This document shows, one piece after another, positions 1 to 64,000 of a stretch of DNA of 64,000 bases. Location: contig NZ_JBBOPI010000001.1 in the NCBI RefSeq assembly GCF_038003525.1, forward strand, positions 3,626,001-3,690,000, written 5' to 3'. A program made the translations under genes and the position numbers. This DNA comes from Solibacillus sp. FSL H8-0538 (GTDB lineage: Bacteria > Bacillota > Bacilli > Bacillales_A > Planococcaceae). Position 1 is the first letter of the stretch; each line of letters opens with the position of its first letter. The notes under the pieces were generated by a model. It saw only the letters and a list, made by a program, of their open reading frames with translations. It did not search any database and had not been told where the DNA came from.

Positions 1-71
1 ACAAACTTGCCATATTTGGCAGCTTCGCTGATCTCCACTGTTTCAATCTTTGGTTTTTCAATTTCGATCAT
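1..71 (-). CDS. rpoA: RNA polymerase alpha subunit, N-terminal end only (partial)
   Basis: Only the first 23 or so codons are inside the window. They read MIEIEKPKIETVEISEAAKY, the typical Firmicutes alpha start. A GGAGG ribosome binding site lies just upstream (about 80-86). Alpha dimerises and nucleates RNA polymerase assembly. Its place directly downstream of rpsK matches the end of the alpha operon in Bacillus. The gene runs off the left edge of the window. Confidence 0.93.
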   Translation of the reverse strand, partial: MIEIEKPKIETVEISEAAKYGKF

Positions 72-212
72 TCAATTTACCCTCCTTCAAAACATCAAAT
101 GTATAGGTTCATACCATCATAGTTGTCGATCTTTGATTGACCGTTAAAATGCACAAGACTTTTGCACAAAAGAAATGATGTACTTAAGAGTTATACCCTT
201 AAGCTGCACCCA

Positions 213-620
<408 letters not shown>

Positions 621-628
621 TTACTTAA

Positions 629-994
629 TTATTTTTTCTTGTTCGCTACAGTTTTACGAGGACCTTTACGCGTACGCGCATTGTTCTTCGTATTTTGACC
701 ACGAACAGGTAAACCACGACGGTGACGGATACCACGGTTACAACCGATGTCCATCAGACGTTTAATGTTTAGTGAAATTTCGCGACGTAAGTCACCTTCC
801 ACTTTTAGCGAGTCTAGTTGCTCACGGATTAGGTTTAATTGATCTTCAGTTAAGTCGCGTACGCGAGTATCTTCAGCGATACCTGCAGCAGCTAATACCT
901 TTTCAGAAGTCGTTTTACCAATACCGTAAATGTAAGTTAAAGAAATTACCACGCGTTTGTCGCGAGGAATGTCAACACCAGCAATACGTGCCAT
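629..994 (-). CDS. rpsM: 30S ribosomal protein S13
   Basis: 121 residues starting [15 protein letters not shown], full length for the family. It has the helix-two-turn-helix [14 protein letters not shown] and the basic C-terminal tail [15 protein letters not shown] that reaches the P-site tRNA. S13 forms intersubunit bridges with L5 and 23S rRNA. It is followed by rpsK with a short gap, as in the Bacillus alpha operon. Confidence 0.98.
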
Positions 995-1018
995 GTACGT
1001 TGTGCACCTCCTTATTAA

Positions 1019-1132
<114 letters not shown>

Positions 1133-1169
1133 CTAACCTAACCTCCTTAGTAGTCCGGAGTGCAAAAGA

Positions 1170-1388
1170 TTATTTAAAACGGTATGTGATACGACCGCGA
1201 GTTAAATCATAAGGAGATAACTCAATAGTAACCTTATCTCCAGGTAGAATGCGGATAAAGTGCATACGAATCTTTCCAGATACGTGTGCAAGCACAGTGT
1301 GCCCATTTTCTAATTCTACCTTAAACATCGCGTTTGGCAAAGTCTCAACAACTGTCCCTTCGACTTCAATTACATCGTCTTTCGCCAT
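1170..1388 (-). CDS. infA: Translation initiation factor IF-1
   Basis: 72 residues, one S1-like OB fold. It starts [20 protein letters not shown] and ends [11 protein letters not shown], like Bacillus IF-1. IF-1 binds the 30S A site during initiation. The frame stays open upstream of this ATG, but those codons belong to a decayed map gene; the ATG with a GGGAG-type ribosome binding site just before it is the proper start. The expected intact upstream neighbour, map, is missing. Confidence 0.98.
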
Positions 1389-1475
1389 CAACTCTCGTCT
1401 CCCTTCTATATGCAAATTCAGAACTCGAAAAATCGAGGTCATGCAACTGTTTTCTCCTATTAAGAAGCAACTCGT

Positions 1476-1735
1476 CTCAACATATGTTTGGATTGTATGA
1501 GAGATGTTCGATAAGACGCTCGTCTGGTTTCGCTTCACACAATCCATGGAATGAACAGTATCCGGTAAAGGAACTGTATCCCTTATGTTAACACGATAGC
1601 CGGAATGTCTTGGATGAGAGATTCATACCCGTTACACAGATGCTTCCACGAAACCCATTATACATTGTTTAAGATGTCATCACACAATGAAGTGCTCAAC
1701 CTTAATGTTCAGTATATACCGGGCACAATATGCTT
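1476..1735 (-). pseudogene. map: Methionine aminopeptidase relic (map), frameshifted and deleted
   Basis: Minus-strand translation in shifting frames gives pieces collinear with type I methionine aminopeptidase. KHIVPGIY corresponds to the KHIKPGIS region. YNGFRGSICV is identical to the conserved segment before the first metal ligand. A degraded DIPAIVLT matches the HGIPGSRVL area. EAKPDERL and, one frame later, [12 protein letters not shown] match the EAKPGERLSNISHAIQTYVE region. Stops, at least one frameshift and large deletions remove the metal-binding Asp/His/Glu residues and the C-terminal third. It lies exactly where map sits in Bacillus (adk-map-infA). The family sequence used for comparison is from memory. 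Confidence 0.88.
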
Positions 1736-1740
1736 TTGCA

Positions 1741-1813
1741 ACTCTCAAAAAATTATGTTTCGTTGTTGCCTCCGCACGCCTCCCGCGGAAACTCTCTAGC
1801 GCCCGGGCGGGTA
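1741..1813. other. GC-rich spacer after adk, possible repeat remnant
   Basis: The stretch between the map relic and the adk stop is much richer in G+C than its surroundings. It contains CCTCCCGCGGAA and GCCCGGGCGGG. Such CCGCGG-centred strings occur in intergenic repeats of several Bacillus genomes, as I recall. No coding potential or clean hairpin with a U-tract was found. It may be the scar of whatever event damaged map. Confidence 0.35.
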
Positions 1814-2518
<705 letters not shown>

Positions 2519-2530
2519 CTAAAACCAACA

Positions 2531-3826
2531 TTATTTCATAAAGCCTTTATAGTGGCGTTTCACTAATTGCGACTCTAATTGTTTCATTGTTTCAAGCGCA
2601 ACACCGACTACGATAATTAAACTTGTTCCCCCAATTTGAGCCGAAGCCGGAAGGTTCATAAAGTTAATAAAGATAATTGGCATTACTGCAATGACACAAA
2701 GGAAAATCGCACCAACGAAAGTTAAGCGATAAAGAACTTTAGTAAGATAAGCTTGAGTGTCATTACCTGGGCGAATACCCGGGATATATGCACCTTGCTT
2801 TTTCAAGTTGTCGGCTACATTTTCCGGATTCACTTGAATGAATGCATAGAAATATGTGAATGCCACGATCAACGATACGTAAATTAACATCCCAACCGGT
2901 TTTGAATAATCAAACGTATTTGTGATGAATTCTGTTACGTTATTTTGACCGAAGAACGTTGCTAAAGTTTGCGGTGTAACAATAAACGCCACTGAGAAGA
3001 TTACCGGAATAACCCCTGCAGCATTTACTTTTAACGGTAAATGCGTTTGTTGCGCACCAACTTGAGGCGAACGCCCCGCAACTCGTTTTGCATATTGAAT
3101 CGGAATTTTACGCAACGCTTGTTGAACGTAAATTACCCCAACTACAACAGCAAGTAGCACTAAAACGAGTAATGCTAAGATTACAATCTTAATAAAAAGT
3201 TGTTCCCCCGCACCTTCAATTTGTTGTGCATAAATTTGGTTTACTGCATTTGGAATCGCCGCAACGATACCACCGAAGATAATAATAGAAATACCATTAC
3301 CAACTCCGTTTGCAGTAATTTGTTCAGATAACCACAATAGGAATGCAGTACCAGCAGTAAGAACGATTGAAATCGTTATATACGATCCAATACTAGTGTC
3401 TGTAATCAATGATCCGCCGTAGAACTGGTTAAACCCAAATGACATTGCGAAAGATTGTATAAAGGCTAGTACGATCGTAAAGTAACGAGTGAACTGAGTC
3501 AACTTACGTCGTCCCACATCACCTTGTTTCGCCCATTCAGCAAACTTCGGTACAACGTCCATTTGTAGTAACTGGACAATAATTGAGGCTGTGATATACG
3601 GCATAATTCCCATCGCAAAGATCGAGAAGTTTGCAAGTGCACCACCACCAAACGTATTAAGGAAACCTACTAAGTTAAACTCATCAGTTGCCTTTAATAC
3701 ATTAGAGTCAACGTTTGGTACCGGGATGAATGTCCCGATACGAAAAACGATTAACATTAAAAGTGTAAAGATGATTTTATTTCTTATATCTCGAACGCGC
3801 ATAAAGTTAGAGATCGTCTGAAACAT
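2531..3826 (-). CDS. secY: Preprotein translocase channel subunit SecY
   Basis: 431 residues with ten hydrophobic segments, the expected SecY topology. The N-terminus [18 protein letters not shown] and the C-terminal RHYKGFMK tail match Bacillus SecY. SecY is the membrane pore of SecYEG; its partner secE is at 36318-36503. The start overlaps the rplO stop by one base (TAATG), which suggests translational coupling, as in the spc operon of relatives. Confidence 0.98.
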   Translation of the reverse strand: MFQTISNFMRVRDIRNKIIFTLLMLIVFRIGTFIPVPNVDSNVLKATDEFNLVGFLNTFGGGALANFSIFAMGIMPYITASIIVQLLQMDVVPKFAEWAKQGDVGRRKLTQFTRYFTIVLAFIQSFAMSFGFNQFYGGSLITDTSIGSYITISIVLTAGTAFLLWLSEQITANGVGNGISIIIFGGIVAAIPNAVNQIYAQQIEGAGEQLFIKIVILALLVLVLLAVVVGVIYVQQALRKIPIQYAKRVAGRSPQVGAQQTHLPLKVNAAGVIPVIFSVAFIVTPQTLATFFGQNNVTEFITNTFDYSKPVGMLIYVSLIVAFTYFYAFIQVNPENVADNLKKQGAYIPGIRPGNDTQAYLTKVLYRLTFVGAIFLCVIAVMPIIFINFMNLPASAQIGGTSLIIVVGVALETMKQLESQLVKRHYKGFMK

Positions 3827-4266
3827 TAAATCACCTCTGTTGTTCCGCCAGCGTTTTCGATAGCTTCTTTAGCAGAAGCAGAGAACTTGTGAGCTTTAAC
3901 AGTAAGCTTAGTAGAAAGCGTACCGTGACCAAGAATTTTAATTCCTGCTTTTTCATTGCTCACAACACCAATTTCTAGTAATAATGCAGGTGTTACCTCT
4001 GCACCATCTTCGAAACGGTTTAACGCATCAAGGTTAACGATCGCGTATTCTTTACGGTTAATGTTCGTAAAGCCACGTTTAGGTAAACGACGGAATAAAG
4101 GGTTTTGACCACCCTCGAATCCAGGACGAACGCCGCCGCCAGAACGAGAGTTTTGACCTTTATGACCTCTACCTGCAGTTTTACCGTTACCAGAACCGAT
4201 ACCACGACCTACACGGTTACGTTGTTTACGAGAACCTTCTGCGGGTTTTAACTCATGAAGTTTCAT
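3826..4266 (-). CDS. rplO: 50S ribosomal protein L15
   Basis: 146 residues with the glycine- and arginine-rich N-terminal arm ([20 protein letters not shown]) that threads into 23S rRNA, followed by the globular C-terminal domain. It is a late-assembling protein of the large subunit. It lies between rpmD and secY and shares one base with the secY start codon. Confidence 0.98.
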
Positions 4267-4298
4267 ATGGGAGCACCTCCTTGTTCAATGATGTGAAA

Positions 4299-4478
4299 TT
4301 AAATTTCTTTAACTGTAACTAAGTGAGCTACTATTGTTAACATACCGCGAATAGCTGCGTTGTCAGCCTGTTCAACAGTTTGGTTAAGTTTACGTAAGCC
4401 TAAAGCTTCAACAGTTTTACGTTGTCCCGGTTTAGAACCGATAACAGATTTAGTAAGGGTGATTTGTAATTTAGCCAT
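4299..4478 (-). CDS. rpmD: 50S ribosomal protein L30
   Basis: 59 residues, read from the minus strand between rpsE and rplO. It begins [20 protein letters not shown] and ends LVTVKEI, the short bacterial L30 form. The start ATG is preceded by a strong GGGGGG-type ribosome binding site (about 4484-4492). The order rpsE-rpmD-rplO is the conserved spc arrangement. Confidence 0.97.
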
Positions 4479-4491
4479 TATAATTCCCCCC

Positions 4492-4992
4492 TTATCCTAA
4501 TATTTCTTCCACTGATTTACCGCGAAGTTTTGCAACGTCCTCTACGCGTTTTAATTCAGTTAAACCTGCTACAGTTGCGCGCACCATGTTAATTGGTGTG
4601 CTTGAACCTAGAGATTTTGAAAGAATATCAGTAATACCAGCAAGTTCAAGTACTGCACGTACTGGACCACCAGCGATAACTCCTGTACCAGGAGCTGCAG
4701 GTTTAATTAAAATTGAACCTGCACCGAAGCGACCTTGCACTAAGTGTGGAGTAGTTCCACCCACGCGTGGTACTTCGATTAAGTTTTTCTTCGCGTCTTC
4801 AACGGCTTTACGGATTGCATCTGGAACCTCTTGGGCTTTACCAGTACCAAAACCTACATGACCATTTTTATCTCCAACAACAACTAGTGCTGTGAAGCGG
4901 AAGCGACGACCACCTTTAACAACTTTAGCAACACGGTTAATAGTAACTACGCGTTCTTCAAGTTCTAATTTGTTTGCGTCAATGCGACTCAT
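4492..4992 (-). CDS. rpsE: 30S ribosomal protein S5
   Basis: 166 residues. The N-terminal double-stranded RNA-binding-like domain (about 10-75) contains [18 protein letters not shown], the loop where spectinomycin-resistance changes usually fall; it looks wild type. The C-terminal domain follows. S5 acts at the mRNA entry channel and in decoding accuracy. It lies between rplR and rpmD with short gaps. Confidence 0.98.
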
Positions 4993-5013
4993 GAAGTATG
5001 TCCCTCCTTCTTA

Positions 5014-5373
5014 TTAAAATTCTAAGCCGTTTTCACGGGCAGCTTCAGCTAGAGCTTTCACACGTCCATGATATAAGTAACCACCACGGTCAAATATAAC
5101 AGCAGTAATATTTTTTTCAACAGCGCGTTTAGCGATGATTTCGCCGACTTTAGCAGCAGACTCTACGTTTGCTCCAACACCTTCAAAAGATTTTTCTTGA
5201 GTGTTAGCAGAAACTAAAGTTACGCCAGCTACGTCGTCGATTAATTGTGCATAAATGTTCTTGTTAGAACGGAATACGTTTAAACGTGGACGTTGAGCAG
5301 TACCCGAAATCTTAGAACGAACACGCCCATGACGTTTTTTACGAACTTGATTTTTGTCTTGTTTCGTAATCAC
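5014..5373 (-). CDS. rplR: 50S ribosomal protein L18 (GTG start)
   Basis: 119 residues. An in-frame GTG nine bases further upstream (5382) overlaps the AAAGGAG ribosome binding site and cannot be the start. The second GTG (5371-5373) gives a protein beginning MITKQDKN, aligned with Bacillus MITK..., with about 8 bases to the site. L18 binds 5S rRNA with L5. The core [21 protein letters not shown] and the C-terminal [20 protein letters not shown] are typical. Confidence 0.96.
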
Positions 5374-5410
5374 AGAGGTCACTCCTTTCTAAATTAATGC
5401 TTAAGCAGCA

Positions 5411-5950
<540 letters not shown>

Positions 5951-5980
5951 ATTGTTGCACCTCCATTCATTTATTGCTAA

Positions 5981-6379
5981 TTACCAAACGTATGCTAAGA
6001 TTTCTCCGCCAACTTGTTTAGCGCGAGCTTCTTTATCAGTTAATAAACCTTGTGAAGTAGATACTAAAGCGATACCAAGACCGTTTAATACTTTTGGTAC
6101 TTCATTTGTTTTAGCATATACACGTAGACCTGGTTTAGAGATACGTTTAAGACCAGTAATTACACGCTCGTTCTCTTTTCCATATTTTAAGAAAATACGG
6201 ATGATACCTTGCTTATTGTCTTCTACGTACTCCACGTCACGTACGAAACCTTCACGCTTTAAAATTTCAGCGATCTCTTTCTTAACGTTAGAAGCAGGAA
6301 CCTCTAACTTCTCGTGACGAACCATGTTCGCATTACGAATGCGAGTCAGCATGTCTGCAATCGGATCAGTCATTGTCAT
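5981..6379 (-). CDS. rpsH: 30S ribosomal protein S8
   Basis: 132 residues starting [18 protein letters not shown] and ending GGEILAYVW, identical in layout to Bacillus S8. The C-terminal domain carries the rRNA-binding STSQG motif. S8 organises the 16S central domain. In E. coli it represses the spc operon; I cannot see a matching mRNA structure here. Confidence 0.98.
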
Positions 6380-6409
6380 GAAAATTTACCTCCTTCCCAA
6401 ATTAGGGGA

Positions 6410-6613
<204 letters not shown>

Positions 6614-6616
6614 TTA

Positions 6617-7156
6617 TTACTTTTGGAACGGCATACCGAACTGTGTTAATAACTCGCGAGCTTCTTCGTCAGAATTCGCAGTAGTTACGATCACGATGTC
6701 CATACCGCGTACTTTTGAAACTTTATCGTAATCGATTTCTGGGAAAATTAACTGTTCTTTAACACCTAGAGTGTAGTTACCGCGACCGTCAAATGCTTTT
6801 TTAGAAACACCACGGAAGTCACGTACACGTGGAAGTGCGATAGAAATTAATTTGTCCAGGAATTCATACATACGCTCACCGCGTAATGTAACTTTAGCAC
6901 CGATTGCTTGACCTTCACGAAGACGGAAACCAGCGATAGATTTTTTAGCTTTAGTTACTACTGGTTTTTGACCAGTGATAGTAGTTAATTCTTCAACAGC
7001 TACATCAAGTGCTTTAGAGTTTTGAACAGCATCACCAACACCCATGTTGATAACGATTTTGTCCACTTTAGGCAATTGCATAACTGACGTATATTCAAAC
7101 TTGCTCATAAGAGCAGGTGAAACTTCATTTAAATATTTTTCTTTTAGGCGGCTCAT
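6617..7156 (-). CDS. rplE: 50S ribosomal protein L5
   Basis: 179 residues, full length. It binds 5S rRNA and contacts P-site tRNA and S13 (bridge B1b). The start [20 protein letters not shown] and the motif [23 protein letters not shown] are characteristic. It lies between rplX and rpsN, 20-30 bp from each. Confidence 0.98.
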
Positions 7157-7184
7157 GTTTGTACCTCCCTTCTCATTTTACTTA

Positions 7185-7493
7185 TTAGTCGATTACTACA
7201 CCTGATTTTTTTGCAACACGAACTTTTTTGCCGTCTTCGATCTTGAAGCCTACGCGAGTCGGCTCGCCAGATTTCGGATCAATTAGCATTACGTTCGAAA
7301 CGTGGATTGCAGCTTCTTGAGATACAATCCCACCTTGTGGGTTAAGTTGGTTAGGTTTAACGTGTTTCTTAACGATGTTTACACCTTCAACAAGAACGCG
7401 GTCTTGTTTAGGGAAAGCAGCTAAGATTACGCCTTCTTTACCTTTATCTTTACCAGTAATAACTTTTACTTTGTCGCCCTTTTTAACATGCAT
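7185..7493 (-). CDS. rplX: 50S ribosomal protein L24
   Basis: 102 residues with the N-terminal KOW motif ([20 protein letters not shown]). The open frame extends 11 codons upstream, but the ATG at 7491-7493 matches family N-termini and has AAGGAGGTG about 9 bases before it. L24 is an assembly initiator that binds the 5' end of 23S rRNA. Confidence 0.97.
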
Positions 7494-7530
7494 TATGTGT
7501 CGCACCTCCTTGATTGGTACTGTCATGAAA

Positions 7531-7899
7531 TTAAAGAACTTCTGGAGCTAGGGAAACGATTTTCATGAAGTTGCCATCGCGTAATTCGCGTGCAACTGGT
7601 CCGAAAATACGAGTTCCGCGTGGTGATTTATCATCTTTGATAATTACGCAAGCATTCTCGTCAAATTTGATGTAAGTGCCGTCTTTACGACGAGCACCTG
7701 ATTTAGTGCGAACGATAACAGCCTTAACAACGTCACCTTTCTTGACAACGCCACCTGGTGTTGCTTTCTTAACTGTACAAACGACGATATCGCCGATGTT
7801 AGCAGTCTTACGTCCAGAACCACCAAGCACTTTAATTGTTAATACTTCACGTGCACCTGAGTTGTCAGCAACTTTCATACGACTTTCTTGTTGGATCAC
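7531..7899 (-). CDS. rplN: 50S ribosomal protein L14 (GTG start)
   Basis: 122 residues. The first codon is GTG, with GGGAGG about 8 bases upstream. The N-terminus [20 protein letters not shown] and the C-terminus [16 protein letters not shown]-like end match family length exactly. L14 lies at the subunit interface and contacts 16S helix 14. It sits between rpsQ and rplX. Confidence 0.98.
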
Positions 7900-7943
7900 T
7901 TAGGTTACCTCCCTTCGGAAATTGGTATGTTCCGAATTAGTTA

Positions 7944-8207
7944 TTAAATAATAACCGCTTTTTCTACAACTTCCACTAGGCGGAAACGTTTCGTAGCTGA
8001 TAGCGGGCGAGTTTCCATGATACGTACGATATCACCGATTTTCGCTTCGTTTAACTCATCATGAGCTTTAAACTTTTTAGAGTACTTTACACGTTTACCA
8101 TAAAGCTTGTGCTTTTTGTGTGTTTCGATTAAAACAGAAATTGTTTTGTCCATTTTATCTGAAACTACGCGGCCCGTGTAAACTTTGCGTTGATTACGCT
8201 CAGTCAT
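7944..8207 (-). CDS. rpsQ: 30S ribosomal protein S17
   Basis: 87 residues with an OB fold starting [22 protein letters not shown]17 is a primary 16S rRNA-binding protein of the 5' domain. It is placed between rpmC and rplN as in all Bacillales. Confidence 0.98.
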
Positions 8208-8225
8208 ACTTGAAAACCTCCTTTA

Positions 8226-8850
<625 letters not shown>

Positions 8851-8851
8851 A

Positions 8852-9508
8852 TTATTTGCCTCCTTCCACAGAGTTCTTTTTAGTAGGAAGGACTTCACCA
8901 CGATAGATCCATACTTTAACGCCTAATTTACCATAAGTAGTGTCAGCTTCTGCGTGTGCATAATCAATGTCAGCACGTAGAGTATGAAGTGGAACAGTTC
9001 CTTCGCTATAGTGTTCAGCACGCGCGATATCAGCGCCGCCTAGACGACCAGATACTTGCGTTTTGATACCTTTTGCACCAGCGCGCATTGTGCGTTGGAT
9101 TGATTGTTTTTGAGCACGACGGAAAGATACGCGGTTCTCAAGTTGACGAGCAATATTTTCAGCTACTAATTTAGCGTCAAGATCAGCACGTTTAATTTCA
9201 ACGATGTTGATGTGTACACGCTTGCCAGTTAAATCGTTAAGATATTTACGTAAGTTTTCAACTTCCGTACCACCTTTACCGATAACCATACCTGGCTTCG
9301 CAGTGTGAATTGTGATATTTACGCGGTTTGCAGCGCGTTCGATTTCTACTTTAGATACAGATGCATCTTTAAGTGTTGATTCGATATATTTACGAATTTT
9401 GATGTCTTCGTGAAGTAAAGTCGCGTAGTCCTTCTCAGCGTACCATTTTGACTCCCAGTCACGAATAATACCAACACGTAGTCCTATTGGATGTACTTTT
9501 TGACCCAC
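8852..9508 (-). CDS. rpsC: 30S ribosomal protein S3
   Basis: 218 residues. The N-terminal KH domain contains the GMVIGKGG loop (about 73-80). The C-terminal domain has the [20 protein letters not shown] region. S3 forms part of the mRNA entry tunnel and helicase activity. The start [15 protein letters not shown] is canonical. Confidence 0.98.
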
Positions 9509-9511
9509 GGA

Positions 9512-9856
9512 TTAACCCTCCTTCTTCTCAGATACCACGATAGTGATGTGGCTTGTGCGTTTGTTAATAGCGCTTGCGCGTCCTTGTGCACGTGGACGGA
9601 AACGTTTTAATGTTGGACCTTCGTCAACGAAGACTTCAGATACAACTAAGTTATTGATATCTAACTCGTAGTTATGTTCAGCATTTGCAACTGCAGATTT
9701 TAATACTTTCTCAACGACTGGAGACGCCGCTTTTGGAGTATGACGTAAAATTGCAACTGCTTCACCGATTTGCTTGCCTCGGATTAAGTCTACTACTAGA
9801 CGAACTTTACGAGGAGCGATACGAACTGTACGAGCGATAGCTTTAGCTTGTGTCAT
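9512..9856 (-). CDS. rplV: 50S ribosomal protein L22
   Basis: 114 residues, starting [20 protein letters not shown]. The long beta-hairpin (around [16 protein letters not shown]) reaches the exit tunnel, where macrolide-resistance insertions can occur; none is seen. It lies between rpsS and rpsC, almost touching rpsC. Confidence 0.98.
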
Positions 9857-9878
9857 TAGGAATTACCTCCTCTCAAAA

Positions 9879-10157
9879 TTAGCGTCTTGTTTTCTTATCG
9901 TCTGCACCGTGACCTTTGTAAGTACGTGTCGGTGCGAACTCACCTAGTTTGTGACCTACCATATCTTCTGTCACGTATACAGGAACGTGTTTACGTCCGT
10001 CATATACTGCGATTGTTAAACCGATGAAGTTCGGGAAGATAGTAGAACGGCGAGACCAAGTTTTAATAACTTGTTTTTTCTCAGAAGCCTCTTGTGCTTC
10101 CACCTTTTTCATAAGGTGGTCATCAACAAACGGTCCTTTTTTCAAGCTGCGACCCAT
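9879..10157 (-). CDS. rpsS: 30S ribosomal protein S19
   Basis: 92 residues starting [20 protein letters not shown] and with the [17 protein letters not shown] motif. S19 binds the 30S head with S13. The gap to rplB (10158-10217, 60 bp) contains an inverted repeat GAACCGT...ACGGTTC (about 10187-10206) that could form a small hairpin. Confidence 0.98.
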
Positions 10158-10217
10158 TTAGGAACCTCCCTCCGTGACGCCACCACGGTTCTCGAATAGA
10201 ACCGTAGTAATACCACA

Positions 10218-11048
10218 TTATTTTTTACGACCACGAATAATAAACTTAGAAGTTTTATTTTTCTTTTTGCGTGTTTTGTAACCAAGAGCTGGTTTGCCCC
10301 ATGGTGTCATTGGAGATTTACGTCCGATTGGAGAACGTCCTTCACCACCACCGTGTGGGTGATCGTTAGGGTTCATTACAGAACCACGAACAGTTGGGCG
10401 TTTACCTAACCAACGAGAACGACCGGCTTTACCGATGTTGATAAGTTCGTGTTGTTCATTACCTACTTGACCAATTGTAGCACGGCAAGTTGCAAGAATT
10501 AAACGTACTTCACCAGATTGAAGACGAACGATAACATATTTACCTTCACGACCAAGTACTTGCGCAGAAGTACCAGCAGAACGTACTAGTTGTCCACCTT
10601 TGCCAGGTTTTAACTCGATGTTATGGATAGTTGTACCCATTGGAATGTTAGCTAATGGTAATGCGTTACCCGCTTTAATATCTGCCTCCGGACCTGAAAC
10701 GATCGTTTGACCTACTTCAAGACCTTTTGGAGCTAGGATATAACGCTTTTCACCGTCAGCGTAATTAATTAATGCGATATTCGCAGAGCGGTTTGGATCA
10801 TACTCGATTGTAGCAACGCGTCCTGGAATGCCATCTTTAAGACGTTTGAAATCGATAACACGGTATTGTTTCTTGTGACCACCACCGTGATGACGAACAG
10901 TAATTTTACCTTGGTTATTACGACCAGCTTTGCGTTTAGTCGGTTCTAACAGTGATTTCTCAGGCTTGTTAGTTGTGATTTCAGCAAAGTCAGATGAAGT
11001 CATGTTACGACGTCCATTTGAGGTTGGTTTATACTTTTTAATCGCCAT
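10218..11048 (-). CDS. rplB: 50S ribosomal protein L2
   Basis: 276 residues, full length. OB and SH3-like domains are followed by the C-terminal [16 protein letters not shown] segment with the conserved His needed for peptidyl-transferase centre architecture. The start [17 protein letters not shown] is standard. It lies between rplW and rpsS. Confidence 0.98.
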
Positions 11049-11097
11049 GTGTTTTCCCTCCTTCTTGATTGTTCAATTGAAAATCCTTATCGGATTA

Positions 11098-11382
11098 TTA
11101 GATTTCGAATAATTCGATTTCTTTGCTATCAGCAGTTAATTTAACAATTGCTTTACGGCGTTTGTTAGTGTACCCACCGAATTTACCAACGCGTTTGAAT
11201 TTACCTTTGTAATTCATAACGTTGACTTTCTCAACTTTAACGCCGAAGATTTCTTCGATAGCGTCTTTTACTTGAGTTTTATTAGCGCGAGTGTCTACTT
11301 CGAAAGTGTACTTTTTCTCTGCTAAAATTTCTGAAGAACGCTCAGTAATGACCGGACGTTTGATGATATCACGTGCTTCCAT
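11098..11382 (-). CDS. rplW: 50S ribosomal protein L23
   Basis: 94 residues starting [21 protein letters not shown]23 forms the docking site for trigger factor and SRP at the tunnel exit. Its ATG overlaps the rplD stop by one base (TAATG), indicating translational coupling. Confidence 0.98.
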
Positions 11383-12005
11383 TATCCAAGCACCTCCTCA
11401 ACTTTTTCTACTGCAGCTTTAGTGAATACAACTTTTTCGTGACCTAATAGGTCTAAAACGTTGATTCCTTCAGCTGTTAAAACTGTAACACCAGGGATGT
11501 TGCGAGCTGATAATAATACGTTTTCGTTTAACTCAGCAGTTACGAAAAGCGCTTTTTTGTTGATTTCTAATGCAGCTAATACTGCTTTGAAATCTTTAGT
11601 TTTTGGTGCATCTAAAGTTAATGCATCAAGTACTAAGAAGTTTTGTTCTACAACTTTAGCTGATAAAGCTGATTTAAGAGCTAAACGACGAACTTTCTTC
11701 GGTAATTTGTAGCTGTAGCTACGTGGAGTTGGTCCGAATACGATACCACCACCGCGCCATTGTGGAGAGCGGATAGATCCTTGACGAGCACGACCAGTTC
11801 CTTTTTGACGCCATGGCTTACGACCACCACCAGCAACTTCAGAACGATTTTTCACTTTGTGATTACCTTGACGTAAAGATGCGCGTTGAGCAACAACTGC
11901 GTCGAATAATACAGCTTCATTCGGCTCGATTCCGAAAATCGCATCGTTTAATTCGATTTCGCCTACTGAAGCACCTGTTTGACTAAGTAAAGATACTTTT
12001 GTCAT
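11382..12005 (-). CDS. rplD: 50S ribosomal protein L4
   Basis: 207 residues. The internal loop with [19 protein letters not shown] (about 63-82) reaches the exit tunnel and looks wild type. L4 is the autoregulator of the S10 operon in enterobacteria; whether it acts here is unknown. Start [19 protein letters not shown]. Confidence 0.98.
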
Positions 12006-12031
12006 TCCTGTTTCCTCCTTTCTTCGAGAAA

Positions 12032-12661
12032 TTATTTAGATTTAATAGCAGTCTTAACTGTTACTAATGCTTTTTTAGAACCAGGAACATTACCTTTAAC
12101 AAGTAGTAAGTTGCGTTCTACATCAACCTTAACGATTTCAAGGTTTTGAATAGTAACAACCGTTCCACCCATTTGTCCAGGTAATTTCTTTTGTTTAAAT
12201 ACGCGGTTCGGAGCAACTGGGCCCATTGAACCAGGACGACGGTGGTAACGAGAACCGTGGGCCATAGGACCACGAGATTGTCCGTGGCGTTTAATTACAC
12301 CTTGGAAACCTTTACCTTTAGTAACACCTGTTACATCAATTACATCGCCTTCTGCGAAAATTTCTACCTTGACTTCTTGACCAACTTCGTAAGCCGCTAC
12401 GTCTAGGTTGCGGAACTCACGGATGAAGCGCTTAGGAGCAGTGTTCGCTTTTGCTACGTGCCCTTGAGCCGGTTTGTTTGAAAGCTTAATACGCTTATCT
12501 TCAAAACCAACTTGGATTGCTTCGTAACCATCTGTATCAACAGTTTTCTTTTGAAGTACTACGTTTGGAGTAGCTTCGATTACTGTTACCGGGATTAAAT
12601 CGCCGTTTTCAGCGAAAACTTGAGTCATACCAATTTTTCTACCTAAGATTCCTTTAGTCAT
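12032..12661 (-). CDS. rplC: 50S ribosomal protein L3
   Basis: 209 residues starting [16 protein letters not shown]. The central loop [20 protein letters not shown] approaches the peptidyl-transferase centre. L3 initiates 50S assembly with L24. It is the second gene of the S10 operon, 47 bp after rpsJ. Confidence 0.98.
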
Positions 12662-12708
12662 TTGTCACACCTCCTGTAAATTTTGAAAAGATTATATTGT
12701 TTTTACCA

Positions 12709-13272
<564 letters not shown>

Positions 13273-13285
13273 TCATTTGACAACT

Positions 13286-13330
13286 AAAAAGGTATTACCT
13301 CTTTTTACAAGAAAAAGAGACATACCTTTT
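13286..13330 (-). terminator. Intrinsic terminator of the YuiF-like gene
   Basis: Arms AAAAGGTAT (13287-13295) and ATACCTTTT (13322-13330) plus an inner CTCTTTTT/AAAAAGAG pairing form a long stem, ending in T residues on the minus strand. A second small hairpin (GCTC-AAAAA-GAGC, about 13233-13252) follows downstream. Between them they separate the transporter from the S10 promoter. Confidence 0.75.
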
Positions 13331-13362
13331 GAAGGCTCTCGCAATTTATCTTTTCTTCTATA

Positions 13363-14694
13363 TTAAGAGAAGAACATCACTGCCGACCAACCGAATACAA
13401 TTAACGGAATATTAAAGATTAAGAAAGTCGGAATACATGTATCACGAATATGATCGTGCTGCCCATCCACGTTTAAACCCGCTGTAGGTCCTAGTGTTGA
13501 GTCCGATGCTGGTGACCCTGCATCACCTAAGGCACCTGCCGTTCCGATTAATGTGATGATTGCAGCAGTACTTAAACCAAACTCTAACGAAATCGGAACA
13601 AAAATTGCGGCGATAATCGGAATCGTTGCAAATGAAGAACCAATCCCCATATCAATTAATAAACCAATTAACAACATGATTAATACAGCTAAGCCTTTAT
13701 TATCACCAAGAAGATTCGTTGCTGCATTCACTAAGCCATTAACGTGTCCTGTATCCGTTACTACTTGTGCAAAACCACTTGAAGCAATCATAACTAGTCC
13801 GATAAATGCCATTAAACGCATTCCGTCTGTTAATACTTGATCTGCATCCTTCCATTTGAGGACACCTGTGATGTATAACGTCATGATCCCTACTAATGCT
13901 CCTAAGAACATTGCCCCTGAAGTCGTTGGTACGATTGCTGGGATTTGCACGATTACCGCTGCTAGTAATGCAATGATCGTGAAAATAATATTTTTCTTAC
14001 TAATTGTTACTTCAATTACCGCTTCCACTTCAACATCTTTGTACTGACGGGGCTTACGGAAAACGACGAACGCAATGATTAAACCCACAATCATTCCAAC
14101 TGCTGGAATTAGCATTGGTCCATAGACATCTGATTTTGTAATTGCAAGTCCTGCATCTGTAATATTGTTCGCAACAATGCCTTGGTACACTAAACCAAAC
14201 CCAAACGGCAAACTCATATAGGGCGTAATTAAACCAAACGCTAAAATACATGCAATTAATCGACGATCCACTGCCATTAAGTTTAGAATCTTAATGATTG
14301 GCGGAATTAATAATGGAATAAACGCAATATGAATGGGAATTAGGTTTTGAGAGAAAACCGCCATTAGTAAGATTACGATGAATACTAACGCTTTAGCCAA
14401 ACTTGCTTTTTGGGCCTCCCCTTCACGTTTTACAAGCTTTAGTATGGACGAAACAAGTAATTCTGAAATACCTGTTTTTGAAATTGCGATTGCTAGTCCG
14501 CCGAGCATACCATAACTAAGTGCTACTTCTGCACCGTCTCCTAATCCACCTACGAATGATATAAGCGTTTCATCTAAAGTCATGCCTGCTGTTAAACCAC
14601 CAGCTAGAGCACCGATTGCTAAGGAAAATACAACGTTGATACGTAATACACTCAGTACTAACATCACGACAACGGATACGATAACTGCATTCAT
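13363..14694 (-). CDS. YuiF-like Na+/H+ antiporter-family (NhaC-superfamily) transporter
   Basis: 443 residues from the ATG at 14692-14694, chosen because GGAAGTGA lies about 8 bases upstream; an ATG six codons earlier overlaps that site. About a dozen hydrophobic segments cover the protein. The N-terminal region resembles the Na_H_antiport_2 domain. The C-terminal part has the GALGDAGSPASDSTLGPT signature of the NhaC/ArsB-like ion-transporter superfamily, as in B. subtilis YuiF. The substrate is not certain; Na+/H+ exchange or amino-acid export are both proposed for relatives. It is monocistronic, with its own promoter and terminator, and lies in the tuf-rpsJ gap where Bacillus has a different gene. 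Confidence 0.85.
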   Translation of the reverse strand: MNAVIVSVVVMLVLSVLRINVVFSLAIGALAGGLTAGMTLDETLISFVGGLGDGAEVALSYGMLGGLAIAISKTGISELLVSSILKLVKREGEAQKASLAKALVFIVILLMAVFSQNLIPIHIAFIPLLIPPIIKILNLMAVDRRLIACILAFGLITPYMSLPFGFGLVYQGIVANNITDAGLAITKSDVYGPMLIPAVGMIVGLIIAFVVFRKPRQYKDVEVEAVIEVTISKKNIIFTIIALLAAVIVQIPAIVPTTSGAMFLGALVGIMTLYITGVLKWKDADQVLTDGMRLMAFIGLVMIASSGFAQVVTDTGHVNGLVNAATNLLGDNKGLAVLIMLLIGLLIDMGIGSSFATIPIIAAIFVPISLEFGLSTAAIITLIGTAGALGDAGSPASDSTLGPTAGLNVDGQHDHIRDTCIPTFLIFNIPLIVFGWSAVMFFS

Positions 14695-14735
14695 AACGAC
14701 ACTCACTTCCATGTACTAAATTACTAATGTGTTAA

Positions 14736-14764
14736 AGTATATTGTTCACCCAATTAAAAGTCAA
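14736..14764 (-). promoter_or_regulatory. Sigma-A promoter of the YuiF-like gene
   Basis: TTGACT (14759-14764) and TATACT (14736-14741), 17 bases apart on the minus strand, about 42 bp upstream of the start codon. Both boxes match the consensus at five of six positions. Confidence 0.78.
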
Positions 14765-14773
14765 CGGCAAAAA

Positions 14774-14798
14774 CCGCCGATTAACAAAATATCGACGG
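14774..14798 (-). terminator. Intrinsic terminator of the Bce-type operon
   Basis: CCG-T-CGAT pairs with ATCG-G-CGG (one mismatch) around a 9-nt loop, followed by TTTTT on the minus strand (complement of 14769-14773). It sits 11 bp after the permease stop. Confidence 0.65.
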
Positions 14799-14808
14799 CT
14801 TCTAATAA

Positions 14809-16794
14809 TTATAAGGATTCATTAATGACTTTTTTATAATAATTTAGTGATAATACGGCAAATATAATATACATTACAATATACAGCGCCACTGTCACTA
14901 GAAGTGGTGTAACAAGCTCTGTTCCAAACATCCACCAGCCTGATTTTACCGCATAATAGCTATGTAGCAAACCAACTAAAAGCGGCACACCAAAATTAAA
15001 AAGCTGTTTGGCATAAATTCCGCGTAATATTTCCTGCTGGGTAAAGCCAATCTTACGTAATATCGTATACGCATCGCGTTCTTCTTCTGCTTCGGACATT
15101 TGCTTAAAGTATAAAATGCTACCCGTTGCAAGTAAGAAGGCCAACCCGAGGAAGGCTGTTGTAAAAATAACCACGCCTAATGACTGAATCGTAGACATCC
15201 TTGCTTGCTCGTAGGACACTTGGTTGCGTGTATTTAACTGTTGAACACCATCTTCATCTTCCAAATAAAACTCATGGTGATTGGCTCCTGTCTCGTTATA
15301 TAGCTGTTCCGTACGGTCAATATCCAAGTGATCTAAAATGGTTATCGAGTGTTGCGTATCCCAAACGAGGTCTTCAGAATGGTTCACCAATTCAATAAAT
15401 AGGTCATCATTTACAACTAGTATCGGGCTTCCTCCTGATATCACACCGCCAAGAACATAATCTTTGCGAATATCGCTAACATGTACACTATACGTATCCT
15501 TCCCTGCGTGTACGGTAACATCTCGGTCTGATTGGAGTGGCATTAACTGGGACATGGCATTATTATAGTTTGTAAACACTACTTCCCCCGTTGCCAATGA
15601 ATAGTTGGGTGCTAGCTGCTGAAAATCCGTTAACGGAATGACAGGGATCTCTGTATCTTCTTGATTTAGATTATTTGATAGTGTACTGTCAGAAAATAAG
15701 TCTTTAACAGATACAGTTACCGCTTTTAAATGATACGTCATCATCTCATAGGCAATAGCCTCTTCTTCCAATGCCGTTAAAAATGCATCCCCGTTATCAT
15801 CATAAAAAGTATAATCCGTTGGGGATGAGCTTTTTGCTGTTTCTCCCGCTGAATAATAGGCAATGTATGCTAGTGTTGTAATAGCCAAAGACACAGCAGT
15901 TAAAACTGTTATCAGCGTCAGTGACTTTGCATTGCCTTTCATACGATGCATAATCGGTGTCACTGCAAGCACATCGAATGGTGTTAAATGGCCATTTTTC
16001 TTTACACGAATTAGATTCATGACAAATGAAACAGAAAAACGGAAGACAAGGAATGTTCCACCGATTGTTGTCGCTAAAATAACAACCATTTTTAAGAGTA
16101 AATTGCTCCCCATATCAATAACAAATAGCTGCGTAGATGCATAGTAGCCATAAATAATAAGCACTAGCCCAACGGCACCAACAATCATCTGTACCGGACT
16201 AAAACGCCTCACACGCTCATCGGCCTGCTTCGACGCTGTAAATAAAGATAACAGTGACATGCGGCGAATCATCCACACCATCTGCACTAAAATAATTCCG
16301 AGTAAAATCGCAAATACCATTAATGACTGCTGCAAGGCCTCTACGCTAAATGTCATTGCCACAACAGCATCTTGCTCTAATACTTTTAGTAAAATCATCG
16401 CAAACAGTCGCGAGCTTAAAAAGCCGACAACCATTCCTATTATTACCGCACCGCTAAATAAAATAATATTTTCTAGTGCGATTAAACGAAAAATCAACCC
16501 TTTCGTCATCCCGATTAACTGATACATCCCTATCTCCTTACTGCGACGTTTCATAAATAAATGATTCGCATACAGCACGAAAAATAAAATAATAAAGTAC
16601 AGCATATACGTGGCAGCGCCAAACCCAGCAGTCGCAGTGCCACTCTTTGCAACAGTCGTAGCAATCGTTTGATTATATTGCAGTGTCACAAATGAAAAAT
16701 ACAGTGTGACACTAAAAATAAGTGCGAAAAAGTATAAATAATAATGCTTTATATTTTTTACCATACTGCGAAAGACAAGCTGATTAAGCGTCAT
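14809..16794 (-). CDS. BceB-type ABC transporter permease (peptide antibiotic sensing/resistance)
   Basis: 661 residues. The ATG at 16792-16794 ([18 protein letters not shown]) overlaps the ATPase stop by 11 bp and has GGTGGTGA before it. The layout is the BceB/YxdM type. One N-terminal membrane segment and three more are followed by further segments, then a large extracellular domain (about residues 315-525) between predicted segments 7 and 8, and a C-terminal FtsX-like membrane block. BceAB-type transporters free cell-wall intermediates from bacitracin-like or cationic peptides, and also signal flux to their kinase. The peptide recognised here cannot be told from sequence. Confidence 0.88.
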
Positions 16795-17545
16795 AGCCAT
16801 CACCACCTAGCACACTTTGTGTATGCAAAATTTGTTGGAAGAACTTTTGGCGCGTCTTATCTCCTTTATACAATTCTGTATAAATCGCTCCGTCCTTTAG
16901 GAACAACACACGTGAGCAGAAGCTAGCTGCAACCGCATCATGTGTTACCATCATAATCGTTACCTCCTGTTCGTTATTAATACTCGCCAAATTTGTAAGT
17001 AAATCTGTTGCGGCCTTTGAGTCCAACGCACCTGTTGGCTCATCTGCAAAGACAATCGACGGTTTCGAAATCAATGCACGCGCAGCAGAAGTACGCTGCT
17101 TTTGACCACCAGAAATTTCATTCGGATATTTATTCACAATATCCGCTATGTTTAAAGTCCCCACAATGTCCTGAAAACGACTTTCTACTGCGGCTTTTGG
17201 CATTTTTGTAATCGACAACGGCAATAAAATATTCTCTTTAACCGTTAGCGTATCTAACAGATTATAGTCTTGAAAAATAAAGCCGAGCTGTTCGCGACGA
17301 AATTTCGCAAGTTCCCGCTCTTTCATTTTTTGCAGCGGCTGCCCGTTAATCTCAACTACTCCCTCTGTTACTTGGTCAATCGAGCATAACACGTTAAGAA
17401 GCGTTGTTTTCCCTGAACCAGAAGCGCCCATAATGCCGACAAACTCCCCTTTACCTACTTCTATATCAATACCCCTTAATACTTCCTGTGCCATAAACTT
17501 TTTACCGTATGTTTTTTTGATTTTACGCCCTATTAATACACTCAT
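16784..17545 (-). CDS. BceA-type ABC transporter ATP-binding protein
   Basis: 253 residues. Walker [16 protein letters not shown]-loop FIFQDYNLL, signature SGGQKQR, Walker [14 protein letters not shown] and the H-loop MVTHD are all present, so the ATPase is intact. The ATG at 17543-17545 is preferred over an in-frame TTG six bases earlier because of its spacing from AAAGGATG. It overlaps the permease start, a coupled pair. The MacB/LolD-like ATPase would energise the large-domain permease. Confidence 0.92.
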
Positions 17546-17580
17546 AGCCAAACATCCTTTCTTATTCTGTTGTTACTCAT

Positions 17581-17653
17581 ATTGTACACAATAGCAATTA
17601 GCGTTTCGTGCGATTTACATGACAAAGCAAAACGGCACATGACAATTTCGTCA
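17581..17653 (-). promoter_or_regulatory. Putative response-regulator-controlled promoter for the ABC genes
   Basis: The 105 bp between kinase and ATPase hold a TACAAT -10-like box (17581-17586) without a good -35, as expected for an activated promoter. About 60 bp upstream lies an inverted repeat TGAC-N6-GTCA (17640-17653), which overlaps the kinase stop codon. Its look recalls the short TNACA-N4-TGTNA-type sites described for BceR-like regulators, but the match is partial. Confidence 0.35.
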
Positions 17654-18652
17654 CATACCGTAAGACTGAATATATTCATTTTGAATTGGGAAACGAAGTG
17701 TAAACTGCGTGCCTTTCTCGTACTGCGAGATTACCTCGATCTGTATACCGAGCTTGTGGGCTGCATTTTTTGCTAAATATAGCCCCATTCCTGTAGCAGC
17801 TGCCGATTCTCGCCCAACTGTTCCTGTATAGGATTTATGGAAAATACGTGGAAAATCATCTTTTTTTATACCTATCCCTTTGTCTTTAATATGTAGCAGT
17901 ACATGCTGGTCTTCATGCGTTGTAAAAATACGAATTTCTTCATTAGAAGGACTGTATTTCACCGCATTTGATAATAATTGCCTTACAATAAAGCCTGCCC
18001 ACTTTTTATCCGTTACAACCGTTTCACCTAACTCCTCAACGTCAATGCCAATACCCTTTTCCATGCACCAAGCCTGCATTTCACGTATTTCCTGGTACAC
18101 AATCTTACGCAGAGTAGTCTTCTCCATACGGTTGTCCTTTTCAATGGTTTGCAAACGTGTCAAGTGAAGTTGTTGGTCTAATAATAAATATACACGGAGC
18201 CACTCATGCTCTAAACGCGTTTTCAATTTTAAATCTTTAACCTGCTCAATCATTAGTTTTAATGCAGTCAGTGGGGCCTTCACCTCATGTACCCAAGCTA
18301 ATAGATCGTCCGTTTCTTCCTGTAGCTGTACCTTCAATTCATTTACTGTCGCTTTTGTTTCAACAAGCTGTTCCATAAAACTTTCAATATACAATGCTTG
18401 AAACGACGAAAGCTTCGAGCGTTTAATTTGCTCTAACGAACCGCTTTGTAACAAATCAAGCATTAAAGATCGTTCCTTTATATAACGCCAGCTTAAAAAA
18501 AGGAAAAATAGCACGGTGTTCACAACATTAAAATAATAAATGGATATAGAGGAAAATCCAGAGTCAATTACAAACGCAATATTCATCCAAGCAACTATGA
18601 CTAAAAAAAAGCAGATCCACGCTGCGTACTCCTTTAGAAATGCCCAAATCAT
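17651..18652 (-). CDS. BceS-type intramembrane-sensing histidine kinase
   Basis: 333 residues. Two membrane helices (about 10-28 and 38-56) have almost no external loop, the hallmark of intramembrane-sensing kinases that read the state of a BceB permease. The phosphoacceptor His is in LLAWVHEVKAPLTALK. The ATPase has an N-box (LLSNAVKYS), G1 (DKGIGIK) and G2 (GMGLYLAKN). The start overlaps the response-regulator stop (ATGA). Confidence 0.92.
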   Translation of the reverse strand: MIWAFLKEYAAWICFFLVIVAWMNIAFVIDSGFSSISIYYFNVVNTVLFFLFLSWRYIKERSLMLDLLQSGSLEQIKRSKLSSFQALYIESFMEQLVETKATVNELKVQLQEETDDLLAWVHEVKAPLTALKLMIEQVKDLKLKTRLEHEWLRVYLLLDQQLHLTRLQTIEKDNRMEKTTLRKIVYQEIREMQAWCMEKGIGIDVEELGETVVTDKKWAGFIVRQLLSNAVKYSPSNEEIRIFTTHEDQHVLLHIKDKGIGIKKDDFPRIFHKSYTGTVGRESAAATGMGLYLAKNAAHKLGIQIEVISQYEKGTQFTLRFPIQNEYIQSYGM

Positions 18653-19326
18653 TGTGTCACCGCCATATAACCAAGCCCTTTCTTCGTCACAATAACATCA
18701 GTTAATCCAATCTCCTCTAAACGTTGACGTAAACGATTCACATTAACCGTTAACGTATTGTCATTGACAAAGCGTTCATCATCCCATAATTTACGCATTA
18801 ACTCATCCCGCGAGACAATTTTATCGGTACTCTCTACTAACACCCGTAAAATATAGAGCTCATTTTTCGTTAGATCAATGGTCTGTCCATTAGAACTAAC
18901 AACACTTCGCATATAGTCAATGGTAGCGCCATTCCAACTATGTAAGTCAGACTGTTCCTCTTTGTAATCATATGTTCGACGAAGCAGTGCCTGAACTTTG
19001 GCTAGTAGCACTTCCATATGAAACGGCTTCTGTACAAAATCATCTGCACCCATTTGCATCGCCATAACCATATCCATTGGATGATCACGCGAAGATAAGA
19101 AAATAATTGGCACTTTCGAACGTGCTCGAATCTCACGGCACCAATGAAACCCGTCATACGCCGGAAGTTGAATATCGATAATGACTAGTTGTGGTTGCTG
19201 TATTAGGAAATCATCCATCACCTTTTGAAAACTCAAAGGACTTGTTACATCCATAGACCATTGTTCAAAACGCTCCTTCACAAGTTCAAAAATTGATGAA
19301 TCATCTTCTATAATAAAGATTTTCAT
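18649..19326 (-). CDS. BceR-type OmpR-family response regulator
   Basis: 225 residues. The receiver domain has the acidic pair EDD at 7-9, the phosphoacceptor Asp in VIIDIQLP (about 52) and the conserved Lys in FVQKPF. A C-terminal winged helix (about 130-225) ends in TKKGLGYM. It overlaps the kinase by 4 bp and starts the regulator-kinase-ATPase-permease unit, the same order as bceRSAB in B. subtilis. A GGGGGAG ribosome binding site precedes the ATG. Confidence 0.92.
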   Translation of the reverse strand: MKIFIIEDDSSIFELVKERFEQWSMDVTSPLSFQKVMDDFLIQQPQLVIIDIQLPAYDGFHWCREIRARSKVPIIFLSSRDHPMDMVMAMQMGADDFVQKPFHMEVLLAKVQALLRRTYDYKEEQSDLHSWNGATIDYMRSVVSSNGQTIDLTKNELYILRVLVESTDKIVSRDELMRKLWDDERFVNDNTLTVNVNRLRQRLEEIGLTDVIVTKKGLGYMAVTQ

Positions 19327-19385
19327 ACAACTCCCCCTTTTATAAGTTAGTTTAACACTTTAAAAATTTGCTAGACACAAATCAC

Positions 19386-19400
19386 TTCCTTAAAAAGGAA
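19386..19400. promoter_or_regulatory. Inverted repeat upstream of the Bce-type regulator gene
   Basis: TTCCTT-AAA-AAGGAA, a perfect 6-bp inverted repeat, lies 60 bp upstream of the response regulator and just downstream of the tuf terminator. It may be an operator, or fortuitous in A/T-rich DNA. No strong sigma-A boxes were found next to it. Confidence 0.3.
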
Positions 19401-19447
19401 ATAATTTACTTCGCTAGGGAAACCCAAACATTCTATACGAAAAAAAA

Positions 19448-19475
19448 CCATCTTATGAGCGTCCCCATAAGATGG
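19448..19475 (-). terminator. Intrinsic terminator of tuf
   Basis: A perfect 10-bp stem, CCATCTTATG with CATAAGATGG, with an 8-nt loop, followed on the minus strand by a run of T (complement of 19440-19447). It ends the str transcription unit 30 bp after the tuf stop. Confidence 0.92.
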
Positions 19476-19504
19476 TTTTAATGAAACTTTAGCGTTAGCT
19501 AAAA

Positions 19505-20692
19505 TTATTTTTGGATTGTAGCAACAACGCCAGCACCAACAGTACGTCCACCCTCACGGATAGAGAACTTAGTACCTTCTTCAAGAGCGATAGGAGCGAT
19601 AAGCTCTACAGTCATCTCGATGTTGTCACCAGGCATTACCATTTCAACGCCTTCAGGTAAGTTACAGATACCAGTTACGTCAGTTGTACGGAAGTAGAAC
19701 TGAGGACGGTAGTTAGTGAAGAATGGAGTATGACGTCCACCCTCTTCTTTTGATAATACATAAACTTCAGCTTTGAAGTTAGTGTGTGGAGTAATTGAGC
19801 CTGGTTTAGCTAATACTTGACCACGTTGGATATCTTCACGAGCTACACCACGTAGTAACGCACCGATGTTATCACCAGCTTCAGCATAGTCTAATAATTT
19901 ACGGAACATTTCTACACCAGTTACAGTTGTAGATTTAGCTTCTTCAGTAATACCTACGATTTCAACTACATCGCCGACTTTAACTTGACCACGTTCAACA
20001 CGGCCAGTTGCAACTGTACCACGACCAGTGATTGAGAATACGTCCTCGATTGGCATCATGAATGGTTTGTCAGTTTGACGTTCTGGAGTTGGGATGTAAG
20101 AATCTACAGCGTCCATAAGTTCAACGATTTTTTCTTCCCATTCTGCTTCGCCTTCTAGGGCTTTAAGAGCAGAACCTTTGATTACTGGAATATCGTCGCC
20201 TGGGAAGTCATATTCAGATAGTAGGTCACGGATTTCCATCTCTACTAATTCTAATAATTCTTCGTCATCAACCATATCACATTTGTTCATGAATACTACT
20301 AAGTAAGGAACACCAACTTGACGAGATAATAAGATGTGCTCACGAGTTTGTGGCATTGGGCCGTCAGCAGCAGATACTACTAAGATACCGCCGTCCATTT
20401 GTGCAGCACCAGTGATCATGTTTTTAACATAGTCAGCGTGTCCTGGGCAGTCAACGTGTGCATAGTGACGAGATTCAGTTTCATACTCTACGTGAGAAGT
20501 ATTGATTGTGATACCGCGTTCTTTTTCTTCAGGAGCGTTGTCGATATCAGCATATGATTTTGCTGTCCCACCCATTTTTTTAGAAAGAACTGTAGCGATA
20601 GCAGCAGTTAAAGTTGTTTTACCATGGTCAACGTGTCCGATTGTACCAACGTTAGCATGGGTTTTAGAACGGTCGAATTTTTCTTTAGCCAT
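19505..20692 (-). CDS. tuf: Elongation factor Tu
   Basis: 395 residues from the ATG at 20690-20692 ([20 protein letters not shown]) with GGAGG upstream; six in-frame upstream codons are excluded. G-motifs are [21 protein letters not shown] and the SAL-type motif. Domains II and III follow. EF-Tu delivers aminoacyl-tRNA. It follows fusA by 135 bp, which contain a GATTGGA/TCCAATC hairpin (about 20754-20778). Confidence 0.98.
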
Positions 20693-20827
20693 TAGAAAAT
20701 GCCTCCTCAAGGATATGTTATATTTTTTTTAATTTATACTAAAATTGCTGATTGGAAATGGGCCCATCTCCAATCCTGCAATCATAGTTTACAAATTAGT
20801 TATACTTTATACAAGATGAAATTTCAA

Positions 20828-22906
20828 TTATTCACCTTTATTTTTTTTGATGATGTCTGCAGCAATTGATTTAGGTACTTCTTCATAATGATCAAATGTC
20901 ATTGAGAATACACCGCGACCTTGAGTTGCAGAACGAAGAGTAGTTGCATATCCGAACATTTCAGATAGTGGCACCATAGAACGTACTACTTGTGAGTTAC
21001 CGCGAGCTTCCATACCCTCAACGCGTCCGCGACGAGAAGTAATGTTACCCATGATATCACCAAGGTATTCTTCTGGAACTACAACTTCTACTTTCATCAT
21101 TGGTTCTAAGATAACTGGGTCACATTTTGACGCAGCTTCTTTAAGAGCCATAGATGCAGCAATTTTAAACGCCATCTCATTTGAGTCAACGTCATGGTAA
21201 GAACCGAATACTAATTTCGCTTTAATGTCGATTAATTGGTAACCAGCTAATACACCGCGACCAAGAGAGTCACGAAGACCCGCTTCTACTGCAGGAATGT
21301 ATTCACGTGGCACTACACCACCGACGATAGCGTTTTCGAATTCGAAGCCTTTACCCTCTTCATTTGGAGAGAACTCGATCGTTACGTCACCGTATTGACC
21401 GCGACCACCAGATTGGCGAGTAAATTTACCTTGAACTTTAGCAGAGCCACGGAATGTTTCACGGTAAGATACCATTGGAGCACCTACGTTAGCTTCTACT
21501 TTAAATTCGCGCTTCATACGGTCAACTAAGATATCAAGGTGAAGCTCACCCATACCTGAGATGATCGTTTGTCCAGTTTCTACGTCAGTGTGAGCGCGGA
21601 AAGTTGGATCTTCTTCTTGAAGTTTCGCTAAAGCTTGACCCATTTTATCTTGGTCTGCTTTAGATTTTGGCTCTACAGAAAGAGAGATTACTGGCTCAGG
21701 GAATTCCATTGATTCAAGAATTACTAAGTGCTTCTCGTCACAAAGTGTATCACCTGTTGTAGTATCTTTAAGACCTACAGCAGCAGCGATGTCCCCAGCA
21801 AATACTTTTGAAATCTCTTCACGAGAGTTAGCGTGCATTTGTAGAATACGACCTACGCGCTCACGTTTACCTTTAGAAGAGTTTTGTACGTATGAACCTG
21901 AATCTAATGTTCCAGAATACACACGGAAGAATGTTAATTTACCTACGAAAGGATCCGTCATTACCTTAAATGCTAAAGCTGAGAATGGAGCTTCATCTTT
22001 AGATTCACGGATGATTTCTTCTTCGCCATCAATGTCAGTACCTTTAATTGAAGGTACGTCCGTTGGAGCTGGTAGGTAAGCAACAGCAGCATCTAGCATT
22101 TTACGAACACCTTTGTGTTTGAATGCAGTACCGCAAATTACAGGGTAGAATTCTACAGCTAATGTAGCTTTACGGATAGCCGCTTTAAGCTCCTCACCAG
22201 AGATTTCTTCGCCATCTAAATATTTTTCCATAAGATCTTCATCAACACTTGCAACAGCGTCGATTAATTTCTCACGGTATTCTTCAGCTTGAGCTTTATG
22301 AGATTCAGGAATCTCGCCAACTGTTACAGCAGTACCATCTTCGTTGCCGTAGAAAGTAGCATTCATTTCAACTAAATCGATAATTGCAGAGAACTGATCC
22401 TCAGCACCGATTGGTAATTGAATTGGGTGTGCGTTTGCTTGTAAACGGTCGTGTAAAGTTCCTACTGAATATAAGAAGTCTGCACCCATTTTGTCCATTT
22501 TGTTAATGAACACGATACGTGGAACACCGTATGTTGTAGCTTGACGCCATACAGTTTCAGTTTGAGGCTCAACACCAGATTGAGCATCAAGAACCGTTAC
22601 AGCACCATCAAGTACGCGTAAAGAACGCTCTACTTCTACAGTGAAGTCTACGTGTCCTGGAGTATCGATGATGTTGATACGGTGGCCATCCCATTGAGCT
22701 GTTGTCGCAGCAGAAGTGATTGTGATACCACGTTCTTGCTCTTGCTCCATCCAGTCCATTTGAGAAGCACCTTCATGCGTTTCACCAATTTTGTGGATCT
22801 TACCAGTGTAATAAAGGATACGCTCTGTTGTTGTTGTTTTACCAGCATCAATGTGAGCCATGATCCCAATATTACGTGTATTCTCTAGTGAGAACTCGCG
22901 TTTCAT
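20828..22906 (-). CDS. fusA: Elongation factor G
   Basis: 692 residues, the standard EF-G length. The G domain has [18 protein letters not shown] and NKMD, followed by domains II-V. The switch region [11 protein letters not shown] is intact. It catalyses translocation and, with RRF, recycling. The ATG ([18 protein letters not shown]) has a GGAG site. Confidence 0.98.
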
Positions 22907-23016
22907 AGGAAATTTCTCCTTCCATATTGGGTTAAAACTGTATTAGAAAGACTCATTCCGCCCAATAAAGGGGTGACACGATGTCCTTTCTGACGCAGAT
23001 ATCTTCGAAAAAACCT

Positions 23017-23040
23017 TGTGTCGGCTAGGCAGCCAACACA
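23017..23040 (-). terminator. Terminator-like hairpin between rpsG and fusA
   Basis: TGTGTTGGCT pairs with AGCCGACACA (one G-T wobble) around a GCCT loop, followed on the minus strand by AGG and TTTTTT. It starts about 10 bp after the rpsG stop. It has the form of an intrinsic terminator although fusA, 110 bp further on, is in the same orientation. It may cause partial termination or protect the 3' end of the rpsL-rpsG mRNA. Confidence 0.6.
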
Positions 23041-23049
23041 GAGGTCAAA

Positions 23050-23520
23050 TTACCAACGGTAGTGAGCGAATGCTTTGTTCGCTTCTGCCATTTTGTGCAT
23101 ATCTTCACGTTTCTTAACTGAAGCACCAGTGTTGTTAGATGCGTCTAAGATTTCGTTAGCTAAACGTTCTTCCATAGTTTTTTCACCACGAAGACGAGAA
23201 TAGTTAACTAGGTAACGAAGACCTAAAGTTGTACGGCGTTCTGGACGTACTTCAACCGGTACTTGGTAGTTAGAACCACCAACACGGCGAGCGCGTACTT
23301 CAAGAACTGGCATTACGTTGTTTAATGCAGCTTCAAATACTTCTAATGGATTTTGACCAGAACGCTCTTGAACTAGTTCGAAAGCTCCGTATAAAATCTT
23401 TTGAGAAGTACCTCTTTTACCATCAACCATCATTTTATTGATTAAACGAGTTACTAGTTTCGAATTATAAATTGGATCTGGTAACACGTCACGTTTGGAA
23501 ACAGGACCTTTACGAGGCAT
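23050..23520 (-). CDS. rpsG: 30S ribosomal protein S7
   Basis: 156 residues from the ATG at 23518-23520 ([20 protein letters not shown]); six upstream in-frame codons are rejected because the GGAGG site fits this ATG. S7 nucleates the 30S head and lies near the E site. It follows rpsL by 40 bp. Confidence 0.98.
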
Positions 23521-23560
23521 GTGTTTTCCTCCTTTCAAATAGTAATCATATTTTAGTTAA

Positions 23561-23980
23561 TTATTTTTTTTCTTTAGGGCGTTTTGTTCCGTATTTAGAA
23601 CGTGATTGAAGACGGCCGTTTACACCAGCTGTATCAAGAGCACCACGTACGATATGGTAACGAACACCCGCTAAGTCTTTTACGCGTCCGCCACGGATAA
23701 GAACAACACTGTGTTCTTGTAAGTTGTGGCCTTCACCTGGGATATAAGCTGTAACCTCTAATTGGTTAGTTAAACGTACACGAGCGTATTTACGTAACGC
23801 TGAGTTAGGTTTACGAGGTGTCATAGTACCTACACGAGTACAAACACCGCGTTTTTGTGGAGATTTAACATCAGTTAAAGATTTTTTAAATGAGTTATAT
23901 CCTTTGTTTAACGCTGGTGATTTTGATTTCGTGCTTTTAGATTGACGAGGCTTACGTACTAATTGATTAATTGTAGGCAT
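23561..23980 (-). CDS. rpsL: 30S ribosomal protein S12, with Arg-56 and Ala-104
   Basis: 139 residues, full length. S12 is the accuracy protein of the decoding centre. The loop reads [14 protein letters not shown]. The first of the two usual lysines (Lys-56 in B. subtilis numbering, Lys-42/43 in E. coli, Lys-43 in M. tuberculosis) is Arg, codon CGT at 23813-23815. In the second loop, [11 protein letters not shown], the usual Pro (position 104) is Ala, codon GCG at 23669-23671; Lys-101 is kept. Lys-to-Arg at the first site is a classic high-level streptomycin-resistance change with little effect on accuracy. The rest of the protein is ordinary. Confidence 0.97.
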
Positions 23981-24079
23981 CGGTTTTTCCTCCCTTCATT
24001 TATTCCTTGTTAATACCACACATCCAGGTGGTTCATTTTTTGGGTAAAAACAAAGTCTTTGTGTATCATTACACAAAAA

Positions 24080-24331
24080 CTACATCGCAGTAATCGCAAC
24101 AACCGCAGCTCCAACATGAATGCCGCAAGCTTTACCAAGTTCTTTTTTTGAATCAACGAGATAAACTGGTACACCGATTTCTTTCGCGAAAAGAATGGCC
24201 GGATCGATTACCCAATTGTCTGCATCAATTGCGACAAAAAGAGCTGTTACTTGTCCAGCATGCATTGCTTTCACTGCTTGCTTTATACCTATGATTGTTT
24301 TACTAGCCTGCTTTACTTGATCATAAGACAT
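24080..24331 (-). CDS. ybxF: L7Ae-family ribosome-associated protein YbxF (RplGB)
   Basis: 83 residues from the ATG at 24329-24331 (MSYDQVKQASKTIIG), chosen because GGAGG lies 8 bases before it; two upstream ATGs are too close to that site. The L7Ae/L30e fold binds kink-turn RNA. The C-terminal CGIHVGAAVVAI matches B. subtilis YbxF. Position between rpoC and rpsL is the normal one. A small stem (24058-24077) follows the stop codon. Confidence 0.92.
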   Translation of the reverse strand: MSYDQVKQASKTIIGIKQAVKAMHAGQVTALFVAIDADNWVIDPAILFAKEIGVPVYLVDSKKELGKACGIHVGAAVVAITAM

Positions 24332-24421
24332 TTTCATATCCTCCAAAGTACAGACAGTTAACTATCAACCTTCAATATATTATCATTTCACACTTACACT
24401 GTCAACTAATATCTTTAAAAA

Positions 24422-24449
24422 CTCCGGGGAGAGTTGTCTCTCCTCCGGA
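24422..24449 (-). terminator. Intrinsic terminator downstream of rpoC
   Basis: A GC-rich stem, CTCCGG..GAGAG with CTCTC..CCGG(A), is followed by TTTTT on the minus strand (complement of 24416-24420). It begins about 40 bp after the rpoC stop and separates rpoC from ybxF-rpsL. Confidence 0.75.
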
Positions 24450-24487
24450 ACCTTTGAGCAAATACATTTTAGCGTATTTGTTACAGA

Positions 24488-27400
24488 TTATTCAGCTGAA
24501 GTTACTTCTTCTCCTATAGGACCATCTTGATCCATACGGATTTGACGATAACGTTGCATACCAGTACCTGCAGGAACAAGTTTACCGATAATTACGTTTT
24601 CCTTCAGACCAAGAAGTTCATCACGCTTACCTTTAATCGCAGCATCTGTTAACACACGCGTTGTTTCTTGGAATGATGCAGCCGATAAGAATGATTCTGT
24701 TTCAAGAGAAGCTTTTGTAATACCAAGAATTACCGGACGGCAAGTTGCTGGGTTTTTACCATTTAATACAGCATCAGCATTCGCTTCTGAGAATTGGTGG
24801 ATATCTAGTAATGAACCTGGTAATAATTCAGTATCACCTGATTCAATTACACGTACTTTACGAAGCATTTGGCGAACCATTACCTCGATATGTTTATCCC
24901 CGATTTCTACCCCTTGCATACGGTATACTTTTTGTACTTCCTTCAACAGATACTCTTGAACTGTTGATACATCTTTTACTTTTAATAATTGTTTTGGATC
25001 GATAGAACCTTCTGTAAGAGTTTGCCCAGGAATAATCTCGTCACCTAACTGCACTTTTAAACGTGAGTTATAAGGCGCTTGATATTTACGTGTTTCCACG
25101 TTACCTTGAACAGTAATTTCTTTAAGACCTTCACGAATCTCTTCGATTTCTGACACTTGACCTGAGATTTCAGAAATCACGGATTGACCTTTCGGATTAC
25201 GTGCTTCGAAAATCTCTTGGATACGTGGAAGACCTTGAGTGATATCGTTTCCGGCAACCCCACCTGTATGGAAAGTACGCATTGTTAACTGTGTACCTGG
25301 CTCACCGATAGATTGAGCAGCGATAATACCAACCGCTTCCCCAACTTCTACCTCTTCACCCGTTGCTAAGTTCATACCGTAACATTTTTTACATACGCCA
25401 TGTTTTGTATTACATGTGAATGCTGAACGAATTGTAATTTCTTCAATGCCCGCTTCTTCAATTACACGCGCTACATCTTGAGTAATTAGTCCGTCACGTT
25501 CTAAAATGACTTCGCCCGTTTGTGGATGACGAATTGTTTTCTTCCCATAACGACCTACAATACGCTCATCTAATCCTTCAATTAGTTCGTTACCTTCCAT
25601 TAAGGCACCGATTAGTAAACCACGGTCAGTTCCACAGTCATCTTCGCGGACGATAACATCTTGTGCTACATCTACTAAACGACGAGTTAAGTAACCTGAA
25701 TCGGCAGTTTTCAGTGCTGTATCAGCAAGACCTTTACGCGCACCGTGAGTAGAGATAAAGTACTCTAATACTGTTAAACCTTCACGGAATGAAGATTTGA
25801 TTGGTAACTCGATAATACGACCAGCCGGGTTGGCCATCAGACCACGCATACCAGCAAGCTGTGTAAAGTTCGATGCGTTACCACGCGCTCCTGAATCAGA
25901 CATCATGAAGATCGGGTTCGTTTTTTGTAGAGAGTTCATTAACTTGCCTTGGATCGTATCTTTAGCTGCAGACCAACTAGAAATAACTCGGTCATAACGC
26001 TCTTCTTCCGTGATTAAACCACGACGGAATTGCATCATTACTTTATCTACCTTTTGTTGCGCTTCTTCTAAGATGACACCTTTATCTGGTAATACCACAA
26101 TATCCGATACACCTACTGTGATACCAGCGCGCGTAGAGTATTTGAAACCTAAGTCTTTCATACGGTCAAGCATTTTAGATGTCTCAGTAATATGGAATCG
26201 TTTAAATACTTCAGCAATGACATTTCCTAAGAATTTCTTACGGAATGGATCCACTGGTGGAACAGAAGCAAAGTATTTACTTAAAACTGCACGACGTTGA
26301 GCTTCGATTTGTTCTGCTTCAGAAAGTTCACTGTACCCTTCAGTCGCTTCAATATCTTTTTGTAGTTCTTCATCGATTGTTAAATTAACGAAATAATTCT
26401 CAGGCGTTTTTTGCTCTAAGTTCACATCAGTTGGTTCATTGATGTAAGGGAATGATTTAGGAAGAATTTCGTTGAAAATTACCTTACCAACTGTTGTTAA
26501 TAGGAACATATTGTTTTGTTCTTCAGTAAACGTCGGGTTATTTAAAGAACTTGCTTTAATTGCAATACGTGAATGTAAATGTACATGACCGTTTTGATAT
26601 GCGATTAATACTTCATCATGACCATAGAAAATTGAACCTTCACCTACAGCACTTTCACGCTCAAGCGTTAAGTAATAGTTACCTAATACCATATCTTGAG
26701 ATGGAGTTACTACTGGTTTACCATCTTTAGGGTTCAGGATGTTTTGAGCAGCTAACATAAGTAAACGTGCCTCTGCTTGCGCTTCTGCTGATAAAGGAAC
26801 GTGAACCGCCATTTGGTCACCATCGAAGTCAGCGTTGTAAGCTGTACATACTAGTGGGTGAAGACGAATTGCACGGCCTTCTACTAATGTAGGCTCGAAT
26901 GCTTGAATACCAAGACGGTGAAGAGTCGGTGCACGGTTAAGTAATACCGGATGCTCACGAATTACATCTTCTAAAACGTCCCATACTTCATTGTGCATAC
27001 GCTCAATTTTACGTTTTGCACTCTTAATGTTATGAGCAAGGCCTCGTTCTACTAATTCTTTCATTACGAAAGGCTTGAATAGTTCGATTGCCATTTCTTT
27101 TGGAAGACCACATTGGTACATTTTTAAGTTTGGACCTACTACGATAACCGAACGACCAGAGTAGTCAACACGTTTACCAAGTAAGTTTTGACGGAAACGA
27201 CCTTGTTTACCTTTCAGCATATGTGAAAGTGATTTTAACGGACGGTTACCAGGACCAGTTACCGGACGACCACGACGACCGTTATCGATTAATGCATCGA
27301 CAGCTTCTTGTAGCATACGTTTTTCGTTTTGTACGATAATGCTCGGAGCACCAAGGTCTAATAAACGTTTTAAGCGGTTGTTACGGTTAATTACACGACG

Positions 27401-28174
27401 GTAAAGATCATTTAAGTCAGAAGTTGCAAAACGACCACCATCTAATTGCACCATTGGACGAAGCTCTGGCGGAATAACAGGAAGTACGTCTAGAATCATC
27501 CATTCAGGTTTGTTACCAGAGTGACGGAATGATTCTACTACTTCAAGGCGTTTGATCGCACGAGTACGACGTTGACCTTGCGCAGTTTTTAACTCTTCTT
27601 TTAATGTAACTGTTTCGTCTTCAAGATCTAGTTTTTCAAGTAGTCTTTTGATTGCTTCTGCGCCCATTGCTGCTTCGAAACCGGTACCAAATTTTTCACG
27701 GTATGCACGGTATTCTTTTTCAGAAAGAAGATCTTTGAAGCCTAAAGCTGTTGCCCCCGGCTCGATTACTACATAAGAAGCAAAGTAAATTACTTCTTCT
27801 AACGATCGTGGAGACATATCTAAGATAAGTCCCATACGGCTCGGAATTCCCTTGAAGTACCAAATGTGAGAAACAGGTGCTGCTAACTCGATGTGTCCCA
27901 TGCGTTCACGACGTACTTTTGCACGTGTAACTTCCACTCCACAACGATCACAAACTACACCTTTATAGCGTACACGTTTGTATTTACCACAGTGACATTC
28001 CCAGTCTTTAGTTGGTCCAAAAATACGTTCACAGAAAAGACCATCTTTTTCTGGTTTTAATGTACGGTAGTTGATTGTTTCAGGTTTTTTAACCTCACCA
28101 TAAGACCAAGAACGAATCTTGTCTGGAGAAGCTAAACCGATTTTCATATATTCAAATTCATTAACATCTATCAA
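24488..28174 (-). CDS. rpoC: RNA polymerase beta-prime subunit (TTG start)
   Basis: 1228 residues. The zinc ribbon [20 protein letters not shown] lies near 60-80, the catalytic Mg motif [12 protein letters not shown] in the middle, and the bridge helix/trigger loop region includes [16 protein letters not shown]. The insert-free layout is that of Firmicutes. The first codon is TTG with AAAGGGAGG about 8 bases upstream. A 177-bp gap containing a terminator-like hairpin separates it from rpoB. The C-terminus ends GEEVTSAE. Confidence 0.98.
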
Positions 28175-28307
28175 GGAGCCTACCTCCCTTTAGTATAAGT
28201 CCTCTAACGACTTTTCCGTAGCTCGACAATCAATGGCAAAAAAAGCTTAAACTAGACCAGATTAAACTTTTTTTGCATGAAATTCATGTTTTAATTTTTT
28301 ATGCAAG

Positions 28308-28340
28308 AAAATCGGGCAGGGCATATACCTGCCCGATTTT
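28308..28340 (-). terminator. Strong terminator-like hairpin between rpoB and rpoC
   Basis: A perfect 13-bp stem, AAAATCGGGCAGG with CCTGCCCGATTTT, around a 7-nt loop, 12 bp after the rpoB stop. On the minus strand it ends TTTTCTT. This is as strong as the tuf terminator. Between it and rpoC lie a GCAAAAAAAG(C)TTAA inverted repeat (28242-28276) and the short palindrome CATGAA-A-TTCATG, but no convincing promoter. Confidence 0.8.
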
Positions 28341-28351
28341 ATTTGAAATTA

Positions 28352-31300
28352 TTACTCAAATGACTCTACTGGGACTTCTTCTTTCTCAGTAGGTACGATA
28401 TTTAAAGCATCAGCTGGTTGAAGCTCTTCTTCGTCATCTAAATCACGAAGCTCTACTTCTTCATCGTTGATTGTTAGCATTTTAACATCCATACCTAAAG
28501 ATTGAAGTTCTTTAATTAATACTTTGAATGATTCTGGAACACCTGGTTCTGGAACACTTTCACCTTTAACGATGGCTTCATATGTTTTCACACGACCTAC
28601 AACGTCATCCGATTTTACAGTTAAAATCTCTTGAAGTGTGTAAGCAGCACCGTATGCTTCAAGTGCCCAAACCTCCATCTCACCGAAACGTTGCCCACCA
28701 AACTGAGCTTTACCACCCAATGGCTGTTGCGTAACTAATGAGTAAGGTCCAGTTGAACGTGCGTGAAGTTTATCATCAACCATGTGGGCAAGTTTGATCA
28801 TGTACATGATCCCTACTGATACACGGTTGTCGAATGGCTCACCTGAACGTCCATCATAAAGAATTGTTTTACCGTCACGGTTCATACCAGCTTCTTCCAT
28901 CGTTTCCCATACATCCGCTTCATTGGCACCATCGAATACTGGTGTTGCCATATGAATACCTAAGTAACGAGAAGCCATACCTAAGTGTAGCTCTAGCACT
29001 TGTCCGATGTTCATACGAGAAGGTACCCCAAGTGGGTTAAGCATGATATCTACTGGCGTGCCGTCTGGCATGAATGGCATATCTTCTTCCGGTAAGATAC
29101 GAGAGATAACCCCTTTGTTACCATGTCGTCCGGCCATTTTGTCCCCAACGCGGATTTTACGCTTTTGAACAATATAAGCACGTACTAATTGGTTAACGCC
29201 TGGTGGTAATTCGTCGCCATCTTCACGGTTGAATACTTTAACGTCAAGGATAATACCGCCAGCTCCGTGTGGTACACGAAGTGAAGTATCACGGACTTCA
29301 CGTGCTTTTTCACCGAAAATTGCATGTAATAAACGTTCTTCAGCAGTTAATTCAGTAACCCCTTTAGGAGTAACTTTACCTACTAGAATATCACCATCAC
29401 GAACTTCCGCACCGATACGGATAATACCGCGATCGTCTAGGTTACGAAGTGCATCCTCACCTACGTTTGGAATGTCACGCGTGATTTCTTCTGGTCCAAG
29501 CTTTGTATCACGAGACTCTGATTCATATTCTTCAATATGAACAGATGTATATACGTCATCTTTCACAAGACGCTCACTCATGATTACAGCATCCTCATAG
29601 TTAAAGCCATCCCATGTCATGAAAGCAACAAGTACGTTACGCCCAAGTGCAAGTTCTCCGCGTTCCATAGATGGACCGTCAGCTAAAATGTCACGAGGCT
29701 TCACGCGATCGCCAACTTTAACGATTGGGCGTTGGTTATATGAAGTACCTTGGTTTGAACGAATGAATTTTTGTAATTTATAGTTTGTTAAATCGCCTTT
29801 AACTTCTTTACCGTCAACGATTTCGATACGACGTACGCGGATTGAACGAGCTTCTACATGCTCAACAATACCATCATATTTCGCAACAACCGCTGCACCT
29901 GAGTCACGAGCGTCTACATGTTCCATACCAGTACCAACGAATGGTGCTTCTGGGTTTAATAAAGGAACCGCTTGACGTTGCATGTTTGCTCCCATTAGCG
30001 CACGGTTTGAGTCATCGTTTTCTAAGAACGGAATACATGCAGTGGCAGCAGATACTACTTGTTTAGGAGATACGTCCATGTAGTCAATACGGTCTTTGTT
30101 GAATACAGTGTTATCACCACGGAAACGTCCAACGACTTCTTCGTTAGCGAATGCACCCTCTTCAGTTAAAATCGAGTTGGCTTGAGCTACTACGTAGTTA
30201 TCTTCTTCATCAGCAGTTAAATAATCGATACGATCAGTCACTAAACCAGTTTCCGGATCCACGCGACGGTAAGGTGTTTCGATAAAGCCGAATTTATTTA
30301 CTTTTGCAAACGATGATAACGAGTTGATAAGACCAATGTTTGGTCCCTCAGGCGTTTCAATCGGACACATACGACCATAGTGAGAATAGTGAACGTCACG
30401 TACTTCCATACCAGCACGCTCACGTGTTAAACCACCAGGCCCTAATGCAGATAGACGACGCTTATGCGTTAATTCTGCTAGTGGGTTTGTTTGGTCCATG
30501 AATTGAGATAATTGAGAGCTACCAAAGAACTCTTTAATTGACGCAATTACAGGACGAATGTTAATTAATTGTTGTGGCACGATTGCAGCTGTGTCATTAA
30601 TCGACATACGCTCACGTACTACACGCTCCATACGAGATAATCCGATACGGAATTGGTTTTGCAGAAGCTCACCAACAGAACGTAAACGACGATTACCTAA
30701 ATGGTCAATATCATCCGTGTTCCCAACACCATATAATAAGTTAAAGAAATATGATACAGAAGCAATTACGTCAGCTGGCGTAATATTCTTCACTTCTTCA
30801 TCAATATAAGCATTGGAAATAACGTTAATTTCTTTTTGCGCTTCATCATTAGGTGCATAGATTTTAATTGATTGGATTGTAACATCGTCTTCTAATACGC
30901 CACCTACTTGAGATAGTGTACGGAAGCCTACACCTGCCTCTAAATAAGGAATTAACTTATCTAGTGTACGACGGTCTAATAACGTTCCTTGTTCTACTAA
31001 AATTTCACCTGTTTCAGAATCAACAATTGTTTCTGCAATCGTTTGGTTGAACAAACGATTTTTGATGTGAAGCTTTTTGTTCATTTTGTAACGACCAACA
31101 TTCGCTAAATCATAGCGTTTCGCGTCAAAGAAACGAGAATACAATAAGTTTTTCGCACTTTCAACTGTAGGTGGTTCACCCGGACGTAGACGCTCATAGA
31201 TTTCAAGAAGCGCTTTTTCAGTGCTTTCTGTGTTGTCCTTTTCAAGCGTGTTACGTAAGAACTCGTTGTCACCAACGATGTCTAAAATCTCTTGATCTGA

Positions 31301-31906
31301 TCCGAAACCTAATGCACGTAACAGAACAGTTACAGGAAGTTTACGCGTACGATCAATACGTACGTATACTACATCCTTTGCATCTATTTCATATTCAAGC
31401 CAAGCACCACGGTTAGGAATTACTGTAGCGCCAAAGCCTTTTTTACCGTTTTTGTCAGTTTTATCATGGAAGTAAACACTAGGAGAACGAACTAACTGTG
31501 AAACGATAACGCGCTCAGCACCGTTAATAATAAACGTACCCGTTTCCGTCATTAATGGGAAATCACCCATAAAGACGTCTTGCTCTTTTACTTCATCTGT
31601 TTCTTTGTTGTACAAACGTACTTTTACACGCAGTGGTGCAGCATAAGTTACGTCACGTTCTTTACACTCATCTACATCATACTTAGGATCTCCTAATGTA
31701 TAGTCGACGAATTCAAGTGAAAGATTACCTGTAAAATCTTCGATTGGAGAAATGTCGTGGAACATCTCGCGCAATCCTTCTTCAAGGAACCACTCATAAG
31801 ATGCTGTTTGGATCTCGATTAAATTCGGAAGTTCCAGCACCTCACTAATACGCGCAAAACTTCTACGCTGACGGTGTTGTCCGTACTGAACTAGTTGACC
31901 TGTCAA
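28352..31906 (-). CDS. rpoB: RNA polymerase beta subunit (TTG start)
   Basis: 1184 residues. I place the start at TTG (31904-31906, [19 protein letters not shown]), matching the TTG-started Bacillus protein; the GTG nine bases upstream overlaps the GAGGGG ribosome binding site. The rifampicin region ([20 protein letters not shown] and [17 protein letters not shown]) is wild type. The conserved [15 protein letters not shown] and the C-terminal [20 protein letters not shown] are intact. The last ~35 residues form an acidic tail usual in Firmicutes. Confidence 0.98.
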
Positions 31907-32111
31907 CTCATTCACCCCTCAATAAAGCGATAATAGGTCTTTGCAAAATCACCCAAATAGTGTATGATTTCGAAAGACAAAAAGAAAACGAGTCTTTTGT
32001 AAGATCTCATTTTCGGTTAAACTAAACTTATTCTTGGTGAGTATACCCAGAAAAACTTGTTAATAATACAAAAGGGCACACGACCTCAAAATAATAATTT
32101 TGCATTTTATT

Positions 32112-32140
32112 ATGTTATCATAGTCGATTTGTCAAGTCAA
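32112..32140 (-). promoter_or_regulatory. Sigma-A promoter of rpoB (extended -10)
   Basis: TTGACT (32135-32140) and TAACAT (32112-32117) are 17 bases apart on the minus strand. TGA directly precedes the -10, giving an extended TGN element. The promoter lies just after the methyltransferase stop and gives rpoB a roughly 200-nt leader (31907-32105). That leader shows no recognised riboswitch. Confidence 0.72.
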
Positions 32141-32159
32141 TATTTTATATGAATCTTAC

Positions 32160-32762
32160 TTATTTCTTCGCTCGTATGATCCAATATCCTTTTTTCTTCT
32201 CAACAACATCTACTTCTGCAAAAATTTCTTCTAAATGACTTACTGTCGATGGAGCACCTTGCTTCTTCTGAATCACGACCCAAAGTTCTCCGTCTTCTAC
32301 TAACAAATCAAAAGCACCATCATAAAATTTAAAGACAGTATCTTTACCTGCACGAATTGGCGGGTTTGTTAGGATTGCCGCAGCCTTTGTTCCCTGTTCT
32401 ACCGAAGAAAGTCCATCGCTTTCAAAAATACGTACATTTTGAACCCCGTTAACCTGTGCATTTTTTTGCGACAAAGTAATTGCACGCGTATTGATATCCA
32501 TCATATGCACTTCACGCTCTGGGTTCGCTTTCGCAATTGATAACCCAATTGGTCCATAGCCACAGCCCACATCAAGTAAAACACCGTCTACTTTTGGCAT
32601 TTCAAACGCGTCAATTAATACACGGGAGCCAAAATCTACTTCGCTTTTACTAAACACGCCCGCATCTGTTTCAAATGTAAACGTATTTCCTAGTAAAGTA
32701 AATTTCCATTGGCGCGGTTTACTCTCAGTTTGAGGCTTATTTGAATAATAATGTTCAGACAT
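32160..32762 (-). CDS. RsmC-like class I SAM methyltransferase (YbxB)
   Basis: 200 residues from the ATG at 32760-32762 (MSEHYYSNKPQTESK), with GGAGG 7 bases upstream. The SAM motif LLDVGCGYGPIGLSIA (about 59-74) and the catalytic ILTNPPIRAG motif (NPPI) mark a guanine-N2 rRNA methyltransferase related to RsmC. B. subtilis ybxB occupies the same place between rplL and rpoB. The exact target nucleotide is not proven for this family in Firmicutes. Confidence 0.9.
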   Translation of the reverse strand: MSEHYYSNKPQTESKPRQWKFTLLGNTFTFETDAGVFSKSEVDFGSRVLIDAFEMPKVDGVLLDVGCGYGPIGLSIAKANPEREVHMMDINTRAITLSQKNAQVNGVQNVRIFESDGLSSVEQGTKAAAILTNPPIRAGKDTVFKFYDGAFDLLVEDGELWVVIQKKQGAPSTVSHLEEIFAEVDVVEKKKGYWIIRAKK

Positions 32763-32785
32763 AAACACGCCTCCACACATAACTT

Positions 32786-32859
32786 AGAAAGGCGCAACTT
32801 GCCCCAAATAGAGCGAGTTAACGTTCTTTCTTATGCAGTTAAGAAATTACTTAACTGCT
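32786..32859 (+). repeat. Two-hairpin intergenic repeat, copy A
   Basis: This copy begins AGAAAGGCGCAACTTGCCCC and ends TTAAGAAATTACTTAACTGC. Stem-loop 1 pairs AACTTGC with GCGAGTT (one G-T pair). Stem-loop 2 pairs CAGTTAAG with CTTAACTG. It aligns over its whole length with copies at 41275, 53450 and 63452. It fills the gap between the rplL terminator and the ribosome binding site of the rsmC-like gene. Confidence 0.85.
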
Positions 32860-32866
32860 AAAATGA

Positions 32867-32898
32867 AGAAAAGCTCGTCAAAAGAGACGAGCTTTTCT
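32867..32898 (-). terminator. Intrinsic terminator of rplJ-rplL
   Basis: A perfect 13-bp stem, AGAAAAGCTCGTC with GACGAGCTTTTCT, loop of 6, ending in TTTTCTTCATTTT on the minus strand. It lies about 20 bp after the rplL stop. Confidence 0.9.
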
Positions 32899-32920
32899 TA
32901 TTTACAGATGTAAGTAATAA

Positions 32921-33280
32921 TTACTTAACTTCTACAGATGCGCCAACTTCTTCAAGTTTAGCTTTAATTGTTTCTGCTTCATCTTTAGAAATACCTTCTT
33001 TAAGAGCTTTAGGAGCGTTGTCTACAACTTCTTTAGCTTCTTTAAGACCTAAACCAGTGATTTCACGCACTGCTTTGATTACTTTAATTTTTTCTGCACC
33101 AGCAGATGCTAATACTACGTCAAACTCAGTTTTTTCTTCAACTGCTGCAGCACCGCCAGCAACTACAGCTACAGGAGCTGCTGCTGTTACACCGAATTCT
33201 TCTTCGATAGCTTTTACTAAATCGTTTAATTCTAGAACTGTCATAGCTTTGATAGCTTCTAAGATTTGCTCATTGTTCAT
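32921..33280 (-). CDS. rplL: 50S ribosomal protein L7/L12
   Basis: 119 residues. The N-terminal dimerisation domain is followed by an alanine-rich hinge ([14 protein letters not shown]) and the C-terminal factor-binding domain with [21 protein letters not shown]. It forms the GTPase-stimulating stalk with L10. It lies 74 bp after rplJ and shares its promoter and leader. Confidence 0.98.
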
Positions 33281-33354
33281 TTTAATTTCCTCCTATTGGA
33301 TGTTTTATGGTTTGTTAGGCGATTACGCCATATTTTGAAGTTGGGATGCGAAAA

Positions 33355-33855
33355 TTACGCGCCTTGCTCTTCTTTTTGTTCTGCAACAGCTTTTGTTGCA
33401 AGCGCGAAGTTGCGCATTGGAGCTTGAAGTACAGATAAAAGCATAGATAGTAGACCTTCGCGAGATGGAAGTTCTGCAAGAGCTTTAACATCTTCAACAG
33501 ATGCGATTGTACCTTCGATGATACCAGCTTTAATTTCTAACGCTTCGTTTTTCTTAGCGAATTCGTTAATAATTTTTGCTGGAGCTACTACGTCTTCGTT
33601 AGAGAACGCAACAGCGTTTGGACCAGTTAAGAATTCGTTGATACCTTCAATACCTGCGATTTCAGTAGCACGGCGAGTTAAAGTATTTTTGTAAACTTTG
33701 AACTCAACACCAGCTTCGCGAAGTTGTTTACGTAATTCTGTAACTTGAGCTACAGTTAAACCACGATAGTCAACAACTACTACTGAAGCAGCAGCTTCGA
33801 ATTTACCAGCGATTTCTTGTACTTGAACTGATTTAGTTTCAATTGCTTTGCTCAT
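33355..33855 (-). CDS. rplJ: 50S ribosomal protein L10
   Basis: 166 residues starting [19 protein letters not shown]. The RNA-binding N-terminal domain holds [20 protein letters not shown]; the C-terminal helix binds L7/L12 dimers. It is probably autoregulated: the mRNA leader upstream carries an L10-binding structure followed by a terminator. Confidence 0.98.
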
Positions 33856-33901
33856 GATGACACCTCCTATTAGAATGAGTCATTTATACCGACAAAAGAA
33901 A

Positions 33902-34036
33902 AGCCTCTATATCTGAATAGACATAGAGGCTGAAAGTCATCATCTTAAAAAGAATCCGAATTCCGATGTCCTCGGTAGGATCATTAAGTGACAAGTCACT
34001 CCTACTGTCTACGGTACAAATGGATGATTCACAACA
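33902..34036 (-). ncRNA. L10 leader (autoregulatory rplJL mRNA leader with terminator)
   Basis: The minus strand between promoter and rplJ holds the conserved L10-leader strings CCGTAGACAGTAGGAG and TGATCCTACCGAGG, which pair to form the L10-binding kink region. They are followed by an intrinsic terminator stem AGCCTCTAT/ATAGAGGCT (33902-33910 with 33923-33931) and TTTTCTTTT. Excess L10 binding the leader would favour termination, as known for this Rfam-type leader in Firmicutes. The leader starts almost directly at the promoter. Confidence 0.88.
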
Positions 34037-34042
34037 GCATCC

Positions 34043-34072
34043 ATCTTACCAAGTAAGCGGGTGTGTTGTCAA
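34043..34072 (-). promoter_or_regulatory. Sigma-A promoter of rplJ-rplL
   Basis: A consensus TTGACA (34067-34072) and TAAGAT (34043-34048) are 18 bases apart on the minus strand, with a TGG extended -10. It lies between rplA and the L10 leader, so rplJL can be made independently of rplKA. Confidence 0.8.
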
Positions 34073-34115
34073 CTAATTTATTTCATTAGTGAATTCACTA
34101 AAAAATAACGTTTTA

Positions 34116-34814
34116 TTATTTATTTACTACGCTAGAAGCATCAACTTTAACAGCCGGCCCCATTGTTGTAGTTAAGTTTACTGACTTCATGTAAGTACCT
34201 TTTGCTGCAGCTGGTTTAGCTTTAGCTACTACATCAAATACTGCTAAGAAGTTTTCTACTAATTTTTCTGTTTCGAAAGAAACTTTACCGATAGGAGCGT
34301 GGATGATACCAGCTTTTTCAGCGCGGTACTCTACTTTACCAGCTTTGATTTCTTCGATAGCTTTCGTTACGTCGAAAGTAACTGTACCAGTTTTAGGGTT
34401 TGGCATTAAACCTTTTGGTCCTAATACGCGACCTAATTTACCAACTTCACCCATCATATCAGGAGTAGCTACGATTACATCGAAATCAAACCAACCTTGT
34501 TGGATTTTTTGGATGTATTCAGCATCGCCTACATAATCAGCGCCAGCTGCTTCTGCTTCTTTAAGTTTTTCACCTTTAGCGAATACTAAAACTTTTTGAG
34601 TTTTACCAGTACCGTGTGGAAGTACTACTGCACCACGGATTTGTTGGTCGTTTTTACGAGTATCGATTCCAAGTTTGAAAGCTACTTCTACAGTTGCGTC
34701 GAAGTTTACTGTGCTTGTTTTTTGTGCTAAAGCTACTGCTTCTTCTACTGAGTATAGAGTTGCACGGTCTACTAATTTAGCTGCATCTTGCAGTTTTTTA
34801 CCTTTTTTAGCCAT
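34116..34814 (-). CDS. rplA: 50S ribosomal protein L1
   Basis: 232 residues from the ATG at 34812-34814 ([20 protein letters not shown]), with AAGGAGG upstream. The 36 in-frame codons before it are leader. L1 forms the mobile E-site stalk and includes the [20 protein letters not shown] region and NPKTGTVT. It follows rplK by 123 bp. Confidence 0.97.
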
Positions 34815-34937
34815 TATAATTTCCTCCTTGATTGTGGTTATAGCGGATTTTACCTCCCACGAATAAAGGTTGCGCACCCAAATAAGAGTGCAGCAACCTT
34901 CCAAAAACAAAAGCATCATCAAGTCTTGAAGATGGGA

Positions 34938-35363
34938 TTAGTCTTCGATAACGATACCCATGCTTCGCGCAGTACCTTCAACCATTAACATAGCAGCTTC
35001 AACTGAAGCAGCGTTAAGGTCTGGCATTTTTTGTTCAGCGATTTCGCGAACTTTATCACGTTTAACCGTTGCGACTTTATTACGGTTTGGTTCACCAGAT
35101 CCAGATTGGATACCAGCTGCTACTTTAAGTAACACTGCTGCAGGTGGAGTTTTTGTAATGAAAGTAAATGAACGATCTTCGAATACTGAAATTTCAACTG
35201 GAATAATAAGACCAGCTTGATCAGCAGTACGAGCGTTGAATTCTTTACAGAATCCCATAATGTTAACACCGGCTTGACCTAATGCAGGACCAACTGGCGG
35301 TGCTGGGTTTGCTTTTCCAGCAGGGATTTGAAGTTTTACAACTTTAATAACTTTTTTAGCCAC
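34938..35363 (-). CDS. rplK: 50S ribosomal protein L11 (GTG start)
   Basis: 141 residues from GTG (35361-35363), giving [29 protein letters not shown] lies 6 bases upstream. L11 binds the GTPase-associated centre, is needed for RelA activation and is the thiostrepton site. The proline-rich N-terminal linker ([17 protein letters not shown]) is intact. Confidence 0.97.
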
Positions 35364-35503
35364 GAGACACACCTCCTTAAGTCCGTGATGTGGTAATTGG
35401 GTTGCCCCTCCCACTCAATATCTGTTCGTCAGCTAACTTGCCGATAACATTAAAAATAAATTATCATATCAGATACCAAACGAATGACAGTCTGACCTAT
35501 GAA

Positions 35504-35532
35504 ATGATAACACTTTTAAAGTGTATAATCAA
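35504..35532 (-). promoter_or_regulatory. Sigma-A promoter of rplK-rplA
   Basis: TTGATT (35527-35532) and TATCAT (35504-35509) are spaced 17 bases on the minus strand, directly after nusG. A second, weaker TATGAT/GATAAT-like region follows at about 35460-35470. The leader to rplK is about 130 nt. Confidence 0.7.
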
Positions 35533-35544
35533 GCAGAAATAATT

Positions 35545-36084
35545 CTATAATTTACGAATTTGTTCAAAGTCAAGTTCCATTTTTGTTTCGCGCCCAAACA
35601 TATCAACGCTTACTTTCACTTTTGCATTTTCAATATCAATTTCATGGATACGTCCTTGGAAGTGCGCAAACGGTCCTTCAAGTACTTCAACAACCTCATC
35701 CACTGAAAAGTGAATTTCACCTTGTTTAGTTTCAGTCATACCCATTTGTTCTAATAGGCGATCTGCTTCTTCTGGAAGTAATGGTGTTGGTTTAACACCG
35801 CCGCCTGAAGAACCGATAAATCCAGTTACACCTGGTGTATTACGTACAACATACCAAGCATCGTCTGTCATGATTAGTTCAACTAATACATAACCTGGGA
35901 ATACTTTACGCATTACTGTACGCTTTTTACCATCTTCTTTTACATCAATTTCTTCTTGTTCAGCAACGATGACACGGAAGATTTTATCTTGCATCCCCAT
36001 CGTTTCAACACGCTTTTCAAGGTTTGCTTTTACTCGGTTTTCATAACCTGAATAAGTATGAACTACATACCAATTTTTCTCCAT
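35545..36084 (-). CDS. nusG: Transcription elongation/antitermination factor NusG
   Basis: 179 residues. The NGN domain starts MEKNWYVVHTYSGYENRVKA and the C-terminal KOW domain has VLEGPFAHFQGRIHEID. It binds RNA polymerase and, in Gram-positives, promotes sequence-specific pausing. There is no ribosome binding site at the usual distance. A GGAGG lies 24 nt upstream, and a GGAC-GATTA-GTCC hairpin in between could bring it near the ATG. Confidence 0.97.
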   Translation of the reverse strand: MEKNWYVVHTYSGYENRVKANLEKRVETMGMQDKIFRVIVAEQEEIDVKEDGKKRTVMRKVFPGYVLVELIMTDDAWYVVRNTPGVTGFIGSSGGGVKPTPLLPEEADRLLEQMGMTETKQGEIHFSVDEVVEVLEGPFAHFQGRIHEIDIENAKVKVSVDMFGRETKMELDFEQIRKL

Positions 36085-36117
36085 ATTAGGCAGGACTAAT
36101 CGTCCGTCCCTCCTTCA

Positions 36118-36146
36118 CTTATAAAATGTGAGAGGTATTTTTTCAA
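36118..36146 (-). promoter_or_regulatory. Sigma-A promoter of nusG
   Basis: TTGAAA (36141-36146) and TATAAG (36118-36123) are 17 bases apart on the minus strand. With the terminator upstream at 36267 it makes nusG a separate transcription unit from secE. Confidence 0.7.
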
Positions 36147-36266
36147 TACTCCATCACAAAACCATTAAAAAATAATATCCATCGAACATAGCTTCCGAAA
36201 ACGAACCTCGTAGACCGAATGCTGCACGTTGGCTAAAATTGTAAGCTACAAAAACAACTGAAAAAA

Positions 36267-36288
36267 CCCGTTACTTGGCATGGACGGG
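36267..36288 (-). terminator. Terminator-like hairpin between secE and nusG
   Basis: CCCGT pairs with ACGGG around a 12-nt loop, followed by TTTTTT on the minus strand (complement of 36261-36266). It lies 30 bp after the secE stop. The stem is short, so read-through is likely. Confidence 0.6.
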
Positions 36289-36317
36289 CTATTTCAAAAA
36301 TATTAACATTATGCTGA

Positions 36318-36503
36318 TTATATTTCTAAGAACCAACGGAATAATTCTGAAATTCCTAAATCAACTAGCACAAAAAATAGAGCCATAATAACAACTGTAG
36401 AAACTACTACAACTGTATACTTCGTTAGCTCTTTACTTTTTGGCCAGCTTGTTTTTCTCATCTCTGCGCCAACTTCATGCAGAAAGTTTGTAATCTTGCC
36501 CAT
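36318..36503 (-). CDS. secE: Preprotein translocase subunit SecE
   Basis: 61 residues with a short amphipathic start (ITNFLHEVGAEMRKTSWPK) and one membrane helix (about 29-52), the minimal Gram-positive SecE. It clamps SecY. GGAGG precedes the ATG. It sits between rpmGB and nusG as in Bacillus. Confidence 0.96.
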   Translation of the reverse strand: MGKITNFLHEVGAEMRKTSWPKSKELTKYTVVVVSTVVIMALFFVLVDLGISELFRWFLEI

Positions 36504-36548
36504 TCTAGCCTAACCTCCGAACAAATGGTTTTTCTATGTTTAAATCAT

Positions 36549-36695
36549 TTATAACGTCTGCTTATGCACTGTATGTTCATTGCAATGTGAGCAAAACTTT
36601 TTCAATTCAAGACGCATTGTTGCTCCCTCTTTAGCAGGAAGTGTATAGTTTCTTGAGCCACATTTCTCACAACTTAGAACGACTTTTTTTGCCAT
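36549..36695 (-). CDS. rpmGB: 50S ribosomal protein L33, zinc-containing
   Basis: 48 residues, found between sigH and secE on the minus strand. It begins MAKKVVLSCEKCGSRNYTL and ends with FCSHCNEHTVHKQTL. Two Cys-X2-Cys pairs show the zinc-ribbon (C+) form. A GGTGAT site precedes the ATG. Order sigH-rpmGB-secE is conserved. Confidence 0.95.
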   Translation of the reverse strand: MAKKVVLSCEKCGSRNYTLPAKEGATMRLELKKFCSHCNEHTVHKQTL

Positions 36696-36773
36696 TCGAA
36701 TCACCTTTTTCGGCAGTTTGTCTTTTAAAGACTAACACCTAATAATCATACTGTCAACAAGCGTAGCAATGCC

Positions 36774-37421
36774 TCAACTCATTTCTCCGATTTCCAAATG
36801 ACGCTCCAATTTACGCTTTACACGTTGCAACGCATTATCAATCGACTTTACGTGCCGATTCAATTCTTCAGAAATTTCATTATAGGATTGGCCTTCCAAA
36901 TAGCGCTCTAATACTTGCTGTTCTAGCTCACTTAGCACCTCGCTCATTTTTTGCTCAAGGTGACTATATTCTTCACGGTTAATCATTAAGTATTCCGGAT
37001 TTTCAGAGATTGGACTCGTAATAATATCCATTAATGTTCGTTCGGACTCTTCATCATAAATCGGTTTGTCTAAAGAGACGTACGAATTTAACGGAATATG
37101 CTTTTGACGCGTTGCTGTTTTAATCGCCGTAATAATTTGCCGCGTAATACATAACTCCGCAAATGCACGGAACGAAGACAGCTTGTCTCCTCTAAAGTCC
37201 CGAACGGCTTTATATAAACCAATCATACCTTCTTGGACAATGTCTTCCTTATCCGCACCAATCAAAAAATAAGACCTTGCCTTCGCTTTCACAAAAAGTC
37301 GATACTTTGTAATCAAAAAATCCAACGCATCGGCATTGCCTAGATGCACCTGCTCAATAAGTTGTTCATCTGAAAATTGTTCAAACTGCTGTATGACTTG
37401 TATCTTCTCACTTTTAAGCAA
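36774..37421 (-). CDS. sigH: RNA polymerase sigma factor SigH (sigma-30)
   Basis: 215 residues if started at TTG (37419-37421, MLKSEKIQ...). A GTG nine bases upstream (37428-37430) is also possible but lies inside the GAGGTGA ribosome binding site. Region 2 holds the core-binding DIVQEGMIGLYKAVRDF and RAFAELCITRQIITAIK. Region 4 holds SYNEISEELNRHVKSIDNALQRVKRKLE. SigH drives transition-state, competence and early sporulation genes, so its presence suggests a spore-former-type network. Confidence 0.95.
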   Translation of the reverse strand: MLKSEKIQVIQQFEQFSDEQLIEQVHLGNADALDFLITKYRLFVKAKARSYFLIGADKEDIVQEGMIGLYKAVRDFRGDKLSSFRAFAELCITRQIITAIKTATRQKHIPLNSYVSLDKPIYDEESERTLMDIITSPISENPEYLMINREEYSHLEQKMSEVLSELEQQVLERYLEGQSYNEISEELNRHVKSIDNALQRVKRKLERHLEIGEMS

Positions 37422-37457
37422 CGGACTCACCTCGGCTACGCCAGAATCATTAGGGAT

Positions 37458-37486
37458 AGTATAACTTAATTGGTAAATACGGGCAA
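37458..37486 (-). promoter_or_regulatory. Sigma-A promoter of sigH
   Basis: TTGCCC (37481-37486) and TATACT (37458-37463) are 17 bases apart on the minus strand, overlapping the end of the rae1 gene region and about 35 bp upstream of the sigH start. Confidence 0.65.
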
Positions 37487-37490
37487 CGAG

Positions 37491-38006
37491 TTATTTCATG
37501 CCCCTTCTCCATTTCTCGAACGCTAATTCAACATCTCTTGATAATCTAATTCGTGAAGCGGGTTTTTCGACCTGTGATAATTTTACCTTTGAAGATATCC
37601 TTGATTGAATGATTTGCATCTCAATTTCTAACTCACGCGCCGATTTTCGAAGGGCACCATGTCCAAATACAACGTTTTGCTCCGTCATATCCGACGTCGC
37701 TACATGGATTTGTACTTTTCTACCCTTCAATTCAGTGGAAAGTTTTTCAATACGTTCATCTGCCGTTTCGTTTTTACGTGTATAAATAACTTCCACCGCA
37801 TGTTGAACGTATAACTGCTCAGTGCCCGGTACTAAATGTGCATCAAATACAACGACGACGCGCCAACCTGTATCCGCTTTATATTCTGCCATAAGCTCGA
37901 TCAAACGGTCACGCGCATCTTCGAAATGGTCATCACGTAATGACCGGAGCTCTTTCCAAGCACCGATCATATTATAGCCGTCTACTAGCAAAATATTTTG
38001 CATCAC
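37491..38006 (-). CDS. rae1: NYN-domain ribosome-dependent mRNA endoribonuclease Rae1 (YacP)
   Basis: 171 residues, one NYN/PIN-like domain. LLVDGYNMIGAW at the N-terminus and VVFDAHLVPG carry the acidic catalytic residues, with TSDMTEQN later. In B. subtilis this protein enters the ribosomal A site and cuts certain mRNAs. It lies 2 bp after rlmB and before sigH, the Bacillus order. Confidence 0.92.
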   Translation of the reverse strand: MMQNILLVDGYNMIGAWKELRSLRDDHFEDARDRLIELMAEYKADTGWRVVVVFDAHLVPGTEQLYVQHAVEVIYTRKNETADERIEKLSTELKGRKVQIHVATSDMTEQNVVFGHGALRKSARELEIEMQIIQSRISSKVKLSQVEKPASRIRLSRDVELAFEKWRRGMK

Positions 38007-38008
38007 AC

Positions 38009-38764
38009 TTATCCGTTAACTTCTTGTCGCTTACGGTACACTTCATACATAAGTAACGCTGCTGCTACTGACGCATTTAACGAAGTAACATGACCAACCA
38101 TTGGCAAGTGGTAAAGGAAATCACATTTATCTTTTAAGAGACGGCTCATGCCCTTGCCTTCACTTCCAATAATAAGCGCAAGTGGTAATGTCGCATCCAT
38201 CTTGCGGTAGTCTGCTGAACCTTTTGCATCTGTACCCGCAATCCAAACGCCACGGTCCTTTAGCTCGTCCACTGTTTGCGCTAAATTCGTTACACGTACA
38301 ACCGGCACGTGCTCAATTGCTCCTGTAGAGGATTTTGCAACAACCGCCGTTAAACCAACTGCACGGCGCTTCGGAATGATAATGCCATGCGCCCCAATTG
38401 CATCTGCTGTACGCATAATGGAACCTAAGTTATGCGGGTCTTCTAACTCATCTAAAATTAAAAAGAACGGGTCTTCACTTTTTTCTTTCGCTGCTGCGAA
38501 TAAATCGTCTAGCTGGGCATAATCATATGCCGCAACGGACGCTACGATCCCTTGATGATTAGCATCTGTTAGCTGATCAACCTTTTTCTTCGGGACAAAT
38601 TGTACAAGGACTCCACGTTCACGTGCTAAATCCAGCAATTCGTTAATACCCGCTTTTTTAACCCCTTCGCCAATCCATACTTTATTAATTTCACGACCTG
38701 AACGAAGTGCTTCTAATACCGGATTTTTACCTGCGATCATTTCTCCATTTTGTTCTTCCGCCAT
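38009..38764 (-). CDS. rlmB: 23S rRNA (guanosine-2'-O)-methyltransferase, TrmH/RlmB family
   Basis: 251 residues from the ATG at 38762-38764 ([20 protein letters not shown]), with AAGGAGTG upstream; earlier in-frame codons overlap mrnC. An N-terminal L30e-like substrate-binding domain is followed by the SPOUT knot with [24 protein letters not shown] and [11 protein letters not shown] motifs. It methylates 23S rRNA near the peptidyl-transferase centre. The ATG is one base away from the mrnC stop. Confidence 0.93.
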
Positions 38765-38765
38765 T

Positions 38766-39182
38766 TCATGACACTCCTTTTGATTCTTCAATGATTTCAA
38801 TTGCGTAATCAATTATTTCATTTACGCGGTCTAGTTGTTTCGTTAGGAATAGACTACCTAATACCGCCTCAAAGCCTGAGCTATTACGGTAAGTTCGTAC
38901 GTCTGTATTTTTCGGAACAGAGCCCGATTTCGCATTGCGCCCACGACGGAATACAGCGAGCTCCTCTTCCGTTAAAAATTGTACATCTATTAAGCGATGC
39001 ATAATCATGGACTGTGCTTTTGCTGATACATAACTTGTCGCCTCTTTATGCAGCGCATTCGGCTTTACGCCTCCTGATAACAGCAGGTGTTCACGAATGC
39101 GCTGCTCTAAAACTGCGTCACCCATATATGCGAGTGCGAGTGCATTTAACTGTTTTACATCTTGTGTTCGAAGCTTATGCAT
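38766..39182 (-). CDS. mrnC: Mini-ribonuclease III
   Basis: 138 residues from the ATG at 39180-39182 ([20 protein letters not shown]). It is an RNase III catalytic domain without a dsRNA-binding domain; the signature [17 protein letters not shown] holds the catalytic Asp. It matures 23S rRNA in B. subtilis. It starts one base after the cysS stop (TAATATG). Confidence 0.94.
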
Positions 39183-39183
39183 A

Positions 39184-40587
39184 TTACTGTCCTCGTTTCC
39201 AGCGTGTCCCTTGACGAGTGTCTTCAAGTACAATATCCATGCTCAGTAGTTGGTCACGAATTTCATCAGAACGTGCAAAATCACGGTTTTTACGTGCTGT
39301 GTTACGCTCAACAATTAACGCTTCGATTTCTTCATCTAATAAACCCGCTTCTACCGCTACTTGAATTCCAAGGACCTCACCAATAGTATCAAATGTAACT
39401 AAGAATGCCTGCAGTACAGTTACATCTGTATTGCTTTCGTTTAAGTAAATGTTCGCAATACGTGACAGATCGAATAATACTGAAATCGCGTTCGCTGTAT
39501 TGAAATCATCATTCATCGCCTCTTCAAACTGTACTTTTGCCGTGGCAATTTTTTCTAACCAATCATTGCTACCATCTGCTAAGCTTGCCGTTGTCGTTAA
39601 ACGGTGCTGCACATTGGCATAGGCTGTACGAATTCGTTCTAACCCCACACGAGCCGATTCAACTAAATCTTGAGCAAAGTTAATCGGATGACGGTAATGT
39701 ACAGATAGCATGAAGAAACGCAGGACTTGCGGATCAATTTGCTTGCGGATGTCATTAACTAATACAAAATTACCAAGAGATTTAGACATTTTTTCGTTAT
39801 CAATATTAATGTACCCGTTATGCATCCAGTAACGTGCGAATTCTTTATTATTATGCGCTTCTGATTGCGCGATTTCATTTTCATGGTGAGGGAATGTTAA
39901 ATCCTGCCCACCCGCATGAATATCAATTGTGTCTCCTAAATGTTCACGTGCCATAACCGAACACTCGATATGCCAGCCTGGGCGTCCATCCCCCCAAGGA
40001 GATGCCCAAAATACTTCGCCTGGTTTTACAGCCTTCCAAAGCGCGAAGTCTAGAGGGTCTTCTTTTTTCTCACCCGCTTCAATTCGTGCCCCTACTTTCA
40101 AATCATCAATTGATTGATGTGATAGTTTACCGTAGCCGTCAAATTTACGCGTACGGTAATAGACATCGCCTTGTGATTCATATGCATAACCTTTTTCAAT
40201 TAGAACCCCAATAAAGGTAATAATGTCATCCATATGATCAGTTACTCGTGGATGAGCGTCTGCTTTTTTACAACCCAGTGCTGTAATATCTTCAAAATAA
40301 GCACCGATGAAACGTTCCGTTAACTCAAATACTTCCTCACCAAGCTCGTTTGCTGCTTTAATAATTTTGTCATCTACATCTGTAAAATTTGATACGAATT
40401 TCACATGATAGCCTGCGTATTGTAAGTAGCGGCGTACTGTATCATAGACAATAACTGGACGAGAATTTCCGATATGAATATAGTTATAAACAGTTGGTCC
40501 ACATACATACATTTTTACTTTGCCTTCTTCTAACGGAATGAAAGGCTCCTTTTGTCTTGTTAACGAGTTAAAAATTTGAATACTCAT
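39184..40587 (-). CDS. cysS: Cysteinyl-tRNA synthetase
   Basis: 467 residues. The class I HIGH-type motif is YIHIGNSRP, with the zinc-binding Cys just before it ([10 protein letters not shown]). The KMSKS loop is [14 protein letters not shown]-like helical C-terminal domain follows. It overlaps cysE by 4 bp and is controlled with it by the cysteine T-box upstream. Confidence 0.97.
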
Positions 40588-41237
40588 TTGCTGCTCTCCT
40601 TTTGTAATCGTGTAATTTCTTGTTGTACTAGTTGTAAGGATTTCTCTAAGTAATCACAGCGATCTCCCATTGGGTCAGGGAAATTTTGATGATCTAATTT
40701 CCCCTTATTTTCTAAGCAAATACCGTCTTTTATAACGACCTTGCCCGGGATGCCAACAACCGTTGCATTTTGCGGCACATCTTTTAACACAACAGACCCT
40801 GCCCCTACTTTACTATTTTCACCGACAGTAATCGAGCCAAGTACTTTCGCACCCGTCGCCACAAGTACATTATTTTCTAAAGTCGGGTGACGTTTCCCCT
40901 TTTCTTTTCCCGTACCACCTAGCGTAACACCTTGGTAAAGAGTGACATCATCACCAATCTCACATGTTTCCCCAATAACCACACCCATACCATGATCAAT
41001 AAAGAAACGACGACCTATTACTGCACCTGGGTGAACTTCAATGCCTGTAAAGAAGCGACTGACTTGTGAAATACAACGTGCAATAAAGTAAAATTTTCTT
41101 TTGAAAAACCAATGTGCAATGCGGTGTGACCAAGTAGCATGTAAGCCTGAATACGTTAAAACGACTTCTAATACGCTACGTGCAGCAGGATCATTTTCAA
41201 AAATAGTCGCTACATCTTCCCTCATTCGTTTAAACAT
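40584..41237 (-). CDS. cysE: Serine O-acetyltransferase
   Basis: 217 residues from the ATG at 41235-41237 ([20 protein letters not shown]). The left-handed beta-helix region has hexapeptide repeats and the catalytic segment [21 protein letters not shown] (first 20: [20 protein letters not shown]). It makes O-acetylserine for cysteine synthesis. It overlaps cysS by 4 bp, linking cysteine synthesis to its charging. Repeat copy B lies in its 5' leader. Confidence 0.95.
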
Positions 41238-41274
41238 CAACCAACCTTCTCTCTTTTTTGATTTCCCCAAAATC

Positions 41275-41352
41275 AGAAAGACACATCTCACCCAAAAAGC
41301 GTGAGCTAATTTCCTTTATTATGCGGTTAAGAACGTTCTTCTTTCTTAACCA
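41275..41352 (+). repeat. Two-hairpin intergenic repeat, copy B
   Basis: It begins AGAAAGACACATCTCACCC and ends in TTTCTTAACCATAAAAAAAA. Stem-loop 1 pairs CTCAC with GTGAG. Stem-loop 2 pairs GGTTAAGAA with TTCTTAACC. The A-run at its end is the complement of the U-tract of the T-box terminator. Any cysE mRNA that passes the T-box must therefore carry the complement of this repeat in its leader. Confidence 0.85.
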
Positions 41353-41353
41353 T

Positions 41354-41590
41354 AAAAAAAACGTCCCCGCCACCTCATTAAAGGTGACAGAGACGCTTGT
41401 TTGCGCGGTTCCACTCTGGTTGAGGGCATACACCCTCCTCTCAAAAGTCCAATAACGTGGACGAACCGACTTAGCCTACTTCATTTCAACTAAGTACTCA
41501 AAGGTGCATTTCTGTTTTGCCTGGGCTCAGACCACTTTCAGCCGGTGATGGTCCTCTCTAAAGAGCATGCGCCACATACTTCTCCTTCTC
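41354..41590 (-). ncRNA. T-box leader, cysteine specific (UGC specifier)
   Basis: On the minus strand the T-box sequence TGGAACCGCG lies at 41404-41413, followed by a terminator stem (41362-41395) and a run of T (41354-41361). Further upstream, GAAATGCACC holds the specifier TGC (Cys) at 41506-41508, then TTTGAGTA-like conserved bases. Uncharged tRNA-Cys would stabilise the antiterminator and allow cysES transcription, as for the cysES T-box in B. subtilis. Confidence 0.92.
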
Positions 41591-41659
41591 AACGCGTTTT
41601 AATTATGTGCAATGTAAATTCATTTTACATAAATTTTCTGAAAAAACAAAGTTTTTTCT

Positions 41660-41772
41660 CTTCTGGGCATTTTCGCCACATTCTCGAAGCCGCTTTGATC
41701 CCTCGGGCGAAAGTTGAAAACCCACTTTCACTTCGGACTTTCCATCGCTTATCAGATGTAAAAAGGCGCAAA
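41660..41772 (-). repeat. Second dispersed repeat family, copy 1
   Basis: Read on the minus strand it starts TTGCGCCTTTTTACATCTG and contains AAGTCCGAAGTGAAAGTGGG and CGCCCGAGGGATCAAAGCGG. The element at 52889-53016 shares the order GCGCCT, AAGCG, AGTCC-AAGTGAA-GTG, TTTCAAC, CCCGA and GCGAC-like blocks. It fills the spacer between gltX and the T-box. A short GAAAAAAC/GTTTTTTC palindrome (41640-41658) lies beside it. Confidence 0.65.
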
Positions 41773-41786
41773 TGCACTATTAATTA

Positions 41787-43247
41787 TTACTTAGCGTATT
41801 TTTCTACTCGTGCAATTGCTTTTTCTTGACCAATTAACGCGATCGAATTCGGTAATTCTGGGCCATGTGTTTGACCAGTTGTTACAACACGGATTGGCAT
41901 GAATAAGTTTTTCCCTTTATGACCTGTTTCTTTTTGCACTGCTTTAATCGCCGCTTTAATCGAATCTGCATCAAATGACTCTAATACTTCAAGTTGTTTT
42001 TTGAATGAAGCCATTACTTCTGGAACTTGCTCACCAGCTAATACTTCGTTTGCCTCTTCATCATATTCGATTTCATCTACGAAGAATAGGCTAGATAATT
42101 CCACGATTTCTGCACCAAAGCTCATTTGCTCATGGTAAAGACCAATTACATCAGCAGCCCATGCATATTGCTCTGCAGAAAGTTCTTCTGGTAAAAGACC
42201 TGCTTTTTGTAAGTGCGGCAAGGCAAGTGCCACTACATTTTCACGAGATAATGTTTTAATATATTGGTTATTCATCCAAGTAAGCTTTGTTTTATCAAAC
42301 ATCGATGGTGATTTAGAAAGGCGTTTTTCATCAAATAATTGGATGAATTCTTCTTTCGAAAAGATTTCATCCTCCCCTTCTGGAGACCAACCAAGTAAAC
42401 CAAAGAAGTTGAACATCGCTTCTGGTAAGAAACCAAGGTCTTTATATTGCGCAACGAACTGAATAATTGTTTCGTCACGTTTTGATAATTTTTTGCGGTC
42501 TTCGTTCACGATTAATGTCATGTGACCGTACGCTGGATATTCCCAACCAAATGCATCAAAGATCATCATTTGTTTTGGTGTGTTTGATAAATGTTCTTCC
42601 CCACGGAATACGTGTGAAATTTCCATGAAGTGATCATCAAGAACAACCGCATAGTTGTAAGTTGGAATACCGTTCGCTTTAACGAGCACCCAGTCACCGA
42701 TATCTTTTGACTCGAATGTAACCTCACCGCGTACTAGGTCATTGAATTTATAAGTTGTATTTTCTGGAACAGCCATACGAATAGTGTATGCTTCGCCAGC
42801 AGCTTCTTTCGCCGCAACTTCTTCAGCCGATAAATGACGACAAGTACCATCATAAGTTGGTGCTGCTACGCCGTTTGCTTTTTGCGCTTCACGAGCTGCT
42901 TCTAATTTTTCTGAAGAACAGAAGCATTTATACGCTTGGCCAGCTTCCAACATTTTTTCTGCATGCTCTTTATAAATATCTAAGCGCTCCATTTGGCGGT
43001 ACGGTGCGTATGGACCACCGATATCAATTGATTCATCTGGTGTAATACCTAACCAACGTAAGTTATCCAGCTGAGATGCCTCTCCACCTTCTACGTTGCG
43101 TTCGATGTCTGTATCCTCAATACGAACCACAAATGTTCCGTTATGGTGTTTTGCATATAAGTAATTGAATAACGCTGTGCGTGCTCCACCGATGTGTAAG
43201 AAACCCGTTGGAGATGGCGCATAACGTACGCGAACTTGTTTCGTCAT
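41787..43247 (-). CDS. gltX: Glutamyl-tRNA synthetase
   Basis: 486 residues from the ATG at 43245-43247 ([20 protein letters not shown]), with TTAGGAGG upstream. HIGH-type motif [14 protein letters not shown]-type motif KKLSKRDE. In Bacillales lacking GlnRS it also charges tRNA-Gln with Glu. It lies between ispF and cysE, the standard place. Confidence 0.97.
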
Positions 43248-43357
43248 AGTTAAATGCCTCCTAATTGTATCGTGCAAATTATTGTATATTTTGGCTACAT
43301 AAGCCCTTTTACTTTAACTCCGTTCATTTTACCACTGTGTTTCATAGAATAAAAGTA

Positions 43358-43384
43358 GCGCATGCCAATGAATTTGGCACACGC
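43358..43384 (-). terminator. Hairpin after ispF, possible weak terminator
   Basis: GCGTGTGCCAA pairs with TTGGCATGCGC (two wobble pairs) around a 5-nt loop, followed by TACTTTTATTC on the minus strand. It starts 15 bp after the ispF stop. The U-tract is imperfect, so partial read-through into gltX is likely. A TGGTAAAAT extended -10-like box follows near 43330. Confidence 0.5.
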
Positions 43385-43398
43385 AAGATTTTCAGACT

Positions 43399-43875
43399 TT
43401 ATTTTTTGATTAATAAAATCGTTGCCATTGCAGCGATCCCTTCCTCACGACCAGTGAAGCCTAACTTTTCTGTCGTTGTCGCTTTCACATTCACTTGTGT
43501 GGGATCGGCATTTAATAACTCCGCAATGCGATTTTGCATTTGCCCAATATATGGCGCCATTTTCGGACGCTGTGCCATTATCGTGCAATCAACGTTACCA
43601 AGCACATAACCTTTATCCTCAACAATTTTCCAGATGTACGCAAGTAACTTTGCTGAATCTGCATCTTTCCATTCTGGGTCTGTATCAGGGAAGTGACGAC
43701 CAATATCCCCTTCACCAATTGCGCCAAGTGCGGCATCTGTTACAGTATGTAGTAATACGTCTGCATCAGAGTGACCTAGTAAGCCGCGGTCATGGGGGAT
43801 TTCAATTCCACCTAAAATTAATGGACGTCCTTCTGCAAAGGCATGAACGTCAAAACCTTGTCCAATACGAAACAT
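43399..43875 (-). CDS. ispF: 2-C-methyl-D-erythritol 2,4-cyclodiphosphate synthase
   Basis: 158 residues. The zinc ligands lie in GFDVHAF (Asp-8, His-10) and the later [12 protein letters not shown] (His-42 region). GRHFPDTDP is the family motif. It works in the MEP isoprenoid pathway straight after the CDP-ME steps. It lies 10 bp after ispD. Confidence 0.96.
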
Positions 43876-43885
43876 ACATATCCTC

Positions 43886-44569
43886 CTAGCGGCTACGATT
43901 CGCTAAAATCGCCTCACCGAATAATAAGTCTTCTTTAGTTGTCATTTTAACATTTTCATAGCTACTCTCAACAATGTGCACTTTGTGACCAAGTCGCTCT
44001 ACTAACATTGCCTCGTCAGTACCGAGAAAACCAATCTTTTCCGCTACATCTGCCGCTTCTTTAATCAGATCAAACCGAAAAGCTTGCGGCGTTTGAATTA
44101 CCCACAAACTTTCACGGTCGACTGTTTCAGTAATGACGCCTTCTGTCACCTTTTTCATCGTATCCTTCGCGCGCACACCCGCAATAGCAGCACCTTTTTC
44201 GTAAGCCGTCTGCGCTAAACGCACAATAATTTCTTGGGTAATAAATGGACGCGCAGCATCATGGACGAGTACAATGTCCACTTCTTTCATTTCTTTAATA
44301 CATGAATGAACCGAATGCTGACGCTCCTCACCACCAGCTGGTAAACCTTTGACTTTCGTCATGCCGTACGCGGTGAGGAGCTCTTGGATAAATGTGCGCT
44401 CCTCTGGCTTTACTGCAAGCCAAATACCAGTACAATTAGCATCCTGTTCAAATACTGTGAGCGTATGAATTAAAATCGGACGGTCTTGTAATTGTAAAAA
44501 TAATTTATTTTTCCCTGCCCCCATACGCTTACCGCTTCCGGCAGCAGGCAATACTACTTCATATCGCAA
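43886..44569 (-). CDS. ispD: 2-C-methyl-D-erythritol 4-phosphate cytidylyltransferase (TTG start)
   Basis: 227 residues from TTG (44567-44569), giving [24 protein letters not shown] nine bases upstream overlaps the AGGAAGTGG site. The nucleotide-binding PAAGSGKRM motif and [10 protein letters not shown] are intact. It makes CDP-methylerythritol in the MEP pathway and is coupled to ispF. Confidence 0.93.
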
Positions 44570-44588
44570 AAAATCCACTTCCTACTCT

Positions 44589-45686
44589 TTATACAGCTTT
44601 ATCTTCTTTTGGTTTCGCGAAAATCATACGACCAGCAGACGTTTGCAGTACGCTCGTCACTGTTACGGTAATCGCTTGACCAATAAATGCGCGCCCACCT
44701 TCAACGACAATCATCGTACCATCATCTAAATAAGCAATACCTTGATTATGCTCTTTGCCGTCTTTTATGACAACCACCTGCATATCCTCTCCAGGAATAA
44801 CAATCGGTTTAACAGCATTCGCTAAATCATTAATATTTAATACTTGTACTTGATGCAACTCACATACTTTATTTAAATTGAAATCATTCGTTAAAATTTG
44901 TGCATTCATTTTTTTGGCTAACCGCACAAGCTTTAAATCCACTTCCTGTATGTCTTCGAAATCAACTTCTGTAATAAGTACCTTTGACGCGCGCTCATCT
45001 TGCAGGCGCTTTAGTATGTCTAAGCCTCGGCGTCCACGAGTGCGTTTTAATGTATCCGATGAATCTGCAATATGCTGTAGCTCAGTTAATACAAACTGCG
45101 GTACAACAAGTGTCCCCTCAACAAAACCTGTTTCCGAAATATCCGCAATGCGCCCGTCAATAATTACACTCGTATCTAACAGTTTATACAACACCTTCTC
45201 TTCTTGCTGAGCAAGTGCTTCAGTGGCCTTCCGCTTAGCCGAAGATTTCGTTGAAAACATTTGTAATAACTCATCACGTTTCTTAAAACCTAGACGGAAT
45301 CCTAAATACCCCGAAATAATGGTCAACGTAACCAGCACTAAATCAGTGACAACGGGAATCTCAATACGATTGATGCCAAATCCAATTAGAAACGCAACAC
45401 TTAGTCCAATAATTAGACCAAGCGTACCAAATAGTAAATCACCCACCGGCAATTTAAACAGTGTATCTTCTAGCCATGTAATCAAACGCACACAATAATC
45501 AGACAATACGAATGACAACACAAATAAAATCGTTGCTCCTAGAGTTACCGAAATATATGGATTGTTGATCCAAGGATTAGATGATAAATTAATAAACTCG
45601 TATAATGGCGGTAAGAAAAGTAGACCTAACGCTCCCCCGATAAATAGAAATGCAACTTGAATTACCATTTTTAACATTGTTTTCAC
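44589..45686 (-). CDS. PIN/TRAM-domain membrane protein YacL
   Basis: 365 residues. Four hydrophobic segments occupy the first ~140 residues. A PIN domain follows, with acidic residues in KLLDTSVIIDGRIADI, LTNDFNLNKV and nearby. A C-terminal TRAM domain lies near 295-350. The family (YacL) is predicted to be a membrane-bound RNase; its substrate is not known. It has its own promoter and leads into ispD. In Bacillus, disA lies directly upstream; here it is absent. Confidence 0.9.
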   Translation of the reverse strand: MKTMLKMVIQVAFLFIGGALGLLFLPPLYEFINLSSNPWINNPYISVTLGATILFVLSFVLSDYCVRLITWLEDTLFKLPVGDLLFGTLGLIIGLSVAFLIGFGINRIEIPVVTDLVLVTLTIISGYLGFRLGFKKRDELLQMFSTKSSAKRKATEALAQQEEKVLYKLLDTSVIIDGRIADISETGFVEGTLVVPQFVLTELQHIADSSDTLKRTRGRRGLDILKRLQDERASKVLITEVDFEDIQEVDLKLVRLAKKMNAQILTNDFNLNKVCELHQVQVLNINDLANAVKPIVIPGEDMQVVVIKDGKEHNQGIAYLDDGTMIVVEGGRAFIGQAITVTVTSVLQTSAGRMIFAKPKEDKAV

Positions 45687-45747
45687 CTCCTATTTTAATT
45701 ATACATAGTTACCTACTTATTGGCGATGTATAAACACGCGCTTCATA

Positions 45748-45776
45748 ATAGTACAGAAGTTGAATTCATTTCTCAA
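45748..45776 (-). promoter_or_regulatory. Sigma-A promoter of yacL-ispD-ispF
   Basis: TTGAGA (45771-45776) and TACTAT (45748-45753) are 17 bases apart on the minus strand, about 60 bp upstream of yacL. The rest of the 45777-46049 region is A/T rich without coding sense on either strand. Confidence 0.6.
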
Positions 45777-46052
45777 CCTTACGACAAAATATGCTGTTTT
45801 AAACAATATTTCTATAAAAATTCGTAATTTTAACAAATTTCGCTGCATAAAATTAATACAATAATTCTCCCTGGAATGAACTCCTTCTTGCAAAATGTCT
45901 TTATCATATAGTTAACATAAAAAATGTAGTATAAACTCCGTACATTTCAGATAAATGGCACAGTTTTACACATCTGTATTAGATTCTGCGCATAACAACA
46001 CTTTTGCTACGCTAGCTTTGCTCTTTTGAGGAAGATTATCCGAATAAGCTGA

Positions 46053-46267
46053 TTTATCCAAGCAGGTGTATTTGGAGAAGTACGACAAACGTCTGGTGAT
46101 ATCCGCTAACTCGGCGCCGTCTACATAGGGTATTTACCGTTTACCCTTTTCATGACAATTGGAGCGACCGAGACGAATAAAGTATTATTTACTCCCTTTG
46201 TGTTAATCGACTTTTTATTTTTCAGTCTAGCACTTAGCTTGATAGGCATAATGGCACATAACATTTG
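46053..46267 (+). pseudogene. Decayed SatP/YaaH (GPR1-FUN34) acetate/succinate transporter fragment
   Basis: One frame reads FIQAGVFGEVRQTSGDIR, a TAA stop (46107-46109), then LGAVYIGYLPFTLFMTIGAT, ETNKVLFTPFVLIDFLFF and SLALSLIGIMAHNI to a TGA. The second part looks like the LGVYLGLWGVFTLFMFFGTL region of E. coli SatP, and AGVF...R.G recalls the AGxxEFRxGN segment. About 30-40 residues between them and both ends of the protein are missing. It lies where disA would be expected, on the opposite strand. The rest of 45687-46519 holds the yacL promoter, the radA terminator and nothing else I can support. Confidence 0.68.
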
Positions 46268-46440
46268 ATTTCCATTACGAAACCCCTTCGCGATAATAAA
46301 CTATTATTTTACCAGAAATTATACCCGTACATATCATTTATATGTCATCTATAAACAATCCAAAGTATTCTATATTTATAAAAATTATCACTACATTATT
46401 TAGGTACTACCCTATTTATAAAATTTCTTACCAAATGAAG

Positions 46441-46477
46441 AAAACACGTTAGAACGACAAGCATTCTAACGTGTTTT
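46441..46477. terminator. Bidirectional terminator after radA
   Basis: A perfect 14-bp stem, AAAACACGTTAGAA with TTCTAACGTGTTTT, with a 9-nt loop and T/A-runs on both sides. It lies 43 bp after the radA stop and separates radA from the disA-less gap. Confidence 0.85.
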
Positions 46478-46519
46478 CAGCGCGATCGGCACTCTCGGTC
46501 CATGCATCATATACACAAG

Positions 46520-47893
46520 TTATAAATCATTGAAACACTGGCGTAGCGAATCGCTAATCGTTTCAACACCCACTACTTGAATACCGGCTGGATAATCCCA
46601 ACCTCCGATATTCGACACTGGGATAAAGGCGCGCTTAAAGCCAAGTTTTGCCGCCTCTTGTACACGATGCTCGATACGTGAAACACGGCGCACTTCTCCT
46701 GTTAATCCTACTTCACCAATAAAACAATCGGTCGGCCGAACAGCCTGATCTTTAAAGCTCGACACAATCGAAGTTAACACAGCTAAATCGATGGCTGGCT
46801 CGTCTAATTTCACGCCGCCCGCTACTTTAATATAAGCATCCTGCGCTTGTAGCATCATGCCCATACGTTTTTCAAGTACCGCCATTAATAACTGCACGCG
46901 GTTTTGGTCAACACCTGTTGCCATTCGCTTCGGATAATTAAAGCTTGTAGGTGTTACAAGTGATTGAATCTCGACTAAAATTGGACGCGTCCCTTCCATC
47001 GACGCAACAATTGTCGAACCCGCTACTCCTTGCGAGCGCTCCTGAAGAAATAACTCAGACGGATTTAATACTTCCTTTAAACCGCCTTGTAGCATTTCAA
47101 AAATTGCAATTTCATTCGTTGAGCCGAAGCGATTTTTCTGACTCCGTAAAATTCGGTGGTTATGATGACGCTCCCCCTCGAAATACAGAACCGTATCTAC
47201 CATATGCTCAAGCAGACGTGGGCCAGCAATTTGCCCTTCTTTCGTTACGTGACCGACTAAGAAGATCGCGATATTTTTCGTTTTCGCAATGCGCATCAAT
47301 TCTGCTGTACATTCACGGACTTGCGACACACTTCCCGGTGCACTCGTTACTTCCGGATGATGGACCGTTTGTATCGAGTCAACAATGACAAACTTCGGTT
47401 GCACTTCTTCAATCGTTTGGTGGAGAAATTCTAAATTCGTTTCCGAGTAAATATAAAGCTCCGCTGATTTTACACCTAAACGCTCCGCACGCAGCTTCGT
47501 TTGACGAATCGACTCCTCACCAGAAATATATAATACGCGCTTTCCTTGATTTGAAAGCAGTGCAGACACTTGTAATAATAACGTCGACTTACCAATTCCC
47601 GGATCACCGCCAATTAGCACGAGCGAGCCAGGTACAATTCCACCACCAAGTACGCGGTTAAACTCATCCATTTCTGTAACAATCCGTGTTTCTTCTTGTG
47701 TTTGAACATTTATAATCGGAGTCGCTTTTGTTGTTGTACTTGAATGTTGGAAGGCACCACGAGGCCCTTTTGTAATAATTTCTACTTCTTCATTCATTGT
47801 GTTCCACTCACCACAGCCCGGACAACGCCCCATCCATTTTGCAGCTTCGTAGCCACAACCACTACACATAAATTTTGTTTTTTTCTTCGCCAC
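46520..47893 (-). CDS. radA: DNA repair/recombination protein RadA (GTG start)
   Basis: 457 residues from GTG (47891-47893), giving [27 protein letters not shown] lies 7 bases before it. It has the Cys4 zinc ribbon (CSGCG, CPGCG), Walker [11 protein letters not shown], the RadA-specific KNRFG motif and a C-terminal Lon-like domain. It is a DnaB-like helicase that extends recombination intermediates. The gap 47894-48213 holds the clpC terminator and a weak TTAGAA-N18-TACAAT promoter-like pair (about 47939-47968). Confidence 0.95.
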
Positions 47894-48179
47894 TTGCATG
47901 CCCCTCCAAATGTTTGTTCTCATTTTATTGTACAGTAAATAAGCAACGCGTTCTAATGTTATTGTCTGCAATCAGCCAAACGCATCTTTTGCGTTCACTC
48001 AGTTAAATTTCATTGTATTTTTCTAACGGCATTTGTCTCAATCGGCGAAATTCACACACAACTTATTTTAAAATAAGCGAAACTGGCACATATTTACGGT
48101 TATGTTGTATCACGAATCCATCGAATTGATAGTTTTGAACAAAAAAACAACAGCCTTTTATTATAATTACAATAAAAAA

Positions 48180-48201
48180 CGAGGCAGGAAATCCTACCTC
48201 G
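48180..48201 (-). terminator. Intrinsic terminator of the ctsR-clpC operon
   Basis: CGAGG-T-AGG pairs with CCT-G-CCTCG around an ATTT loop and is followed by TTTTTTATTG on the minus strand. It starts 12 bp after the clpC stop. Confidence 0.8.
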
Positions 48202-48213
48202 AAATTATTATTA

Positions 48214-50658
48214 TTATTTACTTAGTGTTACTTTGTCATTGCTTCGAACGATGAATTCACCGTCAGCAAAGTCTAATACTACTTTATTTTCCTTATCAAT
48301 CGTGCCTTTTAAAAGCTCCTCAGATAATCGGTCCTCTACATGTTTTTGTAGTGCACGGCGTAGTGGACGTGCGCCATATTGCGGATCGTAGCCTTCTACA
48401 ACAATCTTATCCAGCGCTGAGTCTGTTAGCTCAAGCTCAATTTCCTGTTCTTTTAGACGCTTTGTTAACGAGCCTGCCATTAATGACACAATCTCTTTTA
48501 AATGTTCTTTCTCTAAAGAATGGAACACAATCATTTCATCAATACGGTTTAAGAATTCTGGGCGGAATGCTTTTTTCAGCTCTTCTAGCATTGTCCCCTT
48601 CATATCTTTATGCTTGGAAGCTGTATCGCCAACCTTAAAACCTAAGTTTTTCTGATACTTCAGCGCATCGGCACCAACATTTGAAGTCATAATGACAACC
48701 GTATTACGGAAGTCAACGGTACGACCTTTTGAGTCTGTGAGGCGGCCGTCTTCTAAAACTTGCAATAAAATATTAAACACATCTGGATGCGCTTTTTCAA
48801 TTTCATCAAGTAGCACAACTGAGTATGGCTTACGGCGCACTTTTTCTGTTAGCTGCCCACCATCTTCAAAGCCTACATAGCCAGGAGGCGAACCGACTAG
48901 ACGAGATGTTGAGTGTTTCTCCATATACTCAGACATATCAACGCGAATCATGGCATCCTCATCACCAAACATTACTTCAGCTAGTGCACGCGCAAGTTCT
49001 GTTTTACCAACACCTGTTGGGCCTAAGAAAATGAAGGACCCAATCGGACGCTTCGGATCTTTTAGTCCCGCACGTGCTCGGCGAATTGCACGAGAAATGG
49101 CTTCTACAGCTTCACTTTGACCAACAACACGTTTATGCAACTCTTGTTCAAGTTGCAGCAGCTTCGCAGATTCTTCTTGTGCAATTTTCGATACCGGGAT
49201 TCCCGTCCACATTGAGACAACCGCTGCGATATCCTCTACCGTTACTTGCGATTCTTCTTTACCTTGCTTTTCTTTCCATTCCTTCTTCGTTTGCTCTAAC
49301 TCGGTTTTCATTTTTTGTTCTGTATCACGGAATGCCGCTGCCTTTTCAAACTCTTGGCTTTGTACGGCGGCATTTTTCTCCGAACGGATGCCCTCTAAAC
49401 GGTCTTCTAACGCCTTTAAATTTGGTGGTACTGTAAAAGAACGTAAGCGTACCTTCGAGCCAGCTTCATCGATTAAATCAATCGCTTTATCAGGTAGGAA
49501 GCGATCTGAAATATAGCGGTCTGATAATTTCGCCGCCGCATCTACAGCTTCATCCGTAATTTTTACACGGTGATGTGCCTCGTAGCGGTCGCGCAGGCCT
49601 TTAATAATTTGAATTGTTTCATCTACGGATGGTTCATTTATTTGAATTGGTTGGAAACGACGCTCAAGCGCTGCATCCTTTTCGATATATTTACGATACT
49701 CATCCAGTGTTGTCGCACCGATGCATTGTAATTCACCGCGCGCTAAAGAAGGTTTTAATATATTCGATGCATCAATCGCACCTTCTGCACCACCCGCACC
49801 GATTAATGTATGAAGTTCATCGATAAATAAAATGATATTGCCCGCTTGGCGGATTTCATCCATTACTTTTTTCAAGCGGTCCTCAAACTCTCCGCGGTAT
49901 TTAGTACCTGCAACCACTGTACCCATATCAAGCGTCATAACACGCTTGTCACGTAGTGTTTCTGGTACTTCATTATTAATGATTTGCTGTGCTAAGCCTT
50001 CTGCAATTGCTGTCTTACCAACACCTGGTTCCCCGATAAGTACCGGATTGTTTTTCGTACGACGGGATAAAACTTCAACAACGCGTGTAATTTCTTTTGA
50101 ACGGCCAATAACCGGATCCAGCGAACCTTCACGGGCTACCGCTGTTAAATCACGCGCTAAACTATCCAGTGTTGGTGTGTTTACGGCTTGGGTTGCGCTT
50201 GTGCCATTAGTATTCGAATCATTATTTCCAAGTAAAAGCAGGACTTGCTGGCGCGCTTTATTAATGCTCACACCTGTATTCGCTAATACACGTGCGGCTA
50301 CACCTTCGCCTTCACGAATTAATGCCAGTAAAATATGCTCTGTGCCGATATAAGCATGCCCCAGTTTACGTGATTCATCGACTGATAGTTCAATAACTTT
50401 TTTTGCTCGCGGTGTGTAATGCACGATTGGGCCTACATCCTCGGTCCCTTTTCCAACAAGCTCCTCAATACCTGATTCAATCATTTGTGGGCTAATATCA
50501 ATGGCTTCTAATGCTTTAGCTGCTATGCCGCCACCTTCACGAATAAGACCAAGTAAAATATGCTCTGTGCCGATTGACTCGTGTTTCCAGCGAATTGCTT
50601 CTTCTTGAGCGAGTTGTAAAACTTTTTGTGCACGTTGAGTAAAACGATTAAACATCAT
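48214..50658 (-). CDS. clpC: ATP-dependent Clp protease ATPase subunit ClpC
   Basis: 814 residues from the ATG at 50656-50658 ([20 protein letters not shown]), overlapping the mcsB end by 11 bp. Two N-terminal Clp repeats are followed by AAA-1 ([14 protein letters not shown]), a middle UVR-type coiled coil, AAA-2 ([14 protein letters not shown]) and an LGF loop for ClpP docking. With adaptors such as MecA/McsB it unfolds proteins, including phospho-arginine-marked ones and CtsR. Confidence 0.97.
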
Positions 50659-51760
50659 ACGGTTCCTCTCCTTTTTCTCCTGTATCAGGAGTTTCATTAC
50701 GTTCTTGTGTCTGTAGCTTTCCTTGCATTAGCTTCGCGCGGTACATATCGCGTTCAGCAGGTTGTAATGTTGTGCCAGCATATTGCTGAATAAATCCAGG
50801 CTGTATGAGCAGCATGCACTCATTTAATCTGTTTTGTGAAATTTCTTCTATCAATCCTAAATCCACACCTAGACGAACATTCGATAAACATGTAGCGGCT
50901 TCCTCGCTAGTAAGTATACGAGCAAATTTTAATGTCCCAAGTGAACGGCTTAAGCGGTCCTCTAAAACAAGGGGTGCTTGCTCTAGTAGCTGCTTACGTG
51001 CCAGTCGTTCCCTTTGAATAATTCGCTCTACAACGTTGCGTAATTCTTCAAGTATGTCGGCTTCTGATTTGCCAAGTGTAATTTGGTTTGAAATTTGATA
51101 AACATTTCCTAAATTTTCGCTACCTTCTCCATATATACCCCTAACAACCATTCCTAATCGTGTCATCATTTGAATTAAAGCATTCATTTGCTTTGACATC
51201 GTAAGAGCTGGTAGGTGCATCATGACGGAAGCTCGGAGACCGGTGCCCACATTCGTTGGACAGCTCGTTAAGTAGCCATATCGTTCGTGATAGGCATAGG
51301 GTATCTTCCTTCGTAAATAACTATCAATACGACTAGCTGCCTCATATGCCTCTTCTATTTGCATGCCCGGTGCTAAGCATTGAATGCGAATATGATCTTC
51401 TTCATTGACCATGACGCTCATTGCTTCATTGTCCGTTAAAAATACGGACGCGACTTTTTCATTTTTTGCTAAGTACGGGCTAATTAAGTGTTTTTCTACA
51501 AGTATTTGACGCTGTAGAATCGGCATATCTTTAATCGTGAAATAAGAAAAGTGCAGTTGTTCTTCATTTAGTGATAGCAGGGCTTGCATCACCTTATCAT
51601 TGACTAGCTTAGCCTCTTGCTCTGAAAAGCTAATTGGGAATTTGAGATCGGCTAAATTACGCGCCAGTCGAATACGCGTGCTCATGACAATATCCGTCTG
51701 CTGTGCATCTACTATCATCCAGCTCGGAGCGGCATTTGTTAAAAAGTGCTCGATATTCAT
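50648..51760 (-). CDS. mcsB: Protein arginine kinase McsB
   Basis: 370 residues with an ATP:guanido phosphotransferase fold. [10 protein letters not shown] near 28-37 and [20 protein letters not shown] near 165-185 hold nucleotide-binding Arg and catalytic Cys positions. It phosphorylates arginines, marking proteins for ClpCP and inactivating CtsR. It overlaps mcsA by 4 bp and clpC by 11 bp. Confidence 0.96.
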
Positions 51761-52302
51761 TTGAAATCGACACCTCCCGCATGGACTCTGCTTTCTAGCA
51801 TCCGAATTTCATCTCGCATTTTAGCAGCTTCTTCAAACTGCTCCTCCGCAATCGCCTGTTTCATTTGTTCGCGAATCGCAGCAATTTGTTGTAACCATTG
51901 TCCGATATGCAACTGTTCACCATCTGCCTTACCGATGTGCTTCGTTCCTGCTTGTAGTCTCTTTAATACATTAGGAAGCTGATCTCTGAACGTTTCATAA
52001 CACTGTGCGCAGCCGAACCTCCCTTTATTTAAAAAATGACGATACGTAAAACCACAGGACGGGCAAGAGAGTAGTTTTTTGTCCGGATTTTGTTTCTCCT
52101 CCTGTACGTTTTTTGGGAATGGTACATTGAGCCAATTCGAAACGAGCTGTTGAAGGGAAACCGGTTCTTCTTTTACTTCAAATTGAAATGGATGGAATTG
52201 CGCTGCGCAAACTTCACAATAATGACGTTCAAACTTTTGACCGCTTTGAACTTGCGTCACGGTAACATTTGCATGTCTTTGTTTACAATGTTCACATATC
52301 AC
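51757..52302 (-). CDS. mcsA: McsA, zinc-binding activator of McsB
   Basis: 181 residues. Four Cys-X2-Cys pairs (CEHC, CEVC, CPSC, CAQC) form two zinc modules. A C-terminal UVR motif (about 138-172, EEQFEEAAKMRDEIRMLE) follows. McsA activates the McsB arginine kinase and responds to oxidation and metals. It is coupled to mcsB. Confidence 0.95.
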   Translation of the reverse strand: MICEHCKQRHANVTVTQVQSGQKFERHYCEVCAAQFHPFQFEVKEEPVSLQQLVSNWLNVPFPKNVQEEKQNPDKKLLSCPSCGFTYRHFLNKGRFGCAQCYETFRDQLPNVLKRLQAGTKHIGKADGEQLHIGQWLQQIAAIREQMKQAIAEEQFEEAAKMRDEIRMLESRVHAGGVDFK

Positions 52303-52314
52303 GTGTCAACACCC

Positions 52315-52782
52315 CTATAATTTTTCAAATTTAATTGTTCGCAACATCGCTTTTAGTATATATGCTCGAATCTCATCTCGTAGTGGTATTGGCAGGGGTA
52401 TTGTAGAGCGGTCTATTACTACACGCATTATATTCGCTTCCCGTTCCGAAATTACATCTTCGTTTAGCAGTCGGTATATCATATGCTCCGCACTCGCTTG
52501 TGCAATGCCGTTGCCAACCTGTGCATCCATTTCATCCAGTAAGTCGGTTCTTGAATGAACGGTTACACGTAAAATTCGGATATAACCACCACCACCACGC
52601 TTGCTTTGCACCAAGTAGCCATGTTCTGCTGTAAAACGAGTATTAATGACGTAATTAATTTGCGACGGTACACAATGAAATTTATCAGCAAGTTCGCTTC
52701 GCTTTATTTCAATATACCCTTGTCCTTGTAATTCAATAACATCCTTCAAATACCCTTCAATAATGTCAGTAATATTCTGCAT
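52315..52782 (-). CDS. ctsR: Heat-shock repressor CtsR
   Basis: 155 residues. The winged helix holds ELADKFHCVPSQINYVINTR and the glycine-rich wing KRGGGGYIRI, the thermosensing loop that reads the heptad operator. The C-terminal dimer domain contains the McsB-targeted arginines. It is first in the ctsR-mcsA-mcsB-clpC operon and represses it. Confidence 0.96.
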   Translation of the reverse strand: MQNITDIIEGYLKDVIELQGQGYIEIKRSELADKFHCVPSQINYVINTRFTAEHGYLVQSKRGGGGYIRILRVTVHSRTDLLDEMDAQVGNGIAQASAEHMIYRLLNEDVISEREANIMRVVIDRSTIPLPIPLRDEIRAYILKAMLRTIKFEKL

Positions 52783-52813
52783 TTTTTTACCTCACCTCAT
52801 TTGAACGACTGAC

Positions 52814-52830
52814 TTTGACTATCTTTGACT
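52814..52830 (-). promoter_or_regulatory. CtsR operator
   Basis: The minus strand reads AGTCAAA-GAT-AGTCAAA, a perfect direct heptad repeat with a 3-base spacer, identical to the CtsR consensus (A/G)GTCAAA-NAN-(A/G)GTCAAA. It overlaps the predicted transcription start of ctsR. An extra AGTCAAA half-site in the opposite direction is at 52843-52849. Confidence 0.93.
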
Positions 52831-52832
52831 TA

Positions 52833-52862
52833 AATATACAATAGTCAAAAAACGAAATGCAA
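52833..52862 (-). promoter_or_regulatory. Sigma-A promoter of the ctsR operon
   Basis: TTGCAT (52857-52862) and TATATT (52833-52838) are 18 bases apart on the minus strand. The start site would fall near 52826, inside the CtsR operator, giving simple repression. Confidence 0.6.
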
Positions 52863-52888
52863 ATTATAACTTCTTTGCCAAAAGAACT

Positions 52889-53016
52889 AACGTGTTCATG
52901 CGCCTGCTTCGCCCCGACAAGCGCAGAAGAGTCCAAAGTGAAGGTGTTCTTTGCTTTCAACCCGAAGACAGACCGCGACCTTTAAGGGGCTGGCGTTTTC
53001 GACTGGAAGTTGGGTG
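52889..53016 (+). repeat. Second dispersed repeat family, copy 2
   Basis: It begins with the inverted repeat GCGCCTGCTTCGCCCCGACAAGCGC-like block (arms GCGC near 52899 and 52921), then AGAGTCCAAAGTGAAGGTG, TTTCAACCCGAAGACAG and GGCGTTTTCGACTGGAAG. G+C is clearly above the surroundings. It aligns in block order with 41660-41772. Strings like GCTTGTCGGGGC recur in intergenic repeats of other Bacillales, as I recall. It occupies the ctsR-DUF4870 gap. Confidence 0.65.
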
Positions 53017-53076
53017 TACTTATTTGAATATTATCCACATAGTGAAATTTTATAATTTCCTTCACAATAAAAAAAA

Positions 53077-53104
53077 CAGCAAAACCTGTATTAAGGTTTC
53101 ACTG
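53077..53104 (-). terminator. Intrinsic terminator of the DUF4870-like gene
   Basis: CAG-TG-AAACCT pairs with AGGTTT-TG-CTG, a 6-nt loop, followed by TTTTTTTTATTG on the minus strand. It lies just after the stop codon. Confidence 0.75.
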
Positions 53105-53112
53105 CTCACACG

Positions 53113-53418
53113 TTATACCCAACGACCAACAATTGGGTAATTCCACGATGTTTCGTTTAGTGCTTTGACAATCCCAATAATCGGGGCAACTACCCACATC
53201 AATAGGAACACGATTAAGAATGGAAGGCCAATTATAAAAACGCTGAAGAAGCCTGAAATTGCTACTAAAATCCCCATCACAATTTGAAATAATAATGCCT
53301 GAATAGACAAACGTTTTACCTCTTCATCCGAACTAATTACGAAAAATAATATCGGTACTAAAAATGGCGCAAAAAACGCACTGGCATGAATAATTACTTT
53401 TGACCATTTTAAATCCAT
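53113..53418 (-). CDS. DUF4870-like small membrane protein
   Basis: 101 residues from the ATG at 53416-53418 (MDLKWSKVIIHASAFFAPFL), with GAGAGG about 9 bases before; an in-frame TTG upstream is too close. Three hydrophobic segments (about 10-27, 40-62, 65-85) and the C-terminal NETSWNYPIVGRWV fit the DUF4870 (TIC20-like) family, whose role is unknown. Repeat copy C lies directly upstream. Confidence 0.75.
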   Translation of the reverse strand: MDLKWSKVIIHASAFFAPFLVPILFFVISSDEEVKRLSIQALLFQIVMGILVAISGFFSVFIIGLPFLIVFLLMWVVAPIIGIVKALNETSWNYPIVGRWV

Positions 53419-53449
53419 GTATATCAACCTCTCATATTTACTTTTTTTA

Positions 53450-53532
53450 GTCGTTAAGAAAGTATGACTTTCTTAACGACATAATAAAGGACATCCTCTC
53501 GCCCTCTAGTTTGGGGCAAGATGTATCTGTTT
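53450..53532 (-). repeat. Two-hairpin intergenic repeat, copy C
   Basis: Read on the minus strand: AAACAGATACATCTTGCCCC, then AGAGGGCGAGAGGATGTCC, TTATTATGTCG and a perfect 14-bp inverted repeat GTCGTTAAGAAAGT-ATG-ACTTTCTTAACGAC. Stem-loop 1 pairs TCTTGCCC with GGGCGAGA. It ends ACTAAAAAAAG like copies B and D. It is the only copy pointing in the direction of transcription. Confidence 0.88.
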
Positions 53533-53582
53533 AATTTACTACTAGTTATACGAACTAGTTGCCAAAAAGATTCTAAAAAAAT

Positions 53583-53610
53583 GAGCTACACCAAAATAGT
53601 GGCGTAGCTC
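53583..53610 (-). terminator. Intrinsic terminator of the 71-residue membrane protein gene
   Basis: GAGCTAC pairs with GTAGCTC, extended by GCCAC/GTG(T)-type inner pairs around TATTTT, and is followed by ATTTTTTT on the minus strand. It lies 9 bp after the stop codon. Confidence 0.8.
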
Positions 53611-53618
53611 TACACACA

Positions 53619-53834
53619 TCAATATGGCCCGAAATCATCCGGACGATCTTCACCAGCTTGTGGAAATAGGAAATACGAAATAAACGCTGCTAAAACTGCC
53701 GCGCCTACTACAATTAACACTTTATTCACTGTTGGAACTTCGTTGTATTTGTTTACCAGCATAAAACCTGAAGAAACAGCTACGACAATAGACAATGGAA
53801 TAACAAATTTTAAACGACCTTTATAAAATTTCAT
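53619..53834 (-). CDS. Small two-helix membrane protein, unknown function
   Basis: 71 residues with two hydrophobic segments (about 9-27 and 39-59) and a short acidic tail AGEDRPDDFGPY. I do not recognise the family. It has its own terminator and an AAGGAAGT-type ribosome binding site upstream of the ATG, so it looks like a real monocistronic gene. Confidence 0.65.
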   Translation of the reverse strand: MKFYKGRLKFVIPLSIVVAVSSGFMLVNKYNEVPTVNKVLIVVGAAVLAAFISYFLFPQAGEDRPDDFGPY

Positions 53835-53958
53835 ACGTAACTTCCTTTACTCATATTGGAGAAAATATTTCAACAATCAACATATATTTTACAGTGTTTG
53901 AAAATAAAACACAAACTGTACTAAACTTCAATTACCAGACGAAATAGTGGTGTTCATT

Positions 53959-53987
53959 TTGCAAAAACATAGTAAAATAGATAACAT
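53959..53987 (+). promoter_or_regulatory. Sigma-A promoter of the HemAT-like gene
   Basis: TTGCAA (53959-53964) and TAACAT (53982-53987) are 17 bases apart on the plus strand, 50 bp before the start codon. No good sigma-D promoter, usual for chemotaxis genes, was found. Confidence 0.55.
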
Positions 53988-54037
53988 ACAATTCAATAAT
54001 ATTACTAATTTGAAACTTGTAAGAAACGAGGAAAACG

Positions 54038-55351
54038 ATGATTACTTGGCTTTCTAAATCTGCAAAAAATGCAAACAAACCGTTTTTTGAAACGACTAAA
54101 TTCATCCGAGAAGTCCATCTTGATGTTTCAAAATATCCTGATTTAAACAAACAGCTCCAATTATTAAAGCTAACAAAAGAGGACTTAGCCATAGTAAAAC
54201 AACTACAACCACATGCAGGTGAACTGATTCCAGTTATGGTTGAACAGTTTTACGCTTCTATTAGTTTAAGTTCTGAGTTAATGACAATTATACAAAATAC
54301 GACGCGCATTGAGAAATTGAAAGTAACTTTACATAAGCATTTAACCGAGATTTTTAATAGTCGCATCGACACTGCGTATATTGAAGAGCGAAAAGTGATT
54401 GCTCGTGTTCATGTACGCATCGGCTTAAAATCAAAATGGTATTTAGCTTCTTTCCAATCCTTAATGACGACCTTTATTGATTTTATTAATACAATAGAAA
54501 TGCCAAAAGAAGACGCAACAAAAGCCATTAATGCTTTTTCTAAATTAATCAACTTTGAACAACAGCTTGTAATCGAAGCTTATGAAAACGAGGAAGAACG
54601 TATCCGTAATGAAGCAGAGGAGCTTAAACACTCGCTTGTACATACGATTCAAAATACCGCGAAGGAATTAAATGCGATTAGCGAAGAAACAAATGCTTCA
54701 CTACAGGAAATCGCTGTACAAACAGATGAAATAGCTACAAGTACTGTACAAGGCTTAAATTTCGTTGCTGAAACAGAATTAAAATCTTCTGTCGGTAAAG
54801 ATCATTTACAAACACAAACAAAGTTAATGACGACTGTTCTAGACCGTGTCGACGTATTAGAAACATCGATGGCTGCTTTACGTGTTTCTTCAAAAAAAAT
54901 CTCAGAAATTGTTGGCCTAGTTACGGGCATTGCTGACCAAACAAACTTGCTTGCACTGAATGCGTCGATCGAAGCAGCTCGTGCTGGAGAGCATGGCAAA
55001 GGCTTTGCTGTCGTTGCCGATGAAGTACGTAAACTTGCAGAGGAAACGAAAAATGCCGTACAAAACGTGTCACATTTAATTAAAGAAACGGAAAACAATA
55101 TTGTGAGTATGGCCGATTCTGTTAATAGTGTAGATACACAGGTGAAAATGAGCGTCGATACCCAACATAGTATAGCCGATTCCTTCAATTCAATTGCGGA
55201 GGCCGTATCTGGAATTAAAGAACAGTACATGAGTACTTCCGAAGATATCCAAACAATTTCAAATGTAATTACTGAATTGACGCAAGCAGCAACGCTCGTA
55301 TCGTCATCATCTGATTCTCTTTTACGCGTTGTCCACGAACTAAATGATTAA
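54038..55351 (+). CDS. hemAT: HemAT-type globin-coupled aerotaxis transducer
   Basis: 437 residues, soluble, without membrane segments. The N-terminal protoglobin sensor (about 40-190) has Tyr in VEQFYASI and the proximal His in [20 protein letters not shown], the HemAT heme pocket. The C-terminal signalling domain (about 220-437) includes the hairpin tip [36 protein letters not shown] (tip core [20 protein letters not shown]). It should pass O2 signals to CheA/CheW. A GAGGAAAACG site precedes the ATG. No other chemotaxis gene is nearby. Confidence 0.92.
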
Positions 55352-55380
55352 TAAGAAAAGCGTATTCGCGCCAGCTAACA

Positions 55381-55512
55381 CTAGTATTGGAATTTTTTCC
55401 TGATCGAAAGGCGGTAGCCGTTAGCAACAAAAACGACACGTCCTTTGTCCAATTTAACTAACGTCGTGTTAGCCTCATGCACTTTATAAGCGACACGAAT
55501 ACCTCGCCCCAT
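55381..55512 (-). CDS. Small open frame of 43 codons, possibly a gene remnant
   Basis: A minus-strand ATG at 55510-55512 opens a 43-residue frame, MGRGIRVAYKVHEANTTLVK to a TAG at 55381-55383. The composition (alternating hydrophobic and charged residues, VVFVANGYRLSIRKKF) looks protein-like and codon use is normal. There is no ribosome binding site, and it starts right after the thioesterase terminator. I could not assign a family; it may be the end of a lost gene. Confidence 0.25.
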   Translation of the reverse strand: MGRGIRVAYKVHEANTTLVKLDKGRVVFVANGYRLSIRKKFQY

Positions 55513-55517
55513 CTAAT

Positions 55518-55556
55518 AAAAGCTGAGGCTGTGCAAATCGCACAGCTTCAGCTTTT
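55518..55556. terminator. Bidirectional terminator between hemAT and the thioesterase gene
   Basis: AAAAGCTGA-G-GCTGTGC pairs with GCACAGC-T-TCAGCTTTT, giving a long stem with T/A-runs on both ends. It overlaps the last codons and stop of the thioesterase gene. Confidence 0.85.
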
Positions 55557-56036
55557 TCTCTTCTGCATTAATACCCGTTTCGCTTTACGATGATCTCGGC
55601 GTAAAGGGCCTGTTTCAAATAGACGTCGCTCTTCATCTGTTTCTGGAAAAACTTCTGGGACTGCTGACGGCTTACCTTCATCATTCACTGCGACCATTGT
55701 GACGAAAGATTCCGTCGTCAAGCGCTTCTCTCCCGTTTTTAAATTACGTGATAAGACATGGACATATACTTCCATTGATGTACGACCTGTACTCGTCACG
55801 AGTGCTTCAAACTCTAAGACATCTCCAGCATGCGCGGGTGAAACGAAATCTACCGAATCAATCGATGCCGTCACCACTTCACTTTGAGCATGCTTCATTG
55901 CTGCAATTGCAGCAATTTCATCAATGTAGGCTAACACCTTTCCTCCAAAAATCGTGTTATGATGATTTGTATCGGGTGGTAACACTAATCGTGTTTGTAT
56001 CGTACGTGACTGACCCATTGGCACTGCATTCCCCAT
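55548..56036 (-). CDS. Hotdog-fold acyl-CoA thioesterase (YkhA-like)
   Basis: 162 residues from the ATG at 56034-56036 (MGNAVPMGQSRTIQTRLVLP); a GTG nine bases upstream overlaps the AAGGGGTG site. The hotdog signature NTIFGGKVLAYIDEIAAIAA holds the catalytic Asp region, and TASIDSVDFVSPA follows. It resembles B. subtilis YkhA and the cytosolic BFIT/BACH type, hydrolysing acyl-CoA to free acid. The acyl-chain preference cannot be read from the sequence. Confidence 0.88.
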   Translation of the reverse strand: MGNAVPMGQSRTIQTRLVLPPDTNHHNTIFGGKVLAYIDEIAAIAAMKHAQSEVVTASIDSVDFVSPAHAGDVLEFEALVTSTGRTSMEVYVHVLSRNLKTGEKRLTTESFVTMVAVNDEGKPSAVPEVFPETDEERRLFETGPLRRDHRKAKRVLMQKRKS

Positions 56037-56122
56037 GTAAGACACCCCTTAATTACTATTTATCTCCCTTATGTTACAAGTGAGTCTACTGAAATACAAT
56101 TGTTTTGCTAAATAATAATCCA

Positions 56123-57550
56123 CTAAAAATTGGTTTTAATCGTAATAAATTTTAACTCGGTCATTTCTTCTACTGCATACTGAATGCCTTCACGTCCGTA
56201 ACCACTCATTTTCACGCCACCATAAGGCATATTATCCACGCGGAATGTTGGAATATCATTAATTATAATCGCACCCGCCTCCAGTTCGTCTGCCGCGCGC
56301 ATTGCATCTGTTAGTACATTCGTGTAAATTCCCGCATTTAAGCCCAGTTTCGAGTCATTTACAAGTCGAATTGCCTCGTCTAATGTTTCATATGGAACAA
56401 TTGATACGATTGGCGCGAATGTTTCCTCACACACTATTTTCATATCCGGCTGCACATTTGTCATTACAGTTGGTGTACAAATACGGTTTGTAAACTCGGC
56501 TCCAGTTGCCACAACCGCACCTTGCATTTTTGCTTCTTCTATCCATTTTTTAATACGGGCTACTTCGTCTAGGTTAATCATCACGCTCACGTCTGTGTTT
56601 TTATCAAGTGGATCGCCGATTTTTAACTTCTTTGTCTCTTCAACAAAGGCTTGTGTAAATTCATCACAAATCGAACTGTGCACATAAATTCGTTGCAGTG
56701 AAATACAAACTTGACCCGCAAAACCGAATGCGCCACCGACACAGCGCTTCACAATTTTTTCAAGCGGCGTAGATGGCTCCACAATGACAGCTGCATTTGA
56801 ACCAAGCTCTAGGGTAATTTTTCGTAAGCCAATTTTTTCTTTTAGCTTTAAACCAACCGCACCGCTCCCGGTAAATGTCACTTTTTTTACATGTTTATGC
56901 GTTATGAGCGTATCACTTAACTCTCTCCCACCACCTGTGACGATTTGTAGTACACCGTCTGGTAAGCCTGCTTCTTTAAAAATTTCGGCCATCACAATTG
57001 AACTAAGTGGCGTTTGTGTAGCAGGCTTTAATACAACCGTATTACCTGCCGCAAATGCGGGTCCTAGCTTATGCGCCACTAAATTAAACGGAAAATTAAA
57101 CGGAGAAATTGCGGATACGACACCGAGCGGAATCCGTTTTGTGTAGCCAATACGGTCCGTTACACCTGGTGCTGCATCTAACGGGATTGTTTCACCCGTC
57201 GACTGCTTCGCGGCTTCTGCTGCAAATTGATACGTCGCTATGGTACGGTCAATTTCTGCAAGTCCTGCTGACAGCGGTTTCCCTGCTTCCATCGCTATAA
57301 TTTCTGCAAATTCATCTTTACGGCCGCGCATAATGTCGACTACTTTATATAAAATCTCTGCACGTTCATACGCAGTTGTTTTTTTGAATAATTGGAATGC
57401 TTCATGTGCTCCTTCAATTGCTCGTTCGACATCAGTAGGTGTTGCCTTCGCTACTTTTGCAATGACTTCACCCGTATATGGCGCTGTTAATTCATAGCTC
57501 TCCGCCGTGTTTTCCCAATGCCCATTAATCCAAAGCTTTGTTTCTTTCAT
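56123..57550 (-). CDS. NAD(P)-dependent aldehyde dehydrogenase, substrate unknown
   Basis: 475 residues from the ATG at 57548-57550 (MKETKLWINGHWENTAESYE), with GGAGG 8 bases upstream. SPFNFPFNLVAHK, the catalytic Glu in TLELGSNAAVIV and the catalytic Cys in FAGQVCISLQRIYV are present. The LELGSN variant and the overall form resemble lactaldehyde/sulfolactaldehyde-type and GapN-like dehydrogenases, but I would not name a substrate. The gap 57551-57857 contains the DUF779 gene terminator and no other feature I can support. Confidence 0.85.
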   Translation of the reverse strand: MKETKLWINGHWENTAESYELTAPYTGEVIAKVAKATPTDVERAIEGAHEAFQLFKKTTAYERAEILYKVVDIMRGRKDEFAEIIAMEAGKPLSAGLAEIDRTIATYQFAAEAAKQSTGETIPLDAAPGVTDRIGYTKRIPLGVVSAISPFNFPFNLVAHKLGPAFAAGNTVVLKPATQTPLSSIVMAEIFKEAGLPDGVLQIVTGGGRELSDTLITHKHVKKVTFTGSGAVGLKLKEKIGLRKITLELGSNAAVIVEPSTPLEKIVKRCVGGAFGFAGQVCISLQRIYVHSSICDEFTQAFVEETKKLKIGDPLDKNTDVSVMINLDEVARIKKWIEEAKMQGAVVATGAEFTNRICTPTVMTNVQPDMKIVCEETFAPIVSIVPYETLDEAIRLVNDSKLGLNAGIYTNVLTDAMRAADELEAGAIIINDIPTFRVDNMPYGGVKMSGYGREGIQYAVEEMTELKFITIKTNF

Positions 57551-57812
57551 GTGAAATGCCTCCATTTATATTTGTCTTCTATTCCTTCTATTGTGTAGCC
57601 TTAAGTTAGCTGAAAAAGTATCCTATAAAATTATCTACTATACCCAAACCTATTTTTAGTAGATCTTGTAGACCTAAATCCGACATGTTTAGTGCTTGTG
57701 TTCAATTAGTGACCTGCATAAAATTTTGAATAATTCATGGATTCCCTTTTTTCACTCACCCTCCCCGTTTATTCGATTATACGCCTCATTTGTTTCAGTG
57801 TGAAAAAAGTAA

Positions 57813-57852
57813 AAGCTGTGCCAATGTGGAATTCCCACTTTTGACACAGCTT
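57813..57852 (-). terminator. Intrinsic terminator of the aldehyde dehydrogenase-DUF779 unit
   Basis: AAGCTGTG pairs with CACAGCTT, with an inner GTGG/CCCAC pairing around AATT. It is followed by TTTTACTTTTTT on the minus strand. It starts 5 bp after the DUF779 stop. Confidence 0.75.
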
Positions 57853-57857
57853 CTAAA

Positions 57858-58211
57858 TTAATTTAATTCAACTAGCTCTTCTTTGTTAAAAGCACGGGAG
57901 CGAGATAAAAAGCGTTTCCCTTCCACACCTTCTAAGGAGAACATGCCTCCACGGCCATCGACGACATCGATAATAATTTGTGTATGCTTCCAATAATCAA
58001 ACTGATTTTTGTGCATGTAAAATGGGCTATCACCAATTTCACCGAGTAACACGTCCTGATTACCAAGCAGCAAATCGCCGTCCGGATAACACATAGGTGA
58101 GGAGCCATCACAGCAGCCGCCTGATTGATGAAACATCACAGGGCCGTGGCGTTCACGCAGTAGCACAATTAGCTCAAGTGCAGCATCTGTAGCGATGACT
58201 CGCTGAACCAT
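57858..58211 (-). CDS. DUF779 protein, partner of the aldehyde dehydrogenase
   Basis: 117 residues with the cysteine-rich stretch HQSGGCCDGSSPMCYPDGD (about 28-46) and a FDYWKHTQIIIDVVDGRGGM segment, typical of DUF779. The family is almost always found next to AcoD/ExaC-type aldehyde dehydrogenases, as here (21 bp downstream). Its role is not known; the cysteines suggest metal or redox chemistry. Confidence 0.88.
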   Translation of the reverse strand: MVQRVIATDAALELIVLLRERHGPVMFHQSGGCCDGSSPMCYPDGDLLLGNQDVLLGEIGDSPFYMHKNQFDYWKHTQIIIDVVDGRGGMFSLEGVEGKRFLSRSRAFNKEELVELN

Positions 58212-58232
58212 CTACCTGCACCTCCTCTCATC

Positions 58233-59780
58233 TTAGAAGAAACCTAGTTTGTTTTCATCATAGCTCACAAGTAGATTTTTCGTTTGCTGATAATGACTTA
58301 ACATCATTTTATGATTTTCACGTCCAACACCTGACATTTTATATCCGCCAAATGCAGCATGTGCTGGGTATGCATGGTAGCAGTTCGTCCACACGCGTCC
58401 TGCTTGAATACCCCGACCAAAGCGGTACGCCGTATTCATATCGCGCGTCCATACACCTGCACCTAAGCCATATAATGTATCATTCGCGATTTCAAGCGCT
58501 TCTTCTTTCGTTTTGAAGGTTGTGACAGCCACAACCGGTCCGAAAATTTCTTCTTGGAAAATACGCATTTTATTATGGCCTTTGAAAACAGTTGGCTTAA
58601 TGTAGTAGCCATCTGCTAAGTCCCCTTGAAGTTGATTGCGATCGCCGCCTGTTAAGCATTCAGCGCCTTCTTGCTTACCAATTTCTATATACGATAATAT
58701 TTTTTCCATCTGCTCTGTTGATGCTTGTGCACCCATCATTGTACTCGGATTTAGTGGATTGCCTGTTTGAATAGCTTCAACGCGTTGTAACACACGCTCC
58801 ATAAACTTGTCATAAATCGATTCTTGAATTAATGCACGGGACGGACATGTACATACTTCACCCTGATTTAGTGCGAAAAGTACAAAACCTTCAACCGCTT
58901 TATCTAAGAACGCATCGTCTGCTTCAAAAATATCCTCAAAGAAGATATTCGGTGATTTCCCACCAAGCTCGAGCGTTGCTGGAATTAAATTTTGTGATGC
59001 ATATTGCATAATAAGACGACCAGTTGTTGTTTCACCTGTAAACGCAATTTTGCCAATGCGTGGATTTGACGCAAGTGGCTTTCCTGCTTCTAAACCAAAC
59101 CCATTTACAATATTTAATACGCCTGGTGGTAATAAATCTTCAATTAACTCAGCGAGCACCAAAATCGATACAGGTGTTTGCTCTGCTGGTTTTAGCACAA
59201 CACAGTTTCCTGCTGCTAATGCTGGTGCAAGCTTCCAAACTGCCATTAGTAATGGGAAATTCCAAGGAATAATTTGTCCAACAACACCGATTGGCTCGTG
59301 GAAATGATACGCTACTGTGTTATCATCCACTTGGCTTAAACCGCCCTCTTGTGCTCGTAATGCACCTGCAAAATAACGGAAATGATCAATAGCAAGTGGC
59401 AAGTCCGCATTTAATGTTTCTCGAACAGCTTTCCCATTATCCCAAGTTTCAGCTACAGCCAACACTTCAAGGTTTTGCTCAATACGGTCCGCAATCTTCA
59501 GTAAAATATTACTGCGCTCTGTTACAGAAGTTTTACCCCAAGCATCTTTTGCCGCATGCGCTGCATCTAATGCAAGTTCAATATCTTCTTCAGTTGAGCG
59601 GGCTGCCTGTGTAAAGACTTTACCTGTTACTGGTGTGACATTGTCAAAGTACTGACCATTCGTCGGTGGTGTCCATTTACCCCCAATGAAGTTGTCGTAA
59701 CGCGCTTTAAAATTGACAATTGCCCCAGCTGTGTTCGGATTTGCATATGCCCCTGTTGAGTTTAGAACTGCTTCTGTCAT
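58233..59780 (-). CDS. AcoD/ExaC-type aldehyde dehydrogenase
   Basis: 515 residues from the ATG at 59778-59780 ([20 protein letters not shown]), with AAAGGGGAG upstream. [20 protein letters not shown], catalytic Glu in [12 protein letters not shown] and catalytic Cys in [14 protein letters not shown] are intact. The family oxidises acetaldehyde and related aldehydes with NAD. It forms a unit with the DUF779 gene. The promoter must lie in 59781-60032, which is A/T rich; I found no convincing sigma-A or sigma-54 boxes for it. Confidence 0.92.
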
Positions 59781-60032
59781 TGAAAATTCTCCCCTTTGCA
59801 CAAAATAGTTTGTCCATACCTTCTAACAAGGCTGCGTGAAAACTCAGGCTGAAAAACTTTCTATCTGTAAAAAGGTACCTTCTATTAATATATTGACAGA
59901 AAACCCATTTTATTTCAATTAATAACCTTCAATTTTCCGAATTTACTGTTTTATTTTTTCTGCTATACTTGGTACGTATGTTTTATACAACAATATTACT
60001 TAAAAATAGAATTTATTGGGGGATATTAGTAC

Positions 60033-61235
60033 GTGAGGAATTTGTTTTTAGTCGTGGTAGCATTGATAGGATTGATTACTATGTCAAATAATGAACGGGT
60101 ATTGGCAGCTACACCCGTAATCACAATGACAGATGATACAACAGCACGGTTCACCCTTCAAAATGGACAACCCGTGAAATATATTACGCTCTCAAAAGGG
60201 CAGCACTTTGCCGCAACGAAATCAGATGGTTCGTGGTCCATTAAAGTCGGAAGCGGAATGGTAACTGTAGAAGACCGCCTCGTAACACCATCGAAGAAAA
60301 AAATTTCATTTGCTTCTTTAAAAAACAAAATTGAACTCAATACAAATACATTCGCACCTATCTATGCCGCACATGCTAAGAAGGGCAAACCAATTGCGAC
60401 CATAGCCAAAAATATGCGTATTAGCTCAAATGGATTAAAAGGACAGTTTTATGAAGTAGTTATCGGGGGGCGTACCGGTTATATTCACTGTAATGATGTG
60501 AGTGCCGATACAGGCGTACCCGTTTTAATTTATCACCACTTCGTAAAAAATCAGGCAAACTCCGTCTATAAAGATAGCTCATCTGTATATGACATTGATC
60601 TTTTCGACCAGCAAATGAATTATTTACAGAAAAACGGATTTTCCACTATTACACTAAAGGATTTAGATTTATGGATGCAGCGCAAACAGGCATTACCTTC
60701 TAAGGCGGTTGTCTTGACGTTTGATGATGCCAATCTTTCTGTCGAAAAACTTGTTTATCCAATCTTAAAACGCAATAATATGGTCGCGACGACATTTATC
60801 ATTGGTGATCGTGTAACGAATAACACTCCTGAATTTAATATGGAGACAGTTCAATTTGCAGGATACGCAGAACTAGCAGGCATAACGGATATTTTTGATT
60901 TGGAGTACCATACTTATGGGCTTCACGTCTTTAATTCCCTCACAGGAAAAAGCGGTCTACAATACGCTTCGGCTAATGCACTAAAATATGACTTCATCAA
61001 CGCCAAAGAGGTGCTGTTAAAGGCAGACCCAACAGCCGTTCCGAGTTATTTTGCCTATCCGTACGGCAAGTATATCAAAGCGAATGAAGCTGTGCTTATT
61101 CAAAGTGGGATTTCTTTAGCCTTTTTAAATAAAGGCGGAAAAGCGGAAATTTCAAGCCCGCGCCTCTATATCCCGCGCATACCAGTTCAAGGTCATATGA
61201 CGGTGAAACAATTTGCAAAAGCCATTCGTAATTAA
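60033..61235 (+). CDS. Secreted polysaccharide deacetylase with N-terminal SH3-like region (GTG start)
   Basis: 400 residues from GTG, with GGGGGAT 8 bases upstream. A signal peptide (about 1-26, ending LAA) is followed by an SH3-like beta region (about 95-160, GQFYEVVIGGRTGYIH) and a NodB domain (about 165-400). The NodB metal motif is present as TFDDA (usually TFDDG) and as HTYGLH, matching H-S/T-x3-H. It probably deacetylates a cell-wall or biofilm glycan. A TATACT -10-like box is at 59964-59969. Confidence 0.85.
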   Translation: MRNLFLVVVALIGLITMSNNERVLAATPVITMTDDTTARFTLQNGQPVKYITLSKGQHFAATKSDGSWSIKVGSGMVTVEDRLVTPSKKKISFASLKNKIELNTNTFAPIYAAHAKKGKPIATIAKNMRISSNGLKGQFYEVVIGGRTGYIHCNDVSADTGVPVLIYHHFVKNQANSVYKDSSSVYDIDLFDQQMNYLQKNGFSTITLKDLDLWMQRKQALPSKAVVLTFDDANLSVEKLVYPILKRNNMVATTFIIGDRVTNNTPEFNMETVQFAGYAELAGITDIFDLEYHTYGLHVFNSLTGKSGLQYASANALKYDFINAKEVLLKADPTAVPSYFAYPYGKYIKANEAVLIQSGISLAFLNKGGKAEISSPRLYIPRIPVQGHMTVKQFAKAIRN

Positions 61236-61306
61236 TTACTTCGTTACAGTCCAATTTATTTGGCTATATTGTATACTGAAGATATTCTAACTGTAGGTGA
61301 AAAAAT

Positions 61307-62011
61307 ATGCGTATAAATAAATTTTTAAGTGAAACAGGCATCGTGTCTCGTCGTGGTGCAGATAAATGGGTAGAAGAAGGTCGCGTAACAATAAACGGCG
61401 TACTCGCAACAGTCGGCAGCCAAGTCGAAACGGGGGATGATGTACATGTGGACGGCAAGCCCGTTCAAAAAGAAGAACAGCTTGTCTATATTGTCTTAAA
61501 TAAACCCGTCGGCATTACAAGTACAACTGAAAAACACATTAAAGGGAATGTTGTTGATTTCATCGGGCATCCTTTGCGAGTTTTTCATATCGGACGTCTG
61601 GATAAAGATTCAGAGGGATTACTCCTTTTGACAAATGATGGAGATATCGTAAATGAAATTTTGCGTGCCGAAAACCATCATGAAAAAGAATATGTCGTGC
61701 AAGTCGATCAGCCGATTACAGAGGACTTCCTTCTCGATATGGCTTCAGGTGTTGAAATTTTAGATACCAAAACTCTTCCTTGCCGTGTGGAGAAAATATC
61801 TTCACATGTATTTAAAATCATTTTAGAGCAGGGACTCAATCGTCAAATACGTAGAATGTGTTCCGCGCTTGGCTATTCAGTCAAACGTCTGCAACGTATC
61901 CGCATTATGAATATCCATATTGGGAATTTAAAAGTGGGACAGTGGCGTGATTTAACAGCTAAAGAACGCACAGATCTATTCAAACTACTAAACTACACAC
62001 CAAAACACTAA
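61307..62011 (+). CDS. RluF/RsuA-family pseudouridine synthase
   Basis: 234 residues. An S4 RNA-binding domain (1-60) is followed by the catalytic domain with HIGRLDKDSEGLLLLTNDGD, which holds the catalytic Asp, and GLNRQIRRMCSALGY. The GLNRQIRRMC form suggests the RluF type, which modifies 23S rRNA U2604. A GGTGAAAAAAT site precedes the ATG. Confidence 0.9.
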   Translation: MRINKFLSETGIVSRRGADKWVEEGRVTINGVLATVGSQVETGDDVHVDGKPVQKEEQLVYIVLNKPVGITSTTEKHIKGNVVDFIGHPLRVFHIGRLDKDSEGLLLLTNDGDIVNEILRAENHHEKEYVVQVDQPITEDFLLDMASGVEILDTKTLPCRVEKISSHVFKIILEQGLNRQIRRMCSALGYSVKRLQRIRIMNIHIGNLKVGQWRDLTAKERTDLFKLLNYTPKH

Positions 62012-62072
62012 AATCCGCAGACTGTTCGTATTGTTTGGAGGCATGCGTACAGTTTTACTAGGGGGAACTTCC

Positions 62073-62792
62073 ATGCTTTCCATTCATCCAACAGAGCATT
62101 TAACTGGTGCTCGTATTAGTGGTGACTTTTGGGATATCGACGAATTAGTAAATGCCATTTACCATGTCATCGGGGATGAAAATCGCTACTATGATTACCA
62201 AGGTTCACGCAATCGCCTACTCAGTATTTGCTTGGATTTACGCCATGCCACACAAGGTGAGCGTCAAATTGAATTCGTAACAAATGGTATACATAAGGGG
62301 ATTTCACGCAAGCAGCAGCTTTTATTGCCAGAGAAAAATGTGTATTTTGCTGTAGAGATTTTAATGCCTGAGCTTATTTTTTGCGCACTGGCATTAAATG
62401 ATTTCATTACGCTTCATAAAGAAATCATTGATGATTCAGAGTGGAATGAACAGATCGCAACAATTCGTAAATTCCAAGCACAAATTGCTGAATGTTTAGA
62501 GGGATTAATGGAAAGGGAGCATTACCTCGTCTTTTTCACGACACTTCATGCGAAATCACCCTTCTACTTCCGCTATGCCACGCAATATGTGGACGTGTTG
62601 AATCTAGAGTATTTATCTCTTTCCAAAGAAGAGCGCTCCCAGCACTTAACCGCCTTTGCGTTACGGTTACTGATGGAGGACGAGCCTTACAATGCACTCA
62701 AAAATCAGTTACTTGAAGCAACGAGTACTTCGAAACTTCCGCTGCACGAAATTCAACTACTATTAAAATACCCAGAAGAAATAGTCTGGTAA
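62073..62792 (+). CDS. DUF6904-like protein, unknown function
   Basis: 239 residues from the ATG at 62073 (MLSIHPTEHLTGARISGDFW), with AGGGGGA upstream; 14 earlier in-frame codons are excluded. The N-terminal TEHLTGARISGDFWDIDELV and SRNRLLSICLDLRHATQGER segments resemble the DUF6904 family. No catalytic motif, signal peptide or membrane segment is visible. It follows the RluF-like gene by 61 bp and may be co-transcribed. Confidence 0.7.
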   Translation: MLSIHPTEHLTGARISGDFWDIDELVNAIYHVIGDENRYYDYQGSRNRLLSICLDLRHATQGERQIEFVTNGIHKGISRKQQLLLPEKNVYFAVEILMPELIFCALALNDFITLHKEIIDDSEWNEQIATIRKFQAQIAECLEGLMEREHYLVFFTTLHAKSPFYFRYATQYVDVLNLEYLSLSKEERSQHLTAFALRLLMEDEPYNALKNQLLEATSTSKLPLHEIQLLLKYPEEIVW

Positions 62793-62794
62793 AA

Positions 62795-62839
62795 AAACGA
62801 CACTGAACAAAGGGGTATCCCTCCTGTTTAGTGTCGTTT
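62795..62839. terminator. Bidirectional terminator between converging genes
   Basis: AAACGACACTGAACA (62795-62809) pairs with TGTTTAGTGTCGTTT (62825-62839), 13 of 15 positions or better, with runs of A and T on each side. It ends both the DUF6904-like gene and the convergent cupin gene. Confidence 0.9.
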
Positions 62840-62842
62840 CCT

Positions 62843-63340
62843 TTAATCTAGCGTTTCATAGGCCATCTTACAAATAACTGCTTCATGCTGCGGATACTTT
62901 TCAAGTAACTCTGTTTGTGTGAAAAGTTCAAAATCAGCAAAATCAAAACCCGGTGCAACCATACAACCAACGAGGCTAAATGTATCCTGCTCCTCTACAG
63001 AAGAACCAAAAATCGCCTGCTTTGGAACAAGAACTTGTGGCACTTCTCCGGCTTCAATATTTAATCCAAGCTTTTTCGCCTCATAGTGCCCATCCGCATG
63101 AATAATATGAACCGTTAGCGCGCTACCACCATGATAATACCAAAGCTCATCCGACTGCAACCGGTGTAAATGTGAAATATCATTAGATCCGAGTAAAAAA
63201 TAGATACTCGTAAACAACGGACGTTCACCTTGCGCGCAAGTAAGCTGCTCATCTGCACGGAATGTCGATTTAAAATAGCCACCTTCCGGATGTGCTTCCA
63301 TTTGTAATTTTTCAATAAAATATTGTGCTGTAAACTCCAT
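62843..63340 (-). CDS. DUF985 cupin-fold protein
   Basis: 165 residues from the ATG at 63338-63340 (MEFTAQYFIEKLQMEAHPEG); a TTG one codon earlier fits the GGGGG site slightly better and is possible. EGGYFKSTFRADEQL, SIYFLLGSNDISHLHRLQSD and ELWYYHGGSALTVHII are the DUF985/cupin_5 hallmarks, with His and Glu metal-ligand candidates. The substrate is unknown. Repeat copy D lies upstream. Confidence 0.85.
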   Translation of the reverse strand: MEFTAQYFIEKLQMEAHPEGGYFKSTFRADEQLTCAQGERPLFTSIYFLLGSNDISHLHRLQSDELWYYHGGSALTVHIIHADGHYEAKKLGLNIEAGEVPQVLVPKQAIFGSSVEEQDTFSLVGCMVAPGFDFADFELFTQTELLEKYPQHEAVICKMAYETLD

Positions 63341-63451
63341 CAAATTATTTTCCCCCAAAACTTTAACATATAAGATAAGCACACCCTCCAAAATAAAGTG
63401 ATATGATGTTCTTATTTACTTGAATATCCCCAAATTATACTCCTTTCTTTT

Positions 63452-63532
63452 AGAAAGACACAACTCGCCCAAAATAGGGCGAGTTGATGTCCTTACTTAT
63501 GTGGTTAAGAAAGTTAAACTTTCTTAACCACC
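63452..63532 (+). repeat. Two-hairpin intergenic repeat, copy D (best conserved)
   Basis: It begins AGAAAGACACAACTCGCCC. Stem-loop 1 is a perfect 9-bp AACTCGCCC/GGGCGAGTT. A linker TGATGTCCTTACTTATG follows. Stem-loop 2 is TGGTTAAGAAAGTT/AAACTTTCTTAACCA. It ends in an A-run that is the complement of the U-tract of the LivF-like gene terminator. It serves as the reference for copies A, B and C. Confidence 0.88.
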
Positions 63533-63539
63533 AAAAAAA

Positions 63540-63573
63540 GGAATTGCCCCTCGAAAAATCGAGAGCCAATTCC
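63540..63573 (-). terminator. Intrinsic terminator of the LivF-like gene
   Basis: GGAATTG..CTCGA pairs with TCGAG..CAATTCC, followed by TTTTTTT on the minus strand (complement of 63533-63539). It lies just after the stop codon. Confidence 0.88.
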
Positions 63574-63579
63574 TAGACA

Positions 63580-64000
63580 TTATAAACCACCTAAATAAGC
63601 AGCCTTTACTTCTTCACTTTCTTGTAATTCTTGAGCTGAACCAGAAAGTACAATTTTTCCTGTTTCAAGTACGTACGCCCGGTTTGCTACGGATAGTGCC
63701 ATATTGGCATTTTGCTCAACAAGCAATACTGTTGTGCCCTCTTTATTGACCATTTCAATAATATTAAAGATGTTTTTTACCATGAGCGGCGCAAGCCCCA
63801 TCGATGGTTCATCCATTAGTAGTAGCTTTGGTTTTGCCATCAGCGCACGGCCCATTGCAAGCATTTGTTGCTCCCCACCTGAGAGGGTACCAGATAGCTG
63901 CTTTCGACGTTCGTAAAGACGTGGAAACAGTTCGTAAACATGCTCCATATCTTTTTTGATGCCGTCGCGATCCTTACGAAGATAGGCACCTAGATCTAAA
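63580..64000 (-). CDS. livF: LivF-like branched-chain amino acid ABC transporter ATPase (partial)
   Basis: The C-terminal ~140 residues of an ABC ATPase that runs off the right edge. It reads LDLGAYLRKDRDGIKKDMEH in frame from the window end, so the ATG at 63946 is internal. Signature LSGGEQQMLAMGRAL and Walker B KLLLMDEPSMGLAP are present. The VLLVEQN H-loop replacement and VLETGKIVLSG end are typical of LivF. The Walker A and the rest of the liv operon lie outside. Confidence 0.9.
   Translation of the reverse strand, partial: LDLGAYLRKDRDGIKKDMEHVYELFPRLYERRKQLSGTLSGGEQQMLAMGRALMAKPKLLLMDEPSMGLAPLMVKNIFNIIEMVNKEGTTVLLVEQNANMALSVANRAYVLETGKIVLSGSAQELQESEEVKAAYLGGL

Follow-up and report, generated by a model that had tools for sequence, protein, structure and literature searches.

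A conserved hairpin between rpoB and rpoC in Solibacillus sp. FSL H8-0538 and its family: a possible mRNA 3′-end element, tentatively read as a partial terminator in one lineage

The gap between rpoB and rpoC in Solibacillus sp. FSL H8-0538 carries a stable hairpin, named hereafter H1, which recurs at the same junction across the family with its pairing retained while its letters change. On the strength of these comparisons we take H1 as a real hairpin under selection. The reading that we tentatively favour, at a confidence a little short of even, is that H1 is an older hairpin concerned with 3′-end formation or processing of the mRNA behind rpoB, and that in the lineage of this strain it may have been tuned into a partial terminator, with rpoC reached by read-through. 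The cell needs β and β′ in a one-to-one ratio, and rpoB and rpoC are commonly regarded as a single transcriptional unit. The minus strand of the window (the whole stretch of 64,000 nt that was analysed) has the gene order rplK-rplA-rplJ-rplL-methyltransferase-rpoB-rpoC-L7Ae-like-rpsL-rpsG-fusA-tuf, for which Pfam was run on ten of the products, rplK and fusA being named by position and size alone. The features of the junction, with the basis of each in brackets, are as follows.

28352..31915, minus strand: rpoB, RNA polymerase β (Pfam)
28308..28340, minus strand: H1, stem-loop with a perfect 13-bp stem, beginning 11 nt past the rpoB stop codon (inverted repeat and fold)
28303..28312, minus strand: U-rich tract ATTTTCTTGC behind H1's G-C core; the A-rich 5′ foot pairs with the first five bases of the tract (sequence)
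28276..28288, minus strand: short 13-nt palindrome CATGAATTTCATG (sequence)
28236..28276, minus strand: H2, long A/U-rich imperfect palindrome (sequence and fold)
28176..28224, minus strand: rpoC-proximal conserved block GAGCUAC..AGUC..GACU..AGGGAGGUAGGCUC (family comparison)
28173..28190, minus strand: predicted rpoC Shine-Dalgarno (SD) hairpin AAGGGAG-GUAGG-CUCCUU, extending over the first two positions of the TTG start (fold)
24488..28174, minus strand: rpoC, RNA polymerase β′, TTG start at 28174-28172 (Pfam)

The perfect 13-bp hairpin that the initial annotation had placed at 28308-28340 was located at exactly those positions, as the inverted repeat AAAATCGGGCAGG-TATATGC-CCTGCCCGATTTT with a 7-nt loop and G-C pairs at 7 of the 13 stem positions. 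The two further palindromes that had been claimed between it and rpoC were found as well, at 28236-28276 and 28276-28288. H1 had been described as lying 12 bp after rpoB; the position just 3′ of rpoB is right, but the distance measures 11 nt. The predicted fold of H1 has a free energy of -21.1 kcal/mol, against -6.57 +/- 2.05 kcal/mol for shuffled sequences (z -7.1; 0/200 shuffles as good), and the fold of the whole 177-nt gap (28175-28351, minus strand) beats 200 of 200 shuffles (z -3.9). The stem is G-C-rich, has more than the five pairs expected of an intrinsic terminator and closes on a short loop, and its foot is made up of the terminal A-U pairs AAAAU/AUUUU, the kind of foot that characterizes NusG-dependent terminators. 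The exact stem pattern CGGGCAGG..CCTGCCCG occurs at a single place in the genome, on which ground a dispersed palindromic repeat of the REP or MITE type was rejected, and a search of the genome with the gap DNA gave nothing elsewhere except H1's own reverse. A known Rfam cis-regulatory RNA was also rejected, as no match reached the gathering score in 28100-28420; a relaxed scan returned 19 sub-threshold matches, among them trpB and the L20 leader, which are spread over the two strands, most of them across the hairpin, and all score below cut-off.

The search for rpoC, with its first 125 residues as query, matched 198 of 200 family genomes including the window's own, which is the sole member of its genus in the comparison set. 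From the other 197 matching genomes 120 junctions were chosen (77 were left out), and 119 of the 121 junctions, window included, could be parsed, the rpoC start pattern having failed in L205 and L206 (genus g3). The nearest named matches to the tail of rpoB were from Ureibacillus (87%), Lysinibacillus (84%), and Solibacillus and Planococcus (80% each), from which the lineage was read as Planococcaceae-like. An order-level search brought no addition, since all of its 150 genomes were from the same family. Outside the family, 60 junctions of the class were examined out of 73 matches (13 being left out), and 42 of these 60 gaps are shorter than 70 nt, 18 being longer. The earlier description of the gap as unusually long is thus correct with respect to the class but not within the family, where 118 of 119 gaps measure 94-315 nt and the sole exception 56 nt.

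A single hairpin of -12 kcal/mol or better, located ahead of the gap's final 40 nt, was present in 116 of the 119 family genomes, representing 19 genera, the exceptions being L122, L148 (the genome with the 56-nt gap) and L153. The hairpin begins at the stop codon itself at the earliest and 170 nt beyond it at the latest, in most cases no more than 60 nt away. Under a stricter definition, requiring one unbroken core at or below -8 kcal/mol, 109/119 still pass, and nine of the ten failures come from genera g10 and g17, in which the stems are bulged. When gaps were compared with dinucleotide shuffles, at most 5 shuffles in 100 did as well in 113/119 genomes, five of the six exceptions belonging to the GC-rich genus g4. 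The hairpin in the rpoB-rpoC gap is, as far as these sequences go, not a quirk of the one genome. In two genomes of genus g14, L190 and L187, the gaps reach 315 and 260 nt and hold extra large palindromes beside H1, as if inserted.

The stem letters vary between genera with the pairing retained, and covariation was measured on 27 aligned H1 sequences from seven genera. These were drawn from the 47 distinct hairpins of the eight genera with rpoC VNEF (106 distinct hairpins being present across the family), leaving aside near-duplicates and stems of unrelated sequence (e.g. those of L169, L170, L133 and L138). Paired cells amounted to 89.5% compared with 85.0% after shuffling (0/500 shuffles as high), and cells changed on both sides of the stem numbered 21 compared with 5.9 +/- 2.8 (0/500). 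Sliding the partner strand by one to three columns made the pairing of H1 fall to 31-53%. Two of the five covariation measures were weak, namely the number of double-change pairs (3 vs 1.8; 63/500) and of pair types (13 vs 10.9; 39/500). A chance or neutral palindrome seems extremely improbable in view of the z-score of the window's hairpin, the counts of family hairpins and shuffle passes given above, and the compensatory changes, and nothing was found in its favour.

The initial annotation had called H1 a strong intrinsic terminator with a stem ending in TTTTCTT. Those letters are indeed present, the TTTT being the paired foot of the stem, followed by CTTGCATAA. If the count begins where the G-C core ends, the window's tract has 6 T of 8 with a run of 4; if it begins after the full 13-bp stem, it has 3 T of 8. 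A generic terminator scan did not include H1 in its minus-strand list, because it takes the A-U foot into the stem, after which too few T remain; this absence slightly lowered our confidence in the reading that we favour. With the U-tract defined as at least 5 T among the 8 bases that follow the G-C core, a tract was present in all 36 genomes of the six-genus group to which the window belongs (g1, g14, g15, g16, g18 and g19) and in 11 of the 18 genomes formed by g7, g11 and one g12 genome. Among the 65 genomes with rpoC VNNF, 55 have the hairpin core and 9 the U-tract. The form broken by a single C, TTCTT, is found in 28/36 genomes of the window's group, and in 1/18 and 0/65 elsewhere. TTNTTT, a motif of NusG-dependent terminators that T-rich tracts match easily, is found in 22/36 of the group and in 1/18 and 1/65 outside it; the tract of the window itself, TTTTCTTG, departs from it. 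An rpoB tree was made from 83 of the 119 family rows, no genus contributing more than six, together with 4 outgroups. On this tree the window's six genera group together (23 rows) with an SH-aLRT value of 92, below the starred level, and the distribution of the U-tract requires at least eight changes.

These results uphold part of the terminator claim: the stem is of terminator grade and appears to be selected, and the U-tract is constant in the window's group. They do not uphold termination as the only or the oldest role of the hairpin, which is unlikely because most VNNF genomes retain the core without a U-tract, a pattern that would favour some other role. For the same reason a close rival has to be considered, namely that H1 is an RNA processing or stabilizing hairpin, an endonuclease cutting in the gap and H1 blocking 3′ exonucleases from rpoB. 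We regard this as quite possible, though we do not place it first. It would account for a hairpin that is family-wide beside a U-tract that is not, and it agrees with the absence of H1 from the minus-strand terminator list; a U-tract in every genome of the window's group, however, would not be needed for stabilization alone. The junctions outside the family bear on it in both directions. Among the 18 long gaps, 12 hold a stem at or below -7.9 kcal/mol, none of them with at least 5 T of 8 behind it, so that gap hairpins occur in other lineages too, without U-tract, while the remaining six lack such a stem. Two Weissella genomes (L063 and L074) have 148-nt rpoB-rpoC gaps with a hairpin of 25-26 bp, at about -30 kcal/mol and with 3 T of 8 behind it; as a guess, its shape could suit RNase III.

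The reading that we favour joins both roles. H1 would be a selected stem-loop forming the 3′ end of an mRNA that ends with rpoB, and its common role in the family may be to cap and protect the mRNA immediately behind rpoB, or to mark it there for processing. In this strain's lineage, H1 together with the U-tract would most likely act as a suboptimal intrinsic terminator at which a fraction of the polymerases stop after rpoB, the remainder reading through into rpoC, for which no separate promoter is visible. Such a leak may depend on NusA or NusG, because the weak A-U foot and the C-broken tract resemble the NusA/NusG-dependent terminators of B. subtilis, and the translation of rpoC may be set separately by an SD that pairs with its spacer. 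What the sequences show is H1 with its conservation and covariation, the group-wise U-tract, the lack of a promoter match and the complementarity of SD and spacer; from these we infer termination and its efficiency, Nus dependence, 3′-end protection and any effect on the β:β′ balance. An argument against a partial terminator is that it would be costly ahead of a partner needed in equal stoichiometry unless translation of rpoC compensates, whereas the prediction for the rpoC SD is that it is masked.

Of the three options raised by the initial annotation, read-through and RNA processing are those weighed above, and the third, a separate promoter for rpoC, found no support, as no match to a sigma-70-type consensus, the type covered by the scan, was detected on the minus strand of the gap. 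Consequently, rpoC should be reached by read-through, unless a promoter of another type is present. The same result makes it very unlikely that H1 is a full terminator with rpoC served by its own promoter in the gap. In favour of such a reading, H1 and the likely tuf terminator of the window have stems of similar strength (-20.6 and -21.0 kcal/mol), but the conserved 3′ block continues into the SD hairpin, so that a start site would have little space. At least as improbable, and if anything slightly more so, is a bidirectional terminator chiefly halting antisense transcription into rpoB. The plus-strand scan did list the H1 repeat as terminator-like, with a 5-bp stem and then GATTTTATTT, and a promoter-like site at 28124-28152 on that strand is directed towards H1. 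However, promoter-like sites were no more frequent in the scan than expected by chance (35 found vs 33.2 expected), and the two-way appearance of H1 stems from its A-rich/U-rich foot, which is absent in many relatives.

The leader of rpoC carries a second conserved arrangement. The last bases before the gene are, among the matches listed, nearly invariant in the family (AGGGAGGTAGGCTCC-TTG), and TTG stands at the aligned rpoC start in 119/119 family genomes. The SD can pair with its own spacer (AAGGGAG/CUCCUU; predicted -7.6 kcal/mol), which among 57 minus-strand ORFs of the window, taken as genes with starts picked by an automatic SD score, gives the most stable SD-spacer hairpin, the next being at -4.8 kcal/mol. 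Complementarity at or below -3 kcal/mol was found in 27 of the 28 families sampled from the class (one representative each, the window's family included), with a mean over the 28 of -5.67 kcal/mol compared with -3.49 +/- 0.32 for shuffled spacers (0/1000 as good); the aligned rpoC starts of these representatives are TTG in 20, GTG in 6 and ATG in 2. No covariation was detected when spacers were dealt among the 28 representatives (own -5.67 vs swapped -5.65; 460/1000 as good). Since swapping spacers between families changes nothing, the rpoC SD-spacer pair is a case of conserved complementarity, as judged from sequence, without covariation.

An upstream element is complementary to the spacer. 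It reads GAGC in 29 of 34 family junctions, facing GCUC, and among junctions with a GGCCCC spacer it reads GGGU in 16/20 and GAGC in 4/20. In this comparison, which was limited to at most two rows per genus and two spacer types, own element-spacer pairings were more stable than exchanged ones by a summed 4.7 kcal/mol, and none of 5000 label shuffles did as well, a figure that overstates the match because the agreement by group may reflect a single evolutionary event. In the window the predicted pairing is 0.97 for SD-spacer against 0.02 for the upstream element, while in genus g8 the upstream pairing is predicted to be dominant (0.91). Competition between the GAGC element and the SD for the spacer is thus a possible alternative pairing, to be taken as a lead and not as a demonstrated switch. 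We know of no protein that binds the rpoC leader. A more elaborate, and in our estimation improbable, proposal is a two-stage control of β′, in which a Nus-tuned leaky H1 would be followed by an SD locked by its spacer and freed when the upstream GAGC or GGGU takes the spacer, the levels of polymerase and Nus factors feeding back. If it were true, the second stage would use GAGC in this family and GGGU with the GGCCCC spacer, and the spacer-locked leader would be common across the class.

Strong hairpins are found elsewhere in the cluster, after rplL (-21.3 kcal/mol), rpsG (-14.3), fusA (-13.2) and tuf (-21.0), with a further one, of -18.9 kcal/mol, at the end of the L10 leader. H1 is therefore not wholly special, and what distinguishes it is its position between genes whose products are needed one to one. 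The L10 leader itself (Rfam RF00557, 33888-34032, minus strand) lies ahead of rplJ, as expected, and a T-box leader (Rfam RF00230, 112 bits) was found at 41386-41601 on the minus strand, between ORFs of 496 and 235 aa.

An element of this kind is known: the E. coli rif operon (rplKAJL-rpoBC) has an internal attenuator between rplL and rpoB. Like H1 as read above, the E. coli attenuator is a leaky terminator inside the same operon and sets the ratio of upstream to downstream product, but it separates L12 from the polymerase, which are needed in unequal amounts, whereas H1 separates β from β′. The hairpin that follows rplL in the window is a perfect 14-bp stem at 32866-32899 (minus strand), 21 nt after rplL and before the methyltransferase gene, and its position recalls the rplL-rpoB attenuator of E. 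coli.

Terminal A-U pairs and the TTNTTT motif have been described for NusG-dependent terminators of B. subtilis, and broken U-tracts with weak A-U feet as typical of its terminators that rely on NusA or NusG (PMC8060035). The weak A-U foot and the interrupted U-tract are shared with H1, as is TTNTTT within much of the window's group; unlike those terminators, H1 has a strong G-C core, its tract in the window misses TTNTTT, and its factor dependence is putative. No occurrence of rpoB or rpoC was found in the main text of that paper, so far as it was accessible. A review (PMC10931766) states autogenous control of rpoBC expression, which shares with our reading of the gap the notion that rpoBC is controlled apart from the ribosomal genes ahead of it. 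The accessible parts of five further papers (PMC3386247, PMC4818034, PMC4495994, PMC8266666 and PMC13236596) had no bearing on the rpoB-rpoC gap. No title or abstract on a terminator between rpoB and rpoC, or on a leader of rpoC, in Bacilli was found in the literature covered, which excluded most subscription journals and is therefore weak evidence of novelty.

The conserved hairpin and the U-tract fixed in one group suggest that rpoB and rpoC may not be simply co-expressed. If H1 is a leaky stop, the cell may have to balance the two subunits across a partial roadblock, and the predicted masking of the rpoC SD would add a second point of control that can be tested on its own. Comparing relatives that have the U-tract with those that lack it would be a natural way to ask how operons hold the ratio of their subunits.
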